From positions 1-33,844 of the IMG/VR virus record IMGVR_UViG_3300032334_000133: a DNA stretch of 33,844 nt. One strand, 5' to 3'. The notes under the pieces were generated by a model. The model was not told the DNA's origin, did not search any database, and worked only from the letters and a program-made list of their open reading frames with translations. Both the position numbers and the translations under genes were made by a program. The DNA comes from a virus. Below are positions 1 to 33,844 of this stretch, in pieces; the first letter of the stretch is position 1; each line of letters begins with the position of its first letter.

Positions 1-1
1 G

Positions 2-169
2 CAATGGGTGGATTTCGTATCCTACGATCCGCGATTACCCGAAGATTTGCAGTTGTTTGTGCATAGGTTCGACCGCGATGAGAAACGCATTGAGGAAATC
101 GAAGCAGCAGTAACGCAGTTCCTGACTGAAGTAACCGAAATGATTGACAAAATTAAGGAGACAAACTAA
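2..169 (+). CDS. YqaJ/lambda-type exonuclease, C-terminal part (5' end cut by window)
   Basis: Open in frame from base 2 with no start, ending in TAA at 167-169. The 55 residues begin QWVDFVSYDPRLP, which matches the WYFANYDPRM region of lambda Exo near its C-terminus, and continue as a charged helix. The N-terminal part of the same family starts at 33434 and runs off the right edge, so the two pieces are most simply one gene split by linearisation of a circular genome. The enzyme would be a 5'-3' double-strand exonuclease that works with the ERF annealing protein encoded just upstream. The stop overlaps the next start (TAATG). Confidence 0.85.
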   Translation, partial: QWVDFVSYDPRLPEDLQLFVHRFDRDEKRIEEIEAAVTQFLTEVTEMIDKIKETN

Positions 170-423
170 TGGCTTATGTACCGAAACCCGGATCGTTTAC
201 GCTGTTCAAGAACACCAAGAAGGAAACCGATAGCCACCCCGACTACAGGGGCGATGGGATGGATATGAACGGCGAGCCTGTGTGGGTATCAGCTTGGATT
301 CGTGAGGGCGCTAAAGGCAAGTTTATGTCTTGCAGTATGCAGCACAAGAACAAAGATCAGCCGATAAAGAAAAAGGCTGACGCTGCTGATTTGTCCGATA
401 TGGATAGCGACGTACCTTTTTAG
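169..423 (+). CDS. Small protein with SSB-like acidic C-terminal tail
   Basis: 84 residues, start overlapping the exonuclease stop by one base. The N-terminus reads PKPGSFTLFKN, and the middle has a compact WVSAWIREG segment that could be a small beta fold. The C-terminus is acidic and ends in DSDVPF, very like the DDIPF tip with which bacterial SSB proteins recruit partner enzymes. It is too short for a full OB-fold SSB. Its place directly after ERF and exonuclease suggests an accessory in phage recombination or a decoy for host SSB partners. The tail is seen in the sequence; the function is inferred. Confidence 0.75.
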   Translation: MAYVPKPGSFTLFKNTKKETDSHPDYRGDGMDMNGEPVWVSAWIREGAKGKFMSCSMQHKNKDQPIKKKADAADLSDMDSDVPF

Positions 424-467
424 TCAACAAGGGGAAAGCTGCGGCAAGTACCCTACAAAGGCACACT

Positions 468-836
468 ATGGACGAAGAAGCCCAAACGGTCGCTTGCACT
501 CAACTTATTGCAAATGTGGTTTCGCTTGCAGTCATTGATGCTTGCCTCAAGCCGGTCAAACGTAAAGATTCATCTAGGCACAAAGTTTTCGTATCACAAG
601 ACCAAGCCATCGACGCAATCATGTTTCTAATGGAAACCGCTGAACATTTTGTCGAACTGATTGGTATGGAAGGATCGCGCTTCAAAAAAGAACTGATAAA
701 AACAACGCGGAAAGATTCAACAAACGATATCACTAAACATCTTACCGATGAGCAACGCAGAAACTTTCGTTTTAATCTTGATTATTGGACAAAAAATCCC
801 GCACGACGAAGATTTTTACCGGAGGAAGAAGAATGA
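468..836 (+). CDS. Hypothetical early protein, helical
   Basis: 122 residues, not recognised. It looks mostly helical, with two basic patches (PVKRKDSSRHK and NPARRRF) and a run of glutamates at the C-terminus. A weak AAAGG lies upstream of the ATG. The stop overlaps the start of the next gene as ATGA, so the two are probably translationally coupled in the rightward early operon. No catalytic motif or membrane segment is visible. Confidence 0.75.
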   Translation: MDEEAQTVACTQLIANVVSLAVIDACLKPVKRKDSSRHKVFVSQDQAIDAIMFLMETAEHFVELIGMEGSRFKKELIKTTRKDSTNDITKHLTDEQRRNFRFNLDYWTKNPARRRFLPEEEE

Positions 837-1096
837 GATTAGCCGACGCAATCAATTGGATGATGAATTATGACGCGCTTCAACCTGACCTGATTGATGT
901 TCAAAATTGCAAACCTGACGATCCGCGTCGATACGATGAAGCAAGAAAAAAGTGCGTTGCGTATTTGCGGGAACGAAACTTATACATTCTTGATGGCAAG
1001 TTCACTCCTACCAAAGCCTCAAATACAGACATTACCGTGATTTTTAACCGCGCTCGTCAACAGCAGGGCGAAACCTTGATACAGGTAGCCAAATGA
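833..1096 (+). CDS. Hypothetical early protein
   Basis: 87 residues starting MRLADAINWMMNYD. The start at 833 is chosen because GGAGG lies seven bases upstream and the ATG overlaps the preceding stop (ATGA). A longer in-frame start at 785 has no such support and would overlap the previous gene by 52 bases. The protein is small, charged and probably helical, without a recognisable domain. Its stop again overlaps the following start, at 1093. Confidence 0.72.
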   Translation: MRLADAINWMMNYDALQPDLIDVQNCKPDDPRRYDEARKKCVAYLRERNLYILDGKFTPTKASNTDITVIFNRARQQQGETLIQVAK

Positions 1097-1356
1097 AAAC
1101 ATTACTTTGCTTTGCAGTCATCATTCTTAGCGGCTGTGCATCATTGCAGCCAACCGCAAGCACTACCGTACCGGAGGCCATATCTAGCCTGCAAGTCGAA
1201 AAAGAAGTGCCGCCGCTGTCCAGGCTTGAAGTAATCAATGGCATTGGCGAGTGCGAAAAGGCCGGTATGCGCCCCGTCGTCATCAGCACCAAGCGCAAGG
1301 TCAATAACCAGTTAGTGCCTAGCGTGGTGGATGTAACGTGCCTGCCCAAGCTCTGA
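1093..1356 (+). CDS. Small predicted outer-membrane or periplasmic lipoprotein
   Basis: 87 residues with a classic lipoprotein signal: MK, a hydrophobic stretch, then the lipobox LSGC with the lipidated cysteine at residue 15, followed by ASLQP. About 70 residues would be exported. They contain two further cysteines, which could form a disulphide. It is an early gene, far from the lysis genes, so it is unlikely to be the Rz1 partner of a spanin. Small early phage lipoproteins such as T5 Llp block receptors and exclude superinfecting phage, so that role is possible but inferred. Start coupled by ATGA to the gene before. Confidence 0.8.
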   Translation: MKTLLCFAVIILSGCASLQPTASTTVPEAISSLQVEKEVPPLSRLEVINGIGECEKAGMRPVVISTKRKVNNQLVPSVVDVTCLPKL

Positions 1357-1748
1357 AACCCCGCGCCCGTCAAATCATTGAAGGGATGCAGGAAGTTTTG
1401 CGCCGTGATATGGAACTCACCGCTACCAATATCGCTTTCGTTCTTAACGATGATGCTGGAAATATCACCCGCTACATGACAGGCATGGTGCGCGATGGGT
1501 TAATTTTGCGAATGGGTTTGCAGCTTCAATGGAACAGCAAAACCCGAGCCAAGCACATGATATGGCGCATCAACCACAAGAAACTGAAGGAACTAGAAAA
1601 TGAGGAAGCAGCGACGCTGGCGGTTGAAGGAACACCCGGCACAATGCACGAAGTGCCAAGAGATCAAGCCGCCGACAGAGTTCAACTTGACCGAATACAA
1701 AACGCTCTCGTCCTGGTGCAAAGAGTGCCACCGCGTGCTGTGCCGTGA
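1338..1748 (+). CDS. Winged-helix-like small protein with a suspicious out-of-frame tail
   Basis: 136 residues if started at the GTG at 1338, which has GGTGG seven bases upstream; an ATG at 1386 is the alternative. Residues 14-80 look like a winged helix (ELTATNIAFVL, then a basic beta segment around WNSKTRAKHMIWRIN), suggesting DNA binding. From base 1600 on, the reading frame overlaps a zinc-binding gene for about 150 bases and its own translation (residues 88-136) looks like non-coding sequence. One extra A in the AAAA run at 1597-1600 would end this protein as KELEK at an ATGA overlap, the pattern used throughout this operon. It may therefore carry a natural frameshift or a sequence error. 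Confidence 0.6.
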   Translation: MPAQALKPRARQIIEGMQEVLRRDMELTATNIAFVLNDDAGNITRYMTGMVRDGLILRMGLQLQWNSKTRAKHMIWRINHKKLKELENEEAATLAVEGTPGTMHEVPRDQAADRVQLDRIQNALVLVQRVPPRAVP

Positions 1749-1779
1749 GCGTTACCATCTTACAAAGGGGAAAAAATGA
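1600..1779 (+). CDS. Small zinc-ribbon protein (59 aa)
   Basis: 59 residues starting MRKQRRWRLKEHP. The spacing CTKC, then about 20 residues, then CKEC is a typical four-cysteine zinc ribbon, with basic residues at both ends. It resembles the small zinc ribbons found alone or at the N-terminus of phage HNH proteins, but no HNH motif is present. It is encoded in a frame overlapping the winged-helix ORF. The preserved cysteine pattern argues that this frame is the real one in the overlap. The stop overlaps the next start (1776-1779). Confidence 0.75.
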   Translation: MRKQRRWRLKEHPAQCTKCQEIKPPTEFNLTEYKTLSSWCKECHRVLCRERYHLTKGKK

Positions 1780-1964
1780 TCTTTTGGGGCGGCGTGTTTA
1801 TGGTTGTTTTGTCGTTTGCCGTGTTTGTCATGTTTTGCGATCCGATCAACAGCAACAAGGAACGTGGAACATGGTTTGAGGATACTTGCGCGGCTGTGAT
1901 GATGATGGGGCTTGGTATTGCCATCATTGGCGCGTTACTTTGGATTGGGAAAGCATTAACATGA
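1776..1964 (+). CDS. Small two-helix membrane protein
   Basis: 62 residues with two clear hydrophobic helices (about 2-21 and 38-58) separated by a charged loop around NSNKERGTWFED. AAAGGGG precedes the ATG. The topology would fit a small inner-membrane protein or a holin-like pore. It sits in the early rightward operon away from the endolysin, so a role in membrane modification or host takeover is as likely as lysis. Coupled to neighbours by ATGA overlaps on both sides. Confidence 0.72.
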   Translation: MIFWGGVFMVVLSFAVFVMFCDPINSNKERGTWFEDTCAAVMMMGLGIAIIGALLWIGKALT

Positions 1965-2158
1965 AAGACTACTCAGAAAGCATCTTGGAAGTCGATAGGC
2001 TTCGCAAAGAGATACACCACGCTGCATTAGGTAAGCAATGGTGGAAAGCCTCTGCATTGACTACTGATCTACTGGTGGCAGTATCCGAGATGAAAGTAGA
2101 ATTCCACGAACTTCAAAAGGAACAAAATGGAAAATTATCAGCGGTGCAAAGTCTGTGA
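1961..2158 (+). CDS. Hypothetical helical protein
   Basis: 65 residues starting MKDYSESILEV. The start at 1961 overlaps the preceding stop (ATGA); an upstream in-frame ATG at 1886 would run 79 bases into the membrane protein gene and encodes cysteine- and tryptophan-rich sequence typical of a wrong frame. The protein is predicted to be helical (EVDRLRKEIHHAALG, then MKVEFHELQKEQ). Function unknown. Confidence 0.68.
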   Translation: MKDYSESILEVDRLRKEIHHAALGKQWWKASALTTDLLVAVSEMKVEFHELQKEQNGKLSAVQSL

Positions 2159-2297
2159 TCTTGCGTTCAAGGACAACGACAAAGTGCTGTGGTGCAAGGT
2201 CAAAACTTGTCCCGAGACTGAGCAGCGGCTAATGACTGAGCAGCAATACCGATGGATCATGAAGAAAAAAGTAGACGCTCATCAGTTCGACGCTTGA
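2127..2297 (+). CDS. Cysteine-rich small protein (56 aa)
   Basis: 56 residues starting MENYQRCKVCDLAF. It has a CKVC pair followed by C and C around WCKVKTC, giving four cysteines in two pairs that could bind zinc, then a basic segment WIMKKK. AAAGGA lies about six bases upstream of the ATG. It overlaps the end of the previous gene by 32 bases. Its last 41 bases overlap, on the opposite strand, the 3' end of the endolysin gene, so it is the last gene of the rightward operon. Confidence 0.65.
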   Translation: MENYQRCKVCDLAFKDNDKVLWCKVKTCPETEQRLMTEQQYRWIMKKKVDAHQFDA

Positions 2298-2730
2298 CGA
2301 GTCCTGGCAAAACTTTGCCTCCTGCTTTGGTGAACTTCATAAACTCAGCCGCAGCCGCTTCATAATCCCGGCGCAGCACCTTTTGACGGAGGGTGCTGCG
2401 CTGTAACGTTCCCAAACCAAGATTGAAAGCAAAGCTAACAAGAGCATCGAATTTACTTTGGGCAAGCTCGCCGCAATACTGGGTAACGCCGCGCTCAAAT
2501 CGAGCCAAATCGCTTGCAAGAATTGCATCCACTTCCTCCTTGCTCCACACCCGATTGTCGTCGGGATGTAAGTCTACTTTCAGCCGATCAGCCATTGTCA
2601 GCTTGGCGTGGTCGGGATACATGACGTGGCCGATCCCGATAGTCCACAAGTTCGCCGGGCAGCGGTAAGGCTTGTAACGCACGCCCTCGTGATGTGCAAT
2701 TATCTTGATGCACAGCGGCGAGACTTTCAT
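2257..2730 (-). CDS. Endolysin, GH24 lysozyme (T4/P22-like muramidase)
   Basis: 157 residues. The N-terminus has the GH24 catalytic block: HHEGVRYKPYRCPANLWTIG, with Glu15 as acid and Thr30. The position equivalent to the T4 lysozyme Asp20 is Cys24; this E-C-T arrangement is known among phage endolysins. The middle has the FNLGLGTLQRST helix pair, and the end KRRTDERLLF is typical of the family. There is no signal peptide or SAR segment, so export through a holin is expected. It cuts N-acetylmuramyl bonds of peptidoglycan. It is the last gene of the leftward late operon and overlaps the holin-like gene by four bases. Confidence 0.95.
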   Translation of the reverse strand: MKVSPLCIKIIAHHEGVRYKPYRCPANLWTIGIGHVMYPDHAKLTMADRLKVDLHPDDNRVWSKEEVDAILASDLARFERGVTQYCGELAQSKFDALVSFAFNLGLGTLQRSTLRQKVLRRDYEAAAAEFMKFTKAGGKVLPGLVKRRTDERLLFSS

Positions 2731-3251
2731 TTCTTGAATGCCTGGCCGCCGAAGTAGAAAGCAATAATTGACGAGAAAATGATCTGCGAATCATCATCCC
2801 AAAGGTTATTCAGCGCTACATCAAACGCCACGCCCGTTTTGAAGGCATACAGGAAGCCGAATACGTCCACAAACACCAACAGCAGAAACATGCCGTAGGC
2901 GATGCCAGGACGCACCATAGCGCGTGCATTGACCACCCATAGGCTTGCACCCCTTGCGCTCTCGGTGTCGTGCTGTAGCAGCGCCACCTTCTCTGTGACG
3001 GCTATCTGCTGAGACTGAACGACTAATTCCTCAGTCCGGCTCTGCGCTTGCACTTTGATCTGCTCGGTCTTGATTTCCTCAATTTGCTTCTCAAGCTCAA
3101 AACCGGCTTTCTTTAGCTCCAGTTCCCGTTCGATCTGCATCTGCGCTAGGGCGATCTCGTGTTTCTTGTCGGATCGGTCTTGGAAGAACGACAGGATCGA
3201 CGGCAAACCGCCCATCAAAAACGAAATTGAACTTGAGATCAGAGATAGCAT
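2727..3251 (-). CDS. Holin-like protein (3TM / GTA-holin-like)
   Basis: 174 residues: a hydrophobic N-terminus (1-23), a long charged coiled coil (about 24-100), then two more membrane segments (about 110-137 and 155-170). The C-terminus, NNLWDDDSQIIFSSIIAFYFG followed by GQAFKK, resembles the end of GTA-holin-3TM proteins, where LW...D...I..FWFG.R...K is typical. Placed directly before the endolysin with an ATGA-type overlap, it is the best candidate for the pore that releases it. The coiled coil is longer than in the common family members. Confidence 0.78.
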   Translation of the reverse strand: MLSLISSSISFLMGGLPSILSFFQDRSDKKHEIALAQMQIERELELKKAGFELEKQIEEIKTEQIKVQAQSRTEELVVQSQQIAVTEKVALLQHDTESARGASLWVVNARAMVRPGIAYGMFLLLVFVDVFGFLYAFKTGVAFDVALNNLWDDDSQIIFSSIIAFYFGGQAFKK

Positions 3252-3252
3252 T

Positions 3253-3786
3253 TCAGCCCCTAGAAGTTACGGCAACGTACAACAACACAGCGCCAATTAA
3301 CACAAAAATTACAATGCCCGCCACGGAAAGCACCTGTTCTAACTCTTCACGTTTTCTAGCAGCACGATCACGCTCAAGCCTAGCCTTGCGGATTTTCTCT
3401 CTAGCAGCTTCGTCTTGCTCACCGCTGATCCTGTTTCGTTCCTTGCACAATTCTTCGTACAGTCCCATTTCGCCTTTGAGCGAAAACAGGTCACGCAATT
3501 CCTGCTCATATTCCCTAGCCTGCTTTCTAGCCATTACCGTAGCAAAAGCCTGAGACAGCACAGATTCTTGCGCTGCGGCTTCTTTCGGATCATCAGGCTT
3601 GGGTGCTGCCTTTGCCGCTTCAACCTGCTTAGCGGCTTTCTCAATCTGACCCTGCGCCGTGAAAAACTTGGACAGTTCACCGTAGCAATCACGGATTTCC
3701 TTGCCCATGTTGATCGCCTCTTTAACAAAGGCGACCGAAGTTTTAGCTACAGCAAACGCTGCTCCTATAGTAACGGGGTCGATCAT
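3253..3786 (-). CDS. Lysis-region protein: coiled coil with C-terminal membrane anchor
   Basis: 177 residues. The N-terminus is mildly hydrophobic (TIGAAFAVAKTSVAFVKEA), followed by a long Ala/Lys/Glu-rich coiled coil (about 45-150) and one strong membrane helix near the end (VLSVAGIVIFVLIGAVLLYV). It lies between the holin-like gene and a protein with an N-terminal anchor, so it may belong to the lysis machinery, possibly in an envelope-spanning role. No Rz/Rz1 signature is visible, and the tail-anchored topology is unusual for a spanin. Confidence 0.7.
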   Translation of the reverse strand: MIDPVTIGAAFAVAKTSVAFVKEAINMGKEIRDCYGELSKFFTAQGQIEKAAKQVEAAKAAPKPDDPKEAAAQESVLSQAFATVMARKQAREYEQELRDLFSLKGEMGLYEELCKERNRISGEQDEAAREKIRKARLERDRAARKREELEQVLSVAGIVIFVLIGAVLLYVAVTSRG

Positions 3787-4052
3787 TTTGCATAAATCCT
3801 CGCTCTTTCTTCCATTAACTTAACGCGAACTTGCAAATCGTGAATGTCTTTGTAAATCTCTTCTTTCAGCCTGTGCCGCGCTTCAGCAGATAAAGGGCTG
3901 TCCGTAGGCGTACCGGATGGCGTAATCAAAGCAGGCATAGAGCCTTCGATCTTAGTCAGACGAGTAGAGAACTCCGAGACTTGTCCAAGTAGCCAGGCTA
4001 GTGCAGCCACGACTATCGGAATGATCGCTTTGAGTACGTCTTGCCAATTCAT
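3783..4052 (-). CDS. Lysis-region membrane protein with N-terminal anchor (i-spanin-like topology)
   Basis: 89 residues: a short cytoplasmic MNWQDVLKA, one membrane helix (IIPIVVAALAWLLG), a proline/serine/threonine linker, then a charged helix to the end (EEIYKDIHDLQVRVKLMEER). This resembles the layout of an inner-membrane spanin subunit (anchor plus periplasmic coiled coil), but no embedded or separate Rz1 lipoprotein ORF was recognised. Overlaps both neighbours by four bases. Confidence 0.7.
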   Translation of the reverse strand: MNWQDVLKAIIPIVVAALAWLLGQVSEFSTRLTKIEGSMPALITPSGTPTDSPLSAEARHRLKEEIYKDIHDLQVRVKLMEERARIYAK

Positions 4053-4207
4053 TGCTTAGTCACCAAGTGCAGCAATAGAAGAATGATCGCGCCTGCACAC
4101 GCAATGCCTATCGACTCTATGCGCTTAATGCGAAGAATCGTCTCTTTCCACCGTTCCGCGCATACAGCTTCATGCGTCATAAACTTTGCTTCGAGATCAT
4201 TCTCCAT
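4049..4207 (-). CDS. Small XhlA-like membrane protein
   Basis: 52 residues starting MENDLEAKFMTHEAV. An N-terminal amphipathic helix with ERWKETILRIKRIE leads to one membrane helix (GIACAGAIILLLLHLV) at the C-terminus, the layout of haemolysin XhlA and related phage accessory holins. The start at 4207 is chosen because GGAG lies eight bases upstream and it overlaps the preceding gene by only 11 bases; a longer in-frame start at 4261 is unsupported. Probably helps membrane permeabilisation at lysis. Confidence 0.68.
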   Translation of the reverse strand: MENDLEAKFMTHEAVCAERWKETILRIKRIESIGIACAGAIILLLLHLVTKQ

Positions 4208-4397
4208 AAACCATCTCCATAATGTCATCAATGGATTCTTGCACTTCCCAAGAATTGCCATTCATTCCAAAAGCGACGACAATTTTTGTGCCGTCCTCTT
4301 GCGTGCTTTCAAAGAATGACATCATCGCCTCGGTGTTAAGGATCAACCCCTCACCGATACGGCCCTTGGTAGCGTTGGTCAGCTTAATGAGTTTCAT
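4197..4397 (-). CDS. Small FlbD-like protein, hypothetical
   Basis: 66 residues, MKLIKLTNATKGRIGEGLIL followed by NTEAMMSFFE and a C-terminal WEVQESIDDIMEMV. The pattern I-K-L, then an N..A.M block, a beta segment and V-E-S helix recalls the small FlbD family of flagellar regulators, and similar orphan proteins occur in phages. The resemblance is by eye only. Coupled by ATGA to the gene before it, and overlapping the XhlA-like gene after it. Confidence 0.7.
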   Translation of the reverse strand: MKLIKLTNATKGRIGEGLILNTEAMMSFFESTQEDGTKIVVAFGMNGNSWEVQESIDDIMEMVYGE

Positions 4398-4753
4398 GCT
4401 TGCTCAACCCAAGAAGTCGTGGCTTCATCCCACGAATACCGCTTGTCATCAGTCGGCATTGGAACGGGCGCACCCCAAAGGCAAGTGTCCTCATTCAACA
4501 CCCAAGACGGATACGGCTGCGGTGGAATGAAAGCATCGCGCTGCGCGTCATAGGTGTAGCCCAATCCCGCGTAATTCTTGCGGAATGGCGTGCCACCGAG
4601 GGCGTGAACACCGCCGTTAGTGTTATAGCTCGTTTGCTTGTAAACGTCACCGGTACGGGCTGACAGTTCTGCTTCCTTGCCGTTATCTTCGTCGCGACCT
4701 ACAGTAACAAAAGTTACAACATTGTTTGAATCAAGTTTTGCGAAGTGTGCGAT
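4394..4753 (-). CDS. Conserved small tail-module protein, apparently starting at ATC
   Basis: 119 residues if begun at the ATC codon at 4753. The translation starts (I/M)AHFAKLDSNNVVTFVTV and contains GGTPFRKNYAGLGYTYD and SWDEATTSWVE, a pattern known from small conserved proteins next to phage tail fibres. The family normally begins MAHFAKLD, exactly where this sequence has ATC. GGAG sits eight bases upstream (4762-4765), as for a normal start. There is no ATG, GTG, TTG or CTG nearby in frame, and an in-frame TAG (the stop of the HNH gene) lies six codons upstream. So this is either a near-cognate start or a lost start codon. The function may be tail-fibre related, inferred from position. 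Confidence 0.72.
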   Translation of the reverse strand: MAHFAKLDSNNVVTFVTVGRDEDNGKEAELSARTGDVYKQTSYNTNGGVHALGGTPFRKNYAGLGYTYDAQRDAFIPPQPYPSWVLNEDTCLWGAPVPMPTDDKRYSWDEATTSWVEQA

Positions 4754-4771
4754 TTTAAAATCTCCGTTTGG

Positions 4772-5239
4772 CTAGTGGCAAGCAAACTCACCATGATATT
4801 TGTCTCGCGCCTCTACAGCAACAAGACCCGCTAGTTCAAGATCATCAAAATAACCGAATACACGACGTTTTCGGTTGATGCTTATTTGAACTGACCACTT
4901 GTTCATTGCTTTATCCCAATGCACATTTTTATAACCAGATTGATTATTTTTGTGTGCAACACGATTTAAGCAATTTTGTTGTTGAGTTACTTCTCGCAAG
5001 TTTTCAATGCGATTGTTTGTACGGTCATTGTCGATGTGGTCAATAATTTTTGGCAAATAACCTTTGTGATAAAAAAATACCATGCGATGAAATGTATATG
5101 CTTTGCCGTCAATAACTACTCTACAATAACGATGGTGCTTTGTAATTGGCACAAGCGCCTTCACCGCATTTGTTTTGCGGTTAATAAATTGTCCGTCTTG
5201 ATAATCGAACAATTCTTTCAGACGCTTTTGCGTAGTCAC
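4772..5239 (-). CDS. HNH homing endonuclease with AP2-like DNA-binding domain
   Basis: 155 residues from a GTG start with AAGGG six bases upstream. Residues 51-93 carry the HNH core: His51 in FHRMVF, the DHIDNDRTNNRIENLR block with His68, and the QQNCLNR end. Residues 101-155 resemble an AP2-type DNA-binding repeat (SGYKNVHWDKAMNKWSVQI, then FGYFDDLELAGL). Such free-standing endonucleases cut a related phage genome lacking the gene so that repair copies it across. It sits nine bases after the tail-fibre stop, in the same orientation as the late genes. The gene after it has lost a normal start codon. Confidence 0.92.
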   Translation of the reverse strand: MTTQKRLKELFDYQDGQFINRKTNAVKALVPITKHHRYCRVVIDGKAYTFHRMVFFYHKGYLPKIIDHIDNDRTNNRIENLREVTQQQNCLNRVAHKNNQSGYKNVHWDKAMNKWSVQISINRKRRVFGYFDDLELAGLVAVEARDKYHGEFACH

Positions 5240-5248
5240 AATTTTCCC

Positions 5249-6895
5249 TTAAGCAAACGATACGGTTTCGCTAGTTGTTGATGTTGCAGTCACAGTATAA
5301 ATCTTGAACCCGCCACTGGTAGTAGAAGTCTGCGTTACGCCACCGGAGAAGGTTGCGGTGTAGGTGCTAGGTATTTTGATGATGACGATGCCAGAACCGC
5401 CAGCAGCACCCGCAGTAGCTCCACCATTGTTGCCACCACCTCCACCACCTGATCCAGAATTTGCTGTAGCAGCAGTCGCTACTGGGCTTGATCCGTAGCC
5501 TCCATTGCCACCACCTGCTTGACCCGTTCCGCTTGCTGTAGCGCCAGCACCTCCACCGCCACCGCCAGCATAGGTGACACTAGAACCGCTGATGCTGCTT
5601 GCAGTACCTGCGCCACCGTTTGATCCAGTTCCAGATGTGCCATTTACACCAACCGAACCAGAACCGCCCCCGCCACCAGCGCCGTTTGCAGGCGAACCAG
5701 AAAATCCTGTACCTCCATTATTTCCTTGGCCTACCGTTCCAGCGCCAGATGATCCTCCACCACCCGGGCCACCAGCACCGCCACCGCCCGAACCACCGGC
5801 TGCCCCGCCACTAGCGTCGCCATAACTATTTCCAGCCCCGCCACCTGTGGATGTAACGATTGAGAAAACAGAGTTGTTGCCGTTGCTTCCGTTAACATTT
5901 TGGTTTGATGATCCGGGAGAACCTGCGCCAACAATTACCGTATATGCAACCCCCGGCGTTATCGAAAATCCGGTTGCTGTTTTCAATCCTCCTGCGCCAC
6001 CGCCGCCGCCATTAGTCGCGCCGCCACCAGCGCCGCCGCCAACAACAAGGTATTCGGCAGTAAATGTACTTACAAAACTTACAGTCTCGTTGGTCGTGCT
6101 AGTCGCAGTCACCGAGTAAATGTTGTAACCGCCTGATGTGGACGGTGTATAGGTAACGCCGCTAGAGAATACTGCTCCAGTAGTCGATGGCACTTTGATG
6201 ATGACAACGCCCGAGCCGCCATTGCCGCCTGTATAAGAACCACCAGCACCGCCACCACCGCCGCCTAAATTAGCAGTTCCCGCAGTTCCATTTGCTCCAC
6301 CAGTTGCACCAGCACCGCCACCACCTGAACCGCCAGCACCACCCGATGACGTGCTTCTTCCCCCGCCGCCGCCAGCATAAGTTATAGAAGTGCCTGATAT
6401 TGAAGAAGCCGTGCCAGCACCACCAGCACCACCAATACCACTTGCACCATTAGAACCTACAGCACTTGCACCGCCGCCCCCGCCACCTGTTTGGGAATCA
6501 TTAAAACCATTTCCTCCAGTATTACCTTGACCCGAAGTAGCAGCACCACCAGTACCTGCGTTAGAACCGCCCCCGCCCGATCCACCAGCGCCACCATTTA
6601 CATTACCTGCACCTCCTGCGCCATATCCACCGCCCGTAGAAGTGGTACTTTTAAACACAGAATTGCTACCAGCTACACCATTTGCTGAAGAAACACCTCC
6701 TGCTCCTCCAGCGCCAACAGTTACTGTATAGCTTGTGCCATAAGAAATTGATTGCGATGTTAAAGATTGATACCCGCCAGCACCACCGCCAGCCCCGGAC
6801 GCTGCTCCACCACCGCCACCACCTGCTACAACAAGGAAGTCGGCAACAGGCCCGCTCGCACCACCGGCTAGGAAAAAGTTTTTAGCAGCAAACAT
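5249..6895 (-). CDS. Glycine-rich tail fibre/adhesin with tandem duplicated module
   Basis: 548 residues, extremely rich in Gly, Ala, Ser and Thr. Two modules of about 250 residues follow each other. Each begins with a (D/E)(F/Y)LVV.GGG signature, continues through runs of five to eight glycines, and ends with IVIIK.PST....F..GV and a beta segment ending TATSTT.ETVSF. Long glycine runs suggest a polyglycine-II sandwich as in the S16 gp38 adhesin, which binds host receptors at the fibre tip. Located just after another fibre protein and before small tail proteins. Several GC-rich ORFs on the opposite strand are only shadows of it. Confidence 0.88.
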   Translation of the reverse strand: MFAAKNFFLAGGASGPVADFLVVAGGGGGGAASGAGGGAGGYQSLTSQSISYGTSYTVTVGAGGAGGVSSANGVAGSNSVFKSTTSTGGGYGAGGAGNVNGGAGGSGGGGSNAGTGGAATSGQGNTGGNGFNDSQTGGGGGGASAVGSNGASGIGGAGGAGTASSISGTSITYAGGGGGRSTSSGGAGGSGGGGAGATGGANGTAGTANLGGGGGGAGGSYTGGNGGSGVVIIKVPSTTGAVFSSGVTYTPSTSGGYNIYSVTATSTTNETVSFVSTFTAEYLVVGGGAGGGATNGGGGGAGGLKTATGFSITPGVAYTVIVGAGSPGSSNQNVNGSNGNNSVFSIVTSTGGGAGNSYGDASGGAAGGSGGGGAGGPGGGGSSGAGTVGQGNNGGTGFSGSPANGAGGGGGSGSVGVNGTSGTGSNGGAGTASSISGSSVTYAGGGGGGAGATASGTGQAGGGNGGYGSSPVATAATANSGSGGGGGGNNGGATAGAAGGSGIVIIKIPSTYTATFSGGVTQTSTTSGGFKIYTVTATSTTSETVSFA

Positions 6896-7863
6896 TACGG
6901 TGTGTATCCCTGTGCAATGCTGCCGTACCAGTTCGTACCGTCAGCGATGAAGGTCAGAATGTCCATTTTGCCCGCAGTAGCGGTAATCGTAGGAGCGCCC
7001 GCAGTACCCCACTTCACGCCGGTAAACGTCGCAGTACCGTTACCTGTGCTTGCAGCTTGCTTGAGCAACAGCACGAAAGACTTGCCCGCAGTAGCAGTCG
7101 GCATAGTGAAAGTGCAAACTGTAGATGCGGTTAGCGTAGCAGTCTGAACCGTCCCGTTAGTTAGCGACAACGTGCTAGATGATGTTACCGTACCAATAGC
7201 AACAACGCTCTCAACGTAATTGGTAACAGTCGGATTAGTATCAAGCATCATCTTGCCTGTGCCGGTGACTGCATTTGTCAACGTCACACCGCCGTAGGTC
7301 AACGTTCCCGATACAAGCAAGTTTGTAAAGCTGTTAGCGTTAATAAGCTGAAAACGCGTGCCGTCATAAACAACGATTACCACTTCGGTTGCAATCATGT
7401 CGCCTGCAACGAGAGCAGTTGATCCTGTGCGCGTGATGGCTTTAGCGCCAAGCCCATCAATGTTAATCGTTGATGCGCCTGTGTTTGTATTAGGAACAAC
7501 TAACGAAAACAGGTTGCCCGCAGCGTAGGCAGTCAGCGCAGGGGATGCGGTAGCTACATAGGTATCAGTTCCCGTCACAGTTAGCAGTTTGTCTGCGCTG
7601 CCTTGCAACTGCGAGAACCGCACCGCGTCTGCTGCGGCTGTTGCTGCACCAAGCCCCGTGATCTTAAAGTTTGCCATTGGGATATTGGCAGTAACAGTCG
7701 TCTGACCGTCTTTGGTGATCGCGGTGCTAAGACCTGTTGCCAAGTCAGAAGTCAGCGAGTTAAACGCTGTGCTACTGATAACCGTACCCGTTACGACAGG
7801 CTGCCCTGCCGTGTTGATCTGAAACGTCCCTGACCCGTTGTAGCTCAAAATTGCATCTCCCAT
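6895..7863 (-). CDS. Tail fibre protein
   Basis: 322 residues from the ATG at 7863, rich in Thr, Ala, Ser and Gly with beta-strand patterns. It begins MGDAILSYNGSGTFQIN, has a KITGLGAATAAADAVRF segment typical of phage fibre repeats, and ends with a compact beta domain (WGTAGAPTITATAGKMDILTF then DGTNWYGSIAQGYTP). A TTG start at 7902 would add 13 residues; neither start has a good ribosome site. A GGGAG just downstream of the ATG could also serve a TTG at 7848. The 5' end abuts an inverted HNH gene, which may have disturbed it. It ends at the start of the glycine-rich adhesin, with which it probably assembles. Confidence 0.85.
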   Translation of the reverse strand: MGDAILSYNGSGTFQINTAGQPVVTGTVISSTAFNSLTSDLATGLSTAITKDGQTTVTANIPMANFKITGLGAATAAADAVRFSQLQGSADKLLTVTGTDTYVATASPALTAYAAGNLFSLVVPNTNTGASTINIDGLGAKAITRTGSTALVAGDMIATEVVIVVYDGTRFQLINANSFTNLLVSGTLTYGGVTLTNAVTGTGKMMLDTNPTVTNYVESVVAIGTVTSSSTLSLTNGTVQTATLTASTVCTFTMPTATAGKSFVLLLKQAASTGNGTATFTGVKWGTAGAPTITATAGKMDILTFIADGTNWYGSIAQGYTP

Positions 7864-7902
7864 GAATAAGGCATAAACTGTCGATTTGACAGGAGATGCC
7901 AA
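7851..7902. repeat. Inverted repeat at the junction of tail fibre and inverted HNH gene
   Basis: TTGCATCTCC at 7851-7860 is matched, apart from one extra base, by the reverse complement of GGAGATGCCAA at 7892-7902, with about 31 bases between. Each arm contains a ribosome-binding-like GGAG reading away from the centre: rightward for the HNH gene, leftward for the tail fibre. It may mark the insertion point of the endonuclease gene or a duplicated translation start. Confidence 0.5.
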
Positions 7903-8459
7903 TGACTTACCAAGTCAACAAAGTAATACCGTGTTCCCAATGCGGAAAGCCTTCCGTAGCGCGTCATCTATGCCGCTCCCATTACAACGAAGCATGGCGC
8001 AATAAGGAATTGTCTCAGCATTCGGGAGTTACCGTTTACGAATCGTTTGATGCAAAGGTCAACAAAACTGACAGTTGTTGGCTTTGGACTGGAACAAAAA
8101 ACGCTTATGGATATGGCATTGTTTTGATTGGCAGCAAAAGTATTCGTGCTCACAGATTTTCTTATGAAAGATTTGTTGGCAAAATACCTACCGGCAAAAT
8201 AATTATGCACAAATGCGATACCCCTGCTTGCGTAAATCCAAAGCATTTGCAAGTAGGAACTAAGGCTGACAATAACGCTGATACTGCAAACAAACGACGA
8301 CACAATTACGGGCTTGACCATTGGAATGGTCGCCTTTCCGCGCAAGACATTGATGCAATTCGACAAAGCAATGAAGTGCATCGCATTCTTGCCGAGCGTT
8401 ATGGTGTTAATCAGAGCCATATCAGTCGAATCAAATCAGGAGAAGCGCACAAGCCATAG
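7902..8459 (+). CDS. HNH endonuclease with zinc ribbon and helix-turn-helix, inverted in the late region
   Basis: 185 residues. The start at 7902 has AGGAG six bases upstream; an ATG at 7896 is too close to it. Residues 11-28 form a Cys/His zinc ribbon (CSQCGKPSVARHLCRSHY). Residues 59-120 are the HNH core (CWLWTG, HRFSYE with His84, MHKCDTPACVNPKHL with His103 and His115). Residues 146-179 resemble a helix-turn-helix (ILAERYGVNQSHISRI). It is the only gene on the + strand between 2298 and 32274 and is wedged tightly between two late virion genes, as expected for a mobile homing endonuclease gene. It would need its own promoter. Confidence 0.93.
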   Translation: MTYQVNKVIPCSQCGKPSVARHLCRSHYNEAWRNKELSQHSGVTVYESFDAKVNKTDSCWLWTGTKNAYGYGIVLIGSKSIRAHRFSYERFVGKIPTGKIIMHKCDTPACVNPKHLQVGTKADNNADTANKRRHNYGLDHWNGRLSAQDIDAIRQSNEVHRILAERYGVNQSHISRIKSGEAHKP

Positions 8460-8460
8460 C

Positions 8461-10128
8461 TCATTGCTGTGCTCCTTGTTGTTGCCACCGCTGAAGTTGT
8501 TGTGCAAGCCTTGCAGCATCCATTGGCGATATTGGTGCGTTAGGTAGATTAGGAATGTTGCTGCGTAACTGATCTGCTAAGCGTTGGCCTTTGCCTATTG
8601 CAAATGCTGTCTCTCCCATCAATCTCGGAGAAGATGCTGCTAATGACGTTGCTGCTGCAACAGGCCCGCCAACCATGTAAGCCATACCACCTGACGGCAA
8701 TGCAGTTGCTCGTTGCAATCCTCTAGGCGACCATTCGCTTAGAGCTTGTCCCGCCAATGCAGGCATGATTTGCTTGCCGCCTTCGCTTTCTAAAGTATTC
8801 GCAAGATTAGTTCTGTAGCCATAGCTTGTGTTGACATTGTTACGCATCAAAGATTGAAGTTTACGCATCGCAGTATCTGCGCTTGCTTTGTTGCCAAGCG
8901 ACAATGCTTTTTCAATCTCTCGGATTGTCTCGGTTGCTTCCGAGTAATCCTTCATCGTTTTTGCGTAGCCTGGGGCTTGCGCTTCAATGGTTTTTTTGAC
9001 TGCGTTATATGCGTCAGAAATTACTCGTTGTGCTTGTAATTGTTTTGGGTTGTCAGGATAAATTGCACCAATACGTTGCTTTAACGCATCAAGACCTTCA
9101 ACCGTATGCAGATCAGGCGCTGATCTCCAATCGTCAATAACACTTTGGACTTCCTGTATTTTTTTAAGTTCGTCTGTGCCTACTTTGTACTTTGACGTTC
9201 CCTGTGGACTTGTAACTTTGATTGAATTTATTGAATTGTTTAAAGCATTATCAATGTCGGCAAAGTTAAGGGTTGTTGCATCATTGGCATACGCGGCTTC
9301 ATTAGCGCGATATTCTTTGCCTTTTGCTTGCCGCATAGCATCAAGGTTAGTTTTTGCATCACTCAAAACATCAGTCATGTTTGCTTGACCGCGCAAGTTT
9401 TGCGTAAAGCTTGTTTGTGCTTCACCGCCTGCGGGTTCATAACGACCAACCCTAGTGGCTTCAGCCAAAGGTGCGATGCCCGTACCGGTTTGCAGTCCAA
9501 CGCCTTGAGCGACGGCTTTGCTGATGCCTTTGCCTGCGGCTTGCGTGCCTTTTAAAGCAAGAACTAATGGATCAATTGCTGCTCCTGCTCTTGCAGCAGC
9601 TTGTCCTGCCGCCGCCATGCCAGGCACACGCGATGCGACCGCGCCGCCGCCACTTAGCACGCCCGCCACATCACTAGCTACGCCTGCCGGATCAGTAGCC
9701 AAAGTGTTTTTCAGAGCCTCTGTGCTGCCATAGCGTTCTTTGAGCATCCCGCCTGCTGCGTTTGCAGCATTGACAGCACGTTGCTGTGCTTGCGGATCAA
9801 TCTCAAAACGATTGATAAAGTTTGCTATTGGCTTTGGGGTAATGTTTTGCAAAGCACCCGCAGCAACGTCTGCCGCACCGCCTATTGTTTGCAAGGGGCT
9901 TGCTATTGCTTGCGCTACATTGCTCAGCAAACCACCCATGCTGCTTGGTAGGTTGGACATTGCCTCGCCAGGCACATCTGACCAAGCCAATGGCTTTTTA
10001 GGCGGTTGTGCTTTAGGCATTCCTTGAGAATTTGCCTTGATTGCTGCGGAAATTTGCTCATCGTTCATAGTTGCAGGAAAGCGCACCTGCCCCATGCCTG
10101 GCACTTCAACGACTTGAAAATCATCCAT
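8461..10128 (-). CDS. Large virion/DNA-ejection (pilot-like) protein
   Basis: 555 residues, Ala/Gln/Asn-rich and mostly helical. It begins MDDFQVVEVPGMGQVRFPAT followed by MNDEQISAAIKANSQG, a short N-terminal module common in phage internal proteins. A long region of amphipathic and weakly hydrophobic helices follows (about 55-215), then a helical middle (EVQSVIDDWRSAPDLHTVEG) and a hydrophobic patch (MAYMVGGPVAAATSLAA) near the end. No enzyme motif is visible. By position among tail genes and composition it is probably an ejection protein like P22 gp16/gp20, delivered into the cell with the DNA. Confidence 0.72.
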   Translation of the reverse strand: MDDFQVVEVPGMGQVRFPATMNDEQISAAIKANSQGMPKAQPPKKPLAWSDVPGEAMSNLPSSMGGLLSNVAQAIASPLQTIGGAADVAAGALQNITPKPIANFINRFEIDPQAQQRAVNAANAAGGMLKERYGSTEALKNTLATDPAGVASDVAGVLSGGGAVASRVPGMAAAGQAAARAGAAIDPLVLALKGTQAAGKGISKAVAQGVGLQTGTGIAPLAEATRVGRYEPAGGEAQTSFTQNLRGQANMTDVLSDAKTNLDAMRQAKGKEYRANEAAYANDATTLNFADIDNALNNSINSIKVTSPQGTSKYKVGTDELKKIQEVQSVIDDWRSAPDLHTVEGLDALKQRIGAIYPDNPKQLQAQRVISDAYNAVKKTIEAQAPGYAKTMKDYSEATETIREIEKALSLGNKASADTAMRKLQSLMRNNVNTSYGYRTNLANTLESEGGKQIMPALAGQALSEWSPRGLQRATALPSGGMAYMVGGPVAAATSLAASSPRLMGETAFAIGKGQRLADQLRSNIPNLPNAPISPMDAARLAQQLQRWQQQGAQQ

Positions 10129-11741
10129 TATTCAATCCGTCCCGTATTAGGATTGTATTGCCTTACTCTTCCTGTTGCCGTTTGTCCTGTTGCAGCGGGA
10201 GCAATATTTGTAAGCACAGGATTTGGTCGATAGCCTTGTTCTTGGCTATACATCTGCCCATGCAAACCAAGAATGTCTTGAATCTCTCTTTTCATTGCTG
10301 CAAGTTTTTCTTTTAGTATTTCAGCATTGTCGTTCGGTTGTGGCAAGAACGGCTTTAATCTTGCAAATTCACCAACCGATACTGCTGCACCACTCAAATC
10401 ATGTACTTTTGATGCCGCAAGTTCTGTTATTGCTGCTCGCGTTGCAACGCCTTCTCTATCCATTCTATTGACCATACTACTTGGCAACGCACCTTTTACA
10501 AGTCCTGTTGCATTTGGGTTTTGAGTAACCAAATCTTCAGCACGAGTGATCTTGTTCAACAACACCTGATTTTGTGTGATTGCCGTATTGATGTTAGGTG
10601 GTATTGCTTTCAACTTTTCGCCGGGAGGTGTGAATCCTGGCAATACAGAAGGCGTACCACCAGTTCTTGAAGGTTGAAGGAATACAGGATTTCCTGCTGC
10701 ATCTTGTGCTGCAACCGGCGATCCAAAAGTAACAGCGCCTGGCGTTCTGCCTTCCCTTGCCTTACGCAAAGTAAATTCGTTAATGTCAAGGGGCGTTTTT
10801 CCTTGCGTTTGCATTTGCTTTACATATTCATCGTATATACCAAGTTCACCGGGCCTTGCTTGACCTACTGCCCGCAACTTTGAACGATCAACTGTTCCAT
10901 CCGGTCGTAGTGCTGATGCAATACTTTCGGGTGTGTAATCTTTAACATCTATTGGTGAAAATTCTGTTTTTGGATTTGCTTTTTGCAAAAACTCAGCCAA
11001 TTGCATAGCGCGTGGATTGCCCGATGCAGCAAGCGCTTCAAGGTTATATCTTGAAGTTCCCGGCCTAGCTTGGGGTGCAACCTGTGGTGCAACTTGTGGC
11101 GCAACGGGCGGTGTCGTGCCTTCTGCGCCTGCCATGACTGACGAACCAAGCTGTCCAGGAATCATTGGGTTCATTGGTGGCGCAACAGGAGCAACCGCAG
11201 TTGGAGTTTGACCTTGTTGTGATGCTGCCAAAGTACGTTGAAATTCTTGTTGTTCACGTTCTTTTGCCATTTGTGCAAGCAATTGCGACATGGCAAGCTG
11301 TTTCGCTTGCGGATCACGCAATGCAGCCAATATGCTTGGGTCAACCATCCCACGCGCACGCGCAGGTACAGCAGGACGGTTTGGCTCAAAATTGCCCTGG
11401 TCGTCAATTGCGGTTATTGGAGCACGTTCGGGCTGTGCTTCCTGCCCTTGCATATGAGCAAACAATGTCGCAAAGTCGGATGCGCTTTCTTTCTGCGCTC
11501 TCTCGCCCAATGCTTTTTGCTCATTCGCCAAGTCTTTTTGCGTCTTGACTGCCATATAGCCTTGCAAGGCTTTAGCAATGCCTGTAAGCGGCGAAGTCCT
11601 AGCCTGTATGCCGCCATAGCTAAACGTCTCAGCAGGCTGAAATGCCTGTTGCTGCATCAACTCAGCCATCTTTTGACGGCGAGCAATATCAGCAAGCTCA
11701 GATTCGTAGGGGCTTGGCAAATTGAAATTTACGGTAGCCAT
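10128..11741 (-). CDS. Large virion protein, probable ejection/internal protein
   Basis: 537 residues, beginning MATVNFNLPSPYESELADIA. It is rich in Gln, Ala and Pro, with a coiled-coil N-terminal third (ADIARRQKMAELMQQQAF), a low-complexity Pro/Val linker around residues 180-235 (VAPQVAPQVAPQ), and a helical C-terminal third. No enzymatic signature is seen. Its stop overlaps the start of the 555-residue protein by one base, and the two probably work together in forming the DNA conduit or being ejected. The exact role is inferred. Confidence 0.7.
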   Translation of the reverse strand: MATVNFNLPSPYESELADIARRQKMAELMQQQAFQPAETFSYGGIQARTSPLTGIAKALQGYMAVKTQKDLANEQKALGERAQKESASDFATLFAHMQGQEAQPERAPITAIDDQGNFEPNRPAVPARARGMVDPSILAALRDPQAKQLAMSQLLAQMAKEREQQEFQRTLAASQQGQTPTAVAPVAPPMNPMIPGQLGSSVMAGAEGTTPPVAPQVAPQVAPQARPGTSRYNLEALAASGNPRAMQLAEFLQKANPKTEFSPIDVKDYTPESIASALRPDGTVDRSKLRAVGQARPGELGIYDEYVKQMQTQGKTPLDINEFTLRKAREGRTPGAVTFGSPVAAQDAAGNPVFLQPSRTGGTPSVLPGFTPPGEKLKAIPPNINTAITQNQVLLNKITRAEDLVTQNPNATGLVKGALPSSMVNRMDREGVATRAAITELAASKVHDLSGAAVSVGEFARLKPFLPQPNDNAEILKEKLAAMKREIQDILGLHGQMYSQEQGYRPNPVLTNIAPAATGQTATGRVRQYNPNTGRIE

Positions 11742-11986
11742 TATTGACTCTCCTGATACACGTTCAAATCAGTAGGCGTTGAAGCATCTTTTGCGTCATT
11801 GCTGCTGTACGGATTGATAGGCTTTTTCTTGAACAATTTAGCAATGTCCGTAGGCGACATTCCGCTAGACGATTGTGCAGGCGCTTGTGGCATCTGCAAC
11901 TTTTGCTCCGGCAGAATGTAGTTTTCCAATGCCTGCGCCATGCGCTGACGTTTTTCGTCGGGATTGAAGCTGAACATATTGTTCAT
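11741..11986 (-). CDS. Small virion-region protein, hypothetical
   Basis: 81 residues, starting MNNMFSFNPDEKRQRMAQAL. An N-terminal helix is followed by a Gln/Pro/Ser-rich linker and a short DIAKLFKKKPINPY segment. It overlaps its upstream neighbour by four bases and its downstream neighbour by one, inside the run of tail and ejection genes. Possibly a minor virion component; not recognised. Confidence 0.65.
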   Translation of the reverse strand: MNNMFSFNPDEKRQRMAQALENYILPEQKLQMPQAPAQSSSGMSPTDIAKLFKKKPINPYSSNDAKDASTPTDLNVYQESQ

Positions 11987-13083
11987 GCTAACGCCCCGTA
12001 ATTAACCATCTTGAAGCCGCTCGGATGTTGAATCACAGCTTCGGGCATTACCGCTTCAACCTCGTCAGCCATCACACCAATCTGACGGCCACCAAAAATG
12101 TCGTATTCGTAAATGCCAATTCCTAGTCGATGCGTTCCTATGCGTTCGATGTTGGATTTCAAGCGACGATCTGAGAAGTAAGTTGCTGCTGCCATGCCAC
12201 CTTGACCAAGCAAGTTGTAAAGCCCGGCATTCTGAGCATTAGCATTGGCAGACTGAATTCCGTAGTTCTGCATATTGGCCTGGCCCTGTGCTTGTGCCCC
12301 TGCAAAGATCGGAGCAGGTGCAACAGTCGGCCCTTGATAGCCTTGAAATTGCGGCATCTGAATCTGCGAGCCTGACATCAGACCCGTGATCTCGTTCAAA
12401 GGCTGTTGACGCAAGTACGATTGACGCTGCAATTCTGCTTGCTGTGCGGCGTTCTGCATACCCATCAATGCTTGTTGCTCGCCAAACCCTGCGGCACGCG
12501 CTTGCGTATCAAGACCAATGCCTTGCAATGCAGCTTGGCTTAGCAAATCGTTGCGGTTTTGAGCAGCTTGCGTTTGAGCGGTTCTGTAAGCCTCTGATCC
12601 TTGCGTGATACCTTGATTGGCAAGTTGATTTTCCATGCCAGCTTGTTGACGTTCAAGTTGCGGCGCAAGCCTAGCCATAATTGCTTCTTGACCCGTCATG
12701 CCTGCATTGACCGGTGCTTTAGCTAAAGCAGACGTGTCAAGCCTAGTTTGCAGCTCTTGGCCTGCTGTTCCAGTAGGAGAAAACGGTGTTCCAATTACGC
12801 TCTGCGCTTGTTTCGTACCCGTCTCACCAAGATTTGCCAACAACTGTTGCACACGCTGCTGCGAAGCAAGCGTCTCGGTTGCCGTAGGTGTGAGGGTCTG
12901 CGTAACAGTAGGCTGATCGCCTTCATAGGTAACAGTTTGTTTTCCCAAAGGCGAAACGATGTTCGGGTTCGACATCCTTCCCTGTAGACGAGCTGTTTCT
13001 ACGTTAGCCGCACCCTGCGCTTGTGCCGCACCTGCATAATCCGGCGTTGGCGGCGGTGGCGGAGACGATGAACCTTTACCCAT
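11983..13083 (-). CDS. Virion protein with C-terminal S74-type intramolecular chaperone signature
   Basis: 366 residues. It has a proline-rich N-terminus, a long Gln/Ala-rich helical body (about 20-300), then SDRRLKSNIERIG, followed by GIYEYDI, GVMADEVEAVMPEAV and VNYGALA. The last block matches the start and core of the peptidase S74 chaperone domain, in which cleavage occurs before the Ser of S-D-R-R-x-K. Here the domain is short (about 62 residues) and the protein ends right at the VNYGAL motif. Normally this domain helps fibres trimerise and is cut off; here it is attached to a helical internal-type protein. Confidence 0.75.
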   Translation of the reverse strand: MGKGSSSPPPPPTPDYAGAAQAQGAANVETARLQGRMSNPNIVSPLGKQTVTYEGDQPTVTQTLTPTATETLASQQRVQQLLANLGETGTKQAQSVIGTPFSPTGTAGQELQTRLDTSALAKAPVNAGMTGQEAIMARLAPQLERQQAGMENQLANQGITQGSEAYRTAQTQAAQNRNDLLSQAALQGIGLDTQARAAGFGEQQALMGMQNAAQQAELQRQSYLRQQPLNEITGLMSGSQIQMPQFQGYQGPTVAPAPIFAGAQAQGQANMQNYGIQSANANAQNAGLYNLLGQGGMAAATYFSDRRLKSNIERIGTHRLGIGIYEYDIFGGRQIGVMADEVEAVMPEAVIQHPSGFKMVNYGALA

Positions 13084-13513
13084 AATTAACTCCTAGTTTC
13101 TTGCGGTATTTATCAGTCAAAAACCTGCACGCGTCATGCCTCATTGTGTAGAAAACAATGTCGCCATCTACCCTTGCATCCTTAATTCGGCTTTCCTCTA
13201 CAAATCCCATATTCGTTACTAACTTGATGCTTGCTGCGTTGTCGCTTCCTACTGGCACTATGATCTTGTCTACTTGGCACACATTAAACGGGTAGTCAAA
13301 AATTGCCGCTAAGTATGCGCTTGTCATCCGTCCTTCTATTGCTATGTGACACCAAATGCTCTTCCTGTTCCAATTCTCGTAGATCACGCCTGCAATTATC
13401 TGATCGTCCTTGCACAGTCCTATCGCTTCGCTGCGTCCTTCAAAGTAGCCGCCCTCAACGCGCTTAGCCACCCAATGCCCGATAGCCGGGCCTTTCGCTA
13501 TATGCCTGCCCAT
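13076..13513 (-). CDS. GNAT-family acetyltransferase-like protein
   Basis: 145 residues from the ATG at 13513; a longer start at 13546 overlaps the upstream gene by 49 bases. The pattern is that of a small GNAT fold: an early IAGVIYENW strand, a middle strand IIVPVGSDNAAS, then the signature NAASIKLVTNMGFVEES of the acetyl-CoA-binding and C-terminal helix, and DIVFYTMRHDACRFL at the end. Such genes are common within phage structural clusters, where they may acetylate a virion or host component. The target is unknown. Confidence 0.8.
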   Translation of the reverse strand: MGRHIAKGPAIGHWVAKRVEGGYFEGRSEAIGLCKDDQIIAGVIYENWNRKSIWCHIAIEGRMTSAYLAAIFDYPFNVCQVDKIIVPVGSDNAASIKLVTNMGFVEESRIKDARVDGDIVFYTMRHDACRFLTDKYRKKLGVNYG

Positions 13514-15063
13514 CCGGTTTGATACACAATGTCCGTCGATGCCCATTCAATCTGCAAACCTTTGCTCGCGCTTTTCAATGCGATTGCACCGCAGTAACCT
13601 ATGCCTGTAATGCCTTGCCAGTTGTTCGTAATCGTTGCGCCTGATCCCCACAAACCAACATCCCATAACGCCGCATCCCACGACGCATAAGACTGAGGAC
13701 TAAACGACAAAGCTGCGGTCGTATCAGCAACGTCAAAATCGACGTTCATACCAACAAATATTGCCGGTTGCCCGTTAGTAAAAATGCTAGGTCTTGCGCG
13801 GGTGAAATACTTTTTAACACCGCGTGACCCGTAATAGTTAAACGCTTGCAATGTCATTGCTTCAATGTTTGCAGCGTTGTCTTGATAGTCTAATGTCCAG
13901 GCTTTGCCTACAAAACCATTTCCACCGAAATACGGGTCATCTGAGAAGATTTCAAAACAGTTAGCATTCCAACCCGTAAAGTTGCACCAAGCCTTTGTGA
14001 TGTTGTTCATTACATACTGCTGTTGCTGCGAACCTTGAGCAATCGGTATGTTTACAAACAACGCATTGTTTTTTGAGTTGTAGAAAATTTGCCAACCAAA
14101 GTTTGCTTGATATGTCCTTGTTGCTTCAGCAAATGCACCTTGAATTTTGTCGGATAACGCAACTCTCGGATCAAGCCTTGAGCTTTGAATGGCAGACGCT
14201 AGTGGGTACAGACCGTCCAAAGTGAGGATCAGCAAGTCGCCTGAATACTTAAACATACAACGCTTGCCAATGGGTGTTCCTAGCTTCCATACACCAATGA
14301 GCGCCCACGTTGATGCCGAAGCCGGATCAGTCCCGCGATACGCTATCACTTCACCGTTGCTTGTGACAAAAACAAGGTTATCGTCAGCACCGTAACCTGC
14401 GTCGATTGTCCATGTACCTATCGAAACAAGATAACCACCGTATCTAGCAATAGAACTTAAGTCTATCTGCTCAGCAGCACCGCCTACTGAGGAAGTGGGT
14501 AAGTACCACGCAACAAGGGTGTTCTTTTGGATAAACCAAACCCTGTTTTTAAACAGAGTCACATTATCAAGCGTTGTCGTTGTAACGCCCGTAATTGCAG
14601 GAGATGATGATGCTGTGATTGAAGTCCAAGTCGTGCCATTAAACAGCAAAGGCGCATCTGTGCCATTGGCGGCGTACATGAACGCACCGCCCGGAGTAGA
14701 TACGTTGACATACTCCCACCGAGCGTTCGTCAGTCCTGAAACGACTGGAGCGCCTACAGCACCACCTGCTGTTACGTCGTAGATTTTGTCACTAGCTACT
14801 GCAAATAATTTTTCAGCGTTGCCGCCTGAGTAGTTAAACAGACTCTCGACTTGCCCTGTGATGCCAGTTGCATACCGTTGATAACCGCCTCGCAGATTGA
14901 CGCTCGACACCGCAGGGAACATATTGGTCAATTGCACAGCATCAGTTGCTTCCATGTTGGCAAGCGAATCGCGGGCGTTCCATCCACCGATAGGCGCAGG
15001 CAAGGAAGCCACTTGCGCGGCAGTCCCTTGAACCATCATGCGGCGACGTGCGCTTGTTGCCAT
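13498..15063 (-). CDS. Tail/head-closure stabilisation protein (P22 gp10-like)
   Basis: 521 residues with many short beta strands. It begins MATSARRRMM, then LPAPIGGWNARDSLANME and AVQLTNMFPAVSSVNLRGGY, a strong sign of the family of phage packaged-DNA stabilisation or tail-hub proteins. Repeating blocks such as ARWEYVNVSTPGGAFMYAAN and ARYGGYLVSIGTWTIDAGYG suggest a beta-propeller. It follows the adaptor protein with a one-base overlap (TGATG). In P22 the equivalent gp10 sits below gp4 and plugs the portal after packaging. Confidence 0.82.
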   Translation of the reverse strand: MATSARRRMMVQGTAAQVASLPAPIGGWNARDSLANMEATDAVQLTNMFPAVSSVNLRGGYQRYATGITGQVESLFNYSGGNAEKLFAVASDKIYDVTAGGAVGAPVVSGLTNARWEYVNVSTPGGAFMYAANGTDAPLLFNGTTWTSITASSSPAITGVTTTTLDNVTLFKNRVWFIQKNTLVAWYLPTSSVGGAAEQIDLSSIARYGGYLVSIGTWTIDAGYGADDNLVFVTSNGEVIAYRGTDPASASTWALIGVWKLGTPIGKRCMFKYSGDLLILTLDGLYPLASAIQSSRLDPRVALSDKIQGAFAEATRTYQANFGWQIFYNSKNNALFVNIPIAQGSQQQQYVMNNITKAWCNFTGWNANCFEIFSDDPYFGGNGFVGKAWTLDYQDNAANIEAMTLQAFNYYGSRGVKKYFTRARPSIFTNGQPAIFVGMNVDFDVADTTAALSFSPQSYASWDAALWDVGLWGSGATITNNWQGITGIGYCGAIALKSASKGLQIEWASTDIVYQTGWAGI

Positions 15064-15971
15064 CAGTTAGTACCGTAGCCGCTGTCGGGAATGTTGTCGT
15101 AACCGATCAGGACTGTGCCTGGACGCGGTGCGAGCGAAAGGTTAGCCGACGACATATCGAGAGCTTTAGCCGCCTCCATCTCTGTCAGGTAGTTACGCAT
15201 CATCGCCGTAGTGTCGAAGCCTTTAGCCTCGAAATACTTTAGCTTGGTCGCGTTGACCATCAACCGATCAGGATAGATGCAAGTGTCGGTGTCCACGGTA
15301 AACGAGTTTTTAACCGTACCGGTTGAAGATTCTGCCCACCCCTTGCTACGGTACTCAAACCCTAGATATTCAGCCGTGGACATACCGGGCCAAATTTGGA
15401 AGTATTCACCAAGCAAGCGCCAACGGATACGCGGGCCGGTTGAGATATAGCCCGACAACAGCCATTCCCATTGCTGCGCATCTTCCGGGCCGAGCATTTC
15501 CCAATGCTTCGACTTATCCCACATCGTGCGCGGGACGAGGCTTTCGTAGTCCGAGGGAAGCGAATACTTGATTTTCTGAAAATAAGCCGTAGCACCAACG
15601 GCGCTTGCAGAAAAGTCTTGATTGACTGTTACCTGCGTTCCTGAGTCTACAGAAACGATATAGGTGTTCTGATTGATGCCTGTGCCTTGAACCTGATACG
15701 TCGTATCAAGTCCCGCAGTCGATGCCATTGTGATCGTGCGGGCTGCGGTCGTCCAAGTGCCGGTCGTCGTGATGTATTGCGTATAAAACGCGTTTTGTTT
15801 TGTCAGTTCCCGCCAAGCGTGGCGACGAAGAAACTCGTACCCGTTCGCGTTCATCAACGCGAGAATTTGGATAACGTCTTGGTTCGTGTTTCCTGCTACG
15901 CTTGTCGGGGTTGCAACGCCAAGCTCGTTAGTTACTTGCTGCACTAACTCCAGCATCGTTGTCGTTGACAT
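15063..15971 (-). CDS. Head-tail adaptor protein (P22 gp4-like)
   Basis: 302 residues beginning MSTTTMLELVQQVTNELGVA. The helical start, the FLRRHAWRELTKQ motif after about 50 residues, the beta insert with SVDSGTQVTVNQ, and YSLPSDYESLVPRTMWD followed by W.MLGPEDAQQWEWL are characteristic of a widespread phage adaptor family that binds below the portal. The C-terminus is helical with an AKALDMSSANLSL segment. It lies directly before the gp10-like gene, as in podovirus head-closure modules. Confidence 0.85.
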   Translation of the reverse strand: MSTTTMLELVQQVTNELGVATPTSVAGNTNQDVIQILALMNANGYEFLRRHAWRELTKQNAFYTQYITTTGTWTTAARTITMASTAGLDTTYQVQGTGINQNTYIVSVDSGTQVTVNQDFSASAVGATAYFQKIKYSLPSDYESLVPRTMWDKSKHWEMLGPEDAQQWEWLLSGYISTGPRIRWRLLGEYFQIWPGMSTAEYLGFEYRSKGWAESSTGTVKNSFTVDTDTCIYPDRLMVNATKLKYFEAKGFDTTAMMRNYLTEMEAAKALDMSSANLSLAPRPGTVLIGYDNIPDSGYGTN

Positions 15972-16494
15972 TCTCTTTCCTCGGTCGGCCAGGCTTGCGC
16001 TGCTCTAAGAGCATCGCCATCTGCGCCTTAAGTTCTTCAAGCTGTGCGCGGGTTGCTTCCAACTCGCTACTCGAAACTTTTTGGTTCTTGTTCAACAAGT
16101 AATTACGGGCACGTTCGCGCAGTCCTACGCCACCCATGCCGATACGTTGAAGCTGATTATCGCTTGCAGTAGCTACTTGTTCAACCGTCTGAAATTTCAA
16201 AATCTGCAACTCAGCCAGTTGGTTGTCGTTTAACTCATCAGGACGGTCTTGAAACCAATCTTTCAGCGGCGTGCCGATAACCGGGCCATCACCGCTTTGC
16301 ATCTGAAAATGCAGCCATTGGCGCGGGAATCGCTCTTTATGGTCATCCCGCACCGGCTGGTCAATTACTGTCGTTTTATCGCCTGGCACTACGATTCGGA
16401 TAAACGGCTTGCCCTTGTAGGGGTCTTTCTCGGACGTGTAAAACTCAACATAAAGCTGCGAGTCTGCATTGTTGATATCTGAATCAAGTGCCAT
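15928..16494 (-). CDS. Conserved virion-region protein with AT-hook-like tail
   Basis: 188 residues from MALDSDINNADSQ at 16494, where GGAG lies eight bases upstream; an in-frame start at 16542 is less likely. The middle includes FIRIVVPGDKTTVIDQPVRD and RQWLHFQMQSGDGP, then a LRERARNYLL helix and a coiled coil (SSSELEATRAQLEELKAQMA). Near the end is KPGRPRK, an AT-hook core motif, followed by an acidic Asn/Asp-rich tail. The C-terminus overlaps the adaptor gene by 44 bases. The family is familiar from phage structural regions but has no firm function; contact with DNA is inferred from the motif. Confidence 0.68.
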   Translation of the reverse strand: MALDSDINNADSQLYVEFYTSEKDPYKGKPFIRIVVPGDKTTVIDQPVRDDHKERFPRQWLHFQMQSGDGPVIGTPLKDWFQDRPDELNDNQLAELQILKFQTVEQVATASDNQLQRIGMGGVGLRERARNYLLNKNQKVSSSELEATRAQLEELKAQMAMLLEQRKPGRPRKENVNDNDAGVSAASN

Positions 16495-16517
16495 TGTTTT
16501 CTCCTGTGGGGAAAAAT

Positions 16518-16877
16518 TTATGCAGTAAGAACGGATGCCCAAGTAGTTGCGCTAGTAGCAAACAAAATTACAGTTTTTGCGGTTGCAAGACTTAAAGTTG
16601 ATGCGGCAGCATTAATCGTCGATCCTGCTTTCGGGTAGATCGTGATGGTCTGTCCCGAATCATTACGAATGCCAACCATTGCACCCACTTCAGTCGGAGG
16701 CAAAATCACGCCCGTACCTGAAGATGAAGTCGTGATTGCGTTCCACACCGCCGACAGTTGAAGAGCGTCAGCAATTGTGCTGCCTACAGCAACAAGACCG
16801 GTTGCACCATCACCGCAGATTGAAACCGTTGACAGCGAAGAATTACCACTACCCAAAACGCGTGACGGGATAGCCAT
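16518..16877 (-). CDS. Small beta-rich virion protein, hypothetical
   Basis: 119 residues with AAGGAG before the ATG. Thr/Ser/Ala-rich, with strands such as GVILPPTEVGAMVGIRND and SGQTITIYPKAGSTINAAA, recalling small beta-sandwich head-fibre or decoration proteins. No cysteine pairs or charged helices are seen. It lies between the methyltransferase and the conserved virion protein. A capsid surface role is likely but unproven. Confidence 0.65.
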   Translation of the reverse strand: MAIPSRVLGSGNSSLSTVSICGDGATGLVAVGSTIADALQLSAVWNAITTSSSGTGVILPPTEVGAMVGIRNDSGQTITIYPKAGSTINAAASTLSLATAKTVILFATSATTWASVLTA

Positions 16878-16879
16878 GA

Positions 16880-17365
16880 TTACTCCTTAGATTTGCTGCC
16901 AACGACGCGAAGATCGCGCTGCGGCAAGTGGAAAAATGGTTCTTCAAAACGTACATTCTCAAAACCTGCTTCAACTAACATCGTGCCGATTTGCTGTTTT
17001 GAGTAACACCAATGATGGCGCATCGTATCAGGTTCGGGCATTCCGAACAATGCACGCCCGATCAAATCGTCATTCCTGTGTCCTTGATTCCATAGCGCAA
17101 TTACATTGTCAAGACACGGCATTTCAAGCGATAACTGACCGCCTGGCTTTAACACCCGCAACCACTCAAGCAACGTTTGTTTCGCTTTAGGTGTCGGGAT
17201 GTGTTCAAACAAATGGATCGCGGAAATCTCATCGGCATGGTTATCCGGCAAATCAAGTTCTGTTACATCCGAAATCAGGTCTTGTTCGCCAATGCAATCA
17301 ACATTGATCCAGCCAGGCCAAGACCTATCACCCGCTCCTAGATGGAGTCGAATACGCTCTGCCAT
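16880..17365 (-). CDS. Class I SAM-dependent methyltransferase
   Basis: 161 residues from MAERIRLHLGAGDRSWPGWI. The start at 17365 has GGGG six bases upstream. A longer ORF to 17494 overlaps the glycosyltransferase gene deeply. Motif I for SAM binding is LHLGAGDRSWPGWINVD. Further family features are VTELDLPDNHADEI, LFEHIPTP, and EWLRVLKPGGQLSLEMP. This is a Methyltransf_11-type fold usually acting on small molecules or sugars. Together with the glycosyltransferase and the DUF115 protein before it, it may cap or modify a glycan. Confidence 0.88.
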   Translation of the reverse strand: MAERIRLHLGAGDRSWPGWINVDCIGEQDLISDVTELDLPDNHADEISAIHLFEHIPTPKAKQTLLEWLRVLKPGGQLSLEMPCLDNVIALWNQGHRNDDLIGRALFGMPEPDTMRHHWCYSKQQIGTMLVEAGFENVRFEEPFFHLPQRDLRVVGSKSKE

Positions 17366-18165
17366 TTGCGCCCCAAGGTTTCCGGTGAATAATGTTGCTG
17401 GATGTATTGCTGTCCTGCCCTTACCAAAGCGTTCAATTCGTGCCTGTAGGCTTGCGAGAACTGAAGCCCACCCTTGACTGGCCCAAGGTAACAAAAGTGT
17501 CTGAATTCCTTGTTCTTATCAATCTTACTGCCGATTACAAAGCAACCCGACATGATTGCATTAATGAGCCGGTTCGCGCTTTTGTAGGTTTCTTCCTTGC
17601 TTGGCAGCAAAACAATGTTGCTTTGTCGCAAAAGCTGTTCTTGGGCGGCTGTAGACCACGGCACGCACTCAACCTGATCGTTAGGCCCTGTGCAGTACGT
17701 CATGTCGTACTGTTTCAGCATCTTCCGATAAGGCAATATTTCTTTCAGATTGCTTTGATGCCCTAGCCACAAATATTTGTTACCGTCGGCGTGGGGTTGA
17801 CCGCTATTCTCCCAAGTGTCGGGGATTACTTGGGCATCTTTTTCCGCATAGACGCGGATTCGTCGCGCCATTTCCGCAGTCGGGCACACCACGGCATCAG
17901 CTTTTTGAGCCATTTCCGCATAAATTTCCCCTAACTTTGGGTGCGTGAAATGATCGTCGCAAATGTCCACCACTGCTTTTGCGCCCCTAGCTTGCACTTG
18001 CTCAAACATCACTAAATCGTCAGGCTGCGGCTTGGAAAACACCGTGATATCCGCGCCCCTAGCGTTCAATCTTGAGTGATAACCGCAGTACGCCGAAGGC
18101 ATAGCCGCCCTCAATCGATAGGATGCCATCTCAGCACCGCCGCTGTGCATGAATGAAACTCTCAT
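17338..18165 (-). CDS. Glycosyltransferase (GT4-like)
   Basis: 275 residues. An N-terminal half with MHSGGAEMASYRLRAAMPS and DICDDHF is followed by a Rossmann half with KYLWLGHQSNLKEIL and the signature SKEETYKSANRLINAIMSGC, where the family places sugar-nucleotide-binding Glu and the loop before the last helix. This is a GT-B fold of the GT4 group. It overlaps the DUF115-like gene by four bases and the methyltransferase by 28, so the three are one unit. Substrate unknown; a virion protein or host surface polysaccharide is possible. Confidence 0.85.
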   Translation of the reverse strand: MRVSFMHSGGAEMASYRLRAAMPSAYCGYHSRLNARGADITVFSKPQPDDLVMFEQVQARGAKAVVDICDDHFTHPKLGEIYAEMAQKADAVVCPTAEMARRIRVYAEKDAQVIPDTWENSGQPHADGNKYLWLGHQSNLKEILPYRKMLKQYDMTYCTGPNDQVECVPWSTAAQEQLLRQSNIVLLPSKEETYKSANRLINAIMSGCFVIGSKIDKNKEFRHFCYLGPVKGGLQFSQAYRHELNALVRAGQQYIQQHYSPETLGRKWQSVFDSI

Positions 18166-18953
18166 ACTCGCTTTCCGAGGCGTTTGCGCTCGTCCATGAT
18201 TTCTGCGATTAGACCGCCGCCATGCACATTGAAGTGAATGTCCGGCAACGTCTTAAAGTATTCTTGAAATTCGTTTGCTTGCTGCGCCATTGCGCCATTA
18301 GACAAGAACCGTTTGCCACCGACAATTACATCAATCGGTTCATCTACGCCCTCACCTGTGAATCGCTTGGTCTTGCCATCACCTGCTAGGCAAGAATCGA
18401 AGCCGTACATTTCAAACGTTCTGAAACCTAAAACATAGCTTACCGATACAGCACGCATCCCCGACGTAGTGCCACCCCCGACAAGAAACTTCTTGTTGAA
18501 GATACTGCTGAAAGGTTCGTCGTTGTATTCCTCGTAGGCAAACGAGTGCCACAAAATGACCTTGTTTGCTTTCAGAGCGTCAAACATTGACGGATCGCAC
18601 CGAGAAGCCACTAGATAGACCGTGTGCGCGTTTGCTTCGCTTAGCTGTGCGCTTCTATCTCGCGGGTCAACACAGCACCATAGATCGGGCTGTATGCCGT
18701 TCTTGCAAAGGAAATCATGCGCTGCTTTAACTGCAAATATCGGGCGACCGCGTGCGCGTTCTGCTCGTATATTCTCAATCTGAGACGGCATGGAAGGCCC
18801 ACTACCCACGACGACCATGTGACCGTCGTGAGCAATGAGACTTGGTACTAGCTCCGGCAAACCCCGCGCAATCGCAGAGCGAATGTTAGACACAATGCCA
18901 TCAGGCGTCCCTGCGGCTTTAACATTAACCTTTAATTGCGCGAGATTTTCCAT
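18162..18953 (-). CDS. DUF115/MptE-like Rossmann protein
   Basis: 263 residues from MENLAQLKVNVKAAG. The start at 18953 overlaps the preceding stop (TAATG); the longer ORF to 19061 has a His/Cys-rich N-terminus that is out-of-frame reading of the upstream gene. The motif VVVGSGPSMPSQIENIR, then PIFAVKAAHDFLCKNGIQPD and CVDPRDRS, are typical of the DUF115 fold. That fold is found in the archaeal enzyme MptE and in the Maf flagellin glycosylation proteins. In this operon it is probably part of a glycan-modification step, which is inference. Confidence 0.82.
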   Translation of the reverse strand: MENLAQLKVNVKAAGTPDGIVSNIRSAIARGLPELVPSLIAHDGHMVVVGSGPSMPSQIENIRAERARGRPIFAVKAAHDFLCKNGIQPDLWCCVDPRDRSAQLSEANAHTVYLVASRCDPSMFDALKANKVILWHSFAYEEYNDEPFSSIFNKKFLVGGGTTSGMRAVSVSYVLGFRTFEMYGFDSCLAGDGKTKRFTGEGVDEPIDVIVGGKRFLSNGAMAQQANEFQEYFKTLPDIHFNVHGGGLIAEIMDERKRLGKRV

Positions 18954-19435
18954 TAGCCAGGCATTGCACCTGTGCCAATAACCGCGATGCCAGCAGCGAT
19001 ACAAGTAACTGCGGTGGCATTGGAGATCGTGCGGGTCGAAGTGCAGCCGATAACCAAACAACCGGAAACCGTTGCATCGTCCAACACACCACCAGTTGCG
19101 GTCGTATACAGAGGCACATTGTCGTCACAGTTAGCTGCAAGGTTAACTTGCATCACACCGGACAACTGCACCCACCCGTAATAGCCCGAAGCAATCGAGA
19201 CTTGCGCGAAACCGACGCGCTTGCTGTTTGCCGAGTTGGTGGTAGTCAGCAAAGCAGCAGTCTGCGAGGCGGTAATGGTCACCGCGCCGTAGGTGCTGAT
19301 TGCTTCAGAGGCTTGCACATACATCGCTTCGCCGCCATCGCTCAACAGCACTTTCGTGCCGGGAGTGAATTGGGCAGTCGATGAAGTATCGGTAAAGTTA
19401 GTGCCGATTACACCTGATACGCTGAAAGTAGGCAT
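18953..19435 (-). CDS. Probable capsid decoration/stabilisation protein
   Basis: 160 residues, beta-rich, starting MPTFSVSGVIGTNFTDT, with AGGAG before the ATG. It contains FTPGTKVLLSDGGEAMYVQA and VGFAQVSIASGYYGWVQLSG, segments common in a family of small phage head proteins that follow the coat gene. Its position directly after the coat gene supports a role on the capsid surface. Not matched to a named family with certainty. Confidence 0.7.
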   Translation of the reverse strand: MPTFSVSGVIGTNFTDTSSTAQFTPGTKVLLSDGGEAMYVQASEAISTYGAVTITASQTAALLTTTNSANSKRVGFAQVSIASGYYGWVQLSGVMQVNLAANCDDNVPLYTTATGGVLDDATVSGCLVIGCTSTRTISNATAVTCIAAGIAVIGTGAMPG

Positions 19436-19449
19436 TTTCGTTTCTCCTA

Positions 19450-20682
19450 TTAAGCAATCAGCACGCCGCAGAACTGCGGGCCGCTGCTCGTCAAATTACC
19501 TGCCCAACCAATAAGCTTAACAATCATTCTGTTACTTTCGGCCTTTCGGCTTACTGACCCTTTCGGGCGGGGATGCCGCTTCGGACTTCCCTCCGAGCTT
19601 TCCTTTGTTATGGCTCGGTTCAGACTATCGCATCCGCTTTCGCGGCCCTCTCACTTAGTCGTTCACGCTGCTTTCGCTTGCGCCCTGTCGCCCGCTTCCG
19701 GGCTTCCAAGTCAATCAGAGAAGGTTTAGAGACGCCATTAATGCAAAGTAGGTTTAGCGTCTTGGTTCACAGCCTGGCGCTCGCCACCAATCGGAACAAA
19801 GTTCCGGTCAGCGTGCGGACGGAACATAAGGTACTTGGTGTTCAAGAAGAACATATGGTTAGCGGTAGCGGAAGAACCGATACCACCGTCCAGCACCACG
19901 TCCGAAGCCATACCAGCGCCAAAATATTTCAGCGAAGCAAAGCCTGCACCGGCCATCGACGAACCGCTGTCGGTAATACGCTGAATCGACTGAAGCGATT
20001 GCAGGTACAGACGATAGTAGTTGTTGTCAGCCACGATCAGGTCAGGCTTGTCCGTACCCCGGATCAACTGAACCGCAACGCTGTCCATGTACTGCTGAAT
20101 ATTGCTTGCAGTAACAGCAGCACCGCCGTTAGTCACGCCGGAGTAAGACACCGAGCGCCAAAACGTCCAGGTCGCACGATCAATACCGCCGTAAGTACCG
20201 GTAGCCGGGCTATCAGGCACAGCAGCGCCCAAGCCGGTCAGGTTCTTACCTGCGTTACCCGTTCCGTCCAGGTACAGGTCGCCGCTGATACGGTTAGCGA
20301 TCTGAGCCTCGGCAACAGCCATACGGCCATCGAGCAAGTCGATGATCGCTTCCTTGCCGCTGTTCTGAATCATTTCCAGGCCGCTGATCGAAACTGCCGA
20401 TGCGTACTGAGTGATAGAGAACTGCGCCGCAGAGATCGGACTGTTTTGGCTCACATTCAACACTTCATAGCCGCTATAGCTGTTGGTGTTGTTGGTGGCC
20501 GTGTCGTTGTACATAATCTCTTGCAAGATCACGTTACCGCCGGAGAAGGTCTTAACGTTTCCACGTTCCTTCAGTCGGCGCAAGAGGGCGTTGTTGTTTG
20601 TTACGTTGTCAGCGAGTTCACCAGTACGACTTTGGATGTTGGTCGCAATGATATCGCTGATAGAACTATTGGCGAAAGCCAT
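19450..20682 (-). CDS. Major capsid (coat) protein, gene split by a group I intron
   Basis: Exon 1 is 20682-19756 (309 codons) and exon 2 is 19524-19450 (24 codons plus TAA). Joined, they encode 333 residues. The unspliced frame stops after 314 residues (…NQDAKPTLH), short of the usual end. The joined end, NQDAIVKLIGWAGNLTSSGP continuing to the final LIA, reads like a normal coat C-terminus of this type. The body has features of an HK97-fold coat: N-terminal helix region, VLNVSQNSPISAAQFSITQY, a spine helix around EAQIANRISGDLYLDGTG, and FFLNTKYLMFRPHADRNFVP. AGGAG lies before the ATG. It follows the scaffold gene, as expected. Confidence 0.88.
19525..19755 (-). ncRNA. Group I self-splicing intron in the coat gene (231 nt, no ORF)
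   Basis: Pairings read from 5' to 3' on the minus strand. P1: exon AGACGCU (19762-19756) with guide GGCGUCU (19736-19730), ending in the required U-G wobble at the 5' splice site. P3: CCUUCUC (19724-19718) with GAGAGGG (19652-19646). P4: CUUG/CAGG. P5: GCCCG-GAAG-CGGGC (19703-19690). P6: CGC/GCG with an inner GC-GAAA-GC. P7: GACUA (19660-19656) with UAGUC (19627-19623). P8: CCGC-GAAA-GCGG (19645-19634). P9: CCGAGC/GCUCGG (19618-19593). Two small GAAA hairpins follow. The last base is G (19525). P10: exon 2 AUUG with UAAU just before the guide. No endonuclease ORF fits inside it. Confidence 0.92.
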
Positions 20683-20701
20683 TATATTCTCCTATCAGTT
20701 T

Positions 20702-21694
20702 TTAGAGTCGATCCGCTACGTTGTCGAATTGTTCGGCAAGCATGGATCGTCGATCTTGCGCTTTGGTAGCCGTTGTCGCACCGGGTGCGGCGCTTCTGAC
20801 ACTAACCGCTGCCGCTCTAGCTTTCTTAGCAGCTTGATTCGCTGCTACCTTTTGCTGAGTCTCAGCTTGGGCTTGTCGGCTCTGCTGAACTTGTTGAAAA
20901 AGGTTGTCGTCTAGGCGTAATGCTTTTTCGTAAGCTTCGTCCAACGTTGATGCAACACCGCTTTGCAGCAATGAAATCATCGTGGGTCGTGCTTCCTCGA
21001 AATGCTCAGCTCGCATAGCGAAATTGTTGATCTCGCCTAGCAATGACTGATTCTGCACCTGCTCTTGCTCTTCCTTCCAACTCATCACTTCACCACGAAC
21101 CCGATTGAGTTCCTGCTGTAGTGCTGAGATGCTTGGATCGACAGTCACCTGTTGTTGCAGTTGACTACCATCACCAAAATTCACACCGTATTGCTGAGCG
21201 AGACGCAAGAAAAGTTGTTGCTTTTGTTGCGGGTCGCTGTAACGCAAAGCATGATCAGCTTCCATTAGTGCTTTTACGGCTTTTGGCCCATCAATCCCCA
21301 GTCCACGGATCGTGTCCATGTAAGGGTTCATAACCTCTTGGTACTGATCTGCAAACTTAGCTTTTTCCATCAGGGGCTGAACCCCTGCCTTCATTTGTTC
21401 TTCGCGCTGCCAGGCATATTCCTTTAGCCTATCGTCGGCAGTCTGCCATGCGTCGTGATAATCCTTTTTCCATGACGCGGGAGGGCGCTTCCACACCGGC
21501 TCTTCAGCGGGCTGCTCTGCCTGCTGAACCATCGTTTGTTCGGGTTCACGGGGCGCAAACTTGCCTTCCGTATCTCGCGGCACATCCTCACGAGGCATCT
21601 CGCCTGGCGGCGCATTAACGGCTTGGTCGAATTGCTGCTCAAGCATTTCCCTGCGTGTATCTTCAACTGGCACTATTGCGTGTAGATCGCTCAT
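20702..21694 (-). CDS. Scaffolding protein
   Basis: 330 residues, highly charged and helical without cysteines. The N-terminus is acidic and proline-rich (PPGEMPREDVPRDTEGKFAP), the middle is helical (DAWQTADDRLKEYAWQREEQ), then comes a Gln-rich coiled coil. The C-terminal 60 residues are basic and Ala-rich (QAAKKARAAAVSVRSAAPG). A basic C-terminus that binds coat is the hallmark of P22-type scaffolds. The gene sits between the portal region and the coat gene, the usual place. It directs procapsid assembly and leaves before DNA packaging. Confidence 0.85.
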   Translation of the reverse strand: MSDLHAIVPVEDTRREMLEQQFDQAVNAPPGEMPREDVPRDTEGKFAPREPEQTMVQQAEQPAEEPVWKRPPASWKKDYHDAWQTADDRLKEYAWQREEQMKAGVQPLMEKAKFADQYQEVMNPYMDTIRGLGIDGPKAVKALMEADHALRYSDPQQKQQLFLRLAQQYGVNFGDGSQLQQQVTVDPSISALQQELNRVRGEVMSWKEEQEQVQNQSLLGEINNFAMRAEHFEEARPTMISLLQSGVASTLDEAYEKALRLDDNLFQQVQQSRQAQAETQQKVAANQAAKKARAAAVSVRSAAPGATTATKAQDRRSMLAEQFDNVADRL

Positions 21695-22032
21695 TATCGT
21701 TCCCTGTGGGGGTTAGTAAATCTAGCGTCATCACGAAGTCTGCTAAGAATCTTGTTCGCTTCGGAATGCGTCATGTTTGACAGTTGCTGCCTTAAGACTT
21801 CCCTGCGGTTATCTTTAACCGGCGCAACTTTCGTTTCCATCTTTTCGTTGCCGACTTCGATGCAGCCATGCGCTTGCAGGTGTTCCCTGTGGCGGCTGCG
21901 GCTCGTAATCATCGAGCCGTCAACCATTGACTGATACGGCTGAATGTCGGGCATGATGTGATGCACAGCAGTCGGTTGATACTCGCCAACCTCGATTGCC
22001 TCACCGTCTACATAAATCCAACGTTTTCTCAT
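21694..22032 (-). CDS. Conserved small phage protein of the head module
   Basis: 112 residues. It starts MRKRWIYVDGEAIEVGEY and has MPDIQPYQSMVDGSMITSRS and RHREHLQAHGCIEVGNE, a combination well conserved in small proteins beside portal and scaffold genes in podoviruses. It lacks cysteine pairs or membrane segments. Function unknown. It overlaps the scaffold gene by one base and its upstream neighbour by four. Confidence 0.75.
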   Translation of the reverse strand: MRKRWIYVDGEAIEVGEYQPTAVHHIMPDIQPYQSMVDGSMITSRSRHREHLQAHGCIEVGNEKMETKVAPVKDNRREVLRQQLSNMTHSEANKILSRLRDDARFTNPHRER

Positions 22033-22376
22033 AGAAGTAACAGAATTTCCTCGTCGTCAATTTCTACGTGCTGATGCCATATCTGTTCAGCATTCTTAAG
22101 ATCAGCGATCAATTTATCAAAATTAAGATTACTTGTCAAAATTTGTTGTTTGGTTATGTAATTCAACGGCTCGACAATTTCGGGGATATCCTCTTTGCCT
22201 TCAACAATTCTTTCATACAAGGCAAGCACTTCACGACGACGCTCCTCCCGTACCGCTTTTTCCCTTGCAAAGCGATCTTTCAGTTTGTCGCCGTCATGGG
22301 TATCAAGGTCAATCAGCGTGGGAACGTAATCCCACGTTGCCTGATCCCATGTGCCGGTGTCCCATCCCCCGTTCAT
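22029..22376 (-). CDS. Hypothetical head-module protein
   Basis: 115 residues. A Trp-rich N-terminus (GGWDTGTWDQATWDYV) is followed by a charged helical region (KDRFAREKAVREERRREVL) and an acidic leucine-rich end (EIDDEEILLLL). It overlaps the portal gene and the next gene by four bases each. No known domain is apparent. A structural or assembly role is suggested only by its place. Confidence 0.72.
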   Translation of the reverse strand: MNGGWDTGTWDQATWDYVPTLIDLDTHDGDKLKDRFAREKAVREERRREVLALYERIVEGKEDIPEIVEPLNYITKQQILTSNLNFDKLIADLKNAEQIWHQHVEIDDEEILLLL

Positions 22377-24685
22377 GTAACGATTTCAACCCCGACAGCT
22401 TTGCCGTCCGGCCCACGGATGATGCGTTTAGGCGCAGCCATGACATTCATTAGGTTGTCGATCTTGCCCGCAGTCTGATCGTGCAGCATCGCCATATCCT
22501 GCTGTAGCCTCTCGACGTTTTGCAGCGCCATTTGCACGCCATTGCCTAGCTCAGCGGTCATGCGCTCAGCAGAGGCAGTTGCAGCCTCAACCAGCGGAAT
22601 ATCCACGCCAGGATTCGCCCCAATCCTTGCCACGGTAACTTTTGTTGCTGCATCAAGCTCAGTTTTCCACCGGTTGTATTGTTCTTCCATCTCACTTTTC
22701 TGACGGTCAAACTCCAGTTTCTGCGCGTCCATCTGCGCCCGCATCTGCTCGACTTCAACTTCGCGCTGCGTCTTAGCCTGCTCAAGCTGCAACTTTGCTT
22801 GATCCATTTGCATCTGCGCTTGCAACTTTGCTTGCTCAATCTGCATCTGAGCTTGCATCTTGGCCTGTTCAAGCTGCCCGTCTGCTTGCATCTTGCCTTG
22901 CGCCATCTGCTGTTCTGCTTGCATTTTGAGCATCTCAGGGTCAGGCTGCGGCTCGACCGGGGGCTTGTTAACCAGTTTGTTGATTGACTGATCAATAGCG
23001 CCCTCAATCTGCCTTGCACCCTTAAATGCACCGACTCCAAACTTGAGCAGCTCGCCAATCATCGGGATCATTTCCGGCGCTTGCTGACCTAACGGCAATG
23101 CTTCGCGCAAGAACGAGCCAAACGCTTGCAAGAACTCGCCGCGCTCTTGCTTCATTTTCTGCTCGTCAAGCTGAACGAGAGAGTCAGCAGCCACTTCGAT
23201 GCGGAAATTACGCAACGGCTTGTCTTTTAGCAATGCGAGTGCTTGGGGGATCAACTGCTGATCCTCGGGTTGCATCTGATTCGCCGCTGCAAACATGAGA
23301 ATGGTTTGCGGTTGGAACTTGGTGCAGATAACTTGCGCTTTCAGTCTGAGCAAGCCCGTCGCAAACAGCGCCACATCCTCCTGCATCGAGCGCAGACGGA
23401 TCGAGGCGTATTGCCCTTTAATTTGCTGTGCTGTAGCCGTCTCGGACGCAAAAGACGATCCACGGATAATGTCCGAAAGACCTGTGATCTCATAGATTTG
23501 ATTCTTGATCTCAGTCCGCGCCTGATAGCATTGAATCAGCGTCTGGGCAATCATGTCGATGGGCAAGAAGTCAATCGCGCCCTTCAAGCCGCCCTTCTCA
23601 CCGAACGCCATCCAGGTATCGACTGGCAACAGCGCGTTGTTCTCGCCCTCGGTCATCAGTCGCTGCAAAGCGGGCTGAGAAGCGTCATAAACGCCCCTGA
23701 CGCGCAAAGCCTTGACCAAACCATCTATGCGGTCGCTGAGAATATCAAGCTCGTTAGCCTGATCCTGATACAGCACAAAGTCAGCCACCGGAACAAGGGT
23801 GTCGCTCGTCATGGTGGCATAGAGCGGTGGCGGGCAGGGGAAGAATCCCTCTAGTTCTAGCGGATCGTCGCGCTCGTCAATGATGTTAGGCATTGACTTG
23901 CTGAACCAATAAACCTTGCCCGTTTCCTTGTCCCAATACTCACAAATCTTTGCGCGGGTGTGTTCTTTCGTGCTTTGACCGTATTGCTTGAGGGTGTCCG
24001 GGCCTGCATCAAAAGGAATCTTGTTGCCCACTTCTTCGCCGAAACGCTCAACCAATGCCTCGCGGGTCATGTATACCCAGCGCCAAACAGCCGTTACTTC
24101 CTCCCATGTACGCGCTACTGCATGGCCAAAGTCTTTCCAGTGCACATAGTCAATCGGAGCGCATTCGTACTCGATCTCCTCCATTGGCTCTTCACCTGCA
24201 AGAGCGTCATCGTGTGCACCGGGTTCAGGTTCGTCTATGTCCTCGGTCACTTCCAGGCCATCTTCGGGCATATCAACAGCGTTGACGTGCGGCTCATAGC
24301 GCACCCAGGCAGTCCCACGCCCGCCAAGAAAACGATCCTCAACTGCGTGTTTCATGGTTGCGCGGAAATCAGGGTAATGCTCAATCTCAAAATCTAGCGC
24401 CCGCTCTATCAGCAGGGAAGCCACCCGTCCAACTTGGTCATTGTCACCGAAGCGACGCGATACATCAGCTTTGGGCAGACGCGCATAAACAGCAGGGATC
24501 AACGTCTGAACGTTTGACCACAGGATGTTGAACTTAGCCGTTTCGTTCGTGTTTTGGCTGCGGTTGTCGTCCCGGTAACGCTTGATGATCTTCTGAGCGC
24601 GGGCTTCCCACTTCTTGAAATCACCGTCATACGCTGCGACGTTATGCAGCAGCTTCTGCAAGCCTGTGCTTTGTTCTTCGCTCAT
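22373..24685 (-). CDS. Portal protein (P22 type)
   Basis: 770 residues, close to the size of P22 gp1. N-terminal signatures are KWEARAQKIIKRYRDD, FNILWSNVQTLIPAVYARLP and VEDRFLGGRGTAWVRYEP. Mid-region features are DYVHWKDFGHAVARTWEEV and the ITGLSDIIRGSS loop. From about residue 575 a long Gln/Met/Ala-rich coiled coil with near repeats of QAKLQAQMQ runs for about 90 residues, as an extended C-terminal barrel helix. The ring of portal subunits is the DNA entry channel and the docking site for terminase and adaptor. Confidence 0.93.
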   Translation of the reverse strand: MSEEQSTGLQKLLHNVAAYDGDFKKWEARAQKIIKRYRDDNRSQNTNETAKFNILWSNVQTLIPAVYARLPKADVSRRFGDNDQVGRVASLLIERALDFEIEHYPDFRATMKHAVEDRFLGGRGTAWVRYEPHVNAVDMPEDGLEVTEDIDEPEPGAHDDALAGEEPMEEIEYECAPIDYVHWKDFGHAVARTWEEVTAVWRWVYMTREALVERFGEEVGNKIPFDAGPDTLKQYGQSTKEHTRAKICEYWDKETGKVYWFSKSMPNIIDERDDPLELEGFFPCPPPLYATMTSDTLVPVADFVLYQDQANELDILSDRIDGLVKALRVRGVYDASQPALQRLMTEGENNALLPVDTWMAFGEKGGLKGAIDFLPIDMIAQTLIQCYQARTEIKNQIYEITGLSDIIRGSSFASETATAQQIKGQYASIRLRSMQEDVALFATGLLRLKAQVICTKFQPQTILMFAAANQMQPEDQQLIPQALALLKDKPLRNFRIEVAADSLVQLDEQKMKQERGEFLQAFGSFLREALPLGQQAPEMIPMIGELLKFGVGAFKGARQIEGAIDQSINKLVNKPPVEPQPDPEMLKMQAEQQMAQGKMQADGQLEQAKMQAQMQIEQAKLQAQMQMDQAKLQLEQAKTQREVEVEQMRAQMDAQKLEFDRQKSEMEEQYNRWKTELDAATKVTVARIGANPGVDIPLVEAATASAERMTAELGNGVQMALQNVERLQQDMAMLHDQTAGKIDNLMNVMAAPKRIIRGPDGKAVGVEIVT

Positions 24686-24969
24686 TTATTTCGCTCCGAG
24701 ATAGCGCGAGCCTTGGCGCGGGCATCCTCTTTACTAGATGCGCCCCACGCTTTCAAAGCCAATGCCAATCGAGTTGGACTACCGTTCTTTTCCATTGGCC
24801 CGGGCATAGCACCCATTCGCGCAAGGAACGATGCTCGACGCGGATTGTCGCCTGACTTGACCGGAGGCTTCAATGTGCCGCCCGTCTCAGCTTTGTACGA
24901 AGCACGACCCTTGGCATTCAAACCACCTTGGGGATTCTTGCCTTCGCTACGTTGCCACGCTGCGCTCAT
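24682..24969 (-). CDS. DUF6321-like small basic protein
   Basis: 95 residues, strongly basic. The block WQRSEGKNPQGGLNAKGRAS, followed by ETGGTLKPP and RRASFLARMGAMPGPM, matches a small protein family often found between terminase and portal in environmental phages (DUF6321 as far as I recall). A nucleic-acid-binding or head role is possible. Coupled by four-base overlaps to the portal gene and to the small gene before it. Confidence 0.78.
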   Translation of the reverse strand: MSAAWQRSEGKNPQGGLNAKGRASYKAETGGTLKPPVKSGDNPRRASFLARMGAMPGPMEKNGSPTRLALALKAWGASSKEDARAKARAISERNK

Positions 24970-25121
24970 TTGTTTTCCGGTTTCACAGTTTTAGCCGACT
25001 CACGAAATGCTTTAGCAGTCGGTGCGCCGGGGTTGCCAGGCTTACGCATACGCTCGCCCGAACCGGCTTTGATCCGTTCTTGCTTCGCTAGGATATTGGC
25101 GTACAGCCCGGCTTTGTTCAT
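24966..25121 (-). CDS. Small basic protein (51 aa)
   Basis: 51 residues starting MNKAGLYANILAKQERIKAG, then SGERMRKPGNPGAPTAKAF. Start and stop both overlap their neighbours as ATGA, filling exactly the gap between the 105-residue gene and the DUF6321-like gene. Basic, lysine-rich short proteins of this style accompany DUF6321-type genes in other phages. Function unknown. Confidence 0.8.
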   Translation of the reverse strand: MNKAGLYANILAKQERIKAGSGERMRKPGNPGAPTAKAFRESAKTVKPENK

Positions 25122-25435
25122 GATGCTGAGAAAATGCCAATAGCCAACACTTCAACACCCGCGCCGGTCGTGATTTTCCACGCTCCATTGCGAGATACCG
25201 CATTGATTTCGATATCGTAACTGTTGATTCCTGTACCTGCGCTTGCAGGCAGAATGGTGTGCGTAAAACCTGATCCATCAAGAATGACAACGTTGCCGGT
25301 TAATGCGGTAGTGACCGTGCAGACCAAGCGATGCAAATAATCGCCCGTTGCCCCATTTGTACCCAAAACTTGCGCCGTCTGACTTGCCGCGACGTGTTCG
25401 TATTGATACCTGTACGGATAATTAACGCCACTCAT
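25118..25435 (-). CDS. Small beta-rich head-module protein
   Basis: 105 residues, starting MSGVNYPYRYQYEHVAASQT, with strands LHRLVCTVTTALTGNVVILD and NGAWKITTGAGVEVLAIGIF. It looks like a small beta-sandwich of the type seen in head decoration or head-fibre proteins. It lies directly after the large terminase. No named family is certain. Confidence 0.72.
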   Translation of the reverse strand: MSGVNYPYRYQYEHVAASQTAQVLGTNGATGDYLHRLVCTVTTALTGNVVILDGSGFTHTILPASAGTGINSYDIEINAVSRNGAWKITTGAGVEVLAIGIFSAS

Positions 25436-26763
25436 ATTCGTGCTCCTTTAGGTTTAGCAGTTGCCCACATATCGTTGAGGGTAACTGTGTTTTGCGGGCC
25501 TACCATCAAAGGCTTCTCTCTATCCGGCGCTTTGAATACCGGTTCATTCTTCCAGCTTATCGCCATCATACGAAATGCGTCGGCAGGGTGGCTAGTCCAA
25601 TCGTGCCTCGGGGTCTGCCTGAATGCCTTTTTGTCCTCGTCATATTCACGTTGGTATTGCTTTAACGCCTCGATGCCCTCGTAACACTTGTTGTCGAACC
25701 ACGTCGTGGGGATCATCTTCCTTACCGCTTGGATGCCGTCTTGTACCGAGAGATCAGGAACGATGCTAAGTGTCCCAAGCCCCAGGTGCTGTGCAAGCTG
25801 CTCGATAATGCTCTTTCCTCCGCTTGCAAGGGTCTTAGCCTTTGCGTCGTGCGGTAGGTAGTGCTTGCCGTAGCGGTAGCCTCGGTCGGTAATGACTTGG
25901 GCAAGTTCCTCGATGTTCGCGCCCGATACCGAGTAAAAGTCGATAACATGGATTTCTCCCCGAACGACCTGATACCACCAAATAGCGGTGTCATCCCGAT
26001 AGCCTAAGTCCCAGGCTGTGTGAACAGGCACAACGGGATCGACAGCGATGTTCGTAAAGCGTCCTTGCTCTTCGGCTTCCCTGAGTTCTGTGCCATAAAA
26101 AGAACCGAGAATTGAGGCTTCGAACGAAGTCTCCATCTCTTGCAGATACTGATCCTCGGTTAATTGCGCCCTAGCTGCTTTTAGTTCAGAGGGAGGTAGC
26201 AGCCCCGACGAAGAGGCGGGCAGGCGCAGCAAGAACCATTCATCAGGGTTTTGCCTTGCTGTCTCGTAGATGTTCCAAAACTGATTCTTTCCTTTAGGCG
26301 TGCCACCAAACACACACCATCCCTGCTTGTCAGCGAGGGCGGGTCTTATGACGTTGCCCCATACGCTAGGCTTGAAGTCGCCATACTCGTCCAGGTATAT
26401 CCCATCGAAGCCCAAGCCCCGCATCGCATCGGCATTATCAGCACCAAATAGCCTGATCTTCGCCGCGTTCATCAGGGTAACTGTCAGTTCGGCCTCGTTG
26501 CTGTCCAAGATGATCGGTTGAGCAAAGTTCTTCAGGTAATCCCAAACGACTGACTTAGCCTGGCTGCGGTACGGTGCGACATAGCCAAACAAAGGGAAAG
26601 CTGTCTTACAAGTAGCCGCTGCCCTGATTACGTCATTGATAGCCGCTACGGTCTTACCTGCCCGCCGGTGCGCTACGAGACAGCCCCACCGCTGCGTCCT
26701 TGCATGGAAGGGTAGGAATGCCGGTCGAGGCGCGTAGGGGAGGATTATTTCGGATCGGCCCAT
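25432..26763 (-). CDS. Terminase large subunit
   Basis: 443 residues. Walker A is AHRRAGKT (31-38), Walker B is GIYLDEYGDF with Asp125 and Glu126, and the coupling motif is VFGGTPKGKN (151-160). The RNase H-like nuclease begins with AWDLGYRDDTAIWW (Asp252) and ends with HDWTSHPADAFRMM (388-400), which supplies the late Asp residues. The length is typical. The ATPase pumps DNA through the portal and the nuclease cuts concatemers. It overlaps the small subunit candidate by 19 bases. Confidence 0.96.
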   Translation of the reverse strand: MGRSEIILPYAPRPAFLPFHARTQRWGCLVAHRRAGKTVAAINDVIRAAATCKTAFPLFGYVAPYRSQAKSVVWDYLKNFAQPIILDSNEAELTVTLMNAAKIRLFGADNADAMRGLGFDGIYLDEYGDFKPSVWGNVIRPALADKQGWCVFGGTPKGKNQFWNIYETARQNPDEWFLLRLPASSSGLLPPSELKAARAQLTEDQYLQEMETSFEASILGSFYGTELREAEEQGRFTNIAVDPVVPVHTAWDLGYRDDTAIWWYQVVRGEIHVIDFYSVSGANIEELAQVITDRGYRYGKHYLPHDAKAKTLASGGKSIIEQLAQHLGLGTLSIVPDLSVQDGIQAVRKMIPTTWFDNKCYEGIEALKQYQREYDEDKKAFRQTPRHDWTSHPADAFRMMAISWKNEPVFKAPDREKPLMVGPQNTVTLNDMWATAKPKGARI

Positions 26764-26984
26764 CGGATCACCATTTCCTGCGGCCCGCCCTCATTACCTA
26801 CGTTCTCAGTCCTAGCCAAGTCAGGGACAACCTTTTTCAGCAAGATATCCGCTGCTTTGACCTGCGTACCTGATAGCTCAATCTCGCCCTCAACGTGCTT
26901 CAAGAGGCGATTCATGATCTGACTGGCTTGAATCTTCTCTCGCCATGAGTCAGATAAAGTTATCTTTCTTTTCCTAGCAGCCAT
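26745..26984 (-). CDS. Probable terminase small subunit
   Basis: 79 residues. A basic N-terminus (MAARKRKITLSDSWREKI) and helices IMNRLLKHVEGEIELSGTQV and KAADILLKKVVPDLAR form the compact helical pattern of a DNA-recognising small terminase. The end has a GNEGGPQEMVIRW stretch that may contact the large subunit. It is directly upstream of and overlaps the large subunit gene. It is shorter than P22 gp3, so the assignment rests mostly on position. Confidence 0.65.
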   Translation of the reverse strand: MAARKRKITLSDSWREKIQASQIMNRLLKHVEGEIELSGTQVKAADILLKKVVPDLARTENVGNEGGPQEMVIRWADPK

Positions 26985-27010
26985 GTCGTTGATTTGTAAC
27001 AGATATTCTT

Positions 27011-27029
27011 AACATACTTAATTTATGTT
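27011..27029. promoter_or_regulatory. Operator-like dyad before the packaging genes
   Basis: Perfect inverted repeat AACATA - seven bases - TATGTT, followed by further TTAAG motifs. It lies between the DUF5856-like gene and the small terminase and overlaps a weak promoter. A possible binding site for the Cro-like regulator or a host factor. Confidence 0.4.
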
Positions 27030-27048
27030 ATTACTTAAGAAAGCGCAA
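27020..27048 (-). promoter_or_regulatory. Weak promoter candidate for the packaging and head operon
   Basis: On the minus strand TTGCGC (27048-27043), 17 bases, then TAAATT (27025-27020). Both boxes are imperfect. The position, 36 bases before the small terminase start in an AT-rich gap, fits a late promoter. Confidence 0.35.
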
Positions 27049-27399
27049 TTTGTAGAGGGTCGAGTCGATCTGATCCGCGATGCCGTCGACCAGGTTGTTC
27101 AGCTCGCTATCCTGTGGCAAATCCTTGCGAATGTCGTTTACAAACTCTTTGATCTGCGTCAGGTACTTCACCGGGTCGGTGGCCAGGTGGAAGTCCTTGG
27201 GGTAGCCAGTAATGATGTCATACGCCCCTTGGTATGCTTCTGCCCACTTGTCTGCAAGCTCGACTATTGCGTCGTAATACTCGCCAAGCGCCATGTGCTG
27301 TGCGAATGACTTGGTTTGTAGGTGCATGAAGTGCGTGACGGTTGCCGAGTGAAAAAGAACACTAACAAACGCTGCCGCTGATTCGTTGTACTTTGCCAT
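27031..27399 (-). CDS. DUF5856-like helical (ferritin-like) protein
   Basis: 122 residues. The block SVLFHSATVTHFMHLQTKSF followed by HMALGEYYDAIVELAD and WAEAYQGAYDIITGY is the mark of a phage family I know as DUF5856. Its helices with regularly placed His, Glu and Asp recall Dps/ferritin-like four-helix bundles. Whether it binds metal cannot be told from this. AAGGG precedes the ATG and a strong promoter lies just upstream. Role in phage growth unknown. Confidence 0.8.
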   Translation of the reverse strand: MAKYNESAAAFVSVLFHSATVTHFMHLQTKSFAQHMALGEYYDAIVELADKWAEAYQGAYDIITGYPKDFHLATDPVKYLTQIKEFVNDIRKDLPQDSELNNLVDGIADQIDSTLYKLRFLK

Positions 27400-27426
27400 T
27401 TTTCACCCTTTTTCAGCAATTTCACT

Positions 27427-27455
27427 ATGATATTCTGAATTTATCAGGCAGTCAA
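27427..27455 (-). promoter_or_regulatory. Sigma70-type promoter, leftward
   Basis: On the minus strand TTGACT (27455-27450), exactly 17 bases, TATCAT (27432-27427): five of six matches in each box. It overlaps the end of the nuclease gene and would start transcripts about 20 bases before the DUF5856-like start, feeding the packaging and head genes. Confidence 0.7.
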
Positions 27456-27748
27456 GCACGCAATTTCACCATCTGAGCAATCATGATTTCGACCGTATCC
27501 TTGACTCCTTGCTTGTCTCGGACGATTGCTCTGCACCCCGTCCATTGGAGCGCAAACTTTTGTTGATCCTCCGTTTCCTTGCCTTTCTCCCCTTTGACCT
27601 CGACAAACCAAGTAACGCCCCCAAACGCAACGAGAAGGTCAGGCACGCCTCTACCCATAGGTGCAAGCGATAGCACAGAACATCCACGCATCTTGAACTC
27701 AGTAACGATTTCCACATGATTTGCATCGACCTTTGCAGCGCGTCTCAT
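27452..27748 (-). CDS. VRR-NUC-type nuclease
   Basis: 98 residues with the PD-(D/E)XK pattern of VRR-NUC domains: RGVPDLLVAFGGVTWFVEVK, where Asp of PD and Glu-x-Lys are the catalytic positions, then QQKFALQW and CRAIVRDKQGV at the end. Stand-alone VRR-NUC proteins resolve or trim branched DNA, and here one sits among NinB, Ref-like and replication genes. Coupled by ATGA to the upstream gene. Confidence 0.9.
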   Translation of the reverse strand: MRRAAKVDANHVEIVTEFKMRGCSVLSLAPMGRGVPDLLVAFGGVTWFVEVKGEKGKETEDQQKFALQWTGCRAIVRDKQGVKDTVEIMIAQMVKLRA

Positions 27749-28290
27749 AAACCCTCAACAAAAATTGCTTTTGTGGGCGTTTTCCAGTTCTTGTCCGGCG
27801 CAGGCGCTATCCAAGACGGGTCGAGCCATACGAGCCGGTTGTTAGGGTAAGCAATCAACTGCCCGGTTTGCAAGGCGATAATGTGGTGATTCTTGTGCTG
27901 ATCCGGCGTTTCTGACCACCCCGTTCTCATCCAATCAAGGGTGAAAAGGTAATTCCCCGTTCGGATTACCCCATCTCTGCCGAGCGCCGTGACTTTGTGG
28001 TTTTTCAGGAATGAGAATTGATGCACCGCAAATTCATAGCCGTAGCTATCCCACCACACAAGTTGCTCAATCGGTAACTGTTCGCAAGGCTGTAAACAAA
28101 TCTTGTTTATTGGCACTCGTGCCCATTGCGCCCCTGATTCCAACATCACCTGAAACATGGGAACTCGCGCAGGTTCTGCCCGCACCCCGAAAATTACCGC
28201 TTTAACGAACTCCCCGTGACCTTCCTTCTCATCGTACAAAAATTCTTTCCGTACCAAGCATTGAATTGTCGGGCAGTCGTCAATTAACAT
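27745..28290 (-). CDS. Conserved phage protein of unknown function
   Basis: 181 residues from MLIDDCPTIQCLVRKEFLYD. The start at 28290 overlaps the previous gene by 11 bases; the longer ORF to 28446 begins with Arg-rich out-of-frame sequence. Later segments include GEFVKAVIFGVRAEPARVPM and HHIIALQTGQLIAYPNNRLV with WLDPSWIAP. It looks like a beta-rich globular domain with many tryptophans. Part of the replication/recombination block; not recognised. Confidence 0.72.
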   Translation of the reverse strand: MLIDDCPTIQCLVRKEFLYDEKEGHGEFVKAVIFGVRAEPARVPMFQVMLESGAQWARVPINKICLQPCEQLPIEQLVWWDSYGYEFAVHQFSFLKNHKVTALGRDGVIRTGNYLFTLDWMRTGWSETPDQHKNHHIIALQTGQLIAYPNNRLVWLDPSWIAPAPDKNWKTPTKAIFVEGL

Positions 28291-28516
28291 TGGCAGCTTT
28301 CTGAATGGCTTTAGCGGTTTCAATCTCGGCAATGACTTCCGGCCCAGTCTCAATCGTGATCCGCATATCCTGCACCAACAATTCCATGCAAATGCCCTCT
28401 GAAAGTTCTGTTTCCGTGTAATTGCTTTTTGCCTGCCCAAACTCAAGGAAAACTGTGCAGATTTTATGCAACGCTTTCAACGCTTGAACTTCGCTTACTT
28501 TTGTGAACTGGCACAT
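28280..28516 (-). CDS. Hypothetical small protein
   Basis: 78 residues, MCQFTKVSEVQALKALHKIC and an acidic middle (YTETELSEG), then a C-terminal helix VIAEIETAKAIQKAANVN. Mostly helical and acidic. It overlaps the Ref-like gene by 22 bases and the next gene by 11. No domain recognised. Confidence 0.65.
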   Translation of the reverse strand: MCQFTKVSEVQALKALHKICTVFLEFGQAKSNYTETELSEGICMELLVQDMRITIETGPEVIAEIETAKAIQKAANVN

Positions 28517-28788
28517 AGTTCCTCCGTCTGTTGTAACAACTGTTGCTCTGTTCCGTATCGCTGCTCAAAGGCTTTTCGCCACGGGTGTCGACTCACATAC
28601 TCAGGACTGTTGCGACCGCTGCGATGATGGGTAGGACACAGACATATCACAAACATTTCACCCTTGCGACGACTGCCACTCAGAACGTGGTGAATATCCC
28701 CGTCGGATCGGGTTTCATGGAACAGCCTGCAAACAATGCAGCCCAAATCCCTCACCTTGGCGTGCCACTCTTGCTCAAGTTTTGTCAA
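28495..28788 (-). CDS. Ref-like RecA-dependent HNH nuclease
   Basis: 97 residues from a TTG start at 28788 with GGGG six bases upstream; later methionines would lose the zinc site. It has CIVCRLFHETRSD, IHHVLSGSRRKGEM and CLCPTHHRSG, then a basic helical C-terminus. This is the compact HNH layout of the P1 Ref (recombination enhancement) family, which cuts DNA where RecA has formed a filament. Together with ERF, exonuclease and NinB it completes a lambdoid recombination set. Confidence 0.85.
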   Translation of the reverse strand: MTKLEQEWHAKVRDLGCIVCRLFHETRSDGDIHHVLSGSRRKGEMFVICLCPTHHRSGRNSPEYVSRHPWRKAFEQRYGTEQQLLQQTEELCASSQK

Positions 28789-29074
28789 CGTCTACCCCTA
28801 ACGCAACCGAAGCATGATTCAGCCAGTCTAGCCACTCGCTAAACTTTTCTCGTTCGTATTCGCTGGTTCGTCTGCCTAACATCACAATGCCCCCATAAAG
28901 CCCCGGAGCAAGCCTAGGAGCGACTTCGCCCTCGTAAGTAGCTGTGAGTATGTCCTTCCAGTCGTTTTCGTGCAGGAACGTCTTTTGACCGTTTATCAGC
29001 CATTCCTTCTGTTTTGCCCATGCACCAAGGATTCGCCATTGAGCTGCGTTTTGCTCAATCGTGCGTTTAGCCAC
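28775..29074 (-). CDS. NinB-like recombination protein
   Basis: 99 residues if started at the GTG at 29074 (MAKRTIEQNAAQWRILGAWA), which overlaps the previous stop by eight bases; a TTG at 29101 is an alternative. The regions DWKDILTATYEGEVAPRLAP and GGIVMLGRRTSEYEREKFSE followed by WLDWLNH are typical of NinB (lambda Orf), which helps load recombination proteins onto SSB-coated DNA in place of host RecFOR. It is followed directly by the Ref-like gene. Confidence 0.88.
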   Translation of the reverse strand: MAKRTIEQNAAQWRILGAWAKQKEWLINGQKTFLHENDWKDILTATYEGEVAPRLAPGLYGGIVMLGRRTSEYEREKFSEWLDWLNHASVALGVDVDKT

Positions 29075-29693
29075 CGTTCTTTTCCCGCAGCTTGGCTTCA
29101 ACGTCTTCCATCAATTGATGTGACTCAGGTTTCGCCAAGCACTCGCAAGGATCAGCACTCACCAAACAATCGTTCTTATCCTCATCCGTCAGCCCAACCC
29201 ACTCGCGCTGTGGTGGTGGGGTGGTGTAGAGAGGTTCAGAATCAAAATCAAGATCACACCAAGATTCAGCCTCAGATTTTGTGTCCCAAAAACCAAATTT
29301 ATCTTTGTCGTTCCAAGATCGCCACGCCACCGGCTCTTGCTCCGGCTTGGGCTGTGGTGCATTTTTGTTTTTACCGTCATGAAATCCGCTCATGTAGGCA
29401 ATAGTCAAATCATCAGGCTCTTGATCCGGCTTGGGATGTGACGATGCGGTTTCTACAGCAACAACTTTGTATATAAATTTTTCGGGCCATTTACTATTTT
29501 GTGCGGTAGCCGCTAACAATGTTTCTTTCAACGCTTGTTCAGCTTCTTCATAGCTTTCAAACAAAGTTGCTCTGCCGCGCCGCAGTAACATTTCTGAGTC
29601 TGTCTCATTCGGATAACCGTAAGACATTGCTTCCGAAGTCTTGTCCTGCGTTGCCTTTGCTTCAATCAGAATGATGTAGCCGACGGTTTTCAT
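29067..29693 (-). CDS. Conserved phage hypothetical with repeated low-complexity linkers
   Basis: 208 residues from MKTVGYIILIEAK at 29693, where the ATG overlaps the previous stop. The N-terminal 80 residues form a small alpha/beta unit with ATLFESYEEAEQALKETLL. Two Pro/Gln/Glu linkers (PKPDQEPDD, PKPEQEP) separate it from a segment PVAWRSWNDKDKFGFWDTKS ending in PLYTTPPPQREWVGLTDED. This last motif is widespread in phage proteins without known activity. It may be a modular scaffold; function unknown. Confidence 0.72.
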   Translation of the reverse strand: MKTVGYIILIEAKATQDKTSEAMSYGYPNETDSEMLLRRGRATLFESYEEAEQALKETLLAATAQNSKWPEKFIYKVVAVETASSHPKPDQEPDDLTIAYMSGFHDGKNKNAPQPKPEQEPVAWRSWNDKDKFGFWDTKSEAESWCDLDFDSEPLYTTPPPQREWVGLTDEDKNDCLVSADPCECLAKPESHQLMEDVEAKLREKNGG

Positions 29694-29986
29694 TTCCGCA
29701 CCCATACGCGGCACATACGACCGCTCGCGCCTTTCTTTTTGCCATCGGTGTAAGCCAAGTTCAGCCGCTCCAGTTCGCTCATGCGCCTAGCGACTGCGTT
29801 GTGGTCTAAGTCTGTGCGGGCGGCTATGTCGTAGATCGTGCCAGGTTGCTCTAATGCTTGCAGGATTATGCCGTGATGCTTAGTGGCTAGGTCTGCTGCC
29901 TGATCCGCTGCTGCATGACTGGTATCAGGATCGGTGTTACGCACACGGGGAAAGTGCAAGTTGGGAAACCATTTATCTAGCATCAT
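29690..29986 (-). CDS. Winged-helix DNA-binding protein
   Basis: 98 residues from the ATG at 29986, which overlaps the previous stop as ATGA; an ATG at 29998 would add four residues. RNTDPDTSHAAADQAADLA is followed by a clear winged helix: ILQALEQPGTIYDIAARTDL, DHNAVARRMSELERLNLAYT, and a wing with KKGASGRMCRVW. Such proteins are common in phage replication blocks and may regulate transcription or take part in origin binding. Confidence 0.82.
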   Translation of the reverse strand: MMLDKWFPNLHFPRVRNTDPDTSHAAADQAADLATKHHGIILQALEQPGTIYDIAARTDLDHNAVARRMSELERLNLAYTDGKKKGASGRMCRVWVRK

Positions 29987-30114
29987 TTTTTTATCCATTC
30001 ATAGAAAAGGTTATTTTCTGTTGCCCTCACTTCTACTACTTGAAACTCAGCAGAAAAAGCCCTCACGATCGCTGCTGATTCGGGCATAGCTGCTGCCCGT
30101 TCCTCTCGCGTCAT
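29983..30114 (-). CDS. Small hypothetical protein
   Basis: 43 residues from MTREERAAAMPESAAIVRAF. The open frame extends to 30261, but that upstream part overlaps the replication gene and reads like noise until WKERVATVVR. AAGGA lies very close to the ATG at 30114, so a GTG at 30129 is also possible. The end, FYEWIKK, is coupled to the winged-helix gene. The start is uncertain and the function unknown. Confidence 0.45.
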   Translation of the reverse strand: MTREERAAAMPESAAIVRAFSAEFQVVEVRATENNLFYEWIKK

Positions 30115-30155
30115 TCCTTGCACGCGCACTACTGTTGCAACTCTTTCCTTCCAAC

Positions 30156-30500
30156 TTACGCGGCTCGTAACCGCAAGCGATACTGGAACATATCCTCGCC
30201 CGGTCTTGCCGGTACTCCGATCTTGCGACCGTGTTCCATCGTCAGTTGATCGCTTGTCCACCAGTTCACCACTTTCGGTTCAGGCATCGAAATTTCATCA
30301 TCGAATCGCTCGCCGTTAAGCCAGCTTGCAGGGTGTGGAATGTATTGCTTGTCCCTTCCTTCAGCCGCCCACATCCGCACATGATCGTCAATCGCCTGTA
30401 GTGCTTTCTGTTGCTGCTCTCCAGTAAGACGCGCGAATGCTTTCTGTGCATCCTTGCGGGCTACTTTTTTGGGGTACTTGCTATAGAAGTCGTCGAACAT
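30156..30500 (-). CDS. Replication protein, helicase-loader/DnaT-like
   Basis: 114 residues. It starts MFDDFYSKYPKKVARKDAQK and contains YIPHPASWLNGERFDDEI, the two hallmarks of a family of phage replication accessory proteins related to the C-terminal part of DnaT and replisome organisers. The first part of such organisers (origin binding) is missing here and may be supplied by another gene. It probably recruits the host helicase. It follows the methyltransferase by 13 bases. Confidence 0.78.
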   Translation of the reverse strand: MFDDFYSKYPKKVARKDAQKAFARLTGEQQQKALQAIDDHVRMWAAEGRDKQYIPHPASWLNGERFDDEISMPEPKVVNWWTSDQLTMEHGRKIGVPARPGEDMFQYRLRLRAA

Positions 30501-30513
30501 TTAATCTCCGTTT

Positions 30514-31455
30514 TTAAGCAAACTCAAATGATGGTTGTTGGAGTCTTTTGCTTTGCAGTTCTGCATAAGCAGGGTTTAGTTCGCATCCTAGATACTTGCG
30601 CCCTAGATGCTGTGCAACTTGTGCAGTCGTTCCGCTACCCATGAACGGATCAAGAACAACACCACCAACAGGCGCACCTGCAAGGATGCAAGGCTCAATC
30701 AGGTCTTGCGGGAATACAGCGAAATGAGCGCCCTCGTAAGGCTTGGTAGTAACAGTCCATACGCTGCGCTTGTTTCTTACGTCTTTGACCAATCTTTCAC
30801 CAACCACATGGGTTTCATGCCCTTTCGTTGGTTTGCCGTTTTCATCTTCATATTTGCCATGACTTTTTACAGTAACGCCAGCATGAATTGAATTTTCTGT
30901 TATTGCTTCTGCATCGTAGTGATACTTTTGCGACTTGCTCAACAGGAAGATATATTCATGCGCCTTAGTGCAACGATCCTGCACGCTCTCAGGCATCGGG
31001 TTTGGCTTGTGCCAAATGATGTCTTGACGCAAATACCAGCCATCAGCGCGAAGGGCGAAGGCCAGCATCCAAGGAATGCCGATAAGGTCTTTTTCCTTCA
31101 AACCGTCTAGCTTGTTACCACGCCTTGCACACGTTTGCGGTAAGTCTTGATCGTTGTTGGCAACAGTCTGTTTTACTAACGCTTGACCTTTGCCGGGTCG
31201 GTAGTTGTAGTAGCTATCACCAATGTTCAACCACAACGTCCCGTTATCTTCCAACACATCCCATACACAACGAAACACTTCAACCATTGCAGCGATGTAT
31301 TGCTCCGGCGTTTCCTCCAGCCCAATTTGACCTTCATGCCCGTAGTCACGAAGTCCATAGTAAGGCGGCGATGTAACGCACGTTTGAGCCTTCACACCTT
31401 GACGCGCCCACTCTCGCATCGTTTCTCTACAGTCACCGAACTCTATTAGGTTCAT
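30514..31455 (-). CDS. DNA methyltransferase, beta class (N4-C or N6-A)
   Basis: 313 residues. The catalytic motif TSPPY (28-32) is near the N-terminus and the SAM-binding motif DPFMGSGTT (269-277) near the C-terminus, the order of the beta class. TSPPY with Ser and Pro is the form often seen in N4-cytosine enzymes, but N6-adenine action is not excluded. LEDNGTLWLNIGDSYYN and IIWHKPNPMPESVQ are further class features. No restriction enzyme lies beside it, so it probably protects phage DNA from host enzymes or marks it for packaging or repair. Confidence 0.92.
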   Translation of the reverse strand: MNLIEFGDCRETMREWARQGVKAQTCVTSPPYYGLRDYGHEGQIGLEETPEQYIAAMVEVFRCVWDVLEDNGTLWLNIGDSYYNYRPGKGQALVKQTVANNDQDLPQTCARRGNKLDGLKEKDLIGIPWMLAFALRADGWYLRQDIIWHKPNPMPESVQDRCTKAHEYIFLLSKSQKYHYDAEAITENSIHAGVTVKSHGKYEDENGKPTKGHETHVVGERLVKDVRNKRSVWTVTTKPYEGAHFAVFPQDLIEPCILAGAPVGGVVLDPFMGSGTTAQVAQHLGRKYLGCELNPAYAELQSKRLQQPSFEFA

Positions 31456-31527
31456 AGTTATCTCTTAGTAGCTAGTAGTATCTATCTGCTCTTTGGTGGG
31501 CGCATTTAGCCTAAGCCTCATGCGCCT

Positions 31528-31671
31528 TTAGTTGCTGCTCCCCGGAGCCGCGACATTCGTCAGCCTTTCGGTCATGGATGCTAACTTCGCCGTCCATCTG
31601 TGCGCTGTTACAGACCTAAGCCACCGGTAGCGCTGTCCACTCATGCCGCCGTTGCTTTCATTGCCCGGCAT
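31528..31671 (-). CDS. Possible small basic protein (47 aa)
   Basis: An ATG ORF of 47 codons in the 400-base gap between the Cro-like gene and the methyltransferase. The product (MPGNESNGGMSGQRYRWLRS, then a basic helical VTAHRWTAKLASMTERL) is Arg- and Thr-rich. The ribosome site is weak. It lies just after a terminator, so it would need readthrough or its own promoter. Otherwise 31456-31681 shows only another tiny ORF (31465-31521, 18 codons with AAAGG upstream) and no RNA that I recognise. Confidence 0.35.
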   Translation of the reverse strand: MPGNESNGGMSGQRYRWLRSVTAHRWTAKLASMTERLTNVAAPGSSN

Positions 31672-31681
31672 GGTGTAGTCC

Positions 31682-31705
31682 AAAAGAAAAACCCTCTAGA
31701 AGAGG
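31682..31705 (-). terminator. Rho-independent terminator after the Cro-like gene
   Basis: Minus strand: CCTCT - TCT - AGAGG followed by GTTTTTCTTTT. It lies about 155 bases after the regulator stop and would limit or attenuate leftward transcription entering the methyltransferase operon. Confidence 0.7.
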
Positions 31706-31753
31706 CTTACGGCTGCGGTGGCAAGTGGGTGCGAAACATACCCAAAAACAACC

Positions 31754-31777
31754 GAAGCCCCTTCTAAAGGGTTCTTC
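31754..31777. terminator. Second hairpin between regulator and methyltransferase
   Basis: CCCTT - CTA - AAGGG flanked by a GAAG/CTTC outer stem. On the minus strand a TTGTTTTT run follows about five bases after the outer stem, so it may be an attenuator in tandem with the terminator downstream. It resembles that hairpin in size and loop. Confidence 0.45.
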
Positions 31778-31858
31778 ATTTCGCTTTAGCGTTGCCACAC
31801 GCCGCCCGATCTTTCTCTCGGACAAACACACAGTAAACGACTTTTTTTTGTTTGTCAA

Positions 31859-32080
31859 CTACTGCTGCGGGACGATCTCGGCAACCATCTGCTCGACGGG
31901 GATGTAGTCCGTAGGGTTGACCTTCAGAGCGCCGTTTGTGACCACCTGGAGCTTGTACGCCATGCCTTCGGGAATCTGCCCACGCTTCGCCCATTGGCTT
32001 ACTGCCTGGCTCGTAATGCCCAACGCCTCGGCTAGTTTGCGACGGTTGCCAAAGTGGGCTTCTGCTTGTGCGATTTTCAT
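31859..32080 (-). CDS. Cro-like (YdaS/Cro family) regulator
   Basis: 73 residues from MKIAQAEAHFGNRRKLAEAL, with AAGGA six bases before the ATG; a longer start at 32113 is unsupported. Residues 13-32 form a helix-turn-helix (RRKLAEALGITSQAVSQWAK), followed by GQIPEGMAYKLQVVTNGAL, as in Cro and YdaS proteins. The gene faces the early rightward operon across a 194-base control region with promoters in both directions. No CI-type repressor or integrase was found, so it probably times early and late expression rather than lysogeny. Confidence 0.85.
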   Translation of the reverse strand: MKIAQAEAHFGNRRKLAEALGITSQAVSQWAKRGQIPEGMAYKLQVVTNGALKVNPTDYIPVEQMVAEIVPQQ

Positions 32081-32116
32081 GATGTTCCTTTGATGGTTAA
32101 AGATAACTTGCAAAGC

Positions 32117-32146
32117 ATCCTAACCTGTGTCAATCTATCTTGTCAA
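32117..32146 (-). promoter_or_regulatory. Leftward promoter for the Cro-like gene
   Basis: Minus strand TTGACA (32146-32141), 18 bases, TAGGAT (32122-32117). It starts transcription about 30 bases before the regulator's ATG. A second TTGACA lies inside the spacer. Confidence 0.6.
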
Positions 32147-32197
32147 GCGGAATTGATTTACTTAAGAATACTTTACAATTTTCCTTTGCAACAAGTG

Positions 32198-32226
32198 TTG
32201 ACAATGTGCAATTAGGTAAGTAAAGT
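32198..32226 (+). promoter_or_regulatory. Rightward early promoter
   Basis: TTGACA (32198-32203), exactly 17 bases, TAAAGT (32221-32226). A perfect -35 box and optimal spacing just upstream of the first rightward gene. Together with the leftward promoter it forms a divergent early control region. The AT-rich CTTAAGAATA at 32161-32170 between them could be an operator. Confidence 0.75.
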
Positions 32227-32241
32227 CCGTCCTGTAGCACA

Positions 32242-32256
32242 AATTGACAACAACAA
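32242..32256 (+). repeat. Direct repeat AATTGACAACAACAA, copy 1
   Basis: Fifteen-base sequence in the leader of the first early gene, identical to 32490-32504 before the second. CAA-rich unstructured leaders can enhance translation. It is not a promoter: no -10 box follows at the right distance. Confidence 0.6.
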
Positions 32257-32274
32257 CTTTTCGGAGGTTTCCCG

Positions 32275-32463
32275 ATGTTTGATTTCCAAGTAGTTCCTTT
32301 CGACTTTGCCTCTACCGAGGTAACTATCGTCGCTCAGTCTGAGCGTGGCTTGCAGTTGTTTGCGGAGCGTTATGGCTTTGCCTGCACTAGCATCAACGTT
32401 CGCAAGTCGGTTGCTCCCGACGTTGCGGAAAAAATAGAGGCTCTCGGTTACACCATTCAGTAA
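32275..32463 (+). CDS. Hypothetical first early protein
   Basis: 62 residues, MFDFQVVPFDFASTEVTIVA, then AERYGFACTSINVRKSV and a C-terminal helix VAEKIEALGYTI. GGAGG lies seven bases before the ATG. It looks like a small alpha/beta fold. As the first gene after the early promoter it may act on the host, but no motif supports a particular function. Confidence 0.75.
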   Translation: MFDFQVVPFDFASTEVTIVAQSERGLQLFAERYGFACTSINVRKSVAPDVAEKIEALGYTIQ

Positions 32464-32470
32464 ACCAAAC

Positions 32471-32486
32471 GGGGGCGCAAGCCCCC
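32471..32486 (+). other. Strong GC hairpin between the first two early genes
   Basis: GGGGGC - GCAA - GCCCCC, a six-pair stem with a GNRA loop, placed eight bases after the first early stop. No U-run follows, so it is more likely an RNA stability or attenuation element than a full terminator. Confidence 0.6.
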
Positions 32487-32489
32487 ACT

Positions 32490-32504
32490 AATTGACAACA
32501 ACAA
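32490..32504 (+). repeat. Direct repeat AATTGACAACAACAA, copy 2
   Basis: Second copy, directly before the AAGGAG ribosome site of the second early gene. See copy 1 at 32242-32256. Confidence 0.6.
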
Positions 32505-32515
32505 GGAGCAACAAC

Positions 32516-32803
32516 ATGAACCTCTGCAAAAATTGCGCGCACTACAAGAAAAACACCGACAACATCGAAGCAAGCGAATGCACACGTAAGCCCCAGTTCT
32601 CGCCTATCAGCGGGCACGTACTGCCGACGTTCTGCAACCTTGAACGTAACGCTTGGGGAACGTGCAAGCCCGAAGGTGTCCACTTCAAACCACGCGAATC
32701 AATAATGACTGAGTCAGAACTAGATCACGAATGGGCGCGACGCATGAATCGTGGCGAGTTTGACCAAGACACTTTTGGTCGCAGACTGGTGGCTGGAACA
32801 TGA
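32516..32803 (+). CDS. Cysteine-rich early protein
   Basis: 95 residues from MNLCKNCAHYKKNTD, with AAGGAG nine bases before the ATG. Cysteines occur as CKNC, EC, FC and TC within the first 50 residues (CKNC...SECTRKP...TFCNLE...GTCKPEG), fitting one zinc site with spare cysteine or a disulphide knot. A charged helical C-terminus (ELDHEWARRMNRGEFDQD) follows. Small Cys-rich proteins of this form are common in phage early regions; function unknown. Confidence 0.75.
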   Translation: MNLCKNCAHYKKNTDNIEASECTRKPQFSPISGHVLPTFCNLERNAWGTCKPEGVHFKPRESIMTESELDHEWARRMNRGEFDQDTFGRRLVAGT

Positions 32804-32874
32804 ACGGCGACCGCGCAGTAGCCATCGGCTTCACAATCATTTTTCTACTTATCGTTACGGGAGTATTGGCATGA
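32800..32874 (+). CDS. 24-residue single-pass membrane microprotein
   Basis: MNGDRAVAIGFTIIFLLIVT and VLA at the end. A short polar N-terminus is followed by one hydrophobic helix of about 17 residues. Start and stop both overlap their neighbours as ATGA, so it exactly fills the space between the Cys-rich gene and ERF, which strongly suggests it is translated. Possibly an inner-membrane peptide affecting host membrane processes; role unknown. Confidence 0.68.
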   Translation: MNGDRAVAIGFTIIFLLIVTGVLA

Positions 32875-33437
32875 GCGTTTACACAAAATTGATGCAAGCA
32901 AGGCTGTTCCTGCAAGCCACGAAGTTGACCAAGTCGGGCGAGAACAAGTTTGCCGTATACAAGTATTTTGAACTGGGTGACTTCTTGCCCACCGTCCAAG
33001 AAATCTTTCATAACTTGGGACTGTGCGGAGTTGTCAGCTACACCGCCGACATTGCCCGCCTAACCATCATCGACACCGAAGATGGCTCGCAACTCGAGAT
33101 TACTTCGCCAATGGGTAGCGCCGCCTTGAAGGGATGCCACGAAGTGCAAAACATCGGGGCAGTCGAAACCTACCAGCGCCGCTATCTTTGGGTCACGGCA
33201 ATGGAAATCGTCGAGCATGATGTGCTGGATGCGACTAACGGCAAGGATGCCCCTCAGAAACGCTTAGATTCGCTTAACGCGCACTTGGACGCTATTGCCG
33301 CAGTTACCACACAGGACGCGCTAAAAACGGCTTATACGCTTGCCTACAAAGCCGCCAAGGAACTTAACGACACCGAGGCCATGACAGCAATCGTCGCTGC
33401 CAAGAATTCCCGCAAAGCCGAACTGGAGGAAGCATGA
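32871..33437 (+). CDS. ERF-family single-strand annealing protein
   Basis: 188 residues from MSVYTKLMQARLFLQATKLT, starting at the ATGA overlap with the microprotein. ERF signatures are KYFELGDFLPTVQEIFHNLG, then ITSPMGSAALKGCHEVQNIG and AVETYQRRYLWVTAMEIVEH DVLDA. The C-terminus is a helical Ala/Lys tail. It anneals complementary strands made single-stranded by the exonuclease that follows, giving phage recombination and probably concatemer formation or circularisation, as in P22. Confidence 0.93.
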   Translation: MSVYTKLMQARLFLQATKLTKSGENKFAVYKYFELGDFLPTVQEIFHNLGLCGVVSYTADIARLTIIDTEDGSQLEITSPMGSAALKGCHEVQNIGAVETYQRRYLWVTAMEIVEHDVLDATNGKDAPQKRLDSLNAHLDAIAAVTTQDALKTAYTLAYKAAKELNDTEAMTAIVAAKNSRKAELEEA

Positions 33438-33844
33438 AACTTTTGTCAATAATGCAAGGCACGCCGGAATGGTTAGCTGCCCGCGCTGGCAAGGTAACGG
33501 CTAGTCGGATCAGCGACGTGATGGCGGCTAAAACTACCGCAGCTTACAGGGACTACAAAGCGCAGATCGTGGCTGAGATTCTGACCGGAGTTCCGCAGGA
33601 GTCCGGCTTTGTAAATGACTATATGCGCTGGGGCACAGAGCAAGAAAAGTTTGCCCGCGCCGAGTACGAACTGGCTTGCGATTGGACGGTGGACGAAGTG
33701 GGGCTAGTCATACATCCAACGATTGAACAGGGCGCAGCTAGTCCCGACGGCTTAGTGTCTACCAATGGTCTAGTGGAAATCAAGTGCCCTAAGACGGCTA
33801 CGCACCTGCAAACGCTGGTGGACAAAAAACAGCCTCGCCAGTAC
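33434..33844 (+). CDS. YqaJ/lambda-type exonuclease, N-terminal part (3' end cut by window)
   Basis: 137 residues and still open at the edge. MKLLSIMQGTPEWLAARAGK and VTASRISDVMA form the usual N-terminus. The catalytic core has SPDGLVSTNGLVEIKCPK with the Asp and Glu-x-Lys of the nuclease. The frame ends on a whole codon (…RQY) at the point where lambda Exo continues with about 13 residues before the ANYDPRM region. That region is found at base 2 of the window. GGAGG lies before the ATG, which overlaps the ERF stop. Confidence 0.93.
   Translation, partial: MKLLSIMQGTPEWLAARAGKVTASRISDVMAAKTTAAYRDYKAQIVAEILTGVPQESGFVNDYMRWGTEQEKFARAEYELACDWTVDEVGLVIHPTIEQGAASPDGLVSTNGLVEIKCPKTATHLQTLVDKKQPRQY

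Follow-up and report, generated by a model that had tools for sequence, protein, structure and literature searches.

A viral metagenome contig with ends in one predicted exonuclease gene very probably represents a nearly complete circular phage map

Closest phages and gene layout

Among named phages, the nearest large terminase (TerL) belongs to Rhodoferax phage P26218, with 46% identity over 90% of the protein; this phage is not represented among the matches that the same collection gave for the portal (9) and the capsid (12). The nearest named capsid (50–52% identity) and portal (34–38%) proteins are those of Myxococcus phage Mx8, Stenotrophomonas phage BUCT555 and Bradyrhizobium phage ppBjS10J-1, whose genomes of 39–50 kb are distant from the phage described here. 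A literature search on circular permutation in Mx8 and Myxococcus phages found nothing on this subject.

The window, i.e., the whole stretch of DNA that was analysed, comprises 33,844 bases and corresponds to the entire virus record IMGVR_UViG_3300032334_000133 (G000). Two viral contigs, G006 (3300043449_000243, 33,783 bp) and G009 (3300012006_000018, 33,389 bp), keep the order of shared genes found in the window, with a continuous exonuclease gene (Exo). Pieces aligned by blastn cover 24,581 (G006) and 21,716 (G009) of the 33,844 window bases, and TerL is 88% and 96% identical to that of the window, respectively. Both contigs differ from the window in being cut elsewhere, in having overlapping ends, and in carrying their capsid-gene inserts at other sites. 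The window's methylase gene has no match in either of them, and its lysozyme gene has none in G006.

Among solved structures, the points of reference are PDB 3syy and lambda exonuclease (1avq), matched by the intact Exo of a relative (L003) with E-values of 3.3e-58 and 2e-15, respectively. Unlike these proteins, the window's Exo gene consists of two parts, one at each end of the contig, with 13 residues unseen. We assign a probability of about 0.94 to the reading that this single metagenome contig holds all but 38 bases of the approximately 33.88-kb circular map of a tailed phage, opened at an arbitrary place inside Exo. The sequence thus very probably represents an ordinary bacterial virus that has not been cultivated, with its circular map nearly complete.

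PHROG and Pfam matches identified terminase, portal, capsid, lysis, tail-type, recombination and regulator genes in the record (Table 1), and the capsid gene counts among the gene-content evidence for genome completeness. The plus strand carries the genes for an ERF-type protein, Exo and a single-strand DNA-binding protein (SSB) in a block that spans both contig ends, while the terminase, portal, capsid, tail-type, lysis and early genes lie on the minus strand. ERF, Exo and SSB genes together make up the usual phage recombination operon. In the window, the ERF stop codon overlaps the Exo start (ATGA), and the Exo stop and the SSB start share one base.

Table 1. Positions of the features discussed in the text, numbered along the window.
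Feature	Position	Strand	Basis
Exonuclease (predicted, YqaJ/lambda-Exo family), residues 1–137, cut by contig end	33434..33844	+	PHROG 149, PF09588, 3syy/1avq
Exonuclease (predicted), last 55 residues and stop	2..169	+	3syy match, spacing in relatives
ERF-type single-strand annealing protein	32751..33437	+	phrog_155, PF04404
Single-strand DNA-binding protein (SSB)	169..423	+	phrog_18154; gene after Exo in relatives
Large terminase (TerL)	25432..26763	-	profile matches
Portal protein	22373..24685	-	phrog_12082
Major capsid gene, two parts (20682–19756 and 19524–19450), joined = 333 aa	19450..20682	-	relatives
Cro-like regulator	31859..32113	-	PF14549

Two parts of an exonuclease gene at the contig ends

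At the right end, an open reading frame runs to the last base without a stop codon and encodes 137 residues, the last of which, RQY, lie downstream of an EIKCP motif. This right part matches the Pfam family PF09588 (YqaJ) with 85.3 bits (cut-off 22), as well as PHROG 149 (exonuclease), PDB 3syy and lambda exonuclease 1avq. The sequence VEIKCP, visible in its translation, contains the E-x-K catalytic motif of the YqaJ/lambda-Exo family. At the left end, a frame open from base 2 encodes 55 residues starting with QWVDFVSYDPR and terminates at a stop codon at 167–169; base 1 (g) is the third position of the codon before these, which is otherwise missing. The left part matches residues 148–199 of 3syy with an E-value of 2.4e-11, is at chance level against lambda exonuclease 1avq (E 0.97), and produced no Pfam match when searched alone. 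The original prediction had taken the two ends for parts of one exonuclease gene, and this agrees with the 3syy matches of both the first 137 and the last 55 residues. The gene split across the ends is accordingly annotated here as a predicted exonuclease of the YqaJ/lambda-Exo family (PF09588).

The size of the gap was estimated from relatives. A scan of viral contigs with the right Exo part yielded 103 confirmed stretches, the best 80 of which were kept. Both Exo parts are present in 79 of these best 80; in the sole exception (L080), the contig ends 45 bases past the match, leaving no room for the left part. The two parts are separated by 39 bases in 77 of the 79 relatives and by 42 bases in the remaining two, L079 and L081, both of which belong to the three most divergent sequences of the set (36–37% identity). 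The last of the 39 positions is still present as window base 1, which leaves 38 bases missing. The frames of both Exo parts agree with those of the relatives, and 13 residues fall outside the contig.

The structure 3syy leads to the same number: the right end reaches approximately residue 134 (query residue 133 corresponds to chain residue 130) and the left end starts at residue 148, therefore 13 residues lie between them. The intact L003 Exo (205 codons) aligns over 3syy residues 8–204 and is gapless in the junction stretch. The commonest peptide in the gap among the relatives is ENQMLWQMACTGR, and we infer that the missing 38 bases, together with window base 1, encode 13 residues resembling it. 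The earlier estimates of only about 40 missing bases and of about 13 residues between the ends, the latter originally placed on lambda Exo, are thus borne out by the spacing in relatives and by 3syy.

The possibility that unusually conserved junction DNA forked the assembly graph was also considered. In a comparison covering 41 of the 80 loci, with 29 distinct sequences among them, the mean pairwise identity was 0.894 and 0.885 in the two 39-base junction blocks versus 0.808–0.885 in the other 13 blocks, so that the junction ranked highest by a narrow margin. The share of identical pairs was not raised at the junction (0.025 and 0.027, versus 0.007–0.086 in the other blocks). The exact last 28 bases of the window occur in 6 viral contigs, all of them among those reading on through Exo; a search with its exact first 30 bases gave no match in viral contigs.

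Over its last 34 bases, the right end matches L002 exactly, while the first 17 bases of the left end include 5 differences from L002 and are nearer to L011. The two ends could therefore come from two strains, in which case the contig would be a composite of a species-level circle assembled from co-occurring strains. Mosaic genomes would show the same pattern, and the gene order of the window agrees with that of the compared relatives; we consider the composite unlikely.

Still less probable is that the junction of a near-complete circle hides a larger insert in Exo, such as an intron or a homing-endonuclease gene, and that this unseen mobile element stopped the assembly. The idea draws on the mobile-looking inserts in the capsid genes of this phage group, which show group I marks in the window and include a GIY-YIG gene in G006, a contig that is itself cut within its capsid insert. 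At the place in question, however, none of the 79 relatives holding both Exo parts has an insert, and we regard one confined to the window as very unlikely.

Relatives across the junction and the circular map

Ten Exo-bearing long relatives, chosen from 24 candidates, were fetched full length, along with ten further long relatives from 18 selected by capsid similarity; G042 alone of the latter has an Exo relative. Flanks running into different genes, which the original prediction had named as evidence against itself, were looked for in these relatives: all ten long Exo-bearing contigs instead continue unbroken in the order ERF, Exo part 1, Exo part 2, SSB.

No end repeat was found in the window, either as an exact match or by blastn of its first versus its last 500 bases. 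According to the CheckV description of closed contigs, closure by a direct terminal repeat needs at least 20 bp (PMC8116208), and the window has no direct terminal repeat of this length. Its closure rests instead on the complementarity of the gene parts and on the relatives.

Overlapping ends were present in 7 of the 20 long relatives. The repeats are exact in G006 (34 bp), G015 (127 bp), G041 (123 bp) and G042 (51 bp), and at least 99% identical and no more than 5 bases from the ends in G009 (98 bp), G025 (126 bp) and G034 (130 bp); G033, with ends alike at 88%, was left out of this count. Exo is present in four of the seven (G006, G009, G015 and G042), none of which is cut inside it. The cut point of G006 lies in the insert near the start of the capsid gene, that of G034 between the capsid gene and the next gene, those of G025 and G041 between the portal gene and the gene after the capsid gene, and that of G009 between lysis-side genes and tail genes, while the cuts of G015 and G042 fall at other places on the shared gene order. 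The cuts are unevenly spread, with four of the seven falling in the capsid-to-portal stretch, three of these four in relatives without Exo. Relatives of the same gene order are thus cut at other points than the window, as on a circularly permuted map. The CheckV description also points to assembler words as the source of many overlaps, at lengths such as 55, 77 and 99 bp (PMC8116208), and the contig overlaps of 34–130 bp found here may be of this nature.

Linear relatives were compared with the window circle as well. The missing part amounts to approximately 3.1 kb in G010, 7.1 kb in G005, 8.9 kb in G016, 8.1 kb in G007 and 7.0 kb in G008, measured between the outermost matches; these values would be smaller if contig ends without a match (up to 0.7 kb) were taken into account. 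The calculation covers 5 of the 13 relatives without a counted overlap, G012 and G004 being not cleanly placeable. The window lacks only 38 bases versus the ~3–9 kb lacking in these five contigs. The predicted size of its circle is 33,882 bp, and the relatives closed by exact end repeats measure 33,749 bp (G006, 34 bp removed) and 34,089 bp (G015, 127 bp removed). The proposal of a nearly complete genome of about 33.9 kb agrees with these closed relatives. That the genome is circular or permuted, as also proposed, is supported by the complementarity of the Exo parts, by the relatives that join them, and by the overlapping-end relatives cut elsewhere.

In the preferred reading of a nearly complete circular map, the circle would have been opened within the exonuclease gene by the assembler or by later trimming, at an arbitrary place. 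The circular map itself would arise either from circularisation of the phage DNA on infection or from headful cutting of concatemers into permuted molecules. A circular map is expected both for cos-ended circularising phages and for headful packagers with permuted molecules; circular, cos-ended and permuted (headful) DNA are indistinguishable from contigs. The contig ends themselves have no biological role.

It is highly improbable that the window is only a piece of a longer linear genome or of a prophage, its ends belonging to two different exonuclease genes. Such an origin would suit the lack of an end repeat and the presence of a Cro-like gene, a kind found in temperate phages. Against it, the ends are complementary in the frame and spacing of the family, and relatives of 33–34 kb join them. 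Moreover, genome contigs of bacteria and archaea were scanned once with the portal protein, a search that addresses close relatives only, and none of its 3 candidate stretches was confirmed; no integrase was recognised among the 50 window ORFs compared with PHROGs (small ORFs being partly covered). True physical ends of virion DNA inside Exo, whether cos or another defined terminus, are suggested only by the contig stopping there and can practically be dismissed, given that the 10 long Exo-bearing relatives continue without a break and that the four overlapping-end Exo carriers are cut elsewhere.

With the circle closed in this way, a record that lacks end repeats could be treated as a nearly complete genome: its gene complement and layout become interpretable in full, and a gene's absence becomes informative. 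Comparing the two ends of a contig as parts of one protein can likewise close other contigs that fail the terminal-repeat test, although the contig end itself is biologically ordinary.

The 18 long capsid-similar contigs include a single Exo match (G042, 57%), and 9 of the 10 that were fetched inform only on the structural-gene map. G015, G012 and G004 match the early genes of the window and showed no match to its capsid or portal. Because of these three contigs, and because 17 of the 18 capsid relatives have no Exo match, it looks as though phages have exchanged the early half, which carries Exo, and the structural half, which carries the capsid gene.

Capsid-gene inserts and the early region

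Mycobacteriophage LittleE carries an intron in its major capsid gene, most likely of group I according to its authors (PMC3706429). Comparison with relatives revealed a 231-nt insert in the capsid gene of the window, at 19525–19755 on the minus strand, located after codon 309 and 24 codons before the stop. Its excision would give a 333-aa protein, the same length as in uninterrupted relatives, instead of the 314 aa obtained when the frame is read unspliced. As in the LittleE intron (PMC3706429), the last base of the exon is U and that of the insert is G. In the predicted fold, the exon end pairs with the insert (P1), placing a U.G pair at the splice site; the folding method is of a kind that cannot show pseudoknots (P3–P7 core). 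Searches with Rfam RF00028 gave no match at E-values up to 1 in the window or up to 10 in 19400–19900.

Of the 80 capsid relatives fetched, 79 reach the insert site, and four of them (L106, L112, L162 and L171) have the same insert at the same place, 231 or 239 nt long. In an alignment of the five inserts, 8 of the 68 predicted pairs show pair-keeping changes on both sides; seven of these eight stem only from L162 and L171, which implies few independent events, and 3 predicted pairs are broken in one or two of the five sequences. Judged from its sequence, the 231-nt insert of the window bears marks of a group I intron and is a candidate intron with predicted splicing.

The LittleE intron is longer (819 bp), contains an HNH gene and has its splicing documented by RT-PCR (PMC3706429), whereas the 231-nt insert has no such gene and its splicing is predicted. 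Jug phages have many short group I introns (~206 nt on average) predicted in essential genes, resembling the candidate of the window in this; they differ in being huge gut phages, and the source gives terL and nrdD, rather than the capsid gene, as its named examples of interrupted genes (PMC12363816). With capsid-gene introns and short phage group I introns already in print, the kind is known (PMC3706429, PMC12363816).

Two other insert sites were noticed in capsid genes of the relatives. One lies after about residue 27 in G006, G010 and L172 and includes a GIY-YIG gene in G006. The other, in G009, lies after about residue 84 (L083:18920-19139) and matches RF00028 with 62.5 bits.

The early region resembles that of a temperate phage. 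No CI repressor was recognised beside the Cro-like gene in 31859–32500, and weak matches to repressors and excisionases came from the Cro-like protein itself. Downstream of this gene, at 31555–31675 on the minus strand, lies a match to Rfam RF02932 (Betaproteobacteria-1 RNA, an orphan RNA). It was not found in G004 and G012, and the G010 contig starts before that place. The same RNA occurs at the matching place in seven relatives (G005, G006, G007, G008, G009, G015 and G016), with one further copy in G027. Its position suggests a betaproteobacterial host and, as a guess, a role early in transcription, for instance in antitermination.
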